Source: Sulfitobacter litoralis (GTDB taxonomy: Bacteria > Pseudomonadota > Alphaproteobacteria > Rhodobacterales > Rhodobacteraceae). Taken from it: a DNA stretch of 64,000 nt. Location of the stretch: contig NZ_FNJD01000016.1 of the NCBI RefSeq assembly GCF_900103185.1, positions 24,424 to 88,423 of the forward strand, read 5' to 3'. Of this stretch, positions 1 to 64,000 are shown piece after piece. The notes beneath the pieces were generated by a model, which did not search any database, was not told the origin of the DNA, and saw only the letters and a list, made by a program, of their open reading frames with translations. The position numbers and the translations under genes are program-made. The first letter of the stretch is position 1, and each line of letters begins with the position of its first letter.

Positions 1-151
1 GGATGCAGTTGTTTTCTGCACACCCGTCCAAAGCGTACAATCTACGTTAAGCGAAGCACGTCAAGGCCGCGAATCGTGGTATATCGTTCATACTGCGCGA
101 AAATGCGCGTCTATGGGCAGATTAAGACGCTTAAAATCAAGGCTCTAGGTG

Positions 152-190
152 AAAACGAAAAGAAACGAACGTTCGATCTTGAAAAACGAA
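152..190. promoter_or_regulatory. Candidate GlpR-type operator region upstream of glpD
   Basis: The 264 bases before glpD hold no convincing gene. Within them are three copies of an AAACGAA-type word (around 153-159, 163-169 and 184-190) and a perfect 10-base palindrome CGAACGTTCG at 166-175. DeoR-family GlpR repressors of glycerol operons bind TTCG/CGAA-rich sites, so this cluster is a reasonable operator for the operon that starts at glpD. No glpR gene is present in the window; it may lie upstream. The assignment to GlpR is inference. Confidence 0.4.
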
Positions 191-264
191 GGGGCTTGGT
201 GTCTTTTGTCACGACGTCCCGCAAACCTGTCTGCGAGACGCGATAATGATGCGGGGAGGCTTCA

Positions 265-1878
265 TTGAGCCAGCTTGATACAGAACACAGCGTCGATCTT
301 TTCGTGATTGGCGGGGGCATTAACGGCTGCGGTATTGCGCGCGATGCCGTGGGCCGTGGGTTTAGCGTCGAGCTGGCCGAGATGAACGATCTGGCCTCTG
401 CGACATCGTCTGCTTCGACCAAGCTGTTTCACGGCGGGCTGCGCTATCTGGAATACTGGGAGGTCCGCCTTGTGCGCGAGGCGTTGATCGAACGCGAAAC
501 CCTGTTGAAAGCGATGCCGCATATCTCATGGCCGATGCGGTTCGTACTGCCATATCATAAGGATATGCGCTTTGAGGGGGATACACCCACGTCCAAGCTG
601 CTGAATGTCTTTATGCCGTGGATGAAGGGGCGTCGCCCTGCGTGGCTGATCCGCTTGGGTCTGTTCATGTATGACAATCTGGGCGGGCGGCAGATCCTCA
701 AGGGGACGACCGCGGTTGATCTGACAAACACGCCCGAGGGCGCACCGCTGCACGACAAGTTCGAAAAGGCCTATGAATATTCCGACTGCTGGATCGAAGA
801 CAGCCGTCTGGTGGTGTTGAACGCCCGCGATGCCCAAGCCCGCGGCGCGCGGATCAACACCCGGACCAAGGTTGTCTCTGCCGAGCAGGTCGATGGCATG
901 TGGCAGGTCACGCTGGAACCAAAAGACGGCGGCCGCCAACGCGTGGTACACGCCAAGATGCTGGTCAACGCCGGTGGCCCTTGGGTGGAAAACGTGATCC
1001 GCAACACCGTGCGCATCAACTCGTCGGAAGGGGTGCGGCTGGTGCGGGGCAGCCATATCGTGACCCCCAAGCTCTATGACCACGATAAATGCTACTTCTT
1101 CCAAGGCGAAGACGGGCGCATCATTTTCACCATTCCCTACGAGACGGATTTCACCCTGATCGGCACCACGGATGCCGACCACGAGCACGTGTCCGAAAAG
1201 CCGGTCTGCACGCCTGAAGAGCAGGACTATCTTGTTCGGTTCGCGTCGAAGTATCTGAAAAAGCAGATCACCACGGATGACATCGTCTGGACCTATTCCG
1301 GTGTGCGCCCGCTTTATAACGACGGGGCGAGCTCTGCCACAGCGGCGACGCGGGACTATGTGCTGAAGGTCGACACATCCGCCGGTGCGCCGGTGTTGAA
1401 CGTCTTTGGCGGCAAGATCACCACCTACCGCCGTTTGGCCGAAAGCGCGCTAGAGAAGATCCAGCCCTATTTCGCCAATGACGCCAAACCCTGGACGGCG
1501 GGTGTCGCCTTGCCTGGCGGAGATTTTCCGGTAGACGGCGTGGCGGCGTTGAAACAAGAGTTGCAGGACCGCTACGGCTTTTTGACCCAACGTTGGGCCG
1601 ATCGTCTGGTCAAAGCCTATGGGCGCGAGGCATTTGATGTCTTGGGCGACGCGCAAACCGCGGCAGATCTGGGGCGTGATTTCGGTGCGACCCTGACCGA
1701 GCGAGAGGCCAAGTGGCTGATCGACAAGGAATTTGCCCGCACCGCTGACGACATCATCTGGCGCCGGTCCAAACTGGGCCTGCGGCTTGACGCGGATGAA
1801 TTGAACACGTTGGAGGCATGGATGGTGGAAACCACCGCCACGCCCGCCGACAACACTACAGCCGCCACTGGCGCGTGA
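265..1878 (+). CDS. glpD: Aerobic glycerol-3-phosphate dehydrogenase
   Basis: FAD-dependent enzyme at the inner membrane that oxidises sn-glycerol 3-phosphate to dihydroxyacetone phosphate and passes electrons to quinone. The 537-residue protein opens with a Rossmann FAD-binding motif (VIGGGINGCGIARDA, residues about 13-27), followed by the family signature FHGGLRYLE near residue 54 and the C-terminal helical domain typical of GlpD. The start is a TTG codon, chosen because it sits 5 bases after a strong GGGGAGG ribosome binding site (253-259) and immediately before the FAD fold. It heads the operon with the glycerol transporter (13-base gap to glpS) and glpK, so glycerol taken up and phosphorylated by its neighbours is its substrate source. 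Repression by a GlpR-type regulator is suggested by repeats upstream. Confidence 0.96.
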   Translation: MSQLDTEHSVDLFVIGGGINGCGIARDAVGRGFSVELAEMNDLASATSSASTKLFHGGLRYLEYWEVRLVREALIERETLLKAMPHISWPMRFVLPYHKDMRFEGDTPTSKLLNVFMPWMKGRRPAWLIRLGLFMYDNLGGRQILKGTTAVDLTNTPEGAPLHDKFEKAYEYSDCWIEDSRLVVLNARDAQARGARINTRTKVVSAEQVDGMWQVTLEPKDGGRQRVVHAKMLVNAGGPWVENVIRNTVRINSSEGVRLVRGSHIVTPKLYDHDKCYFFQGEDGRIIFTIPYETDFTLIGTTDADHEHVSEKPVCTPEEQDYLVRFASKYLKKQITTDDIVWTYSGVRPLYNDGASSATAATRDYVLKVDTSAGAPVLNVFGGKITTYRRLAESALEKIQPYFANDAKPWTAGVALPGGDFPVDGVAALKQELQDRYGFLTQRWADRLVKAYGREAFDVLGDAQTAADLGRDFGATLTEREAKWLIDKEFARTADDIIWRRSKLGLRLDADELNTLEAWMVETTATPADNTTAATGA

Positions 1879-1891
1879 AGGGGAGAGGAAC

Positions 1892-2980
1892 ATGTCGCTC
1901 GTTTTGCAAGGCGTGTCCAAGGTCGTAAACGGCCAGACGCATATTCATCCGACAGATCTTGAGCTGCAGTCCGGCACCATGAACGTGCTGCTGGGGCCGA
2001 CATCTGCGGGCAAGACTTCCCTGATGCGGTTGATGGCGGGGCTGGATGTGCCCAACACCGGCAAGGTGATCTGGAACGGCGAGGATGTCACCGGCATGCG
2101 CGTTCAGGATCGCGGCGTGGCGATGGTGTATCAGCAGTTCATCAACTATCCGTCGATGACCGTCTATAACAACATCGCGAGCCCTATGCGGTTGTTGGGC
2201 AAATCTAAGTCCGAGATCGACAGTGCCGTGCGCAAGGCCGCCGATCTGATGCAGTTGACGCCCATGCTAGACCGCAAGCCACTGGAACTGTCGGGCGGCC
2301 AGCAACAACGCTGTGCCTTGGCGCGGGCATTGGTCAAGGACGCAGGGCTGGTGCTGCTGGACGAACCGCTGGCGAACCTCGACTATAAACTGCGCGAAGA
2401 GCTGCGTGCCGAGATCCCCAAGATCTTTGAAGAGGCCGGGTCGATCTTTGTCTATGCGACAACCGAACCCGAAGAGGCACTTTTGCTGGGCGGGAACACG
2501 GCAACCCTTTGGGAAGGGCGCATCACGCAGTTTGGTTTGACCCCTGTGGTCTACCGCCAGCCCGTTGATGCCACCACGGCGCGTGTCTTCTCTGATCCGC
2601 CGATGAACTTTTTGAACATCACCAAAGCAGGCGACACCCTAACCTTCGGCGACGGCAAGAAAGTCGCGGTATTCGGCAGCTTTAAGGCTGTGGCCGATGG
2701 CAACTATGTCGCGGGCTTCCGGCCCAACCACCTTGAGCTGACCAAGCAGTCCGCCGACGCGCTGGAATTTGCAGGCAAGCTGAACGTGACCGAGATCACG
2801 GGCTCCGAAACCTTTATCCACCTTGATCACCACGGTGAAAACTGGGTCGGTCTGGTGCACGGGGTCAAAGACCTCAAGATCGGGGCACCGCTGAACGTCT
2901 ATCTTGACCCGAAACATGTTTATATCTTTGCCGAAGACGGCACATCCGTGGCCCCCGCATCCTATGCGGCAGCGGCCTGA
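1892..2980 (+). CDS. glpS: Glycerol ABC transporter ATP-binding protein GlpS
   Basis: One of two nucleotide-binding subunits of the glycerol importer known as GlpSTPQUV in Rhizobium leguminosarum. 362 residues: N-terminal ABC domain, then a MalK/UgpC-like C-terminal beta domain. Visible motifs are a divergent Walker A GPTSAGKTS (35-43), intact signature LSGGQ (133-137) and Walker B LVLLDE (153-158). The switch-loop histidine is replaced: the segment reads YATTEPEEA (about 188-196) where THDQxEA is usual. The missing histidine implies this subunit's own ATP site may be weak. It is followed 15 bases later by glpT, the partner ATPase. A UgpC-type glycerol-phosphate transporter is the main alternative, but the order with glpU and glpK favours glycerol. 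Confidence 0.9.
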   Translation: MSLVLQGVSKVVNGQTHIHPTDLELQSGTMNVLLGPTSAGKTSLMRLMAGLDVPNTGKVIWNGEDVTGMRVQDRGVAMVYQQFINYPSMTVYNNIASPMRLLGKSKSEIDSAVRKAADLMQLTPMLDRKPLELSGGQQQRCALARALVKDAGLVLLDEPLANLDYKLREELRAEIPKIFEEAGSIFVYATTEPEEALLLGGNTATLWEGRITQFGLTPVVYRQPVDATTARVFSDPPMNFLNITKAGDTLTFGDGKKVAVFGSFKAVADGNYVAGFRPNHLELTKQSADALEFAGKLNVTEITGSETFIHLDHHGENWVGLVHGVKDLKIGAPLNVYLDPKHVYIFAEDGTSVAPASYAAAA

Positions 2981-2995
2981 GGGAGGACCGGACCA

Positions 2996-4075
2996 ATGGC
3001 AAAAATCACCCTTGATAACTTGGCGCATTCCTATTTGCCCAATCCCACCAGCGAAGATGATTTCGCGCTGAAGGAACTGAACCACGACTGGGTCGACGGC
3101 GAAGCCTACGCGCTGCTCGGCGCGTCGGGTTGCGGTAAATCCACGTTGCTGAACATCATCTCGGGCCTGCTGCATCCCAGTCAGGGCCGCATCCTGTTCA
3201 ACGACCGTGACGTGACCAACGACCCGACGACCAAGCGCAACATCGCGCAGGTTTTCCAGTTTCCAGTGGTCTACGACACGATGACTGTGCGCGATAATCT
3301 GGCGTTCCCCCTGCGCAACCGGGGGGCGGATGCGTCCTATGTTGCCGAGCGTGTGCAGCAGATCGCGGGGATGATCGGCATGGAAGACATGCTGAACCGC
3401 AAGGCGCGCGGGCTGACGGCGGATGCGAAACAGAAAATCTCGCTCGGGCGGGGGATGGTGCGCGAAGACGTGAACGCGCTGCTGTTTGACGAACCGCTGA
3501 CCGTGATCGATCCCCATATGAAGTGGGAACTGCGCACACAGCTGAAATCACTGCACCATGAATTTGGTCACACGATGATCTATGTGACCCACGACCAGAC
3601 AGAGGCGCTGACCTTTGCTGACAAAGTTGTCGTCATGTACGATGGCCGCGTGGTCCAGATGGGCACCCCACAAGAGCTGTTCGAGACACCGCAGCACACG
3701 TTTGTGGGCTATTTCATCGGTTCGCCCGGTATGAATGTGCTCGACGCGGCGGTGACCGGTGACAAGGCCGTCATCGGCGGCCACGAGATCGCCTTGGGCC
3801 ACGGGTTTGCGCCGCTGGACGGTAAGGTCGAACTGGGCGTGCGGCCTGAGTTCACACGGCTTGCCACGGGCGAGGCGGGGCTGCCCGTCACGATCAAACG
3901 GATCGAGGACGTAGGCCGTCACAAGATCGTGCGTGCTGACTTTAATGGCACTGAAATCAACGTGATCGCCGAAGAGGGTGCCGAGATTTCGCCGGATATG
4001 AACCGCATTGTTTTCGACCCTGCCGGGGTGAATGTCTATGCCAACAGCTGGCGCGTTGCGCCGCAGGGGGCGTGA
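2996..4075 (+). CDS. glpT: Glycerol ABC transporter ATP-binding protein GlpT
   Basis: Second nucleotide-binding subunit of the glycerol importer (not the MFS glycerol-3-phosphate antiporter that shares the symbol). 359 residues with a canonical Walker A GASGCGKST (42-50), Walker B LLFDE (162-166) and an intact switch histidine in THDQTEA (H199). The ABC signature is degenerate: LTADAKQ (140-146) stands where LSGGQ is expected. Paired with GlpS, whose signature is normal but whose switch loop is not, this predicts one working and one degenerate composite ATP site. A C-terminal TOBE-like domain follows. Operon position and 51-base gap to glpP fit a single transport unit. Confidence 0.9.
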   Translation: MAKITLDNLAHSYLPNPTSEDDFALKELNHDWVDGEAYALLGASGCGKSTLLNIISGLLHPSQGRILFNDRDVTNDPTTKRNIAQVFQFPVVYDTMTVRDNLAFPLRNRGADASYVAERVQQIAGMIGMEDMLNRKARGLTADAKQKISLGRGMVREDVNALLFDEPLTVIDPHMKWELRTQLKSLHHEFGHTMIYVTHDQTEALTFADKVVVMYDGRVVQMGTPQELFETPQHTFVGYFIGSPGMNVLDAAVTGDKAVIGGHEIALGHGFAPLDGKVELGVRPEFTRLATGEAGLPVTIKRIEDVGRHKIVRADFNGTEINVIAEEGAEISPDMNRIVFDPAGVNVYANSWRVAPQGA

Positions 4076-4126
4076 GATGATCCAATCCGCCGCTTTCCCG
4101 CTGACCCTCGCTGAAAGGACCGCGTC

Positions 4127-5001
4127 ATGAACAAGACCGTCAATCAAAAGGCCTGGTTCCTTGTGCTGCCCGTGCTGCTGCTGGTGGCTTTCTCTGCCGT
4201 GATCCCGCTAATGACCGTGGTGAACTATTCCGTGCAGGATGCTTTCGCCGGAGATTTCTATCCGCTTGACGACAAGCTCGAGTGGTTCAAACAAATGCTG
4301 GCGAGCGAACGGATGTGGAATGCCTTGGGGCGCCAGGTAACATTCTCAGTAATCATTCTGGCGATTGAAATCCCGCTGGGGATCTTTGTCGCGCTGAACA
4401 TGCCCAAGAAAGGGTTCTGGGCCTCGCTGTGTCTGGTCCTGATGTCGCTGCCGCTGCTGATCCCGTGGAACGTGGTCGGTACCATTTGGCAAATCTTCGG
4501 CCGCGTGGACATTGGCCTGTTGGGCTACACGCTGTCGGCCTTGGGCATCGACTATAACTACACTCAAGATTTCTATGCCGCATGGATCACTGTGATCGTG
4601 ATGGATGTCTGGCACTGGACGTCGCTGGTGGCGCTGCTAGCCTATGCCGGTCTGCAATCCATCCCCGACGCCTATTACCAAGCAGCCAAGATCGACCAGG
4701 CGAGCCGCTGGAAAGTCTTTCGCTACATCGAGCTGCCCAAGATGATGGGCGTCTTGATGATCGCAATCCTGCTGCGCTTTATGGACAGCTTTATGATCTA
4801 TACCGAACCGTTCGTCGTGACGGGCGGGGGGCCGGGTAACTCTACCACCTTCCTGTCGATCGATCTGGTCAAGATGGCCCTCGGGCAGTTTGACCTTGGT
4901 CCTGCGGCGGCGTTCTCGATCATGTATTATCTGGTGATCCTGCTGATCTCCTATGTGTTCTACACCGTGATGACGAACCTTGATAAAAGGGATGGCCACT
5001 G

Positions 5002-5002
<1 letters not shown>
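4127..5002 (+). CDS. glpP: Glycerol ABC transporter permease GlpP
   Basis: Inner-membrane permease of the MalF/UgpA type (BPD transport family 1), 291 residues with about six hydrophobic segments. The cytoplasmic EAA-like coupling loop is visible as YYQAAKIDQASRWKVF (around residues 184-199), where the usual glycine after the aspartate is a glutamine. The ATG is preceded by GAAAGGA. The stop codon overlaps the start of glpQ by one base (5002), so the two permeases are probably translationally coupled. It should form the membrane channel with GlpQ and be driven by GlpS/GlpT. Confidence 0.9.
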
Positions 5003-5841
<839 letters not shown>

Positions 5842-5865
5842 TAAAGAAAGACCGGAGGACACATT

Positions 5866-6138
5866 ATGGACTGGATGGCTTGGACTTGGCCCACCGCCGC
5901 TTTCTTTGGGATCATCGCGGTGACGTTGATCACCTTTACGATCCTTGCAATCAAATTCCCCGAAGTGCCGCGCGCCGGTATACTGGGGATGGAAACGACG
6001 CGCGGTGACCGTTTGTTCATCACGCTTCTGGGCTCGGCCTTTATCAATCTGGCTTGGCTCGGGCTGCTCAGTGCACCCCAATGGGGGGCATTGGTTGTCT
6101 GCCTTTTCTATGCCATCGCGGTTTTCCGCTGGGTATAA
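5866..6138 (+). CDS. glpU: Small membrane protein GlpU (DUF2160)
   Basis: A 90-residue protein that is almost entirely hydrophobic, with about three transmembrane segments (roughly residues 8-26, 47-64 and 68-88). It matches the DUF2160 family found between permease and binding-protein genes in glycerol ABC operons. Its role is not established; an accessory membrane subunit is the usual suggestion. Ribosome site CCGGAGGA lies just upstream of the ATG. It is separated from glpV by a 71-base gap that holds a hairpin. Confidence 0.88.
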   Translation: MDWMAWTWPTAAFFGIIAVTLITFTILAIKFPEVPRAGILGMETTRGDRLFITLLGSAFINLAWLGLLSAPQWGALVVCLFYAIAVFRWV

Positions 6139-6155
6139 AAGAGGAATATAAGGGG

Positions 6156-6178
6156 GGCCGGTCTGCAAGAACCGGACC
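6156..6178 (+). promoter_or_regulatory. Hairpin between glpU and glpV
   Basis: GGCCGGT (6156-6162) pairs with ACCGGACC (6171-6178) with one bulged A, closing an 8-base loop. No T-run follows. Hairpins in this position in ABC importer operons often protect the 5' end of the binding-protein message and raise its level relative to the permeases. That role here is inference. Confidence 0.4.
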
Positions 6179-6209
6179 TCTCAAATGTTCAATTCTAGGG
6201 AGGAACATC

Positions 6210-7931
6210 ATGAACTTGCGCTTAAAGGGAACGACTGCGATCGGACTTGCGGCTTGCATGTTTGCCGCACCTGCGTTCGCCGACATGGAGGCCGCAAAGG
6301 CTTTCCTTGATAAGGAAATCGGCGATCTGTCCGCGCTGTCGCGGGAAGACCAAGAATCCGAACTGCAGTTCTTTGTCGACGCTGCAAAACCGTTTGAAGG
6401 CATGGCGATCAACGTTGTGTCCGAAACAATCGGCACGCACACATATGAATCCACAGTTCTGGCCCCCGCTTTCGAAGCGATCACCGGCATCAAGGTCACC
6501 CATGACCTGATCGGCGAAGGTGACGTTGTCGAAAAGCTGCAAACACAGATGCAGTCGGGCGAGAACATCTATGACGCCTATATCAACGATTCCGACCTGA
6601 TCGGGACGCACTGGCGCTATCAACAAGCCCGCAATCTGTCCGACTGGATGGAAGGCGAAGGCAAGGCCGTGACCAACCCCGGTCTTGACCTCGAAGACTT
6701 CATCGGCCTGTCGTTCACGACCGGCCCCGATGGCAAGATCTACCAGCTGCCCGACCAGCAGTTCGCGAACCTTTATTGGTTCCGCTACGATTGGTTCAAC
6801 GACGAACAGAACAAGGCTGATTTCAAAGAGAAATATGGCTACGATCTGGGTGTTCCGGTCAACTGGTCCGCATATGAAGACATTGCTGAATTCTTCACCG
6901 GTCGCGACCTGTCGCGTCTTGGCGTCGAAGGCGAAGTCTTTGGCAACATGGACTACGGCAAGAAAGACCCGTCGCTTGGCTGGCGCTACACCGATGCGTG
7001 GCTGTCGATGGCTGGTGCCGGTGACGTAGGTGAACCAAACGGTCTGCCCGTCGACGAATGGGGTATCCGCGTCAACGAAAACTCGCAGCCTGTAGGTTCT
7101 TGCGTTGCGCGTGGCGGTGCCACAAACGGGCCAGCAGCGGTCTATGCTGTGACCAAAGCGATCGAATGGCTGCAGAAGTATTCGCCTCCGGCGGCTGCAG
7201 GCATGACCTTCTCTGAAGCGGGCCCAATTCCAGCGCAAGGCAACGTCGCCCAGCAGATGTTCTGGTACACCGCCTTTACCGCAGCATCGGTAGAGCCTGA
7301 TCTGCCCGTGATGAACGAAGATGGCACGCCGAAATGGCGCATGGCACCTTCGCCACACGGCGCATATTGGTCTGAGGGCACCAAGATCGGGTATCAGGAT
7401 GCCGGATCGTGGACGCTGATGAAATCCACGCCAGTGGACCGTGCACAGGCCGCGTGGCTCTATGCGCAGTTCGTCACCTCCAAGACAGTGGACGTAAAGA
7501 AAAGCCATGTTGGCCTGACCTTCATTCGTGAATCGTCGATCCAGCACGAAAGCTTTACAGAGCGTGCACCGAAACTGGGTGGTCTGGTTGAATTCTACCG
7601 TTCGCCAGCGCGCGTTCAGTGGTCCCCAACCGGTACCAACGTGCCTGACTATCCAAAGCTGGCGCAGCTGTGGTGGCAGAACATCGGCGACGCAATGTCC
7701 GGTGCGAAGACACCTCAGGAAGCGCTTGATGCCCTGTGCGCCGATCAGGAAAAAGTCCTGATCCGTCTGGAGCGTGCCGGCGTTCAAGGGGACATTGGCC
7801 CCAAGATGAACGAAGAGCGTGACGCAGAGTACTGGCTGTCCCAGCCCGGTTCGCCCAAAGCGAAACTGGAAAGCGAAGACGAAGAGCCACAGACCATCGC
7901 CTATGATGAGCTGATCAAATCCTGGCAGTAA
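6210..7931 (+). CDS. glpV: Glycerol ABC transporter substrate-binding protein GlpV
   Basis: Periplasmic extracellular solute-binding protein (family 1 fold) that delivers glycerol to GlpPQ. From the chosen start the protein has 573 residues, long for this family. It starts with a clear Sec signal peptide (MNLRLKGTTAIGLAACMFAAPAF region, cleavage near AFA-DM). The ATG at 6210 is preferred over in-frame upstream codons because of the strong AGGGAGGA site at 6197-6204 and the signal peptide. It is flanked by hairpins at 6156-6178 and 7941-7966, consistent with high and separately controlled expression of the binding protein. Confidence 0.92.
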   Translation: MNLRLKGTTAIGLAACMFAAPAFADMEAAKAFLDKEIGDLSALSREDQESELQFFVDAAKPFEGMAINVVSETIGTHTYESTVLAPAFEAITGIKVTHDLIGEGDVVEKLQTQMQSGENIYDAYINDSDLIGTHWRYQQARNLSDWMEGEGKAVTNPGLDLEDFIGLSFTTGPDGKIYQLPDQQFANLYWFRYDWFNDEQNKADFKEKYGYDLGVPVNWSAYEDIAEFFTGRDLSRLGVEGEVFGNMDYGKKDPSLGWRYTDAWLSMAGAGDVGEPNGLPVDEWGIRVNENSQPVGSCVARGGATNGPAAVYAVTKAIEWLQKYSPPAAAGMTFSEAGPIPAQGNVAQQMFWYTAFTAASVEPDLPVMNEDGTPKWRMAPSPHGAYWSEGTKIGYQDAGSWTLMKSTPVDRAQAAWLYAQFVTSKTVDVKKSHVGLTFIRESSIQHESFTERAPKLGGLVEFYRSPARVQWSPTGTNVPDYPKLAQLWWQNIGDAMSGAKTPQEALDALCADQEKVLIRLERAGVQGDIGPKMNEERDAEYWLSQPGSPKAKLESEDEEPQTIAYDELIKSWQ

Positions 7932-7940
7932 GCCACTCTT

Positions 7941-7966
7941 TCCGGGGCCGGTTCGCTGGCCCCGGA
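7941..7966 (+). terminator. GC-rich hairpin after glpV, possible attenuator
   Basis: Perfect 9-base stem TCCGGGGCC (7941-7949) / GGCCCCGGA (7958-7966) around an 8-base loop. There is no immediate T-run, so it is probably a partial terminator or a 3' stabilising structure that lets some transcription continue into glpK. Confidence 0.45.
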
Positions 7967-8084
7967 ACCTATGATTTTCCAACAACGCCGACATCCGTCA
8001 TTGCCCTGACATCTGGTCGGGCCTGCCGACCCTTGCTAGGATACGGCACCATCTGACGGTTGCTACACTTCCAAAGGGACGCGC

Positions 8085-9572
8085 ATGACGTATATCCTTG
8101 CCATTGACCAAGGCACCACCTCCACACGGGCCATCGTTTACGATGACACGATGACGTCGATTGCCAGCGCCCAGGAAGAATTCCCCCAGCATTTCCCTCA
8201 GTCCGGCTGGGTTGAACATGATCCCAATGATCTGTGGCGCACGACGCAGGCGACTTGCCGCGGGGCCATCGACAAGGCAGAGATCAAGGCAGGCGATATC
8301 GCCGCAATCGGTATTACCAACCAGCGCGAAACCGTCGTGGTCTGGGACAAGGCGACCGGCCGCCCGATTTATAACGCCATCGTCTGGCAGGACCGCCGCA
8401 CCGCTAGCCAGTGCCGCACCCTGCGCGATGCGGGCCACGAAGAGATGTTCACCGACCGCACCGGCCTGCTGCTGGACCCCTATTTCTCGGGCACCAAGCT
8501 GGCTTGGATATTAGACAACGTCGAAGGTGCCCGCGACCGCGCGGCCAAGGGCGAGCTGCTGTTTGGCACTGTCGATTGCTTCTTGATCTGGAAGCTCACC
8601 GGTGGGGCGTCCCATGCGACGGACGCCACCAACGCCGCGCGCACCATGCTGTATGACATCCGCAAAGGCCGGTGGAGCCGGTCGATCTGTGACCTGCTCG
8701 ACATCCCGATGGAGATGTTGCCAGAGGTCAAGAATTGCGCCGATGATTTCGGCAGCACCGCCCCCGATATTCTGGGCGCTGCCGTGCCGATCCACGGGGT
8801 CGCGGGCGACCAGCAGGCGGCGACCGTGGGGCAGGCGTGTTTCGAGCCGGGGATGCTGAAATCCACCTATGGTACGGGCTGTTTCGCGCTGATGAACACG
8901 GGCGACACGCCGGTGCGGTCGGAAAACCGGCTGCTCACCACCATTGCCTATCAATTCGATGGCAAGCCGACGTACGCGCTCGAAGGGTCGATCTTTGTCG
9001 CAGGGGCCGTGGTGCAATGGCTGCGCGACGGGTTGCAGATCATTCAGGATTCCGCCGAGACTCAGGGGCTGGCTGAACAGGCCGACCCGCATCAGAACGT
9101 GGTGCTGGTACCAGCCTTTGTCGGGCTGGGTGCGCCCTATTGGAACCCCGATTGTCGCGGCGCTGTCTTTGGTCTGACCCGCGGCACCGGGCCTGCCGAA
9201 ATGGCCAAGGCAGCGCTGGAAAGCGTTGGCTACCAGACACGCGACTTGCTGGAAGCGATGGCCGCCGACTGGAAAGCCGATGGCGTGCAGCCTACTTTGC
9301 GGGTGGATGGTGGCATGTCTGCCAGCGACTGGACCATGCAATTCCTGTCTGACATCATCAACGCCCCCGTCGACCGGCCCACGGTGCATGAAACCACCGC
9401 CCTCGGGGTGGCGTGGCTTGCGGGGATGCACGCGGGCGTTTATCCTGATCAGGAACAGTTCGCGAAATCGTGGACACAGGAAACCCAATTCACGCCGAAA
9501 ATGGACGATGACCAGCGCGACGCGAAATATGCGCTCTGGAAAAAGGCCGTTGACGCGACCCTGAATTTTTAA
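8085..9572 (+). CDS. glpK: Glycerol kinase
   Basis: FGGY-family cytosolic kinase that phosphorylates glycerol to sn-glycerol 3-phosphate with ATP. 495 residues, the normal GlpK length. The N-terminal phosphate-binding loop DQGTTSTRA (residues 8-16) and the second FGGY-type loop around [12 protein letters not shown] are visible, together with the glycerol-contact stretch QTRDLLEAM. It lies 153 bases after glpV, with a hairpin in the gap, and 10 bases before fbp. It supplies GlpD with substrate, completing uptake-phosphorylation-oxidation within one operon. Confidence 0.97.
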
Positions 9573-9582
9573 GGAAATCTTC

Positions 9583-10566
9583 ATGACAGCCCCCACGCTT
9601 CGCCGGTATCTGACACACAACAGCTTTGATCCCGATCTGGTTTTTCTGCTTGAAGACATCGCCTCGGCGTCGCGTTTGATCGCCGGTCTGGTGCGCCGCG
9701 GCGCGTTCGAGGGCAACCTTGGTGCCGCCGGAGAGATCAACGTTCAAGGCGAGGCGCAGAAAACGCTCGATATCATGGCCAACGATGTGTTCGAGCGTGA
9801 GTGTGCCAACAGCCCGCGTCTGGCAGCACTTGTGTCCGAAGAGGTCGAAGAGGTCACCTGGCTGAAAGAGCCGCAAAAGGGCGACTACCTGCTGTATTTC
9901 GATCCGCTGGATGGGTCGTCGAACCTTGATGTGAACCTGTCGGTGGGCTCGATCTTTTCGGTCATGCAGGTACAGGCCGATGGGGACCGCAACGTGCTGC
10001 ACAACGGCCGCAACCAGATTTGCGCGGGCTATGCGATCTACGGCCCCTCGACCATGTTTGTGGTCACCAAGGGCGACGAAGTGGCAGGCTTCAGTAGCGA
10101 TCCGGACACTGGCGAGTTCAGCCTGACGCACCCCCAGATGACCGTACCGGCAGAGACCTCGGAATATGCGATCAACACCTCGCGCGCACGCTATTGGTAT
10201 GCCCCCGTCAGCCGTTACGTGGACGAGGCCGTCGCCGGCAAGGAAGGCCCCCGTGGCCGGTCGTTCAACATGCGCTGGACCGCGTCGATGGTCGCGGATG
10301 TGCACCGCATCCTCACCCGTGGCGGCGTCTTTCTGTACCCCGCTGACAGCAATAATCAAAAGACCGGCGGCAAGCTGCGGCTGATGTACGAGGCGAACCC
10401 GATGGCGATGGTGATCGAGGCCGCGGGCGGTGCGGCATCGACAGGGAAGGGCGCGATCATGGATGTCGCCCCCACGGCACCGCACCAACGCGTGCCGGTG
10501 ATCCTTGGCTCGCGCGACGAGGTTGCCGTGCTCGACGCCTATCACGCAGATGGCGCTGACAGCTAA
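9583..10566 (+). CDS. fbp: Fructose-1,6-bisphosphatase, class I
   Basis: Hydrolyses fructose 1,6-bisphosphate to fructose 6-phosphate, the committed gluconeogenic step. 327 residues with the metal-binding motif DPLDGSSN (near residue 108) and the class I signature GKLRLMYEANPMA (near residue 264). This is the class I type, not GlpX. It lies 10 bases after glpK in the same direction. In context it turns the DHAP made from glycerol toward hexose phosphates, and co-expression with glycerol uptake makes metabolic sense. No cysteine-rich redox insertion of the chloroplast kind is visible. Confidence 0.96.
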   Translation: MTAPTLRRYLTHNSFDPDLVFLLEDIASASRLIAGLVRRGAFEGNLGAAGEINVQGEAQKTLDIMANDVFERECANSPRLAALVSEEVEEVTWLKEPQKGDYLLYFDPLDGSSNLDVNLSVGSIFSVMQVQADGDRNVLHNGRNQICAGYAIYGPSTMFVVTKGDEVAGFSSDPDTGEFSLTHPQMTVPAETSEYAINTSRARYWYAPVSRYVDEAVAGKEGPRGRSFNMRWTASMVADVHRILTRGGVFLYPADSNNQKTGGKLRLMYEANPMAMVIEAAGGAASTGKGAIMDVAPTAPHQRVPVILGSRDEVAVLDAYHADGADS

Positions 10567-10570
10567 GCCG

Positions 10571-11704
10571 ATGTTCTCGTTTTTCTCTCCGCAAGCGCTG
10601 CACTTCGGACGTGGACAGGCCGCGCAGACCGCAGCGTTGGCCGCTGGGTTTGGGAAGCGTGTGCTGATCGTGCACGGGTCCAATGCTGCCCGCGCTGCGT
10701 GGCTGATCGAAGATTGCCAAGCGGCGGGGTTGTCTGTTGTCAGTGAAGGCTGTGGGGCAGAGCCAAGTTTACCTGCACTGGAGGCCGCACTTGGCCGTAT
10801 AGGCGCAGATCAACCCGACGTGCTCATCGCGGTTGGCGGTGGCTCGGTGATCGACTTTGCCAAGGCGCTTGCGGCGCTGATCCCCTGCGCGAAGGCACCT
10901 TTGGAGTACCTCGAAGGGGTAGGGGGCGGCAAACCGCTCGACACCGCGCCTTTGCCGATGATTGCCCTGCCGACCACGGCGGGCACGGGGGCAGAGGTCA
11001 CCAAGAACGCTGTGATCGCTGTGCCGGAACATGGGGTCAAGGTCAGCCTGCGTGACGCGCGGATGATACCCAACATCGCGATTGTGGATGCGGCCCTGAT
11101 GCAGGGCGCACCGCGCCACGTGACTCTCGCGGCAGGGTTGGATGCGGTGACGCAGGTGATCGAACCTTACCTGTCGGTCAAGGCGACACCGATGACGGAT
11201 GCGCTGTGTCAGGCGGCGATCCCCAAAGGGCTGGCTGCGCTGCGCGCGATCGTAGAGCAGGACGCAGCAGATGCGTGGGACGACATGGCATGGGTCAGCA
11301 CCTGCGGTGGTTTGGCACTCGCGAATGCAGGTCTGGGGGCTGTGCATGGCTTTGCCGGTGTCATCGGTGGCCAGACCGGTGCCCCGCACGGAGAGATCTG
11401 CGGTGCCTTACTGCCGGCTGTCCTGGCGTCTCATGTGGAAAAGGCAAAAGCGGGCACGCAGGTGCACACACGGCTGATGTGGATCTTGGACCTGATCGAT
11501 ACCGCATTCGAGGTGGAGACAGGGGCAGGGCTGTCTGCCTTGCGCAACTGGTCCCGCGACATGGGGTTGCGCGATCTGGTTCAGATGGGACTGGACCCCG
11601 ACGATCACGCGCAGGTGGCCCAGCTTTCGGCTGGGGCGTCGTCGATGAAAGGCACGCCTTTCTCCCTGACGCACGAAGATCTTATCGCGATCCTGCGCGC
11701 CTGA
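10571..11704 (+). CDS. Iron-family alcohol dehydrogenase with altered metal site
   Basis: 377-residue group III (iron-containing) alcohol dehydrogenase. It has the NAD(P)-binding GGGSVID motif and the PTTAGTGAEVT stretch. Metal ligand positions can be aligned with the family: D191, then glutamine at 195 where a histidine is usual (DAVTQVIE), then H259 and H273. The start at 10571 gives the fold's normal N-terminus (MFSFFSP) 4 bases after fbp; an in-frame ATG at 10550 would overlap fbp. It ends the glycerol operon. A glycerol, dihydroxyacetone or short-aldehyde substrate is plausible from context, but the substrate cannot be read from sequence. Confidence 0.85.
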   Translation: MFSFFSPQALHFGRGQAAQTAALAAGFGKRVLIVHGSNAARAAWLIEDCQAAGLSVVSEGCGAEPSLPALEAALGRIGADQPDVLIAVGGGSVIDFAKALAALIPCAKAPLEYLEGVGGGKPLDTAPLPMIALPTTAGTGAEVTKNAVIAVPEHGVKVSLRDARMIPNIAIVDAALMQGAPRHVTLAAGLDAVTQVIEPYLSVKATPMTDALCQAAIPKGLAALRAIVEQDAADAWDDMAWVSTCGGLALANAGLGAVHGFAGVIGGQTGAPHGEICGALLPAVLASHVEKAKAGTQVHTRLMWILDLIDTAFEVETGAGLSALRNWSRDMGLRDLVQMGLDPDDHAQVAQLSAGASSMKGTPFSLTHEDLIAILRA

Positions 11705-11812
11705 TGTAAGGTACTGGGGGCGTAAAATCCCTAGTGTTTCACGCAGCTTGGCAACCGCGGTGATGCCACCGTTCGTCATGCCATTCCAACGAAGGGGGCG
11801 GCATCTTGAGAA

Positions 11813-11831
11813 ACGGCGGTTCTTCCGCCGT
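11813..11831 (-). terminator. Hairpin downstream of dusA
   Basis: Perfect 7-base stem ACGGCGG/CCGCCGT with a 5-base loop in the convergent gap between the alcohol dehydrogenase and dusA. Read on the minus strand it is followed by TTCTC, so it is a plausible but weak terminator for dusA. Confidence 0.4.
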
Positions 11832-11846
11832 AGAGGATGGCTATCG

Positions 11847-12860
11847 TTAAACCGTCTCTTGCGCCTCGGCCAATGTCTGCATGGCGTCTAGTGCTTCGAG
11901 CAACACCTGACGGTCGGCACCGGGTCTTGAGGCTTGCTCGGACAGCGTCCGTCGCCAGACCCGCGCGCCGGTGCGCCCCGCGAAAAGGCCCATCATATGC
12001 CGCGTGATCTGGTTCAGCCTGCCGCCATGATCAAGATGCGCATCGATATAGGGCAGCATGTGCGCCACAACATCTTCGGGGGTGGTATCTTGCCCCGTGC
12101 CGTAAATCCGGCGATCTGCTTGGGCCAAAATATCGGTGGGATTGTGATAGGCGCTACGCCCGATCATCACACCGTCCAGCCCCGCATCCAGAAACGCCTC
12201 TGCCTGATCAAGAGACGTGATGCCGCCGTTAACCGAGATATGCAGGTTCGGGAATAGCCCCTTCATCCGGTGGACAATGTCGTAGTCCAACGGCGGGATG
12301 TCGCGGTTTTCCTTGGGGCTCAAGCCTTGAAGCCACGCCTTGCGCGCATGGATCGTCACACGTTCGCAGCCCGCACCGACGATCTGAGCCAAAAATTCGG
12401 GCAGCACCTCTGCCGGGTTCTGGTCGTCGACACCGATCCGGCATTTGACCGTGACGTCCACATCAACCGCACGGCGCATGGCTGCAACCGATTTGGCCAC
12501 AAGAGCCGGCTGCTCCATCAACACCGCGCCAAAGCAGCCCGACTGCACACGATCCGACGGGCACCCCACGTTCAGGTTGATCTCGTCATACCCCGCCTGC
12601 GCCCCGATCCGCGCCGCTTCTGCCAGCTCGTCCGGATCGGACCCGCCGAGCTGCAAGGCCACGGGGTGCTCTGACACATCGTGATCCAGCAAATGCACAG
12701 CACCACCGCGCACCAAAGCCGGCGAAGTCACCATTTCCGTATAAAGCAACGTCTCTTTCGAAAACAGCCGGTGCATGTAGCGGCAATGACGGTCCGTCCA
12801 GTCCATCATAGGTGCCACGGACAGGCGCGCGGCGCGGGTGATGTTGGATTTATATCCCAT
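11847..12860 (-). CDS. dusA: tRNA-dihydrouridine(20/20a) synthase DusA
   Basis: Flavoprotein that reduces uridine 20/20a in the D-loop of tRNAs. 337 residues from the ATG at 12860; a longer in-frame TTG start at 12917 exists but adds a tail outside the fold. The TIM-barrel start SVAPMMDWTDRHCRY is characteristic of the DusA branch, and the family motif NVGCPSDRVQSGCFGAVLM contains the catalytic cysteine. Arginine and histidine FMN contacts (VKCRIGVDD, ITIHAR-like VTIHARKAW) are present. It stands alone, convergent with the glycerol operon. Confidence 0.93.
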   Translation of the reverse strand: MGYKSNITRAARLSVAPMMDWTDRHCRYMHRLFSKETLLYTEMVTSPALVRGGAVHLLDHDVSEHPVALQLGGSDPDELAEAARIGAQAGYDEINLNVGCPSDRVQSGCFGAVLMEQPALVAKSVAAMRRAVDVDVTVKCRIGVDDQNPAEVLPEFLAQIVGAGCERVTIHARKAWLQGLSPKENRDIPPLDYDIVHRMKGLFPNLHISVNGGITSLDQAEAFLDAGLDGVMIGRSAYHNPTDILAQADRRIYGTGQDTTPEDVVAHMLPYIDAHLDHGGRLNQITRHMMGLFAGRTGARVWRRTLSEQASRPGADRQVLLEALDAMQTLAEAQETV

Positions 12861-13075
12861 GAGGGTCTGAGCCTTGTCGTTTATCGAACTGGAAATATGG
12901 GGGTTCGGAAGGGTCAATGCTATAGCCGCGCGCCCAAGGCAAGGGCCAGCGGTTCACATACCGTGCACCAGCGGTTTGCCCAAATCGGAGGCATCAGTTT
13001 GTGCCCTAGGGCTTTCAGCGCATTTATTACCCTGATTTTGCCTAAATCCTGCCATATCTTCACACTTATATCACA

Positions 13076-13099
13076 CTGTCGGAGCCAAACTACCGACAG
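13076..13099 (+). other. Stem-loop upstream of a small unknown gene
   Basis: CTGTCGG (13076-13082) and CCGACAG (13093-13099) form a perfect 7-base stem with a 10-base loop. It lies about 60 bases before the small gene at 13157, in the 296-base stretch between the divergent dusA and that gene. It could be an operator palindrome or a 5' leader structure. No clean promoter could be placed in the stretch. Confidence 0.35.
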
Positions 13100-13156
13100 G
13101 CGACCGAGAATCGAATCGATCGGCGCACAAATTGAACGACACGAGAGATGGCAGAG

Positions 13157-13366
13157 ATGAAGATGACCAATACAGTGCAAGATCAGCAGACCAATATCCT
13201 CACGTTTGTGCCCGCTGTTGCGACATGGAAATGTATTACCGTGGCACAACATTTCGGGTCGACACCGGTGGTGCCGGCGGCGAATGAGAACTACGCGCCG
13301 CAGGATCACGAAGGCGCACAAACCCGCAGGGAAATGCTTGATTTCCTGTACCGTGTCGCCCGCTGA
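13157..13366 (+). CDS. Small protein of unknown function
   Basis: A 69-residue hydrophilic protein that I do not recognise. The ATG at 13157 is chosen because GAGAG (13143-13147) lies at a normal spacing; an in-frame ATG at 13148 would be too close to it. There is no signal peptide or transmembrane segment. The C-terminal third is charged (TRREMLDFLYRVAR) and could form a helix. It is flanked by the divergent dusA and the convergent DUF1289 gene, so it must be a single-gene unit. It may be real, given the ribosome site and the structured leader, but coding status needs conservation data. Confidence 0.5.
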   Translation: MKMTNTVQDQQTNILTFVPAVATWKCITVAQHFGSTPVVPAANENYAPQDHEGAQTRREMLDFLYRVAR

Positions 13367-13383
13367 ACTAAGCGCGTGACGTC

Positions 13384-13626
13384 TTAATCCTTGGCACCGC
13401 GTTTTAGCCGTGCGGCCCGACCGCCACGCCGTTTTGCCAACGTGCCCGCCCGCGATGGAAGGTCGGCCATGACGCTACGGCGCTCTTGGGGCGACATGCG
13501 CGACCAGGCACCGATTTCGTCGATGGACCGAAAGCAACCTGTGCACAAACGTGTTTCGGGATGCACCACGCAGAGCTTCACGCAGGGGCTTTCTACTTCG
13601 TCCCGTTTCCAAATATCGTCGCTCAT
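13384..13626 (-). CDS. DUF1289 cysteine-motif protein
   Basis: 80-residue protein of the DUF1289 family, which is widespread in proteobacteria and of unknown function. The conserved core SPCVKLCVVHPETRLCTGC provides four cysteines in a CxxxC...CxGC arrangement, suggestive of metal or Fe-S binding. The start at 13626 follows a TAGGGAAA site and removes an arginine-rich extension that is not part of the family. It lies 40 bases downstream of ruvX in the same direction and may be co-transcribed with ccmI and ruvX. The basic tail (RRGGRAARLKRG) might contact nucleic acid. Confidence 0.8.
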   Translation of the reverse strand: MSDDIWKRDEVESPCVKLCVVHPETRLCTGCFRSIDEIGAWSRMSPQERRSVMADLPSRAGTLAKRRGGRAARLKRGAKD

Positions 13627-13666
13627 GCCTGTTTCCCTACGCTTTCTCGCGATTGACGCCGTGGCC

Positions 13667-14152
13667 CTATGCCGATGTCCCTTGCGCCTTGATGACACGT
13701 AAGCGGTCGAGCACCCCTTGCAAGATATAGCCCGCAGCCACGTGGTCGATCACCTCGGCGCGGCGTCGGCGCGACGTGTCCGCCTCGAGCAGGGCGCGTT
13801 CTGCCGCGACCGTGCTGAGCCGTTCATCCCAGAACCCGATGGGGATATCCCCCAACCGGTCAAAGTTGCGCGCAAAAGCCCGCGTAGATTGACAGCGCGC
13901 GCCTTCTGACCCGTCCATATTGCGGGGCAGTCCCAACACGAGGCCGCCGATCCTGCGTGCTGCGATGATCTCTGACAGGCGGGCAGCATCAACGCCAAAC
14001 TTTTTCCGGCGCACGGTTTCCAGCGGCGTGGCGATCGACAGGAAACTGTCCGTGACCGCAACGCCGATAGTTTTCTCGCCAAGGTCCAGACCGATCAGTG
14101 CCTGCATCGGGGGCAGGGCGGCGGCGAATTCGGTGATATCGTCATAGATCAT
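13667..14152 (-). CDS. ruvX: Putative pre-16S rRNA nuclease / Holliday junction resolvase RuvX (YqgF)
   Basis: 161-residue RNase H-like protein of the YqgF/RuvX family, implicated in 16S rRNA 5'-end maturation and earlier proposed as a resolvase. The first strand carries the catalytic aspartate in IGLDLGEKTIGVAV (about residues 19-32), and the second conserved acidic stretch appears as GFWDERLSTVAAERAL. The C-terminal aspartate lies in AEVIDHVAAGYIL. The start codon overlaps the ccmI stop by four bases (ATGA type), so it is translated after ccmI. This ccmI-ruvX-DUF1289 order is typical of Rhodobacteraceae. Confidence 0.92.
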   Translation of the reverse strand: MIYDDITEFAAALPPMQALIGLDLGEKTIGVAVTDSFLSIATPLETVRRKKFGVDAARLSEIIAARRIGGLVLGLPRNMDGSEGARCQSTRAFARNFDRLGDIPIGFWDERLSTVAAERALLEADTSRRRRAEVIDHVAAGYILQGVLDRLRVIKAQGTSA

Positions 14153-15375
14153 TCGGTCACTCCGGCGCGTTCGCCCGCGCGTTGAATATCATCCATTGCG
14201 GCAGGGTCATCGGCAAACACCTCTACCGCGTTTTCATAGATCGACCGGGCGCGTGCCGTTTCGCCAAGCACCCCTAACGATGAAATCAGTCGCGCCCAAT
14301 CTTCGACGGGTCCGCCTTGGGTTGCCAGCCGTGATGACAGCGTTTCAACCATGCCGCCAATCATTTCCATACGCTCGGCGGGGGTCATGTCCTGTGCCGC
14401 GTCCACATCCTCTGTCGAAGGGCCTCGTAGGGCACCGCTACCAATCTCGGGGACGGTGTAGTCCACGCCGGCCAGCGTGGCGATAGGACCGATCTGCGCG
14501 AGAATAGGCGCGATCCAGGGGGCGTCTTCGGGGCCGCGCCGCAGCAACCCGTCCCACATGCGGAACGCGAGATCGGGGCGCCCCGTTTGCACCAACATCA
14601 AGCCCCAATAATACCGCGCGGTGCCGTTCTCGACCTCACGCGATAGCACAGCACGCAGCACCGCTTCGGCCTCGGGCGAGACATAGCCGCCTGCGGCCAT
14701 TACCATCAGTTCGGCATAGCCCGACACTTCCTCGACCGAGGCTTCCGTGCCTTTCAGGCGCACGACTTTGCCCTGTGCAGCCGCCGCAGCGGCGTAGTTG
14801 CCCACGCGCGCCTCGTTCTGGGCCAGCAGCATGTTGCCTTGGATGTCATCGGGTCGCGCGGCAACCGTGTCACGCAGACGCGTCAGCAAGGCTTGATACT
14901 CCGAGCTTAGCTCGGGCGGCAGGTCGGCGGCAGGCAGCTCTGCTTCGGCGGTGGCTTGATCAGGACGGTTCAGGCGCATGTCTTCGGCCCGTGCGATGCG
15001 GTCCTGCAACGCAAGATCGCCATAGCCCGGTGCCCCCAACTGCCAGTACAGGGCCAAGCTGCCGCCCAGCAATACAACCGCGATGACCGAGGTAACGACA
15101 GGCGAGGGTTTGCCTCCGGCGGATACAACGATGTGACCCGCGGCATCAGCGGCCAGAATACGGCGCGAGATTTCGGTGCGCACACGGGTCGCATCGGCGT
15201 CGGGCAAAACACCGCGGGCCACGTCACGTTCGACCTCGGCCAGTTGATCGCGATAGACTTGAACGTCATGCGCAGCACCGATTTCGGCAGGCATGCTTGC
15301 CCCGCGGGACAAGGCACGCGCCAGCAATACGGTCACGAGCGCGGCCCCTGCGGCGGCAATGATCCAGAAACTCAT
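14149..15375 (-). CDS. ccmI: Cytochrome c biogenesis protein CcmI
   Basis: Membrane-anchored TPR protein that delivers apocytochrome c to the heme ligation machinery (CcmF/H). 408 residues: a first transmembrane helix at about 2-20, a cytoplasmic coiled segment (QVYRDQLAEVERDVARGVL), a second transmembrane helix around 95-112 (VVTSVIAVVLLGGSLALYW) and a periplasmic TPR-like domain. The remaining ccm genes in the window (ccmABCDG) lie about 30 kb away; ccmE, ccmF and ccmH are not in the window. It is followed by ruvX with a 4-base overlap. Confidence 0.9.
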   Translation of the reverse strand: MSFWIIAAAGAALVTVLLARALSRGASMPAEIGAAHDVQVYRDQLAEVERDVARGVLPDADATRVRTEISRRILAADAAGHIVVSAGGKPSPVVTSVIAVVLLGGSLALYWQLGAPGYGDLALQDRIARAEDMRLNRPDQATAEAELPAADLPPELSSEYQALLTRLRDTVAARPDDIQGNMLLAQNEARVGNYAAAAAAQGKVVRLKGTEASVEEVSGYAELMVMAAGGYVSPEAEAVLRAVLSREVENGTARYYWGLMLVQTGRPDLAFRMWDGLLRRGPEDAPWIAPILAQIGPIATLAGVDYTVPEIGSGALRGPSTEDVDAAQDMTPAERMEMIGGMVETLSSRLATQGGPVEDWARLISSLGVLGETARARSIYENAVEVFADDPAAMDDIQRAGERAGVTE

Positions 15376-15610
15376 AAAGATGCGGTCCAGTAATTATAGC
15401 TGATGCACATCTAACCGCTGCGGGGCGGTGACAAAAGGGGCCATATTGATGCACCTCGTCGCGGCCGGGGCATGGTTTTTGCCCGATTGCGGCGTATGTC
15501 GCAAAACTGTTATGGAGTGCCGCGACGGGTATCCTCTTTTTCCCCCGAGGACCCAGAAAGAAGCCAAGCCGAGTGCGGCTGCCCACGAATCCTTGCCGGA
15601 GACCGCTTTC

Positions 15611-16855
15611 ATGAAGAAATACTCAGCCTTTGCCGTCGCCCGCGAAGCTCTGCGCCATCACACCGGTTGGCAGCGGGCTTGGCGCGATGCGCAGCCCAAG
15701 AAACGCTATGACGTGATCATTGTCGGTGCTGGCGGACATGGTCTGGCGACGGCATACTACTTGGGTAAAAACTTTGGCATCACCAATGTGGCGATCCTTG
15801 AAAAAGGCTGGCTGGGGGGCGGGAACACGGGCCGCAATACGACGATCATCCGCTCGAACTACCTGCAAGATCCCTCTGCTGCGATCTACGAAAAGTCACG
15901 GTCGCTGTATGAAACCATGAGCCAGGACCTGAACTATAACGTCATGTTCAGCCCGCGCGGCGTGATCATGTTGGCGCAGACCCACCACGAGGTGCGCGGC
16001 TACCTGCGTACCGCCCACGCAAACGCGCTGCAGGGTGTGCAAACCGATTTTATCGGGCCTGAAAAGGTCAAAGAGCTGGTCCCGATCATCAACATCGATG
16101 GGCCGCGCTATCCGGTTCTGGGTGGTCTTTGGCAAAAGCGTGGCGGCACGGCACGGCATGATGCTGTGGCGTGGGGCTATGCGCGGGCGTGTTCGGATAT
16201 GGGCATGGACGTGATCCAGAAATGCGAAGTCACCGGCATCCGGCAGGAAAATGGCAAGGTCACCGGCGTCTCAACCAATCGAGGCGACATTGATTGCGAC
16301 AAGCTTGCTATGGTCGTCGCAGGGCACTCGGGGCATTTGGCAGAAATGGCGGGCTTCCGTCTGCCGATCGAATCTGTCGCCCTTCAGGCGCTGGTGTCCG
16401 AACCGATCAAGCCCTGCATGGATGTGGTGATCATGGCCAATACCGTGCACGGCTACATGAGCCAGTCCGACAAGGGTGAAATGGTGATTGGCGGCGGCAC
16501 CGACGGGTACAACAACTACACTCAACGTGGGTCATTCCATCACATCGAAGAAACCGTGCGCGCCTTGGTGGAGACCTTCCCAATGGTCTCGCGGCTCAAG
16601 ATGCTGCGCCAATGGGGCGGGATCGTGGATGTCACGGGGGACCGGTCTCCGATCCTGTCGAAAACGCCGGTGGAAGGCGTATTTGTGAACTGCGGCTGGG
16701 GCACTGGCGGGTTCAAGGCGATCCCAGGATCGGGCTGGGCCATGGCTGAACTGATGGCCAAGGGCCGGTCACCATTGACCGACGCATTTGGGCTCAACCG
16801 GTTCCAGGAAGGGCGCTTTATCGACGAATCCGTGGCGGCAGGGGTGGCCCATTGA
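15611..16855 (+). CDS. soxB: Sarcosine oxidase beta subunit
   Basis: Beta subunit of heterotetrameric sarcosine oxidase, which demethylates sarcosine to glycine with 5,10-methylene-THF (or formaldehyde) and hydrogen peroxide. 414 residues, close to the usual 415-417. The FAD motif VIIVGAGGHGLATAYYLG begins near residue 36, and GGGNTGRNTTIIRSNYL near residue 69 matches the covalent-FMN/FAD region of SoxB. The start at 15611 has GGAG 9 bases upstream. Unlike the common contiguous soxBDAG layout, soxB here is separated from soxD by a small membrane-protein gene and a terminator. Confidence 0.95.
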   Translation: MKKYSAFAVAREALRHHTGWQRAWRDAQPKKRYDVIIVGAGGHGLATAYYLGKNFGITNVAILEKGWLGGGNTGRNTTIIRSNYLQDPSAAIYEKSRSLYETMSQDLNYNVMFSPRGVIMLAQTHHEVRGYLRTAHANALQGVQTDFIGPEKVKELVPIINIDGPRYPVLGGLWQKRGGTARHDAVAWGYARACSDMGMDVIQKCEVTGIRQENGKVTGVSTNRGDIDCDKLAMVVAGHSGHLAEMAGFRLPIESVALQALVSEPIKPCMDVVIMANTVHGYMSQSDKGEMVIGGGTDGYNNYTQRGSFHHIEETVRALVETFPMVSRLKMLRQWGGIVDVTGDRSPILSKTPVEGVFVNCGWGTGGFKAIPGSGWAMAELMAKGRSPLTDAFGLNRFQEGRFIDESVAAGVAH

Positions 16856-16891
16856 TCAGCGTGCGTAACTCAGTTCATTTCGGCAAAGTAC

Positions 16892-16917
16892 GGAACTTTA
16901 TAGGGCGCAGCGGCGTT
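16892..16917 (+). promoter_or_regulatory. EcfG-type general stress promoter motif (GGAAC-N17-CGTT)
   Basis: GGAAC at 16892-16896 and CGTT at 16914-16917 are 17 bases apart, the arrangement bound by the alphaproteobacterial general-stress sigma factor EcfG. It ends 36 bases before the ATG of the small membrane gene at 16953, giving a leader of about 30 bases. The same motif at nearly the same distance precedes the gene at 22250. Whether this organism has the EcfG-PhyR-NepR system is not visible in the window. Confidence 0.6.
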
Positions 16918-16952
16918 TGCACTTCATATCAAGTTTATGAAGGACCATTCAC

Positions 16953-17207
16953 ATGGCAGACCCTGACCACAACCAAGCGCCACACACCACACAAGCGCCC
17001 CAAACCACCGTTAACAAAACCAGCGGCACTGGTTCCGGTATCATCATCGGTGTTCTCGTCGTTCTGGTCCTTGGCTTCGGCTTTTTCTTCTTTTCGGGCG
17101 GCACGCCTGCGACTGATTCCGGTGATATCAACGTCAACGTCGAAGGGGCCACAGATGGCGCTGCCGATGCCGTTGAAGGCGCTGCAGAAGAAGCAACCGG
17201 CAACTAA
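16953..17207 (+). CDS. Small single-pass membrane protein, unknown
   Basis: 84-residue protein with a polar, threonine- and glutamine-rich N-terminus (1-28), one strong transmembrane helix (GIIIGVLVVLVLGFGFFFFSG, about 29-49, quoted here only as a block) and an acidic Ala/Glu/Asp/Gly tail. I do not recognise a family. AAGGA (16940-16944) precedes the ATG. It has a private EcfG-type promoter motif and a private terminator at 17235, so it behaves as a monocistronic insert between soxB and soxD. A role in envelope or osmotic stress is inference from the promoter only. Confidence 0.75.
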   Translation: MADPDHNQAPHTTQAPQTTVNKTSGTGSGIIIGVLVVLVLGFGFFFFSGGTPATDSGDINVNVEGATDGAADAVEGAAEEATGN

Positions 17208-17234
17208 GCCGCTTTCCACTCTATTTATGATGAC

Positions 17235-17268
17235 AAAGGCTGGCCCCCGTGATGGGGCCGGCCTTTTT
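17235..17268 (+). terminator. Rho-independent terminator between the small membrane gene and soxD
   Basis: AAAGGCTGGCCCC (17235-17247) pairs with GGGGCCGGCCTTT (17254-17266) through 13 positions, one of them a G-U, with a 6-base loop and a T-run to 17268. It should end transcription from soxB and the small gene, implying that soxDAG need their own promoter or read-through. Confidence 0.88.
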
Positions 17269-17300
17269 GCGTTTCACGCCAACCTCAAAGGGAGCGCCCC

Positions 17301-17630
17301 ATGCTGACACTGACTTGCCCCAACTGTGGGATCACCGCCGAGGAAACCGAATTTCACGCCGGTGGTGAGGCGCATCTTAAAAGGTTTGGCCCGGGCTCCT
17401 CTGATACCGAATTCGAGCAATATCTGTTTATGCGCGACAACCCCAAGGGCGTGCATTTCGAACGTTGGCGCCACGTCTATGGATGCGGCAAGTGGTTTCA
17501 CGCCGCGCGCGATACCATGACGCTCGAGGTATTTGGGACCTATACCGCCCAGACCAGCACCGTCCCTCAAGATATCATCAACAAGATAATGGACCGTCGC
17601 CCCGACTGGCAGGCATCGACCGCCCCATGA
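17301..17630 (+). CDS. soxD: Sarcosine oxidase delta subunit
   Basis: 109-residue zinc-binding delta subunit of heterotetrameric sarcosine oxidase. The N-terminus has CPNC (residues 6-9), and a later YGCGKWFH segment supplies further ligands, in line with the Cys3-His zinc site of the family. AAAGGGAG lies just before the ATG. It sits 33 bases after a strong terminator and 79 bases before soxA. It is slightly longer than typical deltas of about 95-100 residues, with a short variable C-terminus. Confidence 0.92.
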   Translation: MLTLTCPNCGITAEETEFHAGGEAHLKRFGPGSSDTEFEQYLFMRDNPKGVHFERWRHVYGCGKWFHAARDTMTLEVFGTYTAQTSTVPQDIINKIMDRRPDWQASTAP

Positions 17631-17709
17631 TCGCCGCGCTCCTTCATTTTGCCAAGAAAACTCCCGCCGGAGGCGTCCGCGCTTTCGCAATATTCCAAGG
17701 TTTGACTTC

Positions 17710-20700
17710 ATGAGCACCAGAATTGCCACAGGCGGCCGCCTGCTGAACAAATCAAATGCAGTCAGTTTTTCGTTTAACGGAAAGCAGTTGCGCGGTTTCG
17801 AGGGCGACACGCTGGCCTCGGCTTTGCTAGCGAATGACCAGATGCTGGTGGGGCGTTCGTTCAAATATCACCGTCCGCGCGGCATTGTTGCGGCAGGACC
17901 GGAAGAGCCCAACGCGCTGGTCAATTTGGGACAGGGAGACCGGTTCGAGCCCAATCAACGCGCCACCACCACCGAACTTTTCGACGGCCTGCAGTCCGAG
18001 AGCCAGAATCACTGGCCCAGCCTCGAATTCGATGTGGGCGCGATCAACAAGCATCTTAGCCGGTTCTTGCCTGCGGGCTTTTACTACAAGATGTTCATCC
18101 ACCCGCGTCCCTTCTGGAAGCACGTCTACGAGCCGATCATTCGCCACTCTGCCGGTCTGGGCAAAGCGCCGAAGGATTTGGACGGCGACACCTATGAACA
18201 TTTTCACGCTTTTTGCGATGTGTTGGTCATCGGGGGCGGCGTCGCAGGCCTTGAGGCCGCACGCACAGCGGCGTTGTCTGGTGCAAAAGTGATCGTGTTG
18301 GAACAGACCGCCCATTGGGGAGGACGTGCACCGGTGGACGGTGGCACCGTGGATGGCACGCCTGTTGGGGCCTTCGTCGATACACTGGTAGAAGAGCTAT
18401 CGACGATGGAGAACGTCACCCTGCGCACCCGCGTCATGGGGGCAGGTGTGTATGACCACGGTTATGTGCTGGGCTATGAACGACTGACCGATCACGCGCC
18501 CAAGACTGCCGGGCCGCGCCACCGGCTGTGGCGCATCCGTGCCGGGCATATCGTGACGGCAACCGGCGCGATTGAACGTCCTTTGTCCTTTTCTGGCAAC
18601 GACATACCCGGCGTGATGCTGGCCGCGTCAGTGCGAGATTACTTGGTGAACTATGGCGTCTCGGTCGGGGATCGCACGGTTGTTGTCACCAATAATGACG
18701 ATGCCTACCGCACTGCCATCGCCTTGACCGAGGCCGGTCTGACCGTGCCCGCCATTCTGGATGCTCGCGTATTGCCACAAGACTCCGCGTTGATGGCGCG
18801 GGCCAAGGATCTGGGCATCCGCGTGATGATGGGCCACGCTGTGGCGCGGGTCACAGGTGGCAAGCGCGTGACGGGCGTCGAGGTATGCAGCCAGTCAGGC
18901 GAAGGGGCGGTGCTTGAAACCTTCCCCTGTGATGCGGTGGCCATGTCGGGCGGATGGTCGCCCGTGGTGCATCTGTGGTCCCACTGCGGCGGTAAACTGA
19001 CGTGGGACACGGCCGGTGCGATGTTCCGTCCTGATGTGAACAATCCGCCGCTGGGGGCGGACGGGCATGGGTTTGTGACCGCTGCCGGTGCCGCCGCTGG
19101 TTTCTTTGCGCTGGATGACATCTTGCACGACGCCCATGCTGCAGCCGATGGCGTGGCCACCACTCTGGGGTTCAAGCTGCCCGCTGATGCCGTATCGCCG
19201 AACGCCGACCGGCAAGAGGAAGCGCCGCTCGCCCCCGTCTGGATGATGCCTCAGGGTGCCAACGTTAAACTACGCGAAAAGACGTTTCTGGATTATCAGA
19301 ACGACGTCAAAGTGTCAGACGTGCGGCTCGCCGCGCAAGAAGGGTTCGTCAGCGTCGAACACGCCAAACGCTATACCACGCTGGGGATGGCTACTGATCA
19401 GGGTAAACTGAGCAATATCAACGGACTGGCAACGCTTGCCGGCGCGATGGATGCCGATATTCCTGCTGTGGGCACCACCACCTTCCGCCCGCCGTACCAC
19501 CCGATCTCTATGGGGTCGATCGCGGGCGAGGCGCGCGGCGACGTGTTCCAGCCGATCCGTCGCACGCCGCTGCATGACTGGCACGAGACGAACGGAGCCG
19601 ACTGGGAACCTGTCGGCCACTGGCGACGCCCCTATGCCTATCCCCGCAAAGGCGAAAGCACCCATGACGCGGTCATGCGCGAGGTCACCAACACGCGCAG
19701 CAAACTGGGGATGCTTGATGCCTCCACCCTTGGCAAGATCATCGTCAAAGGGCCGGACGCGGGGCGCTTCCTCGATATGCTTTACACCAATATGATGTCA
19801 TCGCTGAAACCGGGCAAATGCCGCTATGGTCTGATGTGTTCGGAAAACGGTTTCCTGATCGACGATGGCGTGGTTGCGCGGATTGATGAAGAAACCTTCC
19901 TCTGCCACACAACCACGGGCGGCGCGGAAAGCATTCACCAGCATATGGAAGAATGGCTGCAAACCGAGTGGTGGGATTTCAACGTCTACACGGCCAATGT
20001 GACCGAACAATACGCGCAGATCGCCGTGGTCGGTCCCAATGCCCGCACATGTCTTGAAAAGCTCGGCGGCATGGATCTCAGCAAAGAAGCGCTGGCCTTC
20101 ATGGAATGGGCGGACGGCACGCTTGGCGGGTTCAAATGCCGCGTTTACCGGATCTCTTTCTCGGGCGAGCTGAGCTACGAGATCGCGGTGGACGCCGGGC
20201 AGGGGCAGGCGTTCTGGGATGCGCTGATGGTGGCGGGCAATGATCTGGGCGTGATGCCCTATGGCACCGAATGTCTGCACATCTTGCGGGCCGAAAAGGG
20301 CTTTATCATGATCGGGGATGAAACCGACGGCACTGTGATCCCGCAGGATCTGGGGCTGAACTGGGCGATCTCTAAAAAGAAGGACGACTACCTGGGCAAG
20401 CGCGCGCAACAGCGGACGCATATGGCCGATCCAACGCGGTGGAAACTGGTCGGTCTGGAAACCACCGACGGCAGCACCTTGCCGGACGGGGCCTATGCCG
20501 TGGGCGAGGGCGAGAACGAGAACGGCCAGCGCAATATGATCGGGCGCGTCACCTCGACCTATCATTCGCCGACCTTGGGCAAGGGGATCGCCATGGGGCT
20601 GGTGTTGAACGGGCCGGACCGCATGGGCGAGGTGCTCGACTTCCCCGGGACCGACGGCAAGACCTATCAGGCGAAAATCGTCGATCCGGTATTCTATGAC

Positions 20701-20727
20701 AAAGAAGGGGCCAAGCAAAATGTCTGA
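17710..20727 (+). CDS. soxA: Sarcosine oxidase alpha subunit
   Basis: 1005-residue alpha subunit that binds NAD+ and carries the folate-dependent half of the enzyme. Order of domains: N-terminal 2Fe-2S-ferredoxin-like fold without the cluster cysteines (about 15-100), a pyridine nucleotide-disulfide oxidoreductase domain beginning at VLVIGGGVAGLEAARTAAL (about 172-190), then a glycine-cleavage T-protein-like folate domain and its C-terminal barrel (about 600-1000). The last 8 bases overlap soxG, so the two are coupled. Methyl groups released here go to tetrahydrofolate. Confidence 0.96.
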   Translation: MSTRIATGGRLLNKSNAVSFSFNGKQLRGFEGDTLASALLANDQMLVGRSFKYHRPRGIVAAGPEEPNALVNLGQGDRFEPNQRATTTELFDGLQSESQNHWPSLEFDVGAINKHLSRFLPAGFYYKMFIHPRPFWKHVYEPIIRHSAGLGKAPKDLDGDTYEHFHAFCDVLVIGGGVAGLEAARTAALSGAKVIVLEQTAHWGGRAPVDGGTVDGTPVGAFVDTLVEELSTMENVTLRTRVMGAGVYDHGYVLGYERLTDHAPKTAGPRHRLWRIRAGHIVTATGAIERPLSFSGNDIPGVMLAASVRDYLVNYGVSVGDRTVVVTNNDDAYRTAIALTEAGLTVPAILDARVLPQDSALMARAKDLGIRVMMGHAVARVTGGKRVTGVEVCSQSGEGAVLETFPCDAVAMSGGWSPVVHLWSHCGGKLTWDTAGAMFRPDVNNPPLGADGHGFVTAAGAAAGFFALDDILHDAHAAADGVATTLGFKLPADAVSPNADRQEEAPLAPVWMMPQGANVKLREKTFLDYQNDVKVSDVRLAAQEGFVSVEHAKRYTTLGMATDQGKLSNINGLATLAGAMDADIPAVGTTTFRPPYHPISMGSIAGEARGDVFQPIRRTPLHDWHETNGADWEPVGHWRRPYAYPRKGESTHDAVMREVTNTRSKLGMLDASTLGKIIVKGPDAGRFLDMLYTNMMSSLKPGKCRYGLMCSENGFLIDDGVVARIDEETFLCHTTTGGAESIHQHMEEWLQTEWWDFNVYTANVTEQYAQIAVVGPNARTCLEKLGGMDLSKEALAFMEWADGTLGGFKCRVYRISFSGELSYEIAVDAGQGQAFWDALMVAGNDLGVMPYGTECLHILRAEKGFIMIGDETDGTVIPQDLGLNWAISKKKDDYLGKRAQQRTHMADPTRWKLVGLETTDGSTLPDGAYAVGEGENENGQRNMIGRVTSTYHSPTLGKGIAMGLVLNGPDRMGEVLDFPGTDGKTYQAKIVDPVFYDKEGAKQNV

Positions 20728-21301
20728 GGCGGTAAGCGCATTGAAAGCGGCAGAATTCACCGGCGGCATTGCCGAGGTAACCCTGATGGATCCGATTGGC
20801 ATGATCTCTGTCCGCGGGGATCTAACGGCGGCCTATATGAAGAAAGCGCTGAAAAAGGCCGTCGGCCTGGGCCTTCCCGACACCCGCAGCGTCCAGATCA
20901 ACGGGGATCGCGGTGTCGCATGGATGTCACCGGACGAGCTGCTGTTGCTCTGCCCCTATGATCAGGTCAGCGACACGATCGACATGCTGACCAAATGCTT
21001 TGGCAGCAATCACACGCTGGCGGTCAATGTATCCGACGCGCGGGCGGTGTTCCGCATTAGCGGCGCGCACAGCCGCGACGTGCTGGCCAAGCTTGCGCCT
21101 GTGGACCTGTCGCCAGCGACCTTTACCCCCGGCATGATCCGCCGCACGCGGCTGGCGCAAGTACCGGCGGCGTTCTGGATCGAAGAGGGTGACAGCTTCC
21201 GTCTTGTCTGCTTCCGGTCGGTCGCGCTTTACGTGTATGATCTGCTTAAGATCGCGGCGCAGCCCGGTTCGGCCCCTGTATTTTATAGCGCCAAGCCGTA
21301 A
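20720..21301 (+). CDS. soxG: Sarcosine oxidase gamma subunit
   Basis: 193-residue gamma subunit with the aminomethyltransferase-like fold that pairs with the alpha C-terminal domain. The start at 20720 overlaps soxA by 8 bases and has AGAAGGGG (20703-20710) upstream; an earlier in-frame ATG lies inside soxA and adds residues outside the family. The conserved MSPDELLLL and FRISGAHSRDVLAKL stretches are visible. It ends the sox genes; a hairpin terminator follows within 30 bases. No purU, folD or gcv gene follows, unlike some sox clusters. Confidence 0.92.
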   Translation: MSEAVSALKAAEFTGGIAEVTLMDPIGMISVRGDLTAAYMKKALKKAVGLGLPDTRSVQINGDRGVAWMSPDELLLLCPYDQVSDTIDMLTKCFGSNHTLAVNVSDARAVFRISGAHSRDVLAKLAPVDLSPATFTPGMIRRTRLAQVPAAFWIEEGDSFRLVCFRSVALYVYDLLKIAAQPGSAPVFYSAKP

Positions 21302-21327
21302 GTCGCTGATCAAGGGTAGGGCGGTGC

Positions 21328-21361
21328 GCTGGCGGGAACATTCCCGCTGGCCAGCCGTTTT
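21328..21361 (+). terminator. Terminator after soxG
   Basis: Nested inverted repeats: GCGGGAA (21332-21338) with TTCCCGC (21341-21347), and GCTGGC (21328-21333) with GCCAGC (21350-21355), followed by CGTTTTA. The T-run is short, but the stem is very stable. It sits in the 195-base gap between soxG and sodB. Confidence 0.65.
21335..21359 (+). promoter_or_regulatory. Weak third GGAAC-CGTT motif before sodB
   Basis: GGAAC (21335-21339) and CGTT (21356-21359) are 16 bases apart, also an accepted EcfG spacing, and sodB would be a sensible stress target. However the motif lies wholly inside the soxG terminator hairpin and is 138 bases from the sodB start, so it may be coincidence. Confidence 0.25.
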
Positions 21362-21496
21362 ACCTTTAAGCGGGTGACAATCCAAGCGCCCCGTCAGCCG
21401 TGTCGGTTTCCCCCTTGCGGGTCGATCAGCACTTGACCTTATGACGGGACGGGCTTCATGTGACCCAGACGCAATTCAATAACGGAGGCTTTTCTC

Positions 21497-22096
21497 ATGG
21501 CTTTTACTCTTCCTGATCTTCCCTATGCCCACGATGCGCTTGCATCCAAAGGTATGTCCAAGGAAACGTTGGAATATCACCACGATAAGCACCACAACGC
21601 CTATGTGACCAACGGCAACAAAGCCATTGAAGGCACCGAGTGGGAAGGCAAAACCCTCGAGGAAATAATCAAGGGCACCTACAACCCTGATGCGGTCGCG
21701 CAAAGCGGCATCTTCAACAACATCAGCCAGCTGTGGAACCACAACCAGTTCTGGGAAATGATGTCCCCCGACGACAGCAAAATGCCGTCCGAGCTGGAAA
21801 AAGCGATCACCGAAAGCTTTGGGTCGGTCGATAAGTTCAAGGACGAATTCAAGGCAGCCGGTGGCGGTCAGTTCGGCTCCGGTTGGGCGTGGCTGGTTAA
21901 GGACACCGACGGCGGCCTGAAAGTGACCAAGACGGAAAACGGCGTGAACCCCGTTTGCTTTGGTCAAACCGCACTGCTGGGTTGCGATGTTTGGGAACAC
22001 TCCTACTACATCGATTTCCGCAACGCGCGCCCCGACTACCTGTCGAACTTCCTCGACAATCTGGTGAACTGGGATAACGTTGCATCTCGCATGTAA
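21497..22096 (+). CDS. sodB: Superoxide dismutase, Fe type
   Basis: 199-residue cytosolic iron superoxide dismutase. Metal ligands are visible as H28 (LEYHHDKHH), the histidine of QLWNHNQFW, and the aspartate and histidine of CDVWEHSYYIDF. The glutamine next to the second ligand (ISQLWNH) is the Fe-type hallmark. ACGGAGG lies upstream of the ATG. It follows sarcosine oxidase, a peroxide-producing enzyme, but with a terminator between them. A strong terminator follows at 22149. Cambialistic Fe/Mn use cannot be excluded from sequence. Confidence 0.95.
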   Translation: MAFTLPDLPYAHDALASKGMSKETLEYHHDKHHNAYVTNGNKAIEGTEWEGKTLEEIIKGTYNPDAVAQSGIFNNISQLWNHNQFWEMMSPDDSKMPSELEKAITESFGSVDKFKDEFKAAGGGQFGSGWAWLVKDTDGGLKVTKTENGVNPVCFGQTALLGCDVWEHSYYIDFRNARPDYLSNFLDNLVNWDNVASRM

Positions 22097-22148
22097 TAGC
22101 GATTTAATCGGTTAAGGCATCGCGCCAAGCCGTTGATATACCTATGTT

Positions 22149-22182
22149 AAAGGCCCTGCAGCATTCCGCTGTGGGGCCTTTT
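22149..22182 (+). terminator. Rho-independent terminator of sodB
   Basis: AAAGGCCC (22149-22156) pairs with GGGCCTTT (22174-22181). The stem continues inward through GCAGC/GCTGT to a 5-base loop, about 14 pairs in all, and ends in TTTT. It closes sodB six bases before the next promoter motif. Confidence 0.9.
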
Positions 22183-22187
22183 CTTGT

Positions 22188-22213
22188 GGAACCACCCGTG
22201 TGACTGGGGCGTT
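22188..22213 (+). promoter_or_regulatory. EcfG-type general stress promoter motif (GGAAC-N17-CGTT)
   Basis: GGAAC at 22188-22192 and CGTT at 22210-22213 with 17 bases between. It ends 37 bases before the ATG at 22250, almost identical to the geometry at 16892-16917. Being directly after a terminator and before a two-gene unit makes it a convincing promoter. Assignment to EcfG is from the consensus known in other alphaproteobacteria. Confidence 0.65.
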
Positions 22214-22249
22214 TTGTCTGTGAACCCACAAGATGAGAAGGAGACCACA

Positions 22250-22459
22250 ATGGCAGAGCGTCACAGATCGAAGGACGGCGTCAAGGAAACCGACAAATAC
22301 ATCAGCGAAGCCGATGATATTGACCATCAGGGCCGCTTTGGCGGCGGGCTGCAACGCGATGTCGGCACCCAGGACGAAGAGAAACAGGTGGTCGACAAAC
22401 CCGGCGCTGACACCCGCGTCACCGGCGAAGACGAACGCAACCACGGAGAAGACGCATGA
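22250..22459 (+). CDS. Small charged protein, unknown, first gene of a stress-type pair
   Basis: 69-residue, very hydrophilic protein rich in Asp, Glu, Lys, Arg and Gly, with no cysteine, signal peptide or membrane segment. Its composition suggests a disordered protein. I do not recognise a family. AAGGAGA (22237-22243) gives a strong start. The last codons overlap the ATG of the host-attachment-family gene by four bases, so the two proteins are translationally coupled and probably act in the same condition, presumably a general stress or stationary-phase response driven by the motif at 22188. Confidence 0.75.
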   Translation: MAERHRSKDGVKETDKYISEADDIDHQGRFGGGLQRDVGTQDEEKQVVDKPGADTRVTGEDERNHGEDA

Positions 22460-22911
22460 CCAAGATTGAAAATGGCACTTGGGTACTGATCGCCGACGGT
22501 GAAAAAGCGCTTTTCATGGTGAATGAAACCGACGGAGAGGATCCTTTCTTTCAGGTGTTTCGCGAAGAAGAGCAAGAGAATCCACCAAACCGTGATCAGG
22601 CCGCAAACCGACGGGGGCGCTTTAACGATGGCCCATCAGTGCACCGGTCCGCTGTGGATGACACCGACTGGCACCAGCTATCCAAGGACCGTTTTGCAGC
22701 AGAGCTGGCCGAGATCCTGTATAAGCAAGCACACAAGGGCAAGTTCGACAAGATCGTTCTCGTCGCTCCGCCGAATACCTTGGGAGAGCTGCGTCGCGAG
22801 ATGCACCAAGAGGTCGCAAACAAAGTCGTAGGCGAAATCCCCAAGACATTGACCAACCACCCCATCGAAGAAATCGAGAATATCGTGAAATCGACACTCG
22901 ACGCAGCGTGA
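22456..22911 (+). CDS. Host attachment family protein (PF10116 / baeRF-like)
   Basis: 151-residue soluble protein of the family annotated as required for attachment to host cells (Agrobacterium AtsE-like), a group related in fold to archaeal release-factor-like baeRF proteins. Recognisable features are the opening WVLIADGEKALF, the central FAAELAEILYKQ and the stretch FDKIVLVAPPNTLGELR near residues 97-113. The true biochemical role is unknown and the host-attachment label comes from one phenotype. It overlaps the upstream 69-residue gene by four bases and is followed by a terminator at 23000. Confidence 0.85.
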   Translation: MTKIENGTWVLIADGEKALFMVNETDGEDPFFQVFREEEQENPPNRDQAANRRGRFNDGPSVHRSAVDDTDWHQLSKDRFAAELAEILYKQAHKGKFDKIVLVAPPNTLGELRREMHQEVANKVVGEIPKTLTNHPIEEIENIVKSTLDAA

Positions 22912-22999
22912 TACTGTGGCGGTATAGACACACCATAGGTGCAGTTCTGATGCCTTGTTTGTAGACGGATATCTGCGGTTTTTCGCGGAGTAGGAATGG

Positions 23000-23024
23000 G
23001 CACCTGTTTATGGGTGCCCTTTCA
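23000..23024 (+). terminator. Terminator after the host-attachment gene
   Basis: GGGCACC (23000-23006) pairs with GGTGCCC (23015-23021), with an 8-base loop and a short TTT. It lies 88 bases after the stop. The rest of the 260-base gap up to the LOG-family gene shows nothing I can identify. Confidence 0.65.
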
Positions 23025-23171
23025 CATTGAAAGTTAGGTGGGATCGGAAGATCAGGCCGAAGCTGTGTTAAATGCACCGCTCCCAGAGATTTTGCCTCGG
23101 CGCTTCTCAAGCCAAGTCCCGATGGTGCGCGGCTACTTGCTGCCGCTTTCGGTCCCGTATCTGACAGGTAC

Positions 23172-23726
23172 TTAAGCTGTCAGCCCACGCCGCAAAACCT
23201 CGAGCGCGGCATCGACATTATCCACAGTGTCGACATAGCCAAGCAGGCTTTCATCGGCAAAGCCATGTGCGACGACATGATCCAATAGCGCGGTCAACGG
23301 GTCCCAGTAACCGTTTGTATTCAATAGAATTACCGGCTTTTGGTGCAGGCCGAGCTGGCGCCAGGTCAGGACCTCAAAAAGCTCGTCCAGTGATCCGGCA
23401 CCACCCGGCAAAACCACCACAGCATCACAGTTCATGAACATCACTTTTTTGCGTTCATGCATCGTCTCGGTCACGACATAGGTGGTCAGATCGGTCTTGC
23501 CGACTTCCCATTTCACTAGGTGGTCGGGGATCACACCAAAGGTCGTGCCCCCGGCTGCCTGTGCCGCCCGCGCCACAGTCCCCATCAGCCCTACATCACC
23601 TGCGCCATAGACCAAACGCCAGTCGTTCTGCGCCAAAGCCCGTCCCAAAGCGTCGGCTTGTGTGGTATATTCGGGGTCATCACCGGGGCGCGAGCCGCAG
23701 TAAACACATACGGATTTCTGGATCAT
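23172..23726 (-). CDS. LOG-family nucleoside 5'-monophosphate phosphoribohydrolase
   Basis: 184-residue Rossmann-like protein of the LOG family (TIGR00730), which cleaves nucleoside 5'-monophosphates to free base and ribose 5-phosphate; plant LOGs activate cytokinins. The opening VCVYCGSRPGDDP and the diagnostic PGGAGSLDE motif (near residue 109) with the following ELFEVLTWRQLGLH are present. The start at 23726 is chosen from the AAGGA site upstream; longer in-frame extension runs antisense into the divergent LysM gene and is not credible. It is a single gene. Whether it makes cytokinin-like products cannot be told. Confidence 0.92.
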   Translation of the reverse strand: MIQKSVCVYCGSRPGDDPEYTTQADALGRALAQNDWRLVYGAGDVGLMGTVARAAQAAGGTTFGVIPDHLVKWEVGKTDLTTYVVTETMHERKKVMFMNCDAVVVLPGGAGSLDELFEVLTWRQLGLHQKPVILLNTNGYWDPLTALLDHVVAHGFADESLLGYVDTVDNVDAALEVLRRGLTA

Positions 23727-23773
23727 AAGCGGGGGTCCTTTTTGCGAATATGCACTTGGCATGCAGCTGTATT

Positions 23774-23802
23774 TTGACCGGTGATAGCCTGCTTGGTACA
23801 AG
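23774..23802 (+). promoter_or_regulatory. Candidate sigma-70 promoter for the LysM gene
   Basis: TTGACC (23774-23779) and TACAAG (23797-23802) are separated by the ideal 17 bases. A transcript would start near 23809, 20 bases before the chosen ATG at 23829, which also argues against the in-frame GTG at 23781 as the start. Confidence 0.45.
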
Positions 23803-23828
23803 TGCTCAATGTGGGGAAGTTCAAAGGG

Positions 23829-25127
23829 ATGAACGGAATGGCGGTGTTTCAAACGCGGGGTGCTCAGTTTGCAGGCGCGGTCTTGGTCGTGGCGGTTGCA
23901 GTGGCCGGATATTTCTGGTCGCAAGATGCTGATCCTGTCCCGCCTGTGATATCGCAAGACACCGCGCCTGATGTGGTCGTGACGACGCAAGCGGCCCCCG
24001 CGCAGACTGGCAGCACGCAGACTGGCAGCATGCCTGCTACAACCACGCAGACCAGCGTCGCCCCCCAAGACACCGCAGCCGTGCCCTATGTCGCACCCGC
24101 ACCGCAGACACCCGAACCGGCCGCATCGCCCGCCACACCCAGTTTTGACGAAGTCCGCCGCGAAAGTGACGGGATGACCGTGATCGCTGGCCGTGCCGCC
24201 CCCGGTGCCCGCGTTAGCGTCATCAGCAACGGCGCAAAGGTCGCCAGCGCGCAAGCCGATGGTTCTGGTAAATTCGCCACCCTTGCCATTCTGCCCGCCG
24301 ACGGCAGCGGCAAAATCCTGAGCCTTACCGCGGATGCTGATGGCGGCCCCGTCGCCTCGGTCGAGGAGGTCATTCTGGCCCCGATTACCGCACCAGCGGT
24401 GGCGCAAGTGGCAGTCGCTCAAGCGCCTTCAGGCGATGATCCAGTGCCGTCGGTTGGCACCAAGATTGATCCCGTCGCGCCTGCACGTGACGGTATGCCA
24501 AACGACACGGCGCCAGAAATGACCGAGGTAGCCGCGCTTGATCCGCAGCCCGAACCCGTCGCTCGCACAGCCCCATCGCCCCCTGCGACCGAAACGACGG
24601 TAGCGTTGCTCAAATCTGACGCCGACGGGGTAGAGCTGCTGTCAGCCTCAGCACCCGAGGTCACCGACCGGATTGCGCTGGATACGATCACCTATTCCGA
24701 AACAGGGCAGGTCCGACTGGCGGGGCGGGCCCAGACAAAGGCATCCTCGGTACGGGTCTATCTCGACAATCGCAATGTCGGCGCGCTTGAGGTCGATCCC
24801 GAAGGGCGCTGGCGCGGCGATATCGAGGATATCAAGACCGGCATCTACACCCTGCGCGTGGATGAACTGGATCAGGGCGGCGACGTGATCAGCCGCGTTG
24901 AAACCCCGTTCAAACGGGAATCCCCCGAAGTGCTGGCACGCGCCACGGCAGGCATCGACGGCCCGATCAAGGCGGTCACCGTGCAGGAAGGGGCGACGCT
25001 TTGGGCGATTGCGCGGGAACGATATGGCGATCCGACGCTCTATGTGCGTGTCTTTGCGGCGAATCGCGATTCAATCCGCGATCCAGATTTGATTTATCCG
25101 GGTCAGGTCTTTGACCTGCCGGATTGA
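23829..25127 (+). CDS. LysM domain envelope protein
   Basis: 432-residue protein with an N-terminal hydrophobic anchor (about residues 12-30), a long Pro/Ala/Thr/Gln-rich periplasmic linker, one or two Ig-like beta domains (about 120-180 and 290-370), and a C-terminal LysM domain (VTVQEGATLWAIARERYG, about 384-401, onward). LysM domains bind peptidoglycan, so it probably sits in the periplasm holding onto the cell wall. Similar proteins are common in Rhodobacteraceae without assigned function. The linker holds a tandem repeat at 24001-24030. The start at 23829 is supported by GGGGAAG upstream and the promoter at 23774. Confidence 0.85.
   Translation: MNGMAVFQTRGAQFAGAVLVVAVAVAGYFWSQDADPVPPVISQDTAPDVVVTTQAAPAQTGSTQTGSMPATTTQTSVAPQDTAAVPYVAPAPQTPEPAASPATPSFDEVRRESDGMTVIAGRAAPGARVSVISNGAKVASAQADGSGKFATLAILPADGSGKILSLTADADGGPVASVEEVILAPITAPAVAQVAVAQAPSGDDPVPSVGTKIDPVAPARDGMPNDTAPEMTEVAALDPQPEPVARTAPSPPATETTVALLKSDADGVELLSASAPEVTDRIALDTITYSETGQVRLAGRAQTKASSVRVYLDNRNVGALEVDPEGRWRGDIEDIKTGIYTLRVDELDQGGDVISRVETPFKRESPEVLARATAGIDGPIKAVTVQEGATLWAIARERYGDPTLYVRVFAANRDSIRDPDLIYPGQVFDLPD
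24001..24030 (+). repeat. Two perfect 15-base tandem repeats in the LysM linker
   Basis: CGCAGACTGGCAGCA occurs twice back to back (24001-24015 and 24016-24030), encoding a repeated Gln-Thr-Gly-Ser unit. A decayed third copy follows near 24046. Being a multiple of three it can change copy number without breaking the frame. Confidence 0.9.
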
Positions 25128-25214
25128 CTAACAGCTATGCATGCAGATTGGGCAGCCGCACTGGCATGATCCGACGGAGGGGCCTATGTAAGGGGCAACT
25201 ACACAGGATCGTTC

Positions 25215-27071
25215 ATGTCAGCCGATAGCCCGCGCACCGCAAGCCAGCCCAAACCCGCCACCCAGTATCCCATGACCGAAGAGGAAATTGCCCAAGCTGC
25301 AGAGCGGCAATCGAACCTGCTGGTCTTGCGCAAAGTGGCCCCGTATCTGTGGCCCGACGATATGCCGTGGGTCAAAAAGCGAGTCGTGTGGGCGCTGATC
25401 TTCCTTGTGGTGTCCAAGCTGATTTCGGTCGTCATTCCGGTGATTTACAAAGACGCTGTTGACGCCCTTGCGAACGAGGGCGTGCCGTTTCTGGCGCTTG
25501 GCGCGGTAGGGCTGACGATTGCTTATGGTATGGCCCGCGCGATGAACGTGGGCTTTCAACAGCTGCGCGACGCGGTGTTTGCCCGTGTGGGGCAGCGTGC
25601 TCTGCGGATGCTTGCGCTTGAAACATTTGAACATATTCACAAGCTGTCGATGCGCTATCATATCACGCGCAAGACCGGCGGGCTGAGCCGGATCATCGAA
25701 CGCGGTGTCAAAGGCGTGGAATTCCTGCTGCGCTTCTTGCTGTTCTCGATCGGGCCGTTGATTTTAGAACTGCTGCTGGTGGGCATCATCCTGACGGTGT
25801 TGTTCGATGCTTGGTATCTGCTGATCGTGACGGTCACCATCGGGCTTTATGTCTGGTTCACCTTTGCGGTGACCGAATGGCGTGTAAAGCTACGTCGCCA
25901 GATGAACGACCGCGACACAGACGCGAACCAAAAGGCCATCGACAGTCTGCTGAACTATGAAACCGTCAAGTATTTCGTTGCCGAACAGCGCGAGGCGCAG
26001 CGGTATGATGCGGCGATGGCCGGCTACGAAGAGGCGGCGATCAAGACGAATTACTCGCTCGCCTTTCTGAACTTTGGCCAGTCGTTGCTGATCACCTGTG
26101 GGTTGGTCGGCGTGATGATCCTTGCCGCGATTGGTGTGCAGAACGGTGATCTGACCGTGGGTGATTTTGTCATGGTTAACGCCTATATGGTGCAATTGAC
26201 CGTGCCGCTGAACTTCCTCGGCACTGTCTACCGCGAAATCCGGCAGGCGCTGGTGGATATGGGGCAGATGTTCACCCTGCTGGATCAACCGGCTGAAATT
26301 TCGGACAAGCCCGACGCCCCTGCGCTGCAAGTCTCCGGCGGGCGTGTCACGCTGGACAACGTGCGCTTTGGCTATGACAACGACCGGGAAATCCTCAAAG
26401 GCGTGTCGATCGAGGCAGCTCCGGGCGAGATGGTGGCGATTGTCGGCTCTACCGGATCGGGTAAATCTACCATCGGGCGGTTGTTGTTCCGGTTCTACGA
26501 TGTGCAAGGCGGCGCTTTGCGCGTGGACGGGCAGGACGTGCGCGATGTGACCCAAGACAGCCTGCACCGCGCGATTGGCGTGGTGCCGCAGGATACCGTG
26601 CTGTTCAACGACACGATCGGATATAACATCGCCTATGGCCGCGATAATGCCACACAAGAAGACATCGAAGCCGCGGCGCGTTCCGCACAAATCCATGACT
26701 TTATCCAGCGCTTACCGCTTGGATATGACACTGCCGTGGGCGAACGCGGGTTGAAACTGTCGGGCGGGGAAAAGCAGCGGGTTGGCATTGCGCGGACCTT
26801 GCTGAAAGACCCGCCGATCCTGCTGCTGGACGAGGCGACAAGCGCGCTGGACAGCGAGACGGAGCACGAAATTCAAGATGCCCTGCGTCAGGCGGGCAAG
26901 GGCCGCACGGTGCTGACCATTGCCCACCGTCTGTCCACCGTGGCCGAAGCCGACCGGATTGTCGTGCTCGAACAGGGCGAGGTGGTCGAGCAGGGCACCC
27001 ATGACGATCTTTTGGCACGAAACGGGCGCTATGCGCAGCTGTGGCAACGCCAGCAATCCGAAGGCGAATAG
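25215..27071 (+). CDS. Atm1/HMT1-type ABC exporter (half transporter)
   Basis: 618-residue fused permease-ATPase of the ABCB7/Atm1 type. It has about six transmembrane helices (about 55-350), then an ABC domain with Walker A GSTGSGKST (near 413), signature LSGGEKQR (near 515) and Walker B ILLLDEA. Bacterial Atm1 homologues export glutathione conjugates and metal-glutathione complexes and support heavy-metal tolerance. It would work as a homodimer in the inner membrane. No regulator is adjacent. A DUF302 protein is convergent downstream. The substrate is inferred from the family only. Confidence 0.92.
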   Translation: MSADSPRTASQPKPATQYPMTEEEIAQAAERQSNLLVLRKVAPYLWPDDMPWVKKRVVWALIFLVVSKLISVVIPVIYKDAVDALANEGVPFLALGAVGLTIAYGMARAMNVGFQQLRDAVFARVGQRALRMLALETFEHIHKLSMRYHITRKTGGLSRIIERGVKGVEFLLRFLLFSIGPLILELLLVGIILTVLFDAWYLLIVTVTIGLYVWFTFAVTEWRVKLRRQMNDRDTDANQKAIDSLLNYETVKYFVAEQREAQRYDAAMAGYEEAAIKTNYSLAFLNFGQSLLITCGLVGVMILAAIGVQNGDLTVGDFVMVNAYMVQLTVPLNFLGTVYREIRQALVDMGQMFTLLDQPAEISDKPDAPALQVSGGRVTLDNVRFGYDNDREILKGVSIEAAPGEMVAIVGSTGSGKSTIGRLLFRFYDVQGGALRVDGQDVRDVTQDSLHRAIGVVPQDTVLFNDTIGYNIAYGRDNATQEDIEAAARSAQIHDFIQRLPLGYDTAVGERGLKLSGGEKQRVGIARTLLKDPPILLLDEATSALDSETEHEIQDALRQAGKGRTVLTIAHRLSTVAEADRIVVLEQGEVVEQGTHDDLLARNGRYAQLWQRQQSEGE

Positions 27072-27103
27072 CTGGCGTCAGGGGTTTTGGGGCAAGGCAG
27101 AGA

Positions 27104-27559
27104 TTATTCTGCGATGGCCTTGTCGGTCAGTTTGTTCAACGCGCCGGTCATTTTGGTCAGGTATTCGGCGTCATCGGGCAAGCCGTGGTCTGCCGCCAGC
27201 GTGGCGGGGTCGTGATAGCTGACATGCACCATGCCGCTGTCATCTGCATAGGCCAGCACGCGCATGGGCAGGTCCAGACCGGCGGTCTGACCGTCCAGCA
27301 TCGCAGGCGTGCCCAATTTCGGGTTGCCAAAAATCAGCAGCGTGGTGGGGCGAAGCTCCATCTCTACGTTGGCGGCACCTTCTGCGTGGTCGACGCGGGC
27401 AAAGACCGTGGCCCCTGCTTCGGTCACCGCGCTTTCAAGGCGATCGATCGTATCTGGCACAGAGTGGGGGCTTGACTTGGTCACGATTTCGGCAGCAGCG
27501 GGTAGGGCTGTGAGCGTCGTCAAAGCAAGCGTTGTCGCGGCAAGAGTTTTGCGGATCAT
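27104..27559 (-). CDS. DUF302 periplasmic protein
   Basis: 151-residue protein with a Sec signal peptide (first 22 residues, ending ALPAAA) and one DUF302 domain, recognised by the segments TIDRLESAVTEAGATVFARVDHAEGA and TLLIFGNPKLGTPAM read as consecutive blocks. DUF302 proteins are periplasmic or membrane-linked and of unknown role, sometimes near redox or copper genes. Here it stands alone between the convergent Atm1-type exporter and a divergent MFS pump. A strong GGAGACACCCC-type leader precedes the ATG on the minus strand. Confidence 0.85.
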   Translation of the reverse strand: MIRKTLAATTLALTTLTALPAAAEIVTKSSPHSVPDTIDRLESAVTEAGATVFARVDHAEGAANVEMELRPTTLLIFGNPKLGTPAMLDGQTAGLDLPMRVLAYADDSGMVHVSYHDPATLAADHGLPDDAEYLTKMTGALNKLTDKAIAE

Positions 27560-27780
27560 TGGGGTGTCTCCTTTGTTTTAAATGACCTTTTGGTCACGGG
27601 TACCCCCCATACCTAATGCGGTTCGGCGTCTGTGCGACCGAAATTTAAGCAGCCAGCAGTATTCTGCCGCTATAGGTGCACAAACGACGGGGTGTATTCT
27701 TGCTCATGGAGGCGTATGTGCTAGCTCAGCGCTGGCCGAGCGCAAGCGAACGGCACTCTCTCAATTTCAAAGGACCGCCC

Positions 27781-29007
27781 ATGCCCGCCGGAATGTTCCG
27801 TACCGCCCTTATTCTTGGCTCTATCTGTGTGACAGGTCCCTTTGCCATCGACATGTATCTGCCCGCGCTGCCCGCGATCGAAGAGGCGCTGGATGTCTCT
27901 GTTTCGGCGGCGCAGATCACGCTGGTGGCCTATTTCCTCGCCTACGGCGTGTCGCAGCTGGTCTACGGGCCGCTGTCGGACCAGATCGGGCGCAAGAAAA
28001 CCCTTGCTATCGGAATGAGCATTTTTTGCGTCGGTGCGGTGATCTGTGCGGTGGCCCCCGACATCGAGACACTGGTGCTGGGGCGTCTGGTGCAGGGCAT
28101 CGGCGGCGCGACCGTGATGGTGATCCCCCGTGCTATCGTGCGCGATATGTACACGGGTGCGCAGGCGACGCGGTTGATGTCGTCGATCATGCTGGTGATT
28201 TCAGTCTCTCCGATGCTGGCCCCCTTGGCGGGCAGCGCGGTCGTCGCCTTTGGCAGCTGGCGCGAGATCTTTCTGGCGTTGGCGATCCTTGCAGCGGCGA
28301 CGTTGACGATGGCGCAGATCGCGCTGCCCGAGACGCTGACCGCAGACAAGCGCCGCAAGGTCAATCTGGGAGATTTGTCGCGCAGCTGTGGTATCCTGTT
28401 CCGCGATCCGGTGTTCGTTGGCCTGACCTTTATCGCGGGTTTCGGCATGGCGAGCTTCTTTTTGTTCATTTCCAGCGCGTCCTTCGTCTACACTGGTCAA
28501 TTCGGGCTGACCCCGACCGAATTCTCGCTGGCCTTCGCCTTTAACGCGGTGGGGTTCTTTATCGCCACGCAAGCCGCCGGGCGTCTGGCCGAAATGTGGG
28601 GGCTTGCCACGCTGATCGGGCGCGGGGTTACCGGATTTGCGGTGTGTTCGGCGGTGCTGACGGGCGTTGTGCTGGCCGGTTTCGGCACGCTGCCGGTGCT
28701 GTTGATCGGGCTGTTTCTGGCCTATTCCTTTCTGGGGGTCGTTGTGCCTTCGGCGATGGTCGCGGCGCTGGATGCCCACGGGCGGCGCGCGGGTATGGCA
28801 TCTTCGCTCAGCGGAAGCTTGACGATCCTAACGGGGGCTTTCTGCATCGCTGCGACGACGCCGTTCTTTGACGGCACTGCCGTGCCGATGGTGGTGAGCA
28901 TCGCGCTTTGTGGTGTGGCGGCATTGGGGCTGGTGATCTTTACCATGCCCAAGCTGCGCCAGCAGCAGGATGCCGCGGCGGCTCAGCAGATGTCTGCCGC
29001 TGCCTGA
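27781..29007 (+). CDS. Bcr/CflA-type multidrug efflux MFS transporter
   Basis: 408-residue major facilitator protein with 12 predicted transmembrane segments. The loop 2-3 motif GPLSDQIGRKKTL (near residue 64) and the first-helix acidic motif DMYLPALPAI are typical of the drug:H+ antiporter Bcr/CflA branch. The start at 27781 is supported by AAAGGA (27769-27774); the upstream in-frame ATG adds a non-family leader. It converges with the RND pump operon three bases downstream, so the locus holds two drug-efflux units in opposite directions. The substrate is unknown. Confidence 0.88.
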   Translation: MPAGMFRTALILGSICVTGPFAIDMYLPALPAIEEALDVSVSAAQITLVAYFLAYGVSQLVYGPLSDQIGRKKTLAIGMSIFCVGAVICAVAPDIETLVLGRLVQGIGGATVMVIPRAIVRDMYTGAQATRLMSSIMLVISVSPMLAPLAGSAVVAFGSWREIFLALAILAAATLTMAQIALPETLTADKRRKVNLGDLSRSCGILFRDPVFVGLTFIAGFGMASFFLFISSASFVYTGQFGLTPTEFSLAFAFNAVGFFIATQAAGRLAEMWGLATLIGRGVTGFAVCSAVLTGVVLAGFGTLPVLLIGLFLAYSFLGVVVPSAMVAALDAHGRRAGMASSLSGSLTILTGAFCIAATTPFFDGTAVPMVVSIALCGVAALGLVIFTMPKLRQQQDAAAAQQMSAAA

Positions 29008-29010
29008 GGC

Positions 29011-32000
29011 TTATGTGGCCGGTTGGGTATGTGCCGGCTGCGCCATGTCTTCCCACTGGATCACGGTCGTCTGAAGCCGGCGCGCGTCGCGTGCCAGCGC
29101 CCAGTCCTGCGCTGATTGGCTCGCCCGCCCCAGCGACATCTTGGCCAGCAGCCGCGCAATCCAGCGGGCATAGGTCGTGGCCCACACGCGGATCGCCAGC
29201 ATCGACGGCGTGACCAGCAGCGTCAGAACCGTGGCGATGCCCAGACCAAAGACCACCGCCGTTGCCAACTGTTTCCACCATAGCGCCGTGGGGCTGTCGA
29301 TAGTGTAGCCGCCATTGGCAAAGTCGAGGCTAAGCCCGAACATCATCGGCGCAAGCCCTGCCATTGTGGTGATGGTGGTCAGTAAAACGGGGCGGATACG
29401 GGCCTGCGCCGTGCGAATGATCGCCTCGATCCGCGGCATGTACTGGCTGAACTCCTGATAAGTATCGATCAGGATGATGTTGTTGTTCACCACGATCCCC
29501 GCCAGCGCCACGATCCCAGTGCCGGTCATGATGATCGAAAACGTCTGATCCATCACCAACATGCCAATCAGCACGCCCGTGGTCGATAGCACCACCGCGA
29601 GCAACACCAGCACCGAGTTGTAGATGCTGTTGAACTGCGCCAGCAGGATGATGAACATCAACCCCAGTGCCGCCGTAAAGGCCGAGGACAGAAACGCCTG
29701 ACTTTCGGCCTGATCCTCTTGGTCGCCGGTCCATTCATAGCTGACGCCATCGGGCAGAGGCTGCGTCTCGAGCCATTTTGTCAGCTCCGCAATCCGTTCG
29801 TTGGCATTAATCGGGATCATGCGCAGGGTGCCCTTGTCGAGCTGCTGCTGTAGATCGACGCCTTGGGCGGCATTGGTCCGGTGGGTGATCTTGAAGGCCG
29901 CGCCGTCCGGCCCCGTGATATCGCCCGCGTCCCCCGCAGGGCGCATCGTGGCAAGGGTGAGCGTCGTCGCCCCATTTTCCGCGGCGCTAGCGTCAGCCTC
30001 TGGCCCGCCGACTGTGCGCACCAGCTTGACCAGACCGGGGAAGACATCTGCCTTGAGGTCGAGATAGCGTTTCTGGTCGATCCGGTTGATCTCTGCCAGT
30101 TTGGGCACGGGGGTGCGGGTGATAAAGTTCGACAGCGGCACCAGCCCATCCGCCGTGCGTACCTTCAGCGTGTCCAGCGTGCTAAGCACACGGTCTTCTT
30201 GCGGCAGACGCACGCGGATCTCGATCTCTTCGTCCGAACTGTCGACCCGCATCGTGTCTAGCAGCAGCCCGCGTGTGACCAGCTGAACCATGGCGCCGAC
30301 GGTGACCACATCAGCCCCGTATTGCCCTGCCTTGGCGACATCCACGTCGATCTGCCAATCGATGCCGGGCAGGGGGCGGGTGTCTTCGATGAGGGTCAGC
30401 CCGGGCATTTTATCGAAGGTGTCGCGTGCCACGGCGGTGGCGCTGATCAGATCGGTGAAACTGTCGGATTTCAGGCGCAGATGTACCGGCTTGCCCGAGG
30501 CCGGGCCAAGGGCCTGCGCGAGGATCTCGATCTTGATGCCGGGGATCGCGCTCAGCGCCTCTGTCAGCTCTGCTATGACGATGTCACCATCCAGTTCGGG
30601 GCGCAGGGCCCGGTCTTCCCACGGGATGGTTTCCAGCTGCACCTGACCGATGCTGTCCTTGGGCGCTTGGACCCCGCCGGTGTTGCTGTCCAACCCGCCT
30701 TCACCCGCAAAAGCGAAAGCGGTGGACACACCGGGATGCGCCAGCACGATGGCCTCGGCCTGCTGCATGATCGCGTCTTTCTCAGCCAGCGACAGGTTGC
30801 CCCGTGCCAGCACATAGACGATTGCCTGCTCGGGTTCAGATTCGACGAAGAATTCGACGCCTTTGTTGTTGTTTCCAAAGAAAATCATCGTGGTGCCAAC
30901 GAAAACAAAAACGACCCCCGCAACCACGAGCGGCATCACCGGATTGCCTGCGATAAAGGCGATGACCCGCCCGAAGCCTGAGCGGCGGTAGCCTGCTTTG
31001 ATCACATCAGGCCGCTTGCGGAACAGCCGCGACGTGACCCACCTCCCGCCGCGCCCCAAGCGGGTGAACAGCGCGAAAAAGCTGGTCAGTCCCAAAAGCA
31101 CGCCCGATATTGCAACCGCCACAAGCGCGCAAAGCACGGCAATGCAAACGAAGACCACGGCAAGAACCGGAATGACCGATCCCGGAATATCCAGCCCGTC
31201 CATCCCCGCAAAATGCCCAGAGATCACTGCAAACAGCGGCGGCATCAGCGCAACCGGCAAGGCGATCATGGCAAACACGACGGGGAACAGCAGCAAATGC
31301 AGATAAAAGGGGAGCTTGGAAATAGCGGTCATATTCTGCGCCATCCAACGTTCCAGCCGTCCGGTGACGCCGCCCATGACGGGCAGGTAGATCAGCGCCA
31401 CCACCAGCGAGGCAGATAGTACAAAGATCAACGTGACCGGCAACATGCCCATGAACTCCCCCGGGACGCCGGGCCAGAACAGCATGGGCAAAAAGGCACA
31501 TAGCGTCGTCGCTGTGGACGAGATGATCGGCCAGAACATGCGCTTGGCGGCCTCTACATAGGCGGCCATCGGGCCTTCGCCCTGTTGCTGGCGGGCGTCT
31601 GCGTATTCCACGACAACAATCGCGCCATCCACAAGCATCCCCACGGCGAGGATCAGCCCGAACATGACGATGTTCGAGATGGAAATCCCCATGAGCGCCA
31701 GAAAGGCAAAACACAGCAGAAACGACGTGGGAATCGCAAAGCCCACCAGAAGTGCCGCGCGGATGCCAAGGGCGGCCAGCACCACGATCATCACCAGCGC
31801 AATCGCGGTAAAGACCGACCCCAAAAGCTGCTGCACCATACTGTTGACGATCCGGCTTTGGTCGTTGGAGGTGCCAAGCGTGACGGCGGCTTTCAGCCCC
31901 TCGGGCCAGGCGGCGCTTTGGGCGGCGACGATCTCTTTTACCTGCGCGGAGGTGTCGATCAGATTATAGCCTTTGCGTTTGACCACCTGCAGCGCCAGTG

Positions 32001-32832
32001 TCTTTTCGCCGTTAAACCGCGCTGTGCCTTGGCGGTCTTCGAATGTCAGGTTGATCGTCGCCAGATCGCCCAGTGTCACCACACGGTCGCCGTTGGTTTT
32101 AACCGGCAGGGCATAGACATCGCGCGGGTCGTTGAAGGACGACGGGATCTTGACGGAAAAGCTGCCCTGATCCGATCGCACTTCGCCCGCAGCAATCAAC
32201 TGGTTATTATTCTGCACCACATTGATCAGCTCGCCCGCGGTGACGTCATAGGCCTCCAGCCGCAGGGGGTCGATCAGCACCTCGAGCATCTCGTCACGGT
32301 CGCCCGCCAACCCCGCCTCAAGCACGGCATCCACGCCTTCCAGCGCATCTTGAAGATCGCGCGCGACGCGGGCCATGGTGCGTTCGGGCACGGGGCCGGT
32401 CAGGTTGACGATGATGATGGGGAATTCGGAGAAGTTGATCTCTGTGATCGAATATTTCTCGTAGCCTTCGGGAAATTTTGCTTCTGCCGTGCTCATCGCG
32501 TCGCGCACGTCGGCCATGATCTTGGACTTGTCCCAGCCGAATTCGAATTCCAGCGCCACCCCGGCATAGTTTTCGGCGGCTGTGCCGGTCATGGTTTTCA
32601 GGCCGTCCAGATCGGAAAGTTCTGTTTCCATCGGTTTGACCAGCAGGGTTTCGCTATCCGCGGCAGAGATGCCCGGAAACTGGACCGAAACGAAAAGGGC
32701 AGGGATCTCGATGTCGGGCTCGCCCTCTTTGGGCAGGGTCGAATAGGCATAGCCGCCCACCACAAGGCTCAATAGGATAAAGGCCATGACCATACGGGCA
32801 CGGCCTGCGGCCCAATCGACGATACTGCTCAT
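29011..32832 (-). CDS. RND efflux pump inner-membrane subunit, enlarged
   Basis: 1273-residue AcrB/MexF-like resistance-nodulation-division transporter, about 200 residues above the usual size. The TM4 proton-relay region reads VGMLVDGAIVVVEYAD, with one aspartate where many pumps have two. The extra length lies mainly between TM6 and TM7 (about residues 500-620), where two long hydrophobic stretches predict additional membrane helices. The start overlaps the adaptor gene stop by four bases. No TolC-type outer-membrane channel gene is adjacent. It should export hydrophobic or amphiphilic compounds by proton antiport. Confidence 0.9.
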   Translation of the reverse strand: MSSIVDWAAGRARMVMAFILLSLVVGGYAYSTLPKEGEPDIEIPALFVSVQFPGISAADSETLLVKPMETELSDLDGLKTMTGTAAENYAGVALEFEFGWDKSKIMADVRDAMSTAEAKFPEGYEKYSITEINFSEFPIIIVNLTGPVPERTMARVARDLQDALEGVDAVLEAGLAGDRDEMLEVLIDPLRLEAYDVTAGELINVVQNNNQLIAAGEVRSDQGSFSVKIPSSFNDPRDVYALPVKTNGDRVVTLGDLATINLTFEDRQGTARFNGEKTLALQVVKRKGYNLIDTSAQVKEIVAAQSAAWPEGLKAAVTLGTSNDQSRIVNSMVQQLLGSVFTAIALVMIVVLAALGIRAALLVGFAIPTSFLLCFAFLALMGISISNIVMFGLILAVGMLVDGAIVVVEYADARQQQGEGPMAAYVEAAKRMFWPIISSTATTLCAFLPMLFWPGVPGEFMGMLPVTLIFVLSASLVVALIYLPVMGGVTGRLERWMAQNMTAISKLPFYLHLLLFPVVFAMIALPVALMPPLFAVISGHFAGMDGLDIPGSVIPVLAVVFVCIAVLCALVAVAISGVLLGLTSFFALFTRLGRGGRWVTSRLFRKRPDVIKAGYRRSGFGRVIAFIAGNPVMPLVVAGVVFVFVGTTMIFFGNNNKGVEFFVESEPEQAIVYVLARGNLSLAEKDAIMQQAEAIVLAHPGVSTAFAFAGEGGLDSNTGGVQAPKDSIGQVQLETIPWEDRALRPELDGDIVIAELTEALSAIPGIKIEILAQALGPASGKPVHLRLKSDSFTDLISATAVARDTFDKMPGLTLIEDTRPLPGIDWQIDVDVAKAGQYGADVVTVGAMVQLVTRGLLLDTMRVDSSDEEIEIRVRLPQEDRVLSTLDTLKVRTADGLVPLSNFITRTPVPKLAEINRIDQKRYLDLKADVFPGLVKLVRTVGGPEADASAAENGATTLTLATMRPAGDAGDITGPDGAAFKITHRTNAAQGVDLQQQLDKGTLRMIPINANERIAELTKWLETQPLPDGVSYEWTGDQEDQAESQAFLSSAFTAALGLMFIILLAQFNSIYNSVLVLLAVVLSTTGVLIGMLVMDQTFSIIMTGTGIVALAGIVVNNNIILIDTYQEFSQYMPRIEAIIRTAQARIRPVLLTTITTMAGLAPMMFGLSLDFANGGYTIDSPTALWWKQLATAVVFGLGIATVLTLLVTPSMLAIRVWATTYARWIARLLAKMSLGRASQSAQDWALARDARRLQTTVIQWEDMAQPAHTQPAT

Positions 32833-34073
32833 TGCGGGGCCTCGCCGCGGAAGGTCGGGGTCACGGTCACGCCAGCGGTCACATATTCCTGCCCCATCAC
32901 GATGACATTGGCCTGTGCGGGAAGACCCGTCACCCAGATGCCCTGCGGCGTGTCGCGCAAAAGGTCGACGGCGGCAAATTCAACGGTGTTTTCGGCATTG
33001 ATCATGCGCACGCCAAGGGTGCCGTCATCGTTCAGTGTCAACGCCGATTGCGGCAGCAAATGCGCTTCGACCCCGGCCGAGGCGATGGCGATTTCTGCAG
33101 TTTGGCCGTCGCGGATGCTCAGGTCGGGGTTGGGTACGTCGATTTCCACCTGAAAGGTGCGGGTCGTGGGATCGGACGCGCGCGAAACAAAGGAAACCGT
33201 GCCAGCGATTTGTCGGCTGCCTGCGGCCAGTCGTGCCTGTGCCTGCGCGCCAAAAATGACGCGGTCGATTTCGGTTTCGGGGACAAAGCCCACCAGCTTG
33301 ATCGGATCGAGCTGGATCACCTGTGCACAAAGCGATCCGGTTTGCAGCAAGCTCCCGAGTTCGGCAGTGTCGCTTTCCAGCAGCCCTTCGAAGGGGGCGG
33401 TGAGGGTCAGGCGGTCAATCTCGGCTTGGGTGCTGGCAACGGCGGCATCGGCGGCGTCGATGCCCGCGCGGGCGGCGTTCAACCCCGCCTTGGCCGAGCT
33501 GACAGAGGCGCGGGCGGCAGCAGCGGTCGCTTCGGCTGTGGCAAGTGTGGTCTGCGATGAAAACCCGCCTTTGCCCAGCTTTTGCGCGGCGTTGAGCTTG
33601 ATCAGCGTTTCCTCCAGCCGTGCCTGCGCCTCGGCCACGCGGGCCTGCGCTTCTGGGACGCGCGACCGGGCCTCTTCACGACGGGCCTGCGCCTCTTTGA
33701 GCTGGGCACCGCGGGGGCCGGGGTCCAGTTCGCACAGCACATCGCCTGCGCGGACCGTGGCTCCTTTGCGCAGCGGGGTCGAGATCACAACCGCAGAGGT
33801 CTCCGCCTTGACCGCCACCTGCCGCGCGGCGGTGGTCTGGCCGCGCACGATGACCGCAGACGCCAGCGGGGCCGCGGCACTGCGCTGCACTATGACTTTG
33901 ACGCGGTCAGGATCCGCTACATCCGACGCGCCGGCGGGATCAGGCCCGCCGGTTTCAGCTGCGGGCGTCTGCGTGGTCCCTTGCGTCAGCCCCAATAGGG
34001 CGTCGCGCTCGAAGATTGCCATATACATCAAAGCGGAAACGGCGAGTGCCGCAAGAAGGGGGAAGATACGCAT
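32829..34073 (-). CDS. RND efflux periplasmic adaptor (membrane fusion protein)
   Basis: 414-residue HlyD/AcrA-like adaptor. N-terminal membrane anchor (about 4-22), biotinyl-lipoyl-like half motif (VVISTPLRKGATVRAGD), a long alanine/glutamate-rich helical hairpin (about 125-215), then the second lipoyl half and beta-barrel domains (LTLTAPFEGLLE onward). No lipobox cysteine is present, so it is held by the transmembrane helix. It is the first gene of the two-gene pump operon and overlaps the RND gene by four bases. The divergent 229-base gap toward 34303 should hold its promoter. Confidence 0.9.
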   Translation of the reverse strand: MRIFPLLAALAVSALMYMAIFERDALLGLTQGTTQTPAAETGGPDPAGASDVADPDRVKVIVQRSAAAPLASAVIVRGQTTAARQVAVKAETSAVVISTPLRKGATVRAGDVLCELDPGPRGAQLKEAQARREEARSRVPEAQARVAEAQARLEETLIKLNAAQKLGKGGFSSQTTLATAEATAAAARASVSSAKAGLNAARAGIDAADAAVASTQAEIDRLTLTAPFEGLLESDTAELGSLLQTGSLCAQVIQLDPIKLVGFVPETEIDRVIFGAQAQARLAAGSRQIAGTVSFVSRASDPTTRTFQVEIDVPNPDLSIRDGQTAEIAIASAGVEAHLLPQSALTLNDDGTLGVRMINAENTVEFAAVDLLRDTPQGIWVTGLPAQANVIVMGQEYVTAGVTVTPTFRGEAPQ

Positions 34074-34302
34074 TCGGGCCTCGGTTCAGTGGAACGCGGG
34101 CATTGCGGCACCGCAGTATGTCGTATGCTATAGGGCCAAGGGATTAAGTGAAAATAACTGTTCTGCATAGCTCACGGTCCAAAAAACTTGGGCAAAGCGG
34201 CCTTGTCGACAAAGGTGTGTATCAATGCTGTGCAGCCAAGCCCTTGGCAGCCCTGCACCCGCAGGTTAAGAGGGGCGTTAAATCAGGCGGGACGGGTACC
34301 AC

Positions 34303-35016
34303 ATGAGCGATACAGACAGTTTCATCGACGAAGTTAACGACGAGGTCCGCCGCGACCGGTTCTACTTTATGCTCAAGCGTTATGGCTGGATCGCGATCCT
34401 TGCCGTGGTCCTGCTGGTCGGCGGTGCGGCGTGGAACGAATACAACAAGGCACAGACCCGCGCCGAGGCAGAAACCCTTGGCGATGCGATGTTTGCCGCG
34501 CTGTCTGCCGAAGACACCGCCGCCCGCGCCGCCGCGTTCGAAAACATCGAAGCGACGCACCCGCGGGCCGGTGTCCTGCTGGGGATGCTGCAAGCGGCAG
34601 AGCAAGCCGAAGCAGGCGAGACCGACGCAGCTGTCGCAACCTTGAACGACATCGGCCTGCATGCGGATGTGCCCGCGATCTACCGCGAAATCGCCCAGTT
34701 CAAGGCGATCACGCTGCAAGGATCGGATATGCCGGCCAATGAACGCCGTCTGGCACTGGAAAATCTGGCGCAGCCGGGCAGCAGCCTGCGCCTGCTCGCG
34801 CAAGAGCAGTTGGCCATGATCGACATCGAAGAAAACGCGCCCGAAGCGGCTATTGAACGTTATCAGGGTATCCTGAACGACGCCGATGTGACCTCGGACT
34901 TGCAACAGCGCGCCCTTCAGGTGATTGTCGCTTTGGGGGGCGATCCGGAAATGGGCACCGCAGTCCCCGCGCCGCAAACGGATACCGTGCCGGCGCTGGA
35001 TGCAGACAATAACTAA
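34303..35016 (+). CDS. YfgM-like tetratricopeptide membrane protein
   Basis: 237-residue protein with a cytoplasmic N-terminus, one transmembrane helix (about 29-46) and a periplasmic TPR-like domain (TPR_21 family). In E. coli, YfgM is an ancillary subunit near the SecYEG translocon that helps periplasmic chaperone traffic. The gene order yfgM-bamB-der seen here is the same as in E. coli and supports the call. The tail after residue 220 is variable. It is followed by a 54-base gap to bamB. Confidence 0.85.
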   Translation: MSDTDSFIDEVNDEVRRDRFYFMLKRYGWIAILAVVLLVGGAAWNEYNKAQTRAEAETLGDAMFAALSAEDTAARAAAFENIEATHPRAGVLLGMLQAAEQAEAGETDAAVATLNDIGLHADVPAIYREIAQFKAITLQGSDMPANERRLALENLAQPGSSLRLLAQEQLAMIDIEENAPEAAIERYQGILNDADVTSDLQQRALQVIVALGGDPEMGTAVPAPQTDTVPALDADNN

Positions 35017-35070
35017 TCCTGCCTGATCCCTTCAGGTGACACGGACTTTAAGAGCAAAGCGAGCAGGGCC

Positions 35071-36447
35071 ATGACCATTCTCCACAGCATCTTCACGAAA
35101 CCCACGTCGACGCGCCGTGCCTCTCTTGGGATGGGGGCGGTGGTGGCATCGCTGCTGTTGTCGGCCTGCGCCGAACCAGAGGTAATCTTGCCCGGTGTGC
35201 GTCAGGATGTGCGGTCTGTGCTGCAAGGCAACGACGGGTTCACCGCACCCGCTGATCTGCCGGTGCCTGCCAACACAACGCGTGCTATTTCGTTGCCTGC
35301 CGCAACGGCCAACGCCAGCTGGTTGCAAAGCTCTGGCACCCCCAGCACGCGCGTAAGTCACCCCGCACTCGGTGCTGCCCCGCGGTTGGCGTGGTCGGCT
35401 GCCATCGGCAATGGCGACAGCCGCAAGCAACGCATCACCGCGACGCCTGTGGTGTCTGGCGGGCGCGTCTTTACGATTGATTCCGGCGCGACAGTTACCG
35501 CCACTTCGGCGTCCGGCGCGACGCTCTGGACCCGTGATCTGACACCGCAAAACGACGGGCAGGGCGATGCGACAGGCGGCGGCTTGGCGGTGGATGGTAA
35601 CACGGTTTATGTCTCGCTCGGCTTTGGTTCGGTCACCGCGCTGGACGTGGATAGTGGCGGCACGCGCTGGACACAAGACATCGATGGCACCGGATCGGGT
35701 GCACCCACGGTCTTTGGCGATATGGTATACTTTACCTCCGGTGATGATACCGGCTGGGCACTGAACAAATCCGACGGTCGCGTGCAATGGCAGACCGGAT
35801 CGACTGCCAGCATCAGCAACGTGCTTGGCGCACCGGCCCCGGCCATCGGATCGCAGATTGCGGTTCTGGCTTTTGGCTCGGGCGAGGTGCAGGGGCTGTT
35901 CCGTCAGGGCGGTCTTGACCGCTGGAGCACATCTGTTGTGGGCAAGCGCCCCGGCCGCGCGTTGGCCAATGTCTCTGATGTGACAAGCGCGCCGGTGATT
36001 TCTGGCGATACCGTTTACGTGGGCAACCAGTCTGGCCGTCTGGCCGCGCTGAGCCTTGGGGGTGGCGACCGTCAGTGGACCGCACGCGAAGGGGCGATCG
36101 GCCCTGTGTGGCCCGCAGGCGATAGCGTTTTCGTGGTGACCGACCTGAATGAACTGGTGCGTCTGGATGCCAGCACGGGCACGCGCATCTGGGGCACGCC
36201 GCTGCCGAATTTCGTCAAGGACAAGCCCAAGCGCCAGTCCGAGGTTTTCGGCAATTACGGTCCCATCATTGCCGGTGGCCGCGTGATCGTGGCGTCAAGC
36301 GATGGCACGCTGCGCAGCTTTGATCCGACCAACGGGGCACTGGTCGCACAAGCCGATATTCCCGGTGGCGCGACCACTGCACCGGTCGTTGCAGGGGGCG
36401 TTCTGTACGTCGTATCCGCGAAAGGGCAATTGCACGCTTTCCGTTAG
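35071..36447 (+). CDS. bamB: Outer-membrane assembly lipoprotein BamB-like
   Basis: 458-residue PQQ-like beta-propeller protein. The lipoprotein signal ends in LLLSAC with the acylated cysteine at residue 33. Repeated propeller blades appear as the ALDVDSGGTRW, LNKSDGRVQW, LDASTGTRIW and FDPTNGALVAQ strands. BamB binds BamA and helps insert outer-membrane proteins. The position between yfgM and der is conserved across proteobacteria. It is longer than E. coli BamB (392 residues), mainly by an Ala/Ser/Thr-rich N-terminal region (35-100). Confidence 0.87.
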   Translation: MTILHSIFTKPTSTRRASLGMGAVVASLLLSACAEPEVILPGVRQDVRSVLQGNDGFTAPADLPVPANTTRAISLPAATANASWLQSSGTPSTRVSHPALGAAPRLAWSAAIGNGDSRKQRITATPVVSGGRVFTIDSGATVTATSASGATLWTRDLTPQNDGQGDATGGGLAVDGNTVYVSLGFGSVTALDVDSGGTRWTQDIDGTGSGAPTVFGDMVYFTSGDDTGWALNKSDGRVQWQTGSTASISNVLGAPAPAIGSQIAVLAFGSGEVQGLFRQGGLDRWSTSVVGKRPGRALANVSDVTSAPVISGDTVYVGNQSGRLAALSLGGGDRQWTAREGAIGPVWPAGDSVFVVTDLNELVRLDASTGTRIWGTPLPNFVKDKPKRQSEVFGNYGPIIAGGRVIVASSDGTLRSFDPTNGALVAQADIPGGATTAPVVAGGVLYVVSAKGQLHAFR

Positions 36448-36497
36448 GCTGCAAATAGGCTAAGCGGCAGGCTTGATCTAGTCTTCGGAGCCGTTCC

Positions 36498-37973
36498 ATG
36501 TCCTTCACCCTCGCCATTGTGGGCCGTCCCAACGTTGGGAAATCCACGCTGTTCAACCGTCTTGTCGGTAAAAAACTGGCGTTGGTCGATGATCAGCCCG
36601 GTGTGACGCGCGATCTGCGCGAAGGGGCGGCGCGGCTTGCCGACCTGCGATTCACAATTGTAGACACCGCCGGACTTGAAGAAGTCACCGACGACAGTTT
36701 GCAGGGGCGCATGCGCCGTCTGACCGAACGTGCTGTCGATATGGCAGATATCTGCCTGTTCATGATCGACGCCCGCGTCGGGGTTACGCCGTCCGATCTG
36801 GTCTTTGCCGACATCCTGCGCAAGAAATCCGCGCATGTCATTCTTGCTGCCAATAAGGCCGAGGGCAAAGCCGCCGACGCCGGTGTGATCGAGGCGTATA
36901 GCCTTGGGCTGGGCGAACCCATTCGTATGTCTGCCGAACACGGCGAAGGGTTGAACGATCTCTACACCCATCTGATGCCGATCGCGGACAGTTTTGCAGA
37001 GCGTGCACAGACCGATGCGCCCGAGACTGACGTGGATCTGACCGAAGAAGAAGCCGAGCTGGGTGACGAAGACGCGCCAATGCCCGTGCCGACTGACGCA
37101 AAACCGCTTCAGGTTGCCGTCGTCGGGCGTCCGAACGCCGGCAAATCGACTTTGATTAACCAGATCATGGGCGAAGATCGCTTGCTGACTGGTCCCGAAG
37201 CGGGGATTACCCGCGATGCGATATCGCTGCGCACCGTCTGGGACGGCGTCCCGATGCGGATTTTTGACACTGCTGGTATGCGTAAAAAGGCGAAAATTCA
37301 GGAAAAGCTGGAAAAGCTGAGCGTGAGCGATGGTTTGCGTGCCGTCAAATTCGCCGAAGTGGTGGTTGTTCTGCTCGATGCTGAAATCCCGTTCGAACAG
37401 CAAGATTTGCGTATTGCTGACCTTGCCGAACGCGAGGGCCGCGCTGTGGTGATAGCGGTCAACAAATGGGATCTCGAGACGGACAAGCAAGGCAAGTTGA
37501 AAGATCTGCGCGAAAGCTTTGAACGTCTGTTGCCGCAATTGAAAGGTGCACCGTTGGTAACGGTCTCGGCCAAAACCGGTCGGGGGTTGGACCGCTTGCA
37601 ACAAGCGATCATGCGCGCCTATGACGTCTGGAACCGCCGTATCACCACCGCGCAGCTGAACCGCTGGCTGGCGGGCATGATGGAGGCGCACCCGCCCCCC
37701 GCGCCCCAAGGCAAACGCATCAAGCTGCGCTATATGACCCAAGCCAAGACCCGTCCACCGGGGTTTGTGGTCATGTGTAGCCACCCTGATAAAGTGCCAG
37801 AAAGCTATAACCGCTATCTTGTCAACGGGTTGCGGATCGACTTTGACATGCCGGGAACGCCCATCCGTCTGTGGATGCGCGGCCAGTCGGATGCCAACCC
37901 CTATAAAGGGCGCAAGAAGGCCAAGCCGTCGAAGCTGCGCAAACATACCGATGGACATCGCAAGGACCGGTAG
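36498..37973 (+). CDS. der: Ribosome assembly GTPase Der (EngA)
   Basis: 491-residue protein with two tandem GTPase domains and a C-terminal KH-like domain. The first P-loop is GRPNVGKST near residue 8 and the second GRPNAGKST near residue 210. Each domain has DTAG and NKxD-type motifs (NKAE, NKWD). Der binds the 50S subunit during assembly and is essential in most bacteria. An acidic linker ([15 protein letters not shown]) separates the G domains. The gene ends at a strong bidirectional hairpin at 37995. Confidence 0.97.
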
Positions 37974-37994
37974 GGTTTTCGAGAAGTTAAAATA

Positions 37995-38029
37995 AAAGAA
38001 CCGGCGCTTAGCCCAAGCGCCGGTTCTTT
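37995..38029. terminator. Bidirectional terminator between der and the TspO-like gene
   Basis: Perfect 15-base stem AAAGAACCGGCGCTT (37995-38009) / AAGCGCCGGTTCTTT (38015-38029) with a 5-base loop AGCCC. It has A-rich and T-rich flanks, so it can stop transcription from both convergent genes. Confidence 0.92.
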
Positions 38030-38045
38030 GCGTTCCAGACGCTGC

Positions 38046-38753
38046 TTAACCGCGTCGCCATGAACGGTAGGTCGGCAGAATCAGCGCAATCGCACCCCCC
38101 GCTGCCAGTGCCGCGACCGATGGTGCTGTCGCCATATTCGCCACAACCACAGCGACCAGCGCCCAGATCACCCCGATCCCATAGGTCGGCGCGCGCATCA
38201 GCGACGATTGCACCCCCGCCGCGATCACAATCGCCAGCCCGACAAAGACCAGCCCCGCGGTCGGGCCGCTCATCCAGCCATAGCCAGCCGCAAGCAGTCC
38301 CAGGGACACGCAAGATGCCGCGCTCAGCCACCCCGCATACAGCCCCACGGGCAGGGCGGCAAAGCCGCGATCCTCGCGTGGGGATCGAAACAGCGCGTAG
38401 AGGGCAGTGATTAGCATCACCCAGATCAGCACCGACGCCCAGACGGGGCTTGCCACCGCGACGGCAAGCCAGAAGCACCCCACAAACAGCGACAGGGCCA
38501 GCGGCAGGCGCATGTCGTGCCACAGATAATCCTCGCGGCGTTTCCACAGGCCCCAGCCCATACCAACGATCAGCCAGACATAGATTAGCCCCCAGATCGA
38601 AAACGCATAGCCTGCGGGCTGCACCGGCGGGTTGTCTTGGGGGATCGGGAATTGATCCGGCGAAAAGCCGTTAAAGCCGGACACGAAAAAAGGCGATACG
38701 GCAAAGCCGATCGCCAGCAGAAAGGTCATCAGGGCAGTAAGGGGACGGGACAT
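38046..38753 (-). CDS. TspO/MBR-related membrane protein
   Basis: 235-residue integral membrane protein with about seven hydrophobic segments. The stretch PPVQPAGYAFSIWGLIYVWL (near residues 40-59) resembles the proline- and tryptophan-rich signature of the TspO/MBR (tryptophan-rich sensory) family. True TspO has five helices and about 160 residues, so this is an enlarged relative. TspO in Rhodobacter modulates tetrapyrrole-related gene expression, but that role should not be assumed here. The start at 38753 follows an AAGGT site. It is convergent with der and transcribed away from serS. Confidence 0.6.
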   Translation of the reverse strand: MSRPLTALMTFLLAIGFAVSPFFVSGFNGFSPDQFPIPQDNPPVQPAGYAFSIWGLIYVWLIVGMGWGLWKRREDYLWHDMRLPLALSLFVGCFWLAVAVASPVWASVLIWVMLITALYALFRSPREDRGFAALPVGLYAGWLSAASCVSLGLLAAGYGWMSGPTAGLVFVGLAIVIAAGVQSSLMRAPTYGIGVIWALVAVVVANMATAPSVAALAAGGAIALILPTYRSWRRG

Positions 38754-38811
38754 CGGGCTACCTTGCGAAAAGTGGTTTCGCCTCAGATAGCCCGATGATC
38801 TCCGCATTCAA

Positions 38812-40104
38812 TCAGCTAAGGGTGCCGTCGACGCCCAAAGTGGTCTTGCCGCCCAGATAGGGGGCCAGCACCTCGGGCAGCTTGACCGAACCATCTGCTT
38901 GCTGGCCGTTTTCCAGCACCGCGATCAGGCAGCGCCCGACGGCCAGACCAGACCCGTTCAGCGTATGTACGAACTGCGGTTTGCCACCATCTGCGGGCTT
39001 GAACCGTGCATTCATCCGACGCGCTTGAAAATCCCCAGTGGTCGAAACCGAACTGATCTCGCGGTAGGCGTTCTGACCGGGGAGCCATGCCTCGATGTCA
39101 AAGGTCCGGCGCGCGCCAAAGCCCATGTCACCGGTGCACAGGATCACGGTGCGGTACGGCACGCCCAGACGTTCCAGCATGTCTTCGGCACAGCGCAGCA
39201 TACGCTTTTGTTCGTCGTCCGATTGATCGGGGTGGGTGACCGACACCATCTCGACCTTCTCGAATTGGTGCTGGCGCAGCATACCCGATGTGTCGCGGCC
39301 CGCGCTGCCTGCCTCGGAACGGAAGCACAGGGTGTGGGCGGTCATCCGGCGGGGCAGGGCAGCTTCGTCGAGCACATCCCCCGCCACCGAATAGGTCAGC
39401 GTCACTTCGGAGGTGGGGATCAGCCACCAGCCGTTGGTGGTCTGATAGCTGTCGTCGCCGAACTTGGGCAGCTTGTCAGTGCCATACATCGCCTCGTCGC
39501 GTACCAGAACCGGCGTCATATATTCTGTCAGCCCGTTGTGATCGACATGGGTGTCGATCATGAACTGTGCCAGCGCGCGGTGTACCCGTGCCAAGGCTCC
39601 TTTCAGCATGACGAACCGCGCGCCGGAAGTTTTCGCGGCGGTTTCGAAATCCATCGACGCCGCGACGCTGGCGATCTCGAAATGCTCTTTCGCGGTGAAA
39701 TCAACCTCCGGCACGTCGCCCCAGCGGTTCACTTCGACATTGTCGGCTTCGTCTGCGCCGTCGGGCGCATCATCAGCGGGCAGGTTGGGGATGCGCGCCA
39801 GCATATCGGTCAGCTGCGCGTCGAGATCCTTGGCCTCTGCCTGCATGGCGGTGACTTCGGCTTTCTTGTCGCTGACCAATGTGCGCAGACGCTCAAATTC
39901 GGCCTCGTCGCCCTTGGCCTTGGCAGCGCCCACGAGCTTGGAGGCTTTGTTCTGGTCCGCTTGTGCGGTTTCAGCTGCTGAAATCTTGGCCCGCCGCGCC
40001 TCGTCCAGTGCCAGTACCTGCGCGGTCACAGGTGCGTCGCCGCGCCGTGCGAGGGCCGCGTCGAAGGCATCGGGGTTTTCGCGGATGGCTTTGATGTCGT
40101 GCAT
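38812..40104 (-). CDS. serS: Seryl-tRNA synthetase
   Basis: 430-residue class II aminoacyl-tRNA synthetase that charges tRNA-Ser. The start [11 protein letters not shown] at 40104 has AAAGGAA upstream and matches the family start; a longer open frame to 40380 is not part of the enzyme. A long N-terminal antiparallel coiled coil spans about 30-105. The class II motifs are visible: motif 2 as [21 protein letters not shown] and motif 3 as [16 protein letters not shown] (near 380), read as blocks. It is a single gene, divergent from the yajC-secDF operon. Confidence 0.97.
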
Positions 40105-40280
40105 GGGCTGTTCCTTTGTCGTCCGAGTCGCATGATCTGCGTTGCGCGCGTTATGCCCGATTGTGGATCGCGGTGCCAGATGTGGTTGCGCGGGCAGGGG
40201 CAAACGGGCCTTGGATGCTTGCGCAAACAGGTAATTGCGCAGTGCGACACCGGACAGCGGTATTTCCCCCTGAACCCGCC

Positions 40281-40309
40281 TTGCAATGCCCTGCGTCTGA
40301 CCATAGGTT
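40281..40309 (+). promoter_or_regulatory. Candidate promoter of yajC-secDF
   Basis: TTGCAA (40281-40286) and TAGGTT (40304-40309) are 17 bases apart in the divergent gap before yajC. Both hexamers are weak matches, so this is only the best candidate seen. Confidence 0.25.
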
Positions 40310-40369
40310 CCGCCAAACTTAGACGGCAGGCCGTTTGCGGCATGCGCCCAACACAAAGGACGACCTTCC

Positions 40370-40648
40370 ATGGAAGCCATTCAACAATTCGTACCCCTGA
40401 TCCTGATCTTCGCGATCATGTATTTTCTGCTCATCCGCCCGCAGCAGAAGAAGGTCAAAGAACATAAAGCCATGGTAGAAGGCCTGCGTCGCGGCGATCA
40501 AGTGGTCACCGCTGGCGGTCTGATCGGCAAAGTTGTCAAAGTCAAAGATGACGGCGAGCTTGAAGTCGAACTGGCGGAAAACGTCAAAGTACGTGTCGTG
40601 CAGTCGACCGTCGCCACCGTTGTCTCCAAGACCGAACCAGCCAAGTAA
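40370..40648 (+). CDS. yajC: Preprotein translocase accessory subunit YajC
   Basis: 92-residue single-pass inner-membrane protein with a transmembrane helix at about 5-23 followed by the family motif [11 protein letters not shown] (22-32) and a small cytoplasmic beta domain. It forms a complex with SecD and SecF that aids late steps of protein export. It is 36 bases upstream of secD and in the standard order yajC-secD-secF. The ATG is preceded by AAAGGACG. Confidence 0.95.
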
Positions 40649-40684
40649 GCGCCCCTGAGGGCGTGTCCAGAAAAGGGCAGTACC

Positions 40685-42334
40685 ATGCTTCAGATTGATC
40701 TGTGGAAACGGGTGTTGATCATCCTCACCTGTGCCGCTGGCCTGTGGCTGGCGCTGCCCAATGCGTTCTACGGTCCCGTTGAACAGCACAATGATGCGGT
40801 GAAGGCGATTAACGTCGCCGGATCCACCCCCGAGCTTGAGGCGCAAAAAGCGCTCTGGCCCGAATGGATGCCAGAACGTCTGGTCAATCTGGGCCTCGAT
40901 CTGCGCGGCGGTGCACATTTGCTGGCCGAAGTGAACGTCGAAGACGTTTACGCCAACCGGATGGAGGCCGCTTGGCCAGAAGTCCGCGATGCGTTGCGGT
41001 CGATCACACCGGTCCGCCGTGTAGAAGCCCCCACGGGCGAGCTGCGCGTGCGCATCAATGACGGCTCTGTCATGGCACAAGCGCTTGAAGCGACCCGCGC
41101 ATTGGCGCGTCCGGTGCAGTCGCTGACCGGCACAGGGCAAAACGACATCGTGGTAAACGGTGCCAATGACATCATCACCATCACGCTGACCGATGCCGAG
41201 AAACAGGCCACGGACGAGCGCACGATGCAACAATCGCTGGAAATCATTCGCCGCCGTATCGACGAAGTCGGCACCCGCGAACCCACGATCCAGCGTCAGG
41301 GGTCGGACCGTATCCTTATTCAGGTGCCGGGTATCGGTTCAGCCGCCGAGCTGAAGGCGATCATCGGCACCACCGCGCAGCTGACCTTTAACCCTGTGGT
41401 CAACCGCGGCGCGAATGAAAACGCGGCACCCGGTCTAGGCAATTCCCTGTTGCCTGATGCCGAAGCGCCCGGCACCTTCTATATTGTCGAAACCGCCCCC
41501 GTGGTGACCGGCGAACAGCTGGTCGATGCGCAGCCCAGCTTTGACCAGAACGGCCGCCCCGCTGTCAGCTTCCGCTTTGACACGACGGGTGCGCGCAAGT
41601 TTGGCACCTACACGGCCGAAAACATCGGCGCGCCTTTTGCCATCGTGCTGGATGACGAAGTCATCAGCGCCCCCACTATCCAAAGCGCGATTCCCGGCGG
41701 GTCGGGGATCATTACCGGCAACTTCTCGGTCGAGGAATCGACCAATCTGGCCGTCTTGCTGCGGGCAGGGGCGTTGCCTGCCGGTCTGACCTTTGTCGAA
41801 GAACGCACCATCGGGCCGGAACTCGGTCAAGACAGCATTGACGCGGGCAAGATCGCGACCAGCGTCGCCTTTGGCGCAGTGCTATTCTTTATGTGGGCCA
41901 GCTACGGGCTGTTCGGGCTCTTTGCCAATATCGCGCTGATCATCAACGTCGGTATGATCTTTGGCCTTCTGAGCCTGATCGGTGCGACGCTGACCTTGCC
42001 CGGTATTGCGGGGATCGTTCTTACAGTGGGTATGGCGGTGGATGCCAACGTGCTGATCTTTGAACGCATCCGCGAAGAGCTGAAGACCGCCAAAGGGCCT
42101 GCCCGTGCCATCAGCCTTGGCTATGAACGCGCGCTTAGCGCCATTCTGGACGCCAACATCACGACCTTCATCATTGCAACGATCCTCTTTGTGCTCGGCT
42201 CCGGCCCTGTGCGCGGGTTTGCGGTGACGCTGGGGCTTGGCATCATCACGTCGGTCTTTACGGCATATTTCGTCACACGTCTGATCGTGGTGTTCTGGTT
42301 TGAACGTCGCCGTCCCAAGACAATCACGGTATAG
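40685..42334 (+). CDS. secD: Protein translocase subunit SecD
   Basis: 549-residue membrane protein of the SecDF complex, which uses the proton gradient to complete export across SecYEG. One N-terminal helix, a large periplasmic region (about 35-370) with the conserved LGLDLRGGAHLL near residue 69, then five helices in the C-terminal half. The TM4 relay region appears as VLTVGMAVDANVLIFERIREEL. It is 12 bases upstream of secF. Length is within the range of alphaproteobacterial SecD proteins. Confidence 0.97.
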   Translation: MLQIDLWKRVLIILTCAAGLWLALPNAFYGPVEQHNDAVKAINVAGSTPELEAQKALWPEWMPERLVNLGLDLRGGAHLLAEVNVEDVYANRMEAAWPEVRDALRSITPVRRVEAPTGELRVRINDGSVMAQALEATRALARPVQSLTGTGQNDIVVNGANDIITITLTDAEKQATDERTMQQSLEIIRRRIDEVGTREPTIQRQGSDRILIQVPGIGSAAELKAIIGTTAQLTFNPVVNRGANENAAPGLGNSLLPDAEAPGTFYIVETAPVVTGEQLVDAQPSFDQNGRPAVSFRFDTTGARKFGTYTAENIGAPFAIVLDDEVISAPTIQSAIPGGSGIITGNFSVEESTNLAVLLRAGALPAGLTFVEERTIGPELGQDSIDAGKIATSVAFGAVLFFMWASYGLFGLFANIALIINVGMIFGLLSLIGATLTLPGIAGIVLTVGMAVDANVLIFERIREELKTAKGPARAISLGYERALSAILDANITTFIIATILFVLGSGPVRGFAVTLGLGIITSVFTAYFVTRLIVVFWFERRRPKTITV

Positions 42335-42346
42335 GAACCTCACGTC

Positions 42347-43315
42347 ATGCGTCTGAGACTGATCCCCGACGATACGAATATCGACTTTTTCAAACATGCC
42401 AAATTGACCTTTGGTGCGTCCTGTGTGGCGGTGCTGCTGGCCTTGGCTGTGTGGTTCACCATGGGTCTGAACTACGGCATCGACTTCCGTGGCGGTACGA
42501 CCCTGCGCACGCAAAGCGACGCAGCCGTGGACGTCGCGGCCTACCGCGAGGCGCTGGCACCGCTTGAGCTTGGCGATGTGTCCATCTCCGAAGTGTTCGA
42601 CCCCGCGAGCGACAGCACCAAACATGTCGCCATGGTGCGCATCCAAGCGCAAGAGGGCGAAGAGGCCGCATCCCCCGAGATGATCCAGAACGTCGAGCAG
42701 GCGTTGCAGACTGTTGCCCCGAACATCGTCTTCACTTCGGTTGAATCCGTTGGCCCCAAAGTATCGGGCGAACTGATCCAGACGGCGTTTCTGGCGGTTG
42801 CCGCGTCGCTTGGCGCGATCCTGATCTACATCTGGCTAAGGTTCGAATGGCAGTTTTCGGTCGGCGCTGTGGCGGCACTGTTCCACGATGTTGTGTTGAC
42901 CATCGGCGTGTTCTCGATCTTGCAAATCCGCTTTGACCTGCCGGTGATTGCGGCGATCCTGACCATCATCGGGTATTCGATCAACGATACAGTGGTGATC
43001 TTTGACCGGCTGCGTGAAAACCTGCGCAAGTACAAGAAACGTGACCTGCGCGAGATCATGAACCTCAGCGTTAACGAAACCCTAAGCCGGACCTTGATGA
43101 CATCGGGCACCACCTTGCTCGCACTCATCGCGCTGCTGGTTCTGGGCGGCGATGTGATCCGCGGCTTTGTCTTCGCGATCACATGGGGCGTTGTCGTGGG
43201 GACATATTCTTCGGTCTACGTCGCCAAGAACGTCGTGTTGTTCTTGGGCGTCAAGCGCGACTGGTCCAAGAAGGACGGCAACAATACGGGTCAATACGCC
43301 AACATCGACGCGTAA
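42347..43315 (+). CDS. secF: Protein translocase subunit SecF
   Basis: 322-residue partner of SecD with six transmembrane helices. The periplasmic loop starts with GLNYGIDFRGGTTL near residue 42, and the helix motif IIGYSINDTVVIFDRLRENL is near 207-226. It has 12 bases between its start and the secD stop, so the two subunits should be made together. A GC-rich hairpin follows within 15 bases and probably partly terminates the sec operon before the Mth938-type and ccm genes. Confidence 0.97.
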   Translation: MRLRLIPDDTNIDFFKHAKLTFGASCVAVLLALAVWFTMGLNYGIDFRGGTTLRTQSDAAVDVAAYREALAPLELGDVSISEVFDPASDSTKHVAMVRIQAQEGEEAASPEMIQNVEQALQTVAPNIVFTSVESVGPKVSGELIQTAFLAVAASLGAILIYIWLRFEWQFSVGAVAALFHDVVLTIGVFSILQIRFDLPVIAAILTIIGYSINDTVVIFDRLRENLRKYKKRDLREIMNLSVNETLSRTLMTSGTTLLALIALLVLGGDVIRGFVFAITWGVVVGTYSSVYVAKNVVLFLGVKRDWSKKDGNNTGQYANIDA

Positions 43316-43327
43316 AGCGTCTAGCTG

Positions 43328-43352
43328 CCAGCGGGGGTGTTCCCCGCGCTGG
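43328..43352 (+). terminator. Hairpin after secF
   Basis: CCAGCGGGG pairs with CCCCGCGCTGG across a 4-5-base loop, with one bulge. There is no T-run, so it may be a partial terminator or an mRNA 3'-end stabiliser. The next gene starts at 43485 with its own AAAGGAG site. Confidence 0.45.
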
Positions 43353-43484
43353 TAGCGCAGCCCGCGCCATCATCCGCCGCGACGTCATGCGCTTGCGCGA
43401 CCGCCCCGTTCCGCCGCCAGTTAACCTGTATTCTGCGCGCTTGATCGGCTATGGTGGCGCAGCCGCTGCCCAAAGGAGAACATC

Positions 43485-43838
43485 ATGCGTTTGAACGAGG
43501 TCGTGTATTCGGATGCCAAACCCGTCGAAGGCTATGGCCCCGGCTTCTTTCGTATCGGGGGCGAGGTGTATAAGGGGCCGGTGATCGCAGGGGACTCCGG
43601 CGTGTCACCTTGGGCCGGTTTTGATGATCATGCGCCGCTGCTGGCGTTGGCGGGCAAGATCGATATCCTGTTCATTGGTACGGGCACCGAGATCAGCCAT
43701 ATCCCCGCCGACCTGCGCAGCGTATTGGAAGACGCAGGTATCGGCGTCGACGTAATGTCGTCCCCCGCAGCGGCGCGCACCTATAACGTCTTGCTGAGCG
43801 AAGGCCGTCGCATCGCCTTGGCCCTGATCCCTGTCTGA
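43485..43838 (+). CDS. Mth938-domain protein (DUF498)
   Basis: 117-residue protein of the Mth938/NDUFAF3 family. The fold is small and globular, with the conserved [18 protein letters not shown] and [20 protein letters not shown] stretches. In mitochondria NDUFAF3 helps assemble respiratory complex I; the bacterial role is not settled. It directly precedes ccmA with one base between, and follows secF. This secDF-Mth938-ccm order is common in Rhodobacteraceae, which suggests shared expression with export and cytochrome maturation genes. Confidence 0.9.
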
Positions 43839-43839
43839 C

Positions 43840-44457
43840 ATGACCTTGCGTGTCACCGACCTTGCTGTTGCGCGCGGTGGCGTGCCTGTGCTGGACGGGG
43901 TTACTTTTGCGGTTGCGCCGGGAACGGCCCTGATCCTGCGCGGGCCAAACGGTGCAGGCAAGACAACGCTTCTGCGCTGCATCGCGGGGCTGCAACCGCC
44001 CTTGTCCGGCCGCATCGACGGTGCCGAAGAAACCATCGCCTATGCGGGCCATGCGGACGGGTTAAAGGCGATGCTTAGCGTGCGCGAAAACCTTGAATTC
44101 TGGGCGCAGGTTTTTGGTCAAACGGATATTGCGCCAGCCCTGATCGCCTATGACCTCGAACCGCTGCAAAATCGGCTGGCAGGTACGCTTTCGGCGGGGC
44201 AAAAACGCCGTCTGGGTTTGGCACGACTGATGGTGACGGGGCGGCCCGTCTGGGTGCTGGACGAACCGACGGTGTCGCTGGATGTCGCTGCCGTTGAGCT
44301 ATTCGCCGCTGCCGTGACGGCGCATCTGGCGGGCGGGGGGATGGCGCTGATCGCGACCCATATTAATCTTGGTCTAGACGCGCAAACCTTTGACATCACG
44401 CCCTTTCGCGCCAAGCTATCCCAGCGCAGCGCTGCCAGTGACGAGGCTTTCCTATGA
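43840..44457 (+). CDS. ccmA: Heme exporter ATP-binding protein CcmA
   Basis: 205-residue ABC ATPase of the CcmABCD complex that releases holo-CcmE for cytochrome c maturation. Walker [10 protein letters not shown] (near 37), a signature variant [14 protein letters not shown] (near 118) and Walker [13 protein letters not shown] are visible. The LSAGQ form is normal for CcmA. The 3' end overlaps ccmB by four bases. It is one base after the Mth938-type gene. Confidence 0.96.
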
Positions 44458-45110
44458 TCGCCCTGCTGCGCCGTGACCTGATGCTCGCCTTTCGGGCGGG
44501 CGGGGGCTTTGGCTTGGGGTTGGCGTTCTTCCTGATCGTGACCGTGCTGGTCCCATTCTCGGTTGGGCCGCAATCGGACCTGCTGGCAACCATCGCGCCC
44601 GGCGTGCTCTGGCTGGGGGCGCTTTTGGCCTGCCTGCTCTCGCTCGACCGGCTGCTTGCGCTGGATTTCGAGGACGGCACACTGGATCTTCTGGCCACGG
44701 CTCCGCTGCCGCTTGAGGCGGCGTTGAGTGTCAAGGCGCTGTCCCATTGGCTGACCACGGGGTTGCCGCTGGTGCTGGCCGCCCCGCTGCTGGGGGTGAT
44801 GCTGAACCTCGCGCCGTCGGGCTATCTGTGGCTGGTGGCATCTTTGGGTCTGGGCACGCCCGCGCTTTCCGCAATCGGGGCCTTCGGTGCGGCGCTGACC
44901 GTCGGGATCAAACGCGGGGGCCTGTTGATGTCGCTGCTGGTGCTGCCGCTGTATGTCCCGACGCTTATTTTCGGCGCAGAGACCGCGCGTCGTGGCGCTA
45001 TGGGGCTGGATGCCACAACCCCGCTGATCCTGCTGGCAGGTATTACCTTTGGCACCATCGCGCTGATGCCGTTTGCCTCTGCCGCAGTTTTGCGGATGAC
45101 CTTAAGGTGA
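44454..45110 (+). CDS. ccmB: Heme exporter membrane protein CcmB
   Basis: 218-residue inner-membrane protein with about six transmembrane helices that pairs with CcmA. The stretch [17 protein letters not shown] near residues 66-82 and [14 protein letters not shown] near 162 match the CcmB family. It overlaps ccmA by four bases. A 52-base gap follows before ccmC. Confidence 0.95.
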
Positions 45111-45162
45111 GTGTGCGCTTTTGACCATTGAGTGCCAATTAACGGAGCGATAGAACCCCGCC

Positions 45163-45897
45163 ATGTCTTTATGGGAATACGCCAATCCGGTGAAATTTTT
45201 GGGCCTCTCGGCCCGTGTGCAACCCTTTGTCTGGGGCGGCGCTGGCTTATGTCTGGCGGTTGGCCTGCTTTGGGGGTTCTTCGCCACGCCCGATGACTAC
45301 CGGCAGGGATCAACGGTCAAGATTATCTATCTGCATGTGCCCGCTGCGCTGATGGCGATCAATGCGTGGTTCATGATGCTGGTCGCGTCGCTGATCTGGC
45401 TGATCCGCCGGCACCACGTCAGCGCGCTTGCGGCCAAAGCCGCAGCACCCGTAGGCATTCTTATGACCGTGATCGCGCTGATCACCGGCGCGATCTGGGG
45501 CCAGCCGATGTGGGGCACGTGGTGGGCGTGGGATCCGCGGCTGACATCGTTTTTGATCCTGTTCCTGTTCTATCTTGGCTATATCGCCCTGTGGGAGGCC
45601 GTCGAAGACCCCGACACCGCGGCGGACCTGACGGCAGTGCTTTGTCTAGTGGGGTCGGTCTTTGCGGTGCTGTCGCGCTATGCGGTCAAGTTCTGGAATC
45701 AGGGTCTGCATCAAGGCACCTCTGTCCCGCTGGCGACCGGCGGGCGCACCGTGTCGGATGTTTTTTTCTACCCGTTGCTGATCAGCATGATCGGCTTTGG
45801 CCTGCTGTTTCTGGCACTGGTGCTGTACCGGACAGGAACCGAAATCCGCCTGCGCCGCGCCCGTGCGTTGCTGGCCCGCAGTGAAAGAGGGGCATGA
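45163..45897 (+). CDS. ccmC: Heme transporter/handling protein CcmC
   Basis: 244-residue membrane protein that presents heme to CcmE. Six transmembrane helices, and the conserved periplasmic tryptophan-rich WWD-type motif reads WGTWWAWDPRLTS (near residues 120-132). Two candidate heme-ligand histidines lie in YLHVPAALMA (near 48) and the later NQGLHQGTS. The stop overlaps the ccmD start by one base. The N-terminus (MSLWEYANPVKFLGL) is typical for alphaproteobacteria. Confidence 0.96.
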   Translation: MSLWEYANPVKFLGLSARVQPFVWGGAGLCLAVGLLWGFFATPDDYRQGSTVKIIYLHVPAALMAINAWFMMLVASLIWLIRRHHVSALAAKAAAPVGILMTVIALITGAIWGQPMWGTWWAWDPRLTSFLILFLFYLGYIALWEAVEDPDTAADLTAVLCLVGSVFAVLSRYAVKFWNQGLHQGTSVPLATGGRTVSDVFFYPLLISMIGFGLLFLALVLYRTGTEIRLRRARALLARSERGA

Positions 45898-46046
45898 TGC
45901 CAGACCTTGGAAAATACGCCGCCGAAGTCCTTGCGGCCTATGGCGTGTCGCTGCTGCTGCTGGCAGGGCTCGTGGTGCTTAGCCTGCGCAAGGGGCGCAA
46001 GGCCCGCGCGACACTGGCCGAAGTAGAGGGACGTAAACATGGGTAA
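45897..46046 (+). CDS. ccmD: Heme exporter protein CcmD
   Basis: A short gene of 49 codons encoding MPDLGKYAAEVLAAYG at the N-terminus, one transmembrane helix (about 12-30) and a basic cytoplasmic tail (LRKGRKARATL). This is the standard CcmD layout; it stabilises the CcmABC-CcmE complex. ATG ATG at 45894/45897 overlaps the ccmC stop, and GAGGGG precedes it. Its 3' end overlaps ccmG by eight bases. It is easy to miss because of its size. Confidence 0.9.
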   Translation: MPDLGKYAAEVLAAYGVSLLLLAGLVVLSLRKGRKARATLAEVEGRKHG

Positions 46047-46578
46047 AATCTCTCCGCTGATGATCGCGCCACCGCTGGTGTTTGCAGGCTTTGTGGCACT
46101 TGCCGCCTTTGGGATGTTCCGCGCCGATCCCGAGGGGCTGCCCTCTACGCTGGTCGGGCAAATGGCCCCCGCGCTGCCGGAAAAACCGCTCGAAGGGTTT
46201 CCTGCCGCCGCGCCGGACGTGCTGACCAATGGTGAAGTGACGCTGGTGAACTTCTGGGCCAGCTGGTGCCCGCCGTGCCGCGCAGAGCACCCTCAATTGT
46301 TGGATATGCAAGCCCAAGGGCTGTCGATCATCGGGGTCAATTTCAAGGACCTTGTTGGTGCCGCGTCCGGTTACCTGACCGACGATGGCAGCCCGTTCGA
46401 GGGCGTTGCGTTTGATCCGCAGGGCCGCACCGCGATCAACTGGGGCGTCACTGCCCCGCCAGAGACCTTTATCATTGCAGGTGATGGCACGGTCCTGTTC
46501 CGCTATGCGGGCCCTCTGGTGGGGAGCGATTATGAACAACGCTTCCTGCCCGCGCTGCAAGACGCGCTCGGGAACTGA
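46039..46578 (+). CDS. ccmG: Thiol:disulfide interchange protein CcmG (DsbE)
   Basis: 179-residue periplasmic thioredoxin-fold protein anchored by an N-terminal helix (about 6-26). The active site is WASWCPPCRAEHP (cysteines near residues 77 and 80), and the family GVNFKD and WGVTAPPETF loops follow. It keeps the CXXCH cysteines of apocytochrome c reduced for heme attachment. It overlaps ccmD by eight bases and ends the ccm run; ccmE, ccmF and ccmH are elsewhere. Confidence 0.95.
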   Translation: MGKISPLMIAPPLVFAGFVALAAFGMFRADPEGLPSTLVGQMAPALPEKPLEGFPAAAPDVLTNGEVTLVNFWASWCPPCRAEHPQLLDMQAQGLSIIGVNFKDLVGAASGYLTDDGSPFEGVAFDPQGRTAINWGVTAPPETFIIAGDGTVLFRYAGPLVGSDYEQRFLPALQDALGN

Positions 46579-46720
46579 CGCCCGCTTCCAAATGGCCCTA
46601 AATCCTCGCCGAAGGCACGGCTGAATATCCGCGCAGCGCGTCTGGGGCGCGCCGCGCTTTGATCCTGCCTCTTATTGCCCACTGACCAAACATGATCCAT
46701 CTATCTGACAGGGAGAGCCC

Positions 46721-47443
46721 ATGCCCGTGATACTGCAAACCAGATTGCCCGAACAGCAAACAGGCACGCCGGGGCTGCCGGGCACGGGGCCATGCGGCGC
46801 AGAGGATTGGCTGCTGATGGACGAAGCCTATGCCCCGCAGATGGCATATCGCGAGGCGCTGCTGGCAGAGCGACCCGAGGCGGTTTTCTATCAAAGCGAG
46901 ACAGCAAAGCCTGCGGTGTCCGAGCTGTTGGAACACGCGCTCGCACTGCTGCCGCGTTTCGGCTTTGGGATCGACACAAAGGCCGTGGTCTGCCCCGATG
47001 GGCGCAAGGTTATGCTGGACCGGTCGCAACCGCTCTGGACGCTGGCGCATCTGGTACAAGAAGATCTGTGTATTCTGCAAAAGCGTGGCGATGAACATGT
47101 GCTCAATGCAGCCGCGCTGTGCTTTCCGGCGAATTGGCGGTTGGCAGATAAGATAGAGCAGCCGTTGACCGCTATTCACAGCCCGGTCGCGGAATACAAC
47201 GCTGATATTGCGCGGCGCGTTCAACGTCTGTTTAACGGGGTGCGGGCAGGGCGGCCTTTGTGGCGTTTCAACAAGCTGCGCTATGCTGATGCGGACCTTC
47301 ACCAGCCCCGCCGTCGCGAGACGGGCAGTGACATGCCCTTTACCCGATCAGAGCGGCAGTGCATCCTACGTCTTCCCGAAAGCGACGCGGTCGTCTTTAC
47401 CATCCACACCTATGTGGTGCGTGACGGGGACACAGTTGCCTGA
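46721..47443 (+). CDS. Heme-dependent oxidative N-demethylase family protein (DUF3445)
   Basis: 240-residue protein of the DUF3445 family. Family members related to dimethylamine monooxygenase subunits bind heme through a PAS-like fold and remove N-methyl groups oxidatively. Matching segments are YAPQMAYREALL, DLCILQKRGDEHVLNAAALC, the FPANWRLADKIEQPLTAIH stretch with its invariant tryptophan, and the C-terminal LRLPESDAVVFTIHTYVV. It has a GGGAGAG site before the ATG and no immediate partner genes. A role in methylamine breakdown would fit the sarcosine oxidase elsewhere in the window, but that link is inference. Confidence 0.82.
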   Translation: MPVILQTRLPEQQTGTPGLPGTGPCGAEDWLLMDEAYAPQMAYREALLAERPEAVFYQSETAKPAVSELLEHALALLPRFGFGIDTKAVVCPDGRKVMLDRSQPLWTLAHLVQEDLCILQKRGDEHVLNAAALCFPANWRLADKIEQPLTAIHSPVAEYNADIARRVQRLFNGVRAGRPLWRFNKLRYADADLHQPRRRETGSDMPFTRSERQCILRLPESDAVVFTIHTYVVRDGDTVA

Positions 47444-47550
47444 CAACGGGCGATGTGGCCAGCGAGGGGATGTGGGCCGCATCTGCCGGCGGATGGGCTG
47501 AGAGGGCGGGATGCCTTCGGCGAGGATTTTCTGCCATTTGGAAGTAAAAC

Positions 47551-47573
47551 GCGCGCCTTGATTAGAGGCGCGC
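47551..47573 (-). terminator. Terminator in the convergent gap upstream of 47605
   Basis: GCGCGCCT (47551-47558) pairs with AGGCGCGC (47566-47573) around a 7-base loop. On the minus strand it is followed by GTTTTAC, so it terminates the transglycosylase gene best, though it could serve both directions. Confidence 0.7.
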
Positions 47574-47604
47574 GCATGAGTGTGTCAGTATGGGATCGGG
47601 CGGA

Positions 47605-48408
47605 TTAACCGTCGATGCGGGCGGCCATGATGGCGATGGCCTTTTGATAGACGCCAGCCGCATTCCATTGCTTGATTACATTAAAGTTGGTCTGGCCTTC
47701 TTGGTAGCCAGCACCCGTTTGCCAGCCTTTTTGGCGCAGGAAGTTCGCCGTGGAGGCCAGCGCATCGGTCTGGTTGTAGAAATCGACACGACCATCACCG
47801 TTGCCGTCCACGCCGTAGCGCAGCGCATTTCCTGGCAGGAATTGGGTGTGTCCGAGCTCTCCGTGTTTCGCCCCTTTGGTGCTGCCGCTGATCGCGCCGG
47901 TATCGACCAGTTTAAGAGCACCGATGGCGTGAGGGGCGAAAAAGTCTGAGCGGCGGCAGTCATAGGTCAGCGTTGTGATGGCCGAGACAACTGACGTATC
48001 GCCCATAAATCCGCCAAAGGCCGTTTCCATGCCGTGGATCGCGATGATCACCCCGGCAGGCACGCCATAGCGGGCTTCGAGAGACTGGTAGAAGCCTGCG
48101 TCACGGGATTTGCGTTTGCGGCCTTGGGCGACGATTGTATCGGCACCGCGCACCTGCATGAATTTATCGAGCGAGTAGTTAAAGGATTTCTGGTTGCGGT
48201 CGGCGGCGATGGTGCTGCTGGCATAGCGCGCATTGGCCAGCGCATCGAGGCCGCGTTGGCCAACCCCTGCGGCTGCGGCCTCTTTGGCAAAGGCGGGCTT
48301 CCAGGCGTCAAAGCCCCCTGCGTTGTTGCCACATTGGGCCGCAGCAACGGGGGCGGCGAAGCCCATGGACAGCATAAGAGCAGTGGCAAGTCGTTGGGTG
48401 GGGCGCAT
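47605..48408 (-). CDS. MltB-like lytic murein transglycosylase
   Basis: 267-residue secreted or periplasmic protein with a signal peptide (first 22 residues, APVAAA). It belongs to the SLT_2/MltB family that cleaves peptidoglycan to 1,6-anhydromuropeptides. The catalytic glutamate lies in IIAIHGMETAFGGFMGD (near residue 125), and the downstream GELGHTQFLPGNALRYGVDGNG block matches the MltB substrate groove. The C-terminal peptidoglycan-binding domain found in some relatives is absent. It is a single gene between the convergent DUF3445 gene and glnA. Confidence 0.88.
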   Translation of the reverse strand: MRPTQRLATALMLSMGFAAPVAAAQCGNNAGGFDAWKPAFAKEAAAAGVGQRGLDALANARYASSTIAADRNQKSFNYSLDKFMQVRGADTIVAQGRKRKSRDAGFYQSLEARYGVPAGVIIAIHGMETAFGGFMGDTSVVSAITTLTYDCRRSDFFAPHAIGALKLVDTGAISGSTKGAKHGELGHTQFLPGNALRYGVDGNGDGRVDFYNQTDALASTANFLRQKGWQTGAGYQEGQTNFNVIKQWNAAGVYQKAIAIMAARIDG

Positions 48409-48492
48409 AAAAGTACCTCTGGCTAAATTTGACTTCGGCTGACTCTAGCTCAGGTGCGGCGAACTTCAAATAAGAAGCAGCTTTGAAAGCGA

Positions 48493-48517
48493 AAGGGCGC
48501 CCCACTGGGACGCCCTT
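48493..48517 (-). terminator. Terminator of the glnB-glnA operon
   Basis: AAGGGCG (48493-48499) and CGCCCTT (48511-48517) form a 7-base stem. On the minus strand TTCGCTTTC follows, giving a moderate terminator 40 bases after the glnA stop. Confidence 0.65.
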
Positions 48518-48557
48518 GGCTGGTAATATGGTCCACCCCTGCGGGTGGGCGATGGGA

Positions 48558-49964
48558 TTAGCAGCTGTAGTACATGCCAAATTCAACCGGGTGTGGTGTT
48601 TGGTCGTACTTGAGAACTTCTGCCATCTTCAGGTCGATATAGCCCTGAACCTGGTCTTTGGTGAAGACGTCACCGGCCAGTAGGTAATCCATATCCGCTT
48701 GCAGTTCGTCCAGCGCTTCGCGCAGGGAGCTGGAAACGGTTGGGATATCGGCAAGTTCTTCGGCGGGCAGATCATAGAGGTTTTTGTCCATGGCTTCGCC
48801 CGGATCGATCTTGTTCTTGATCCCGTCAAGGCCGGCCATCAGCAGGGCTGCAAAGCACAGGTAGGGGTTGGCTGCCGGATCGGGGAAGCGGGCCTCTACG
48901 CGTTTTGCTTTGGGGGATTCTGTCCATGGGATACGGACACAGCCCGAACGGTTGCGTGCGGAATAGGCGCGCAGAACGGGTGCTTCAAAACCGGGGATCA
49001 GACGCTTGTAGCTGTTCGTCGTCGGGTTGGTGAAGGCGTTCAGCGACTTGGAGTGGGACAGGATGCCGCCGATAAAATACAGCGCTTCTTGGCTGAGGTC
49101 TGCGTATTTGTCGCCTGCGAACAAAGGCTTGCCATCTTTCCAGATCGACATGTTCACGTGCATGCCAGAGCCGTTGTCGCCATAGATCGGCTTGGGCATG
49201 AAGGTTGCGGATTTACCGTAGGCGTGGGCGACATTGTGCACCACGTATTTGTATTTCTGCATCTCGTCAGCTTGCGTGGTCAGCGTACCAAAGATCAGGC
49301 CCAGTTCGTGCTGGCAGGACGCCACTTCGTGGTGGTGTTTGTCGACCTTCATACCCAGACGTTTCATTGTCGACAGCATTTCGGCGCGCAGGTCCTGTGC
49401 TTCGTCAATGGGGTTCACGGGGAAGTAGCCGCCCTTGAGGCCAGGGCGGTGGCCCATGTTGCCCATCTCGTAGTCGGTGTCGGAATTCCAGGACGCGTCG
49501 GACGCGTCAACTTCGTAGGATACCTTGTTGATCGTGTTCGAGAATTTGACGTTGTCGAACAGGAAGAATTCAGCTTCCGGACCCATATAGGCCACATCAC
49601 CAATGCCGGAGGATTTCAGATAGGCCTCGGCTTTTTGCGCGGTACCACGGGGGTCGCGCTCGTATGGTTCATTGGTGTCAGGCTCTACGATTGAGCAGTG
49701 CACGCAGATGGTTTTTTCAGCATAGAACGGATCTACATAGGCCGTGTCTGTGTCCAGCATCAGCTTCATGTCGGATGCTTCGATGCTTTTCCAGCCTGCG
49801 ATCGAAGAGCCGTCAAACATAAAGCCTTCTTCGATAAAGTCTTCGTCGACCAGATCGGAAACAATTGTCACGTGCTGCAGCGTACCGCGTGTGTCGGTAA
49901 AGCGGACATCAACGTATTCGATGTCTTCGTCTTTGATCTTCTTCAGGAAGTCCTTGGTGCTCAT
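48558..49964 (-). CDS. glnA: Glutamine synthetase, type I
   Basis: 468-residue GSI that makes glutamine from glutamate, ammonium and ATP, the main ammonium-assimilation enzyme. The N-terminal beta-grasp domain has [13 protein letters not shown]. The catalytic metal loop appears as [10 protein letters not shown] (near residue 263) and the ATP region as [12 protein letters not shown]. The adenylylation tyrosine lies in NLYDLPAEE (near residue 397), so GlnE control is likely. It is the second gene of a glnB-glnA operon, 36 bases after glnB. Confidence 0.98.
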
Positions 49965-50000
49965 TGGATGATATCCTTTTCTTGAATCTCAGAAATTCGA

Positions 50001-50384
<384 letters not shown>

Positions 50385-50467
50385 TCATCTCACCGTGCGA
50401 GCCGACGGTCTACCAGACGCGGGGCGGAGTCCACCGAAAGAGGCGAAAATTTGTGCGCATTGCTCGT

Positions 50468-50498
50468 TTTATATGCGGTGCGCTTAAAAATAAGTCAG
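50468..50498 (-). promoter_or_regulatory. Candidate promoter of glnB-glnA
   Basis: On the minus strand TGACTT is followed after 18 bases by TATAAA (plus-strand 50468-50473). The TATAAA is a good -10 match; the -35 is weaker. The leader would be about 120 bases. CGCAT/ATGCG half-sites near 50457-50477 could be a regulator site, but I cannot assign NtrC from them. Confidence 0.35.
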
Positions 50499-50584
50499 TT
50501 TAAAAAATGGGCCGCGGTCGGGCTTGGATATCGCGCGCGCAGATGGTCTATCTCTACCGCGACGACCGACTGGAAAGGGACCCC

Positions 50585-51427
50585 ATGCAGCCGATTGCCA
50601 TCACCTCCGAGACGCTGAATTTTGATCTGTTGGCCAAAGGGCAGGGGCATAAGTTCGATCACGGGCATGCCGTTGTCATGACGGGAGGTGCCGGACGCAC
50701 TGGGGCGGCACGCCTTACGGGGCGCGCGGCTTTGCGGATCGGGGCGGGGCTGGTTACCTTGGCTGTCCCTCCGGCGGCGCAGATGGAAGTGGCGATGCAC
50801 ATCACCGCGTTGATGCTGTCCCGTGTCGCCGGCCCCGAGGCGCTAACAGAGCTTGCGTCGGACAAGCGCATCGGCGCGATCTGTATCGGGCCGGGGCTGG
50901 GGCTGAAGCCGGCGCAGGCGGCGCTGGTCGAAGCGGTGCTGGATAGCGGCAAGCCCTGCGTGCTGGATGCCGATGCGCTGACCCTGATCGCGCAGGACCC
51001 CGCGCTACGCAAACGTTTGGGCCCGCACTGTGTGCTGACACCCCATGCCGGCGAGTTTAAACGTCTGTTCAAAGGGCTATCGGAAGACGATGCCACCAAG
51101 GTCCAACAGTGTTTGACAGCAGCGCAAACGGCGGGGGCCGTGGTGTTGTACAAAGGGGCCATGACCGTCATCGCACATCCGGACGGACGTGTTGCCACCC
51201 ATGACAGCACGGCAGACCGCGCTGCCCCGTGGTTGGCCACAGCCGGCGCGGGAGACGTGCTTTCAGGGATGATCACCGGTCTGCTCGCCCGCGGGTTTGC
51301 CCCGATCAAAGCCGCGCAATATGCAACGTGGCTGCATGTAGAAGCCGCGCGGCGCTTTGGTCCGGGGCTGATCGCCGAAGATCTGATCGAAGAAATTCCG
51401 CATGTCTTTGCGGCGCTCAACCTCTAG
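50585..51427 (+). CDS. nnrD: ADP-dependent NAD(P)H-hydrate dehydratase, stand-alone
   Basis: 280-residue ribokinase-like enzyme that repairs hydrated NAD(P)H. Conserved blocks are GHKFDHGHAVVMTGGAGRTG (near 21-40), LTPHAGEFKRL (near 155) and ATAGAGDVLSGMITGLLARG (near 217). The start at 50585 follows GAAAGGGA; upstream in-frame codons add a short non-conserved piece. In many bacteria this domain is fused to an N-terminal NAD(P)H-hydrate epimerase (NnrE); that domain is absent here and from the rest of the window. It is divergent from glnB. Confidence 0.9.
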   Translation: MQPIAITSETLNFDLLAKGQGHKFDHGHAVVMTGGAGRTGAARLTGRAALRIGAGLVTLAVPPAAQMEVAMHITALMLSRVAGPEALTELASDKRIGAICIGPGLGLKPAQAALVEAVLDSGKPCVLDADALTLIAQDPALRKRLGPHCVLTPHAGEFKRLFKGLSEDDATKVQQCLTAAQTAGAVVLYKGAMTVIAHPDGRVATHDSTADRAAPWLATAGAGDVLSGMITGLLARGFAPIKAAQYATWLHVEAARRFGPGLIAEDLIEEIPHVFAALNL

Positions 51428-51523
51428 CGCCTCACAGCCCTCACTGTGCAGGACAAAAACCTTGCGCCGCGGGTGTTTTTCCCTCTCGCCACTGGCAGAT
51501 ATCTTTGATACTGAACGCGCAAT

Positions 51524-51607
51524 GCGGGTGTGGCGGAATTGGTAGACGCACCAGATTTAGGTTCTGGCGCCTATGGCGTGGGGGTTCGAGTCCCTTCACC
51601 CGCACCA
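51524..51607 (+). tRNA. tRNA-Leu (anticodon UAG)
   Basis: Acceptor GCGGGTG (51524-51530) pairs with CACCCGC (51597-51603), followed by A and an encoded CCA (51605-51607). The anticodon stem CCAGA/TCTGG holds the loop TTTAGGT with anticodon TAG at 51558-51560. The long variable arm and TTCGAGT T-loop fit a leucine tRNA. No integrase or direct repeat is next to it. Confidence 0.97.
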
Positions 51608-51690
51608 CTTTTCCCATAGTTATACCGATGAGACATGTCGTCTTGGTGCCGCGTGGCGGCCTTGGCCTGAGTTGTGTGTCAAAACCAATG

Positions 51691-51719
51691 CGTCGCGCCC
51701 AAAAATCTCGGGCGCGACG
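51691..51719 (-). terminator. Terminator of the low-complexity protein gene
   Basis: Perfect 10-base stem CGTCGCGCCC (51691-51700) / GGGCGCGACG (51710-51719) with a 9-base loop. On the minus strand CATTGGTTTT follows, so it fits a terminator 14 bases after the gene ending at 51733. Confidence 0.7.
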
Positions 51720-51732
51720 GGATTTGCGTGGG

Positions 51733-52215
51733 TTATGCCGCTGCTTTTAGCGGTTTGACGGCTTTATCGGCGACGGGGTCAGCGATAGATTTCGCTGATG
51801 CGGCCTCGGTTGGGGCATTCGATTTCAGCAATGCCGACAGGTAGGATTTATTAGCCTGTTGGGGCGAGCTGCTGACTGGTGCGATCTGGTCGATCAGACT
51901 GCGTGCCTGCGTGGCTTCGATGCGGGCTTCTGCGGCGGCGCGGGCTTGCGCCTCGCTCATACCGGTATCTTTCGCATCTGGCGTAGCGGTGGCGGATGCC
52001 GGTGCTTCGGCCGCGGGGGCTTGCGCTTTCTGCGCAGGGGCCGCGGGCTGTGACGACTGCGCCGGAGCAGCTTCGGCGGAAGGCTGCGTTTCTTGCGCGG
52101 CCTCCTGATTGCTTTGTGTTTCGGCTTTGTTGGTTTCGGCCGTGTCTTTTGGCTTCTCGGCCGGTTTGGGCTGAGACTGCTGGCTAGAGCCAGAGAAAAG
52201 TGAACTTACTAACAT
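51733..52215 (-). CDS. Low-complexity Ala/Gln/Glu/Pro-rich protein, unknown
   Basis: 160-residue protein with no recognised domain. After a short N-terminus (MLVSSLFSGSSQQS) it is dominated by Ala, Gln, Glu, Pro, Ser and Thr up to about residue 85, then a predicted helix (MSEAQARAAAEARIEATQARSLIDQIA region) and a basic end. There is no clear signal peptide or membrane helix. It is likely mostly disordered. Coding is supported by the terminator directly downstream and consistent third-position GC use, but the role is unknown. It sits alone between tRNA-Leu and the antiporter. Confidence 0.6.
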   Translation of the reverse strand: MLVSSLFSGSSQQSQPKPAEKPKDTAETNKAETQSNQEAAQETQPSAEAAPAQSSQPAAPAQKAQAPAAEAPASATATPDAKDTGMSEAQARAAAEARIEATQARSLIDQIAPVSSSPQQANKSYLSALLKSNAPTEAASAKSIADPVADKAVKPLKAAA

Positions 52216-52352
52216 AGATGTGCCTTTTCAGTTGATTACCTACATGACTGAAGCAACTGCCTGAACGGTGTGGCGAAAAAATGGTGCAATTGAGGTATAT
52301 ACAAAGCCCAAATACCCGTGGTGGTGGAAATGGGTGGGGGAGACGCAGCCGA

Positions 52353-54155
52353 TCACGCCTCTGGCGGGCGCAGGGCGATGACCTGGATGCCTGCACCGCC
52401 TTTGAATTCCTCGTTCTTGCGCATGAACTTGATCTCGCCGCCGGTGGTGATCTGCGCCAGCAAGCGTGCGTCAGGGCTTTCATTGCGCCAGTCCTCCAGC
52501 GTGAATTCCTCTGACAGGCGCGTGCTGCGGAACTGCCATCCTTCGGCCACCAGTTGGCGCAGTTCGGTATGGGTCGCATCAAGCCCTAAGGGACGCCCGC
52601 CAAGGGTACGGGGCAATTGGTGGCGGCTGCTTTCGGATTTTTCGCGCATCACCTGAAAGACGTTCTCGCGGCCGAATTCCGGGGCAAGGTCGGTGGTGAC
52701 CAAGGTGTTATAAGCGTCGTTTTCTGTGGCTGCGATCAGGGTCGCATAGCTCACAAGCTCGACCCGCTGCTCTGCCGCCTCGGATAGGATATCGCCTGAA
52801 AACGTGTCGATCCCTGCTGCGCGGGCCTTGCGCAGGCGGATGAAGTTGGGGTCGGTCATCAGGACGGGAATGTCCATTTTCTTCAACACTTCGGCCAGTT
52901 GTGTGGTCCAGTCGGACCCGCCGATGATGACCACACCGGGCGTATCCGCCCCCGTAAGACCCAGCAGCCGCGCAAAGGGGGCGAGGGTGAAACCGTTCAC
53001 GACCACCGTCACTGCGACAAGTGCAAAGGCCAGCGGTGCGATCAGGGCGGCGTCTTCGAACCCGAGGCTCAGCAGGCGTTCGCCAAACAGACCCGCCACA
53101 GCGACCAGCACCACGCCGCGTGGACCGGTCAGGGCGACCAGCAGTTTTTCACGAAATGGTATGCCCGACCCGATAAGCGAGATGAATACTGTCGCAGGCC
53201 GTGCCACCAGCACCACCACGGCCACAAAGACCGCGGCACGCCAATCAAGGCTGCTTAGCGCCTCAACATCCAGCCCTGCGGCCAGCAGGATGAACACGCC
53301 CGATACCAGCAGCACAGTCGCGTGCTCTTTAAAGCGGCGCATTTCTTCGTAGCTGGGCAGTTTGGAGTTCGCGATCACGATCCCCATAATGGTCACCGCC
53401 AGCAGCCCGCTTTCGTGAAGCACCGAATCAGATGCAGCAAAGACCCCCAAGAGCAGGGCAAACAACACCGGCACTTTCATGTATTCCGGAACCCAGCCGC
53501 GTTTGAAGGCCCGCGACAGACCAATGCCAGCAGCGACACCGGCAGCAGTGGCCACGGCGGCACCGATAAGCAGCTCAAGCATCGCCTCGGATGCAGTGGT
53601 GGCCGTGTTCAGCGCGATCACCACCTCGAACGCCAGCACGGCGGCAAGGGCACCGATGGGGTCGTTCAGGATGGCTTCCCACTGGAGCAAGGTCGCGGGG
53701 CGGCGTGACAGCCGTGCGGTGCGCAACAGCGGTGCGATCACCGTCGGACCGGTCACGATCATGATCCCGCCAAACACGGCAGAGCTCGACCAGCTGAGGC
53801 CCGCCACATAGTGCAGCGACAGCGCCGACATCAGCCAGCCAAGCGGTGCGCCGATATAGACCAGCCGCCGGACACCGCCGACCGCATCTTGAAGCGTATG
53901 AAAGTTCAGCGACAGCCCGCCCTCGAACAGGATAATTGCGACGGCGATAGAGATCATCGGCCCCATCAAGGGCCCGATATCACGTGTGGGATCAAAGATG
54001 CCCAGAACCGGCCCGATCAGGATCCCCGCCACCAGCATCAGCACAATCGCCGGCATGCGCAGCCGCCATGCGATCCATTGTGACCCCACCCCGATCGCGC
54101 CCACCAATGCGATCGCAGTTACAGGATTTAGCGCGCCGAGTGTTTCTGTTGCCAC
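52353..54155 (-). CDS. CPA1-type cation:proton antiporter
   Basis: 600-residue membrane protein. The N-terminal 400 residues form 12-13 transmembrane helices of the Na+/H+ exchanger family, with the conserved aspartate pair region ILNDPIGALAAVLAFE (near residue 164) typical of CPA1. The C-terminal 200 residues carry an RCK/TrkA-N-like nucleotide-binding domain (GVVIIGGSDWTTQLAEVLKK, near 408), which suggests gating by a nucleotide. Likely roles are pH and sodium homeostasis in seawater. It is a single gene. Confidence 0.9.
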   Translation of the reverse strand: MATETLGALNPVTAIALVGAIGVGSQWIAWRLRMPAIVLMLVAGILIGPVLGIFDPTRDIGPLMGPMISIAVAIILFEGGLSLNFHTLQDAVGGVRRLVYIGAPLGWLMSALSLHYVAGLSWSSSAVFGGIMIVTGPTVIAPLLRTARLSRRPATLLQWEAILNDPIGALAAVLAFEVVIALNTATTASEAMLELLIGAAVATAAGVAAGIGLSRAFKRGWVPEYMKVPVLFALLLGVFAASDSVLHESGLLAVTIMGIVIANSKLPSYEEMRRFKEHATVLLVSGVFILLAAGLDVEALSSLDWRAAVFVAVVVLVARPATVFISLIGSGIPFREKLLVALTGPRGVVLVAVAGLFGERLLSLGFEDAALIAPLAFALVAVTVVVNGFTLAPFARLLGLTGADTPGVVIIGGSDWTTQLAEVLKKMDIPVLMTDPNFIRLRKARAAGIDTFSGDILSEAAEQRVELVSYATLIAATENDAYNTLVTTDLAPEFGRENVFQVMREKSESSRHQLPRTLGGRPLGLDATHTELRQLVAEGWQFRSTRLSEEFTLEDWRNESPDARLLAQITTGGEIKFMRKNEEFKGGAGIQVIALRPPEA

Positions 54156-54275
54156 AATGTGAACCCTTTATAATCAATGCGATGACCTAACGCGCGCCAT
54201 CACGGTGACAATGGCCGGTATGAAATTCTAGTGGTATTTTTCTCGCCAAGCCAGTGATCTGTCGTCCCAAACGAC

Positions 54276-54302
54276 AAAAGGCCCCCACATTGGGGGCCTT
54301 TT
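54276..54302 (-). terminator. Terminator of the serine hydrolase gene
   Basis: AAAAGGCCCCCA (54276-54287) pairs with TGGGGGCCTTTT (54291-54302) around a 3-base loop. A T-run forms on either strand, so it can act in both directions; the hydrolase stop is 40 bases away on the minus strand. Confidence 0.92.
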
Positions 54303-54341
54303 GCGCCGATTCAGCGGCAAGGCACGCGTGCCCCAAGGGGG

Positions 54342-55625
54342 TCAGTCGTCGATGCGGCTTTCGGCCAAGGTGCTATAGGCGAGGTTCTTGAAGATCAGGC
54401 GCAGCGGCCCGCGATTGGCCGGCGACTGGATCATCAACAGCGCAATCATATCTTCGGCTGGGTCTGCATGATAGCCCGTGCCTGCGGCACCTCCCCAGTT
54501 GTATTCCCCAGCAGAGCCTGACGACGGCGCATTGCCGGTTTCAAGCCGCACACCGTATCCCAGACCAAAGCCGTACCCGGGGCCGGGCAGGTAATATTTT
54601 CCGGGTTTGATGCCTTCAAGGTGGTTCGAGGTCATCAGCTGCACGGTCTTGGGCGACAGCAGCCGCGCACCGTTCAACTCTCCGCCATTTAGCATCATCT
54701 GCGCGAATTTGGCGTAGTCATGCACCGTGGACATCAGCCCGCCACCGCCCGACTGGTTCGGCTTGCGCCCGCGCGGATCAAATACATCGCGGCTGCCCAG
54801 TTTGGCTTGATCGGCGAAGGGTTCGGCGATGCGGGGGAAATCTGCCGCGTCGTCGATATAGAACGCGGTGTCGTCCATCCCCAGCGGGTCGAAAATACGC
54901 GCCTTCATGAAGTCTTCGAGCGTCTGGCCTGACGCAACCTCTACTACCGCGCCCAGAACATCCGTCGCGCGGGAATATTCCCATGTGGTGCCGGGGTCAT
55001 GCTCTAGCGGCAGTGACGCCAGTAGGTTGGCCTGTTCTATCGCAGTGTTGTCCTGCGATCCGACCTCTGCTGCGTTATAGGCCTCGCGTGCGGGACCGGC
55101 CCCGAAGAAGCCATAGGTAAGCCCCGAGGTATGGCGCATCAGGTCTTGCACGGTCATCACGCCTTTGGCGGGGCGGGTCACAGGCTTGCCTTCGGCGTCT
55201 TTCTCGCCAGTGGCGACCGTCAGTGTTTTATAGGCAGGCAGGTAGGTGGAAACGGGGGCGTTCAGCAGCAGTTTGCCTTCTTCGACCAGCATCATTGCAG
55301 CGACGCTGGTTATGGGTTTGGTCATGGAATAGATGCGGAACAGCGTGTCTTCGGTCATCGGCTCCCCGTCGGGGGTGCGTTTGCCCATTGTCGATACATG
55401 CGCAATCTGACCGTCGCGGATCAACATCAGCACGGCACCCGGCGTCATTCCCTTGTCGACAAGCGCGCCAAAGGTCGCGTCCATCCGCGCCAGCCGGTCA
55501 GGGTCGAAGCCTAAGGCAGTCGCGTCGCCGCGTGGCAGCTCTTGGGCCCATGCAGGTGTTAGCGTGGCAACGGTGGTGCCAAGGGCCAGCGCCCCGGCGA
55601 CCAAGCCTGATCTAAAATGTCTCAT
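54342..55625 (-). CDS. EstB-like serine hydrolase (beta-lactamase class C fold)
   Basis: 427-residue exported enzyme with a signal peptide ending in PAWA (about residue 27). The catalytic SxxK is in IYSMTKPITS (near residue 93), and the tyrosine motif WEYSRATDVLG (near 190) matches the EstB esterase branch better than the YxN of true AmpC enzymes. It is therefore more likely an esterase or peptidase-type hydrolase than a resistance beta-lactamase. The start at 55625 follows GGAGGAG; an upstream in-frame ATG is disfavoured. It is a single gene. Confidence 0.85.
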   Translation of the reverse strand: MRHFRSGLVAGALALGTTVATLTPAWAQELPRGDATALGFDPDRLARMDATFGALVDKGMTPGAVLMLIRDGQIAHVSTMGKRTPDGEPMTEDTLFRIYSMTKPITSVAAMMLVEEGKLLLNAPVSTYLPAYKTLTVATGEKDAEGKPVTRPAKGVMTVQDLMRHTSGLTYGFFGAGPAREAYNAAEVGSQDNTAIEQANLLASLPLEHDPGTTWEYSRATDVLGAVVEVASGQTLEDFMKARIFDPLGMDDTAFYIDDAADFPRIAEPFADQAKLGSRDVFDPRGRKPNQSGGGGLMSTVHDYAKFAQMMLNGGELNGARLLSPKTVQLMTSNHLEGIKPGKYYLPGPGYGFGLGYGVRLETGNAPSSGSAGEYNWGGAAGTGYHADPAEDMIALLMIQSPANRGPLRLIFKNLAYSTLAESRIDD

Positions 55626-55794
55626 TATATCTCCTCCCGGTTGTTGTGATCCGGTGGGATCACGATCCAAGGTTAGGAGTGTGCAAGCCGCTGTGGCAAC
55701 CTGCCTGACGGCTGTCAGGGTAGTGGCGCGGCTTTGTGACGTGGGGTAACTTGTGCCGCGATGCAGCGTACGCGGGGCGAAGGGGGTTGCCGCC

Positions 55795-56418
55795 CTAGGC
55801 AGGAAAAACCGTGGGCGCGTCGCCCTCTGCCCATTGCGGGTATTTGTTCATCACGGCGGCAAAACTGTCGGACGTCAGAAACCGCTCTAGCCAAGCCTGA
55901 AGCTGTGGCCAGGGCTGCGCGTCGAACCATTGTTTATCGATGAAAGCGAACTGGCGCACGAAGGGGGCAATCGCCATGTCGGCAATGCTGGGGGCGTCAA
56001 AAATATGGGTTCCGATTTGCCCGTCCAGTGCCGCCAAGTGGGTCGCCGCCTTAGCGCGCTCTGCCACAGGATTGGCGTCAGGATAGCGGGTGGCGTATTT
56101 GGTGCGGTCTAGCGCCTGTTTAAAGGGTCCATCGCAACGGCTGATCCAGTCCCATCCCGCGTCAGGCATATCCAGCAGCCCTTCGGGATCGTGTCGGCGC
56201 AGCGCCCAGATCATGATGTCGAGGCTTTCGTCGATGACCTTGCCCGTCTCAAGCGCAAGGCAGGGCACCGTTCCACTGGGCGAGGTCGCCAGAAAGGCAG
56301 CCGGTTTGTCACGCAGAACAACTTCGCGCAGCTGCACCTGTTGGCCCCCCGACCGCAAGGCCAGACGCGCACGCATCGCGTAAGGGCACCGGCGGAAGGA
56401 ATAGAGCACCGGCATCAT
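55795..56418 (-). CDS. Glutathione S-transferase family protein
   Basis: 207-residue cytosolic protein with an N-terminal thioredoxin-like domain (YSFRRCPYAMRARLAL near residues 5-20; the RCPYAxRAR pattern resembles the omega/YibF-like group with a catalytic cysteine) and an all-helical C-terminal domain. The ESLDIMIWAL segment (near 62) contacts glutathione in relatives. The ATG at 56418 overlaps the stop of the upstream AEC transporter by four bases, so the two are co-translated. The substrate is unknown. Confidence 0.87.
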   Translation of the reverse strand: MMPVLYSFRRCPYAMRARLALRSGGQQVQLREVVLRDKPAAFLATSPSGTVPCLALETGKVIDESLDIMIWALRRHDPEGLLDMPDAGWDWISRCDGPFKQALDRTKYATRYPDANPVAERAKAATHLAALDGQIGTHIFDAPSIADMAIAPFVRQFAFIDKQWFDAQPWPQLQAWLERFLTSDSFAAVMNKYPQWAEGDAPTVFPA

Positions 56419-57344
56419 GGCAGCACGCTCAGCCACAGCCATGCCGTCAGCACCGATCCCATTGTCGCCACCAACACCGAGCTTGCGGCCACACGGCGCG
56501 CACGGCCATACATATTGGCGAAGATATAGGCGTTGAACCCCGGTGCCATCGCCGCCGTCATCACGCCCGAGCGGAACAGGTCTTGGGGCAGGCCAAAGCT
56601 GCTGCCCATCATCCAGACAATCGCGGGGTGCACCATTAGGGACAAGATACAGACCATCGCGATGGTCTTGGTGTCGCCTTCGGGGCGGTATTGGATCAGC
56701 ACGCCGCCGAGTGCAAAAAGTGCCGCGGGCAGGGCAGCCCGAACGATCAATGACAGCGCGTCATCAATCACGCCGGGAATCGCCAGCCCGCTCAGGTTCA
56801 CGGCAAAGCCCGCGATGATGCCTAAGACCAGCGGATTGTGGAACATCGCCCGCGCCACATTGCGTGCCAAAGCGGTGCCAGACTGGCCGCGGTTCCGCAC
56901 AAACTCCATCACCGTGATCCCCAGCCCGTAGCAGAAAGGCGAGTGGATGGCGATGATCGCGAAGTTCCCGATCAGGGCGTCGGGGCCATAGGCGCGCTCG
57001 GTGATGGGCAGGCCGAGCAAGACGGAGTTGGAAAAGAGGCTGCAAAACCCGATGGCGACGCAGTCTTCCCAGTCTCGTTTGAACAAGAACCGCGCACCAA
57101 GCAGCCCCAGCGTAAAGCAGACCGCCGCACCGGTGTAAAAGCTGAACAACAGTCGTGGGTCGAAAGAGGCCGACAGATCCAGATGCGCAATGGACTGGAA
57201 TAGCAAGCAGGGGATCGCAAAGCTTTGCGCGAACCGCATGACACCGTCGATGCCCGAGACCGGAAAATACCCCCGCCAGACAGAGACATAGCCAAAGCCG
57301 ATGACAAGAAAGACGGGGAGGATGACTTCGAGAAGGGTTTGCAC
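56415..57344 (-). CDS. AEC family transporter (auxin efflux carrier-like)
   Basis: 309-residue membrane protein with about ten transmembrane helices in two inverted halves. It belongs to the AEC/MdcF family that moves small organic acids such as malonate or malate. The GTG at 57344 is preferred because it begins directly before the first helix (QTLLEVILPVFLVIGFGY); the longer ATG frame adds a proline-rich leader with no conservation expected. It overlaps the GST gene by four bases. No regulator or catabolic gene is adjacent to define its substrate. Confidence 0.82.
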   Translation of the reverse strand: MQTLLEVILPVFLVIGFGYVSVWRGYFPVSGIDGVMRFAQSFAIPCLLFQSIAHLDLSASFDPRLLFSFYTGAAVCFTLGLLGARFLFKRDWEDCVAIGFCSLFSNSVLLGLPITERAYGPDALIGNFAIIAIHSPFCYGLGITVMEFVRNRGQSGTALARNVARAMFHNPLVLGIIAGFAVNLSGLAIPGVIDDALSLIVRAALPAALFALGGVLIQYRPEGDTKTIAMVCILSLMVHPAIVWMMGSSFGLPQDLFRSGVMTAAMAPGFNAYIFANMYGRARRVAASSVLVATMGSVLTAWLWLSVLP

Positions 57345-57381
57345 GTGAAATATGGCCTTGGGTGCGGGAGGCGCTGTTGCA

Positions 57382-57402
57382 GTGGGGGTTTCACACCCCC
57401 AC
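57382..57402 (-). terminator. Hairpin after the metallo-hydrolase operon
   Basis: GTGGGGGT (57382-57389) pairs with ACCCCCAC (57395-57402) with a 5-base loop. It lies in the 111-base gap after the metallo-hydrolase stop. No T-run follows on the minus strand, so termination is only plausible. Confidence 0.35.
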
Positions 57403-57455
57403 ACCCCCCGTGGAGTTTAATGGGCAAAATGAAGTCTAGGCAGGCAGGGCGCTGT

Positions 57456-58253
57456 TTAGACGGGGAAGCTCAGGGTCATGCCGTCAAAGGCAGGTTCGAT
57501 ATGATCGGGAGTTTCCGCGGCCAGCGTGTCATAGTCGAGATCGTTGTGCATATTGGTCAGCACAGCCGTTTGCGGGGCCATCTGTGTGATCCAGTCAAGG
57601 GTCTGGGCAAGGTGGCTGTGGGTCGGGTGCGGATCGCGGCGCAGCGCGTCGACGATCCAGCAGCGTAGGTCCCGCAGGTGGGGCCAGATGTCGTCGGGGA
57701 TCTGCGCCACATCGGGCAGGTAAGCCACATCGTTGACGCGGAAGCCAAGCGCATCCATCCCGCCATGGTTCACGAGGAAGGGCGTAAAGGTCAGCGGCCC
57801 GCCGGGGCCATCAATCGTCACGTCGCCGTCGATGTGGTTCATTTCAAGAATTGGCGGGTAGGACGATCCGGAGGGCTGGATAAAGACATAGCCGAAGCGG
57901 TCCAGCAGTGCGTCGCGCGTCGGTGTGTCGGCCCAGACCGGCAGGCGCTGGCGCATGTTGATCACGATCATCCGCAGATCGTCCAGCCCGTGTACGTGGT
58001 CGGCATGGGAATGGGTGTACAGCACCGCATCCAGCCGCCCGACGCCCGCATCCAGCAATTGGCTGCGCATATCGGGGGAGGTGTCGATCAGCACCGATGT
58101 CGTGCCTGCGTCCGTAATGCGTTCTACCAGGATAGAACAGCGTCGCCGTGCGTTCTTGGGGTTGGCCGGATCGCAGGCTCCCCAGTGCCCGCCAAGGCGC
58201 GGCACCCCGCCCGAAGAGCCGCAGCCCAGAATGGTGATCTTCATCTGCGCCAT
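57456..58253 (-). CDS. MBL-fold metallo-hydrolase (PhnP-like)
   Basis: 265-residue metallo-beta-lactamase-fold enzyme. The metal-binding motif THSHADHVHGLDDLR lies near residue 80. The opening ILGCGSSGGVPRLGG and the CDPANPKNARRRCS stretch match the PhnP/lipoate-transferase-like phosphodiesterase group. It may hydrolyse a cyclic or diester phosphate, but there are no phn genes nearby. It starts on the last base of tatD (TGATG overlap) and ends a minus-strand run of housekeeping genes. Confidence 0.88.
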   Translation of the reverse strand: MAQMKITILGCGSSGGVPRLGGHWGACDPANPKNARRRCSILVERITDAGTTSVLIDTSPDMRSQLLDAGVGRLDAVLYTHSHADHVHGLDDLRMIVINMRQRLPVWADTPTRDALLDRFGYVFIQPSGSSYPPILEMNHIDGDVTIDGPGGPLTFTPFLVNHGGMDALGFRVNDVAYLPDVAQIPDDIWPHLRDLRCWIVDALRRDPHPTHSHLAQTLDWITQMAPQTAVLTNMHNDLDYDTLAAETPDHIEPAFDGMTLSFPV

Positions 58254-59071
58254 CAGGCGGCGTCCTGATACTGTGCAACCTTGGTGAACAGCCGGTCAAA
58301 ATTCGCCTGCGTCTGCGCGGCAAAGCTGGCATAATCGATGCCAAAGGTTTCGGCACCACGCCGTGCCGTGTGCGCGGTAAAGGCTGGTTCATTCCGTCTA
58401 CCGCGATGCGGGGGCGGGGCCAGATAAGGGCTGTCGGTTTCGACCAATATCCGGTCCAGGGGGGCGTCGGCAAAGATGTCGCGCAGGTCTTGGGATTTGG
58501 GGAAAGCGGTAATGCCCGACATCGACAGGTAGAACCCCAGATCCAGCGCCGCACGGCCAAGCGCTTGTGTCGACGAGAAGCAGTGCATCACGCAGGGGTA
58601 GGCACCGTTGGCGTGCTCCTCTCTGAGGATGCGGGCCATATCGTCATCGGCGTCGCGGGCGTGGATGATCAGGGGCAGGCCGCTGTCACGGGACGCGGCG
58701 ATATGGGTGCGCAGGCTGGTTTGCTGCGCTTCGGCGCTGTCTGCGGTGTAGTGGTAATCCAGCCCCGTTTCGCCAATGCCCACCATCTTGGGGTGTTTGG
58801 TCAGGGCCATCAGATCGTCATAGCTGGCCATGGGCTCGGTCGCGACGCTCATCGGGTGGGTGCCAGCGGCATAAAAGACCGGAGCGTGAGCCTCGGCGAT
58901 GGCCCGCACGGCGGGTTCGTTCTTGAGCTTGGTGCAGATGGTGACCATGCGCGTGACGCCTGCGGCTTGGGCGCGGGCAATCACATCGGGCAGTTCGCCG
59001 TCGAAATCGGGAAAATCCAGGTGGCAATGACTGTCGGTGATCGGGTGAATGTCGAGAGTACTGTCTGTCAT
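58253..59071 (-). CDS. tatD: TatD-family metal-dependent DNase
   Basis: 272-residue TIM-barrel hydrolase. Metal ligands are in DSHCHLDFPDF (near residue 13), GIGETGLDYHY (near 96) and HARDADDD, with the family ETDSPYLAP (near 211). TatD proteins are 3'-5' DNases; the gene is a regular neighbour of holB and metG in many bacteria. It lies 32 bases after holB and one base overlapping the metallo-hydrolase. YcfH is the alternative name for this branch. Confidence 0.93.
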   Translation of the reverse strand: MTDSTLDIHPITDSHCHLDFPDFDGELPDVIARAQAAGVTRMVTICTKLKNEPAVRAIAEAHAPVFYAAGTHPMSVATEPMASYDDLMALTKHPKMVGIGETGLDYHYTADSAEAQQTSLRTHIAASRDSGLPLIIHARDADDDMARILREEHANGAYPCVMHCFSSTQALGRAALDLGFYLSMSGITAFPKSQDLRDIFADAPLDRILVETDSPYLAPPPHRGRRNEPAFTAHTARRGAETFGIDYASFAAQTQANFDRLFTKVAQYQDAA

Positions 59072-59103
59072 GCCTAGTGTCCTGCCTGTTCGTCTTGTGT
59101 GGG

Positions 59104-60219
59104 CTAGCGGGGTGCGGCGTCGCCCATCTTGAACAGGGTATCTAGGACCAGTGCGGCAGGGTCAAGGTTGACCGCCATCCCGTGACGCGCACGGGTGCCG
59201 ATGTCGTGGGCGGTCTCTGCCCAGACCCGTCCTTGGGCCGGTGTGGGCGACAGTCGGGCCAGCACCGCGGCCTCGTTCGGGGCGGCGGCGGTTTCAGGCG
59301 GGTGGCCAAGGGCACCGGTGCGCGCCAGTCGCAGCATCAGCAGATCAACAAGCGTGAACAGCAGCGACAGTTTCTCTTCGGCCCCGCGGGCGGCGGCGGC
59401 CTCTGCCAGTTTGAGCGCGCGGGCGCGGTCCAGACGGGGCATCGTATCGAGCAGGGCGACCAGTTCGCCATACATCGCCAGCCCGCCCATCAGCGACAGG
59501 GACAGCGCGCCGCCCACTGACCCGCCAGAAAGCGCCGCGAGCGCTGCGGGATCGCCCTGAATGTCCACCTCTGACTGGCCGAGCGCCAGTGCCATGTCGT
59601 CCGGCGTCAGCGTACCAAGCCGCAGGGTCCGACAGCGCGAGCGGATGGTGGGCAGCAACCCTGAAGGGCGGTGGCTGATCAGCAGCATGATCGCGCGGGC
59701 GGGCGGCTCTTCGAGCATCTTGAGCAGAGCGTTGGCGGCGTTGGGGTTCATCAGGTCGGCGTCATCGACGATCACGACACGGCGCCCACCATCGGCGGCG
59801 GACATCTGGAAGAACCCGTTCAGCTTGCGAATGTCATCCACCACGATCTGCTTGCGCAGACGCTTGGTTTTCTCGTCCAACGACCGTGTTATTACCTTAA
59901 GAGCCCCTTCGCCCCCTGCGGCCACACGACGCGCTACAGGGTGGTCGGGATCGATATCGAGGCTGGTGGGGGCGGGGGTGTCGAACATGCCGCCATCATC
60001 CGCATCAGGGGTCGCTAGCAAAAATCGCGCAATGCGCCACGCCAATGTGGCCTTGCCGACGCCGCGCGGGCCGGTCAGAAGCCAGCCGTGGTGCAGTTTG
60101 CCAGAGTTGAACGCATCGAGAAACGCCGCTTCTGCCGCCGATTGGCCGAACAGCTGCGGCGTATCGCGCGGGTGGCGCGCACCGTCGATACGGTCAGGCT
60201 GGGGGGCGTCATCACTCAT
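59104..60219 (-). CDS. holB: DNA polymerase III subunit delta prime
   Basis: 371-residue clamp-loader subunit. A P-loop-like GPRGVGKATLAWRIA (near residue 49), the DDADLMNPNAANALLK stretch and the SRC motif in IRSRCRTL are visible. The four-cysteine zinc module of E. coli delta prime is missing, replaced by a loop around DIDPDHPVARRVAAGG; this is known in alphaproteobacteria. It is 39 bases downstream of tmk in the usual order tmk-holB-tatD. Confidence 0.94.
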   Translation of the reverse strand: MSDDAPQPDRIDGARHPRDTPQLFGQSAAEAAFLDAFNSGKLHHGWLLTGPRGVGKATLAWRIARFLLATPDADDGGMFDTPAPTSLDIDPDHPVARRVAAGGEGALKVITRSLDEKTKRLRKQIVVDDIRKLNGFFQMSAADGGRRVVIVDDADLMNPNAANALLKMLEEPPARAIMLLISHRPSGLLPTIRSRCRTLRLGTLTPDDMALALGQSEVDIQGDPAALAALSGGSVGGALSLSLMGGLAMYGELVALLDTMPRLDRARALKLAEAAAARGAEEKLSLLFTLVDLLMLRLARTGALGHPPETAAAPNEAAVLARLSPTPAQGRVWAETAHDIGTRARHGMAVNLDPAALVLDTLFKMGDAAPR

Positions 60220-60258
60220 GTCACGTGGTCTAGCAGATTGCAGCGGCAGGAAAAGGGG

Positions 60259-60897
60259 TTAGCGCGGATCAAGACGCGGGCGCACCTGCGCAAAGATATC
60301 CGCAGCCACCTGATCAATCGATTGCGCGCCATTGATGGTCACGAAACGATCGGGGAATTCAGTGGCCAAAGACAGGAACCCTGCGCGCATGGCGACCTGC
60401 AGGCTTTCGCCAAAATCCTCGAACCGTTCCTCGACCGTGTTGCGGGATAGGGCACGGCTGAGCCCTTCGCCAGGGTCCATATCGATCAGCACAGTTACAT
60501 CAGGTTCGACGCCGATCATCAGGCTGTGCAGCTGGTCGACCGCACCGCGCAGATCACCACGGCTGAGGCCCTGATACATGCGGGTGGAATCGGCAAAGCG
60601 GTCGCAGATAACGATCTTGCCTGCTTTAAGCGCGGGTTGGATCGTACGTTCAAGATGATCACGACGGGCGGCGGTGAACAGCAGAATTTCGGTCTGTGCA
60701 GACCAGCGGTCGGGGTCGCCTTGCAGCACCAGCGCACGGATTTCTTCGGCCCCGGGGGATCCTCCGGGTTCACGGGTCAGCACGACCTGATGTCCGTCAG
60801 CCTCTAGCCGGTCCTTCAGCAGTTTAGTCTGGGTTGATTTGCCCGAGCCGTCGATGCCTTCGAAGCTGATGAACAGGCCCTTTGGGGTATCGCTCAC
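60259..60897 (-). CDS. tmk: Thymidylate kinase
   Basis: 212-residue enzyme that phosphorylates dTMP to dTDP. The P-loop is FEGIDGSGKSTQTKLL (near residue 12), the base-binding TREPGGSPGAEEIR is near 41, and the DRFADSTRMYQG stretch follows near 99. It overlaps the upstream D-Ala-D-Ala carboxypeptidase gene by four bases and leads into holB. Length and motifs are fully normal for a bacterial Tmk. Confidence 0.97.
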   Translation of the reverse strand: MSDTPKGLFISFEGIDGSGKSTQTKLLKDRLEADGHQVVLTREPGGSPGAEEIRALVLQGDPDRWSAQTEILLFTAARRDHLERTIQPALKAGKIVICDRFADSTRMYQGLSRGDLRGAVDQLHSLMIGVEPDVTVLIDMDPGEGLSRALSRNTVEERFEDFGESLQVAMRAGFLSLATEFPDRFVTINGAQSIDQVAADIFAQVRPRLDPR

Positions 60898-62063
60898 GAA
60901 GCTGCCTCTGGTCCTTCGTTCAATCGGGTCAGCAGGTGGCGCGCGGCTGCTTCAAGCTTGACCATAAAACCACCCGCCGCGACGCTGTCTTTGGCCACCA
61001 GCGGGGCGCGCACTTCGGGCAGGTCGCCACGTGTCAGGACAAGCTCGCCGACGGTCTGGCCTTTGGTGATGGGCGCACGGAGGGGGCCGGTATAAACCAC
61101 CTCGGCCGAGACATCACTGCCGCCCGAAACAGGCACAAGCACTGACAGATCGTTTTCCAGTTCAAGACCCACAACACCTTGTGCGCCAAGGGCAACAGGG
61201 GCTTCGGCAATCATCGTGCCGGCCTTGCCCATCGAGCGTTGCGAAAACTGGCGAAAGGCCCAGTTTACGATCGATTCAGATTCTTGCGCACGTGCCTCGG
61301 CGCTGTCGAGACCGGAGAGCACAAACACAATGCGGCGGTCCCCCTGTTTGGCAGAGCCGACAAGCCCATAACCTGCTTCTGACGTATGGCCGGTTTTCAA
61401 CCCGTCTGCGCCGATGCCAAGCCCCAGCAGCGGGTTGCGGTTGGTCTTGTTTTGTGGCGCGCGCCCGTCAAACAGAAATTCTTGCTGCGAGAACATGGGG
61501 TAATACTGCGGGTAATCCTCGATCAGACGGGTGGCCAGCAGCCCCAAATCGCGCAGCGACATGCGGTGACCGGCGGCGGGCCAACCGTTGGAATTTGCGA
61601 AGGTTGAATTGGTCATGCCCATCTGCTGCGCTCGTTGCGTCATCAAGCGGGCAAAACCGGCCTCTGACCCATCTGGGCTGAGCGCCTCGGCGATGACTGC
61701 ACAAGCGTCATTGCCCGACAGCACGATGATCCCGCGCAGCAGGTCTTCGACCTTGACGCGGTCGGTGGTGTCGAGAAACATGGTCGACCCGCCATAGGAC
61801 ATGGCGTGCTGCGAGACGGGCAGCTCTTCGGTCAGATCCAGCCCGCCATTGCTTTTGCCGCGTTCAATCGCTTCGAACGCCATATAAAGCGTCATTAGCT
61901 TAGACATAGAGGCCGGCGGCAGCGGTTCATCCGCGTTTTTGGTTAGCAGCACAGTGCCGGTGGTCTGGTCGACCACATAGGCCGCGCGGGCCTGTGTTTC
62001 GAACGCCTGCACGGGCAGGGCCAACAGAAGGGTCGCAATCGTGGCTGCAAAAATACGGATCAT
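60894..62063 (-). CDS. D-alanyl-D-alanine carboxypeptidase (PBP5/6 type)
   Basis: 389-residue periplasmic low-molecular-mass penicillin-binding protein that trims the terminal D-Ala of peptidoglycan stem peptides. A signal peptide covers the first 20 residues. The catalytic motifs are SMSK (in PPASMSKLMT, near residue 54), SGN (VLSGNDACAVIAE) and KTG (GLKTGHTSEAG, near 213). The C-terminal beta domain and amphipathic end resemble DacA/DacC. It is the second gene of the run, 22 bases after the SPOR protein, and overlaps tmk by four bases. Confidence 0.94.
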   Translation of the reverse strand: MIRIFAATIATLLLALPVQAFETQARAAYVVDQTTGTVLLTKNADEPLPPASMSKLMTLYMAFEAIERGKSNGGLDLTEELPVSQHAMSYGGSTMFLDTTDRVKVEDLLRGIIVLSGNDACAVIAEALSPDGSEAGFARLMTQRAQQMGMTNSTFANSNGWPAAGHRMSLRDLGLLATRLIEDYPQYYPMFSQQEFLFDGRAPQNKTNRNPLLGLGIGADGLKTGHTSEAGYGLVGSAKQGDRRIVFVLSGLDSAEARAQESESIVNWAFRQFSQRSMGKAGTMIAEAPVALGAQGVVGLELENDLSVLVPVSGGSDVSAEVVYTGPLRAPITKGQTVGELVLTRGDLPEVRAPLVAKDSVAAGGFMVKLEAAARHLLTRLNEGPEAAS

Positions 62064-62085
62064 GGCAGTTTCCTTTGGCGGTGGG

Positions 62086-62955
62086 TCAGCTCGACACGGC
62101 GTAGGCGTCAGAGAACCCTTCGGTCTTGATGGATTTCAGCAAAGTGTTCATCTCGGATTTCGAACCGGCCGGGCCGACGACGACACGCCAGAACGCCTTG
62201 CCGTTGATCTCGCTGCGTTTGACGGTGGGCAACATGCCCGCGCTGCGCATCTGGTTGGCGGCGCGTTCGGCATTTGCCTCAACGCTAAAGATACCGATCT
62301 GGACAAAGGGTTTCGCCAGCGATGATGTAGGCTTAGTCGCAGCGGGTTTGGGCGCGACGGGCGCGGCGGGCTTCGCCGCTGCCGGGGCGGCTTCGATCGC
62401 GGTGCCTGCGGTAACGGCGACGGGGTCCAGTGTGGTCTCGGTCACCTCGGAGGGGGTTTCAATCGTCCCTTCGGGGGCCGCGTCGGGGGTAGGGGTGTCG
62501 GCTTCTTGCCGGCGTAGGGCGGTCACGTTCAGAGGTGCTGGTGCCCCAGCAAGGATACCAAGGGCGGCGGCCGCATCCGATGACATTTGCAGCTTGGGGC
62601 CGGGCAGGTCGCGTTCACGGCGGAACAGCGCCCCAATCACGAACTTTCCATTGGTTTCGTTGCGGATGATCACACGTTCGGGGTCGGTCACGTCGGGATG
62701 TGCCACCCAGACGCCGCCCAGACTGGGGCGACCGTCCCAAAGACCCTGATCGCTGACCGAAAAAACTTCGGGCGCTTCGACATCACGTTCCACCAGTTTC
62801 GTAGAGCTAGAGGATGCCGCAGACGCGCCTTTCTGACCGCCGGTCAGATTGTCGACCGCATCACAGCCCGCCAAGGTTGTCATCATCAGCAAGACCCCCA
62901 CCGTGCAGCGAAGCGGCCGGATGCCTGAAAAGGGGTGAAGCCTGGGGCTGTTCAT
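62086..62955 (-). CDS. SPOR-domain lipoprotein
   Basis: 289-residue lipoprotein. The signal ends in LMMTTLAGC with the acylated cysteine at residue 31. A Pro/Ala-rich linker (about 190-215) leads to a C-terminal SPOR domain (FVQIGIFSVEANAERAANQM region to the end), which binds septal peptidoglycan with few stem peptides. It is first in the minus-strand operon with a D-Ala-D-Ala carboxypeptidase, so both act on the cell wall. The start at 62955 has AAGGA upstream. RlpA-like septal function is possible, but the RlpA catalytic domain was not recognised. Confidence 0.87.
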   Translation of the reverse strand: MNSPRLHPFSGIRPLRCTVGVLLMMTTLAGCDAVDNLTGGQKGASAASSSSTKLVERDVEAPEVFSVSDQGLWDGRPSLGGVWVAHPDVTDPERVIIRNETNGKFVIGALFRRERDLPGPKLQMSSDAAAALGILAGAPAPLNVTALRRQEADTPTPDAAPEGTIETPSEVTETTLDPVAVTAGTAIEAAPAAAKPAAPVAPKPAATKPTSSLAKPFVQIGIFSVEANAERAANQMRSAGMLPTVKRSEINGKAFWRVVVGPAGSKSEMNTLLKSIKTEGFSDAYAVSS

Positions 62956-63242
62956 GTCCGTCGTCCTTGCCTGCTGGCGCGCCGTTATCCGCCGCCGCCT
63001 GATCGCGCCGTCAATACGGCATGTTTGATGCCCCATTGCCGGGGTCTTTGCGCTACACTAACGCGGGTGCAGGGGCTTTGGAAAGGCTCACAGCCCCGCG
63101 TCGGCAAATTTCCCCACCTACATCGCAACCCGCCCCACATGCGCCTATCTACGCAGTCCAATGGCGCTGACGGCTTAACGACATATCCGTCAATTTCGAG
63201 GTTTGCAGAATCAATGGCATCCCTCTATGCGGTGCGTGCTGC

Positions 63243-63332
63243 GGAGGAGTGGCAGAGTGGTCGAATGCACCGGTCTTGAAAACCGGCGTGCGTGAGAGCG
63301 TACCGTGGGTTCGAATCCCACCTCCTCCGCCA
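63243..63332 (+). tRNA. tRNA-Ser (anticodon UGA)
   Basis: Acceptor GGAGGAG (63243-63249) pairs with CTCCTCC (63322-63328), then G and an encoded CCA (63330-63332). Anticodon stem CCGGT/ACCGG with loop CTTGAAA gives TGA at 63277-63279. A long variable arm (GTGCGTGAGAGCGTAC) and the GTTCGAATC T-loop complete a serine tRNA. An integrase gene begins 151 bases downstream. Confidence 0.97.
63310..63332. other. Candidate attachment site in the 3' end of tRNA-Ser
   Basis: The T-arm and acceptor 3' half of tRNA-Ser(UGA) is the usual target of P4-type integrases, and an integrase gene follows immediately. The matching repeat at the far end of the island would lie beyond the window, so this is a prediction. 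Confidence 0.5.
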
Positions 63333-63482
63333 TTATACCTTTTCTTTCGATGTGTACAGGTTGCTTTGAGCGGCCTTTTTTATTTGTTTACTTAGGTTTG
63401 TTGGCGTTTTCCGATTTCCTTGAGTTTCTTTCGATGTTGTCTATATTCGTTCCTTGAGTGGTATGGAACGTGGTATTTTTGA

Positions 63483-64000
63483 ATGGCCCTATCCGGCAAG
63501 CTGACTAAGAAACTGGTCGAGAATCTCGGCGCTGGGCGGCATGGCGATGGTAACGGTCTATACTTGGTGGTCGATCCCTCAGGCGCGCGGCGTTGGATCG
63601 TGCGGGTTGTGGTCAAAAGCCAGAAGAACAAGAAAGGCGCGCCTCTGCGCACCGACTTTGGACTTGGTGGCGCGGATATCGTCACCATCAATCAAGCACG
63701 TGAGCGGGCGCTGGAATATCGCCGGATGGCCAAGCAAGGTCTGAACCCGCGTTTCAATGCCCGCCAAGAGGTTCCAACCTTTGAAGAGGTCGCTCAGCAG
63801 GTTCATATCGACCGGATGCCCACGTGGAAAAACGCCAAGCACGGACAGCAGTGGATCAACACCTTGCGCGATTACGCTTTCCCCAAAATAGGGCGCATGC
63901 CCATTGATAGCATCGACCAGCCAGAAGTGATGATGTGCCTCGCGCCGATCTGGACAGAAAAGCATGAAACTGCAAAGCGCTTGGCGCAACGTATAAAGGT
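63483..64000 (+). CDS. Tyrosine site-specific integrase, P4 type (partial, cut by window end)
   Basis: The frame stays open from the ATG at 63483 to the window edge, giving the first 172 residues. The N-terminal arm DNA-binding domain (DUF4102, about 5-90) shows HGDGNGLYLVVDPSGARRWI and FGLGGADIVTINQARERALE, and the core-binding SAM-like domain begins near residue 105 (FEEVAQQVHIDRMPTW). The catalytic domain with the Arg-His-Tyr residues lies beyond the window. It is placed 151 bases downstream of tRNA-Ser in the same direction, the classic arrangement of a genomic island or integrative element. The spacer in between is AT-rich compared with the rest. Confidence 0.93.
   Translation, partial: MALSGKLTKKLVENLGAGRHGDGNGLYLVVDPSGARRWIVRVVVKSQKNKKGAPLRTDFGLGGADIVTINQARERALEYRRMAKQGLNPRFNARQEVPTFEEVAQQVHIDRMPTWKNAKHGQQWINTLRDYAFPKIGRMPIDSIDQPEVMMCLAPIWTEKHETAKRLAQRIK

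Follow-up and report, generated by a model that had tools for sequence, protein, structure and literature searches.

Two sites of the form GGAAC-N17-CGTT, at 16892..16917 and 22188..22213 on the forward strand of the 64,000-nucleotide stretch of Sulfitobacter litoralis DNA analyzed here (the window), are almost certainly EcfG promoters, judging from their sequence context. Our best explanation, to which we assign a probability of about 0.8, is that both are general-stress promoters, one for a small membrane-protein gene embedded in an operon for sarcosine oxidase and the other for an operon of two genes, the main product of which would act on the ribosome. The promoters themselves are a fairly ordinary addition to a known regulon, and the notable feature is the stand-alone Balon-like domain encoded behind one of them. 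With baeRF12 behind an EcfG promoter, cells would have a direct link from general stress to keeping ribosomes on hold or rescuing them. The analysis outlines, at the level of sequence, an EcfG regulon for a genus of Rhodobacteraceae, and it replaces the misleading 'host attachment' label by a claim open to testing: in these bacteria, a single-domain relative of a ribosome hibernation factor is under the command of the general stress response.

The coordinates and 17-base spacers reported for both GGAAC/CGTT pairs in the initial annotation are confirmed in the window sequence. The last T of each site lies 35 bases before the ATG at 16953 and 36 bases before the ATG at 22250, respectively, the reported distances of 36 and 37 bases including the A of the ATG. 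The description of the promoters as nearly identical holds for the nine fixed bases but not for the spacers, which differ. Promoter 1 is followed by the gene of an 84-aa protein with one hydrophobic stretch (16953..17207), for which no Pfam or NCBIfam family was matched. Promoter 2 is followed by the gene of a 69-aa charged protein (22250..22459), which is predicted to be disordered, and by the gene of a 151-aa protein of the baeRF12 family (PF18856, 22456..22911), the start of which overlaps the stop of the 69-aa gene by four bases (ATGA). All three genes are on the forward strand, and both sites are GGAAC-N16/17-CGTT matches close upstream of a gene. The 69-aa protein matched no family, and AlphaFold2 run on its family gave no fold (pLDDT 56, pTM 0.15). 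Instead of the two matches claimed, the window has four to GGAAC-N16/17-CGTT; the extra ones are at 14562-14587, antisense within a coding region, and at 21335-21359, 137 nt upstream of sodB and overlapping a short CGGGAACATTCCCG palindrome. Shuffled windows contain a mean of 1.02 matches each (at least four in 2 of 100 shuffles), so the earlier estimate of about one chance match per window was right.

The regulators that were to be looked for are present at one locus of the genome (G000, 3.68 Mb in 63 contigs). NepR was found once (PF18557, 58.3 bits, above the cut-off), and its gene adjoins both a gene for a 269-aa PhyR-family protein (NF006623, 346 bits, cut-off 240) and an ECF sigma gene (185 aa, NF009198, 324 bits, cut-off 270), which we name ecfG-like from this context. 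The same locus encodes a 573-aa HWE-type kinase (231 bits, below the PhyK cut-off of 750); nepR and the sigma and kinase genes lie together, and phyR is divergent. A GGTT-type site is located 34 nt before phyR, inside a palindrome common to the divergent nepR side (L033:8475-8507, contig C28). Its perfect 10-bp arms, GGAACCAAAC and GTTTGGTTCC, place GGAAC on either strand, so that a single element could serve both divergent regulator genes. The PhyR locus of Rhodobacter sphaeroides likewise has a kinase, a sigma factor and a small anti-sigma gene divergent from phyR, but its PhyR has a specialised membrane-stress role and no regulon of promoters is described in the available part of that report (PMC5830050). 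From what is known of these families, NepR would hold EcfG and keep both promoters silent until, under stress, phosphorylated PhyR removes NepR, which would free EcfG and open the promoters. Transcripts would then start about 9 nt after CGTT and both units would be induced, the 84-aa membrane-protein gene from promoter 1 and the 69-aa/baeRF12 operon from promoter 2.

Raw counting was rejected as evidence: there are 61 strict GGAAC-N16/17-CGTT matches genome-wide, little more than the 52 obtained when the half-sites are wrongly spaced, and reversing the pattern gives 108. Counts alone are weak evidence, and it is position and conservation that carry the promoter case. Genes were called with a codon-usage caller written for this analysis (codon table trained per genome, same method for all match sets, checked by eye on 17 kb of the window, starts approximate), and a match was considered upstream if it lies at most 150 nt before a gene start on the same strand. 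The 61 strict matches comprise 25 upstream, 4 otherwise intergenic, 13 intragenic in sense and 19 in antisense orientation; two of the intragenic matches also have a gene start within 100 nt. Most of the upstream matches (20 of 25) are 16-60 nt from the start. With wrong spacing (21 or 22 bases), one match of 52 is upstream, at 2 nt, and one is otherwise intergenic (Fisher 2e-7 for 25/61 versus 1/52 upstream). In a NepR-negative congener, G041 (99% complete), all 62 strict matches are inside genes, 31 sense and 31 antisense (Fisher 1e-9 for 25/61 versus 0/62 upstream, one genome each). The anticipated excess of the motif upstream of genes is found against both controls. When G or T is allowed before GTT, there are 78 matches (75 after merging identical repeats), 27 of which are upstream.

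Of 118 genomes, 67 gave a NepR match, which in two cases fell short of the cut-off. Within the genus, 57 of 62 genomes have one, and among the other genomes of the family 4 of 8 (in each group, one match scores below the Pfam cut-off), in agreement with the earlier remark that the EcfG system is patchy in Rhodobacteraceae. All 32 genomes with the 69-aa protein have a NepR match, and 3 of the 48 genomes with the 84-aa protein (G017, G059 and G064) have none. The complete NepR-negative congeners G002 and G041 gave no match to the 84-aa, 69-aa or baeRF12 queries; the NepR-positive genomes G015, G016 and G023 have no baeRF12 match either. Given that NepR is found in 57 of 62 congeners, this co-occurrence is weak evidence. 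Strong evidence comes instead from the positional test, which covers a single NepR-negative genome, G041.

Other candidate targets lie behind the 25 strict sites; of these 25 genes, 21 outside the window and three within it were scanned for families, and one (L023) was left out. The families detected are OsmC, hemerythrin, DUF4112, DUF892, DUF883, PRC-barrel (twice), DJ-1/PfpI (twice), aldehyde dehydrogenase, acyltransferase, rhodanese, CsbD, mechanosensitive channel, OmpA and glycine zippers. From the G/T set, nine of the 27 genes that have a site upstream were scanned as well, which extends the list by catalase, another aldehyde dehydrogenase, another mechanosensitive channel, a pyridoxamine-oxidase-like protein and DUF3008. 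Seven of the 30 scanned proteins outside the window have no family. Several of the target kinds recur in the EcfG target table of Sphingomonas melonis Fr1, as far as the accessible part of that paper goes (PMC6599016). There, as here, the motif is of the GGAAC type (GGAAC-N17-20-GTT) with most sites at most 100 bp from the start, and the top targets include an attachment gene, a PRC-barrel protein, an aldehyde dehydrogenase, a catalase and stress protein 26. Unlike the present case, S. melonis is of a different order, its attachment gene has GCAAC and is listed alone, and ribosomes go unmentioned in the portions of the text found (PMC6599016). Expression of this gene, named 'Protein required for attachment to host cells', is lowered in the ecfG mutant (log2 ratio -3.9), and its motif is located 34 nt upstream (PMC6599016). 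Judging from the gene name, we infer that it is a baeRF12 relative, in which case it would be an expression-shown counterpart to the control of baeRF12 proposed here.

Conservation of the first site was assessed in 30 loci from the 48 of 118 genomes that matched the 84-aa query. The site is present as GGAAC-N17-nGTT in 29 of the 30 loci, with CGTT in 13 of these; it lies 35 nt before the start in 28 loci and 41 nt before it in one. In 21 upstream regions less than 80% alike (one without the site included), GGAAC and GTT carry 1.5-2.0 bits per base, the spacer 0.0-0.4 and the first -10 base 0.2, and a CA at -28/-27 carries 1.3 and 1.0 bits. Conserved half-sites, a drifting spacer and the CA form the pattern of a promoter and not of mere relatedness, and we predict transcription to start at the A of this CA, at 16926 on the forward strand. 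The unit lies between a forward-strand soxB-like gene (sarcosine oxidase beta subunit, 15611..16855, named from its place before soxD) and soxD (PF04267, 17301..17630, forward strand). In 29 of the 30 loci, soxB ends 82-130 nt before the 84-aa gene and soxD follows 81-669 nt after it. A terminator-like hairpin of 13 pairs (17235..17266, forward strand) closes the nested unit. Its stem has 11-12 pairs without mismatch, with bases changed, in 17 of the 17 closest orthologue loci (L096-L112; no shuffle control), and is weaker or different in the other 13 of the 30. Scans of the window find 9 terminators versus 8.2 in shuffles (and 1 sigma-70 site versus 3.1), so only strength and conservation favour this hairpin. 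In 25 genomes picked for lacking the 84-aa match or NepR, 57 sox loci were collected, 21 of them with this soxB paralogue. The site occurs in three of the 21 (L350, L356 and L374), in every case ahead of a small gene that encodes a hydrophobic stretch, and two of these three come from G059 and G017, which are without NepR match and 66% and 87% complete, respectively. In another locus (L376, from the NepR-negative G006) soxD lies 69 nt after soxB with nothing between. The 84-aa unit looks like a self-contained insert; as for its product, a role in the envelope under stress is our guess.

The second site is similarly conserved. The 69-aa query matched 32 of 118 genomes, and among the 30 loci examined GGAAC-N16/17-nGTT is located 30-41 nt before the start in 28, with CGTT in 16. 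In the two loci without the site (L090 and L091), the 69-aa gene stands by itself, with no baeRF12 gene following it, and is encoded on the reverse strand (L090:1465-1665 and L091:1477-1677). A clear baeRF12 gene follows the 69-aa gene in 27 of the 30 loci, with the four-base overlap in 25. One locus (L066, genome G057) has a weak baeRF12 match in one frame, scoring 96 versus 480-790 in other loci where the two genes overlap, and may hold a broken or diverged copy. The sites are thus conserved upstream of the orthologues of both genes, in support of the earlier proposal that the 84-aa gene and the 69-aa/baeRF12 pair belong to one stress regulon. The identification of GGAAC-N17-CGTT as an EcfG general-stress promoter finds support in the regulators, the position of the motif and this conservation.

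We also surveyed baeRF12 itself in 33 named loci, 32 of which have enough upstream sequence (L254 has only 18 bases). In 28 of the 32, GGAA[CT]-N16/17-nGTT is found at most 200 nt before baeRF12 or before a gene run ending in baeRF12. In L270 and L273, 107 and 112 nt, respectively, separate the site from the start that follows. Five Sulfitobacter/Roseobacter records (L246-L250) are without the 69-aa gene there and have the site 35-37 nt directly before baeRF12. The four loci without the site are from Roseitalea, Oceaniradius, Qipengyuania and Erythrobacter. In Marivita-type loci (L274-L278), the 69-aa/baeRF12 pair and a DUF4112-looking gene stand behind one EcfG-type site, and in L276-L278 a 52-aa Pmp3-looking gene also joins the run; in the genome of the window, DUF4112 is a separate gene with its own EcfG site (L035).

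EcfG control of baeRF12 throughout Alphaproteobacteria was considered and failed. Class-wide, 86 of 289 genomes matched; 70 loci were scanned, four of which, with sub-cut-off NepR, were dropped from both groups. The site was found within 400 nt in 3 of 29 NepR-positive loci, including those of the own genome and of one congener, and in 1 of 37 NepR-negative loci, with wrong-spacing controls of 2 and 0 matches, respectively, over 12 spacings. With GCAAC allowed and a 200-nt limit, which leaves out the own baeRF12 site, the result is again 3 of 29 (L279, L280 and L327) and 1 of 37, with controls of 2 and 1 over 10 spacings. The rarity of the site class-wide, together with 28 of 32 in the named loci, indicates that EcfG control of baeRF12 is a habit of Rhodobacteraceae in the present sample.

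Several observations weigh against our best explanation or point elsewhere. Genome-wide counts are hardly raised (61 versus 52), the baeRF12 site is rare class-wide, and the incomplete NepR-negative genomes G017 (87%) and G059 (66%) keep the 84-aa gene with its site. It is extremely improbable that both sites are chance matches devoid of promoter function: a window should contain about one match by chance, and the two other matches in it look accidental, but the half-sites are kept in 29 and 28 of 30 loci although the spacer between them is free to change, and the motif is enriched upstream of genes. The consensus sequences of ECF sigma factors resemble each other, and the sites could be genuine promoters that mostly serve a different ECF or RpoE-like sigma factor whose -35 element is similar. 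In R. sphaeroides, PhyR has no major general-stress role and RpoE and RpoH dominate, according to the available part of that study (PMC5830050). We nevertheless consider a different sigma factor quite improbable, as none of the 62 strict matches in the NepR-negative G041 is intergenic and the motif agrees with the EcfG motif derived in S. melonis, as given in the part of the paper at hand (PMC6599016). It is improbable, too, that promoter 1 mainly serves soxDAG behind the 84-aa gene and links osmolyte catabolism to stress. The constant placement of the unit between soxB and soxD (29 of 30 loci) would fit such a role, but the terminator-like hairpin separates the 84-aa gene from soxD, and the site is missing from 18 of the 21 soxB-paralogue loci in genomes picked for lacking the 84-aa match or NepR. 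A rise of soxDAG under stress is less likely.

The function of baeRF12 is the less certain part of the reading. Its product also matches PF10116 (Host_attach, 'required for attachment to host cells', 134 bits), and it could have a role away from the ribosome, such as the attachment implied by the older family name. We regard this as unlikely, because the score is higher for PF18856 (177.6 bits, cut-off 27.7), a family of bacterial archaeo-eukaryotic release factors, which makes the 'host-attachment' label misleading, and because the predicted model has the aeRF1-type fold of the Balon and eRF1 middle domain. In addition, baeRF proteins have been proposed to enter the A site, as stated in the accessible part of the study by Burroughs and Aravind (PMC6514570). 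The same portion describes aeRF1-type domains in bacteria, as here, and proposes a role in stress or hibernation; it reports that the surroundings of the catalytic loop are poorly conserved in most baeRF families (PMC6514570), whereas here residues 38-75 contain 14 of the 37 invariant columns. The model has a mean pLDDT of 72, with loop 38-75 below 50, and the protein has no GGQ. A sequence profile searched against the PDB found no relative; its two matches near E 0.1 are to anthranilate phosphoribosyltransferase. The predicted ribosome role leans on the shared fold, which by itself shows no function. In the available text on Balon, Rv2629 and Msmeg1130 (PMC10901736), these proteins have a homologous middle-domain fold, no GGQ and genes usually in stress-response operons, as baeRF12 does or would. 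Unlike baeRF12, a single domain of 151 residues, Balon has three domains and more than 300 residues (PMC10901736); with at least 300 residues and three domains taken as the measure, baeRF12 is not filed as Balon.

Under the ribosome reading, baeRF12 would enter the ribosomal A site near the peptidyl-transferase centre and, without GGQ, would not release the peptide but hold or clear idle or stalled ribosomes, with the 69-aa protein as a translationally coupled accessory. More specifically, and tentatively, 22250-22911 could be a minimal stress-induced ribosome module of the general stress response in marine roseobacters, in which a stand-alone Balon/eRF1 middle domain with a highly conserved loop replacing GGQ holds or clears ribosomes, its translation being coupled to that of a disordered partner; we give this possibility somewhat less than even odds. 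If true, it would define a class of single-domain hibernation factors left out of the Balon survey by its length filter, since proteins below 300 residues were removed, as the part of the study available states (PMC10901736). A literature search, mostly without subscription journals, returned no link of a baeRF protein by that name to EcfG among the matches listed.

We also weighed the match at 21335 upstream of sodB as a possible third promoter but did not retain it. Of the 33 named loci, 15 have a sodB start that could be located close to baeRF12, and in three of these 15 relatives (L249, L252 and L267) a relaxed match lies at most 220 nt upstream; a weak or occasional EcfG input to sodB is conceivable. 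Finally, the gap between this soxB paralogue and soxD (16856-17300 in the window) resembles an insertion spot, with no gene or other genes in other genomes. Its contents there, named by eye, include a glyoxalase/FosA-looking gene (L459 and L464), a gene for a protein of about 200 aa (L369 and L479) and a TfoX-looking gene (L478).
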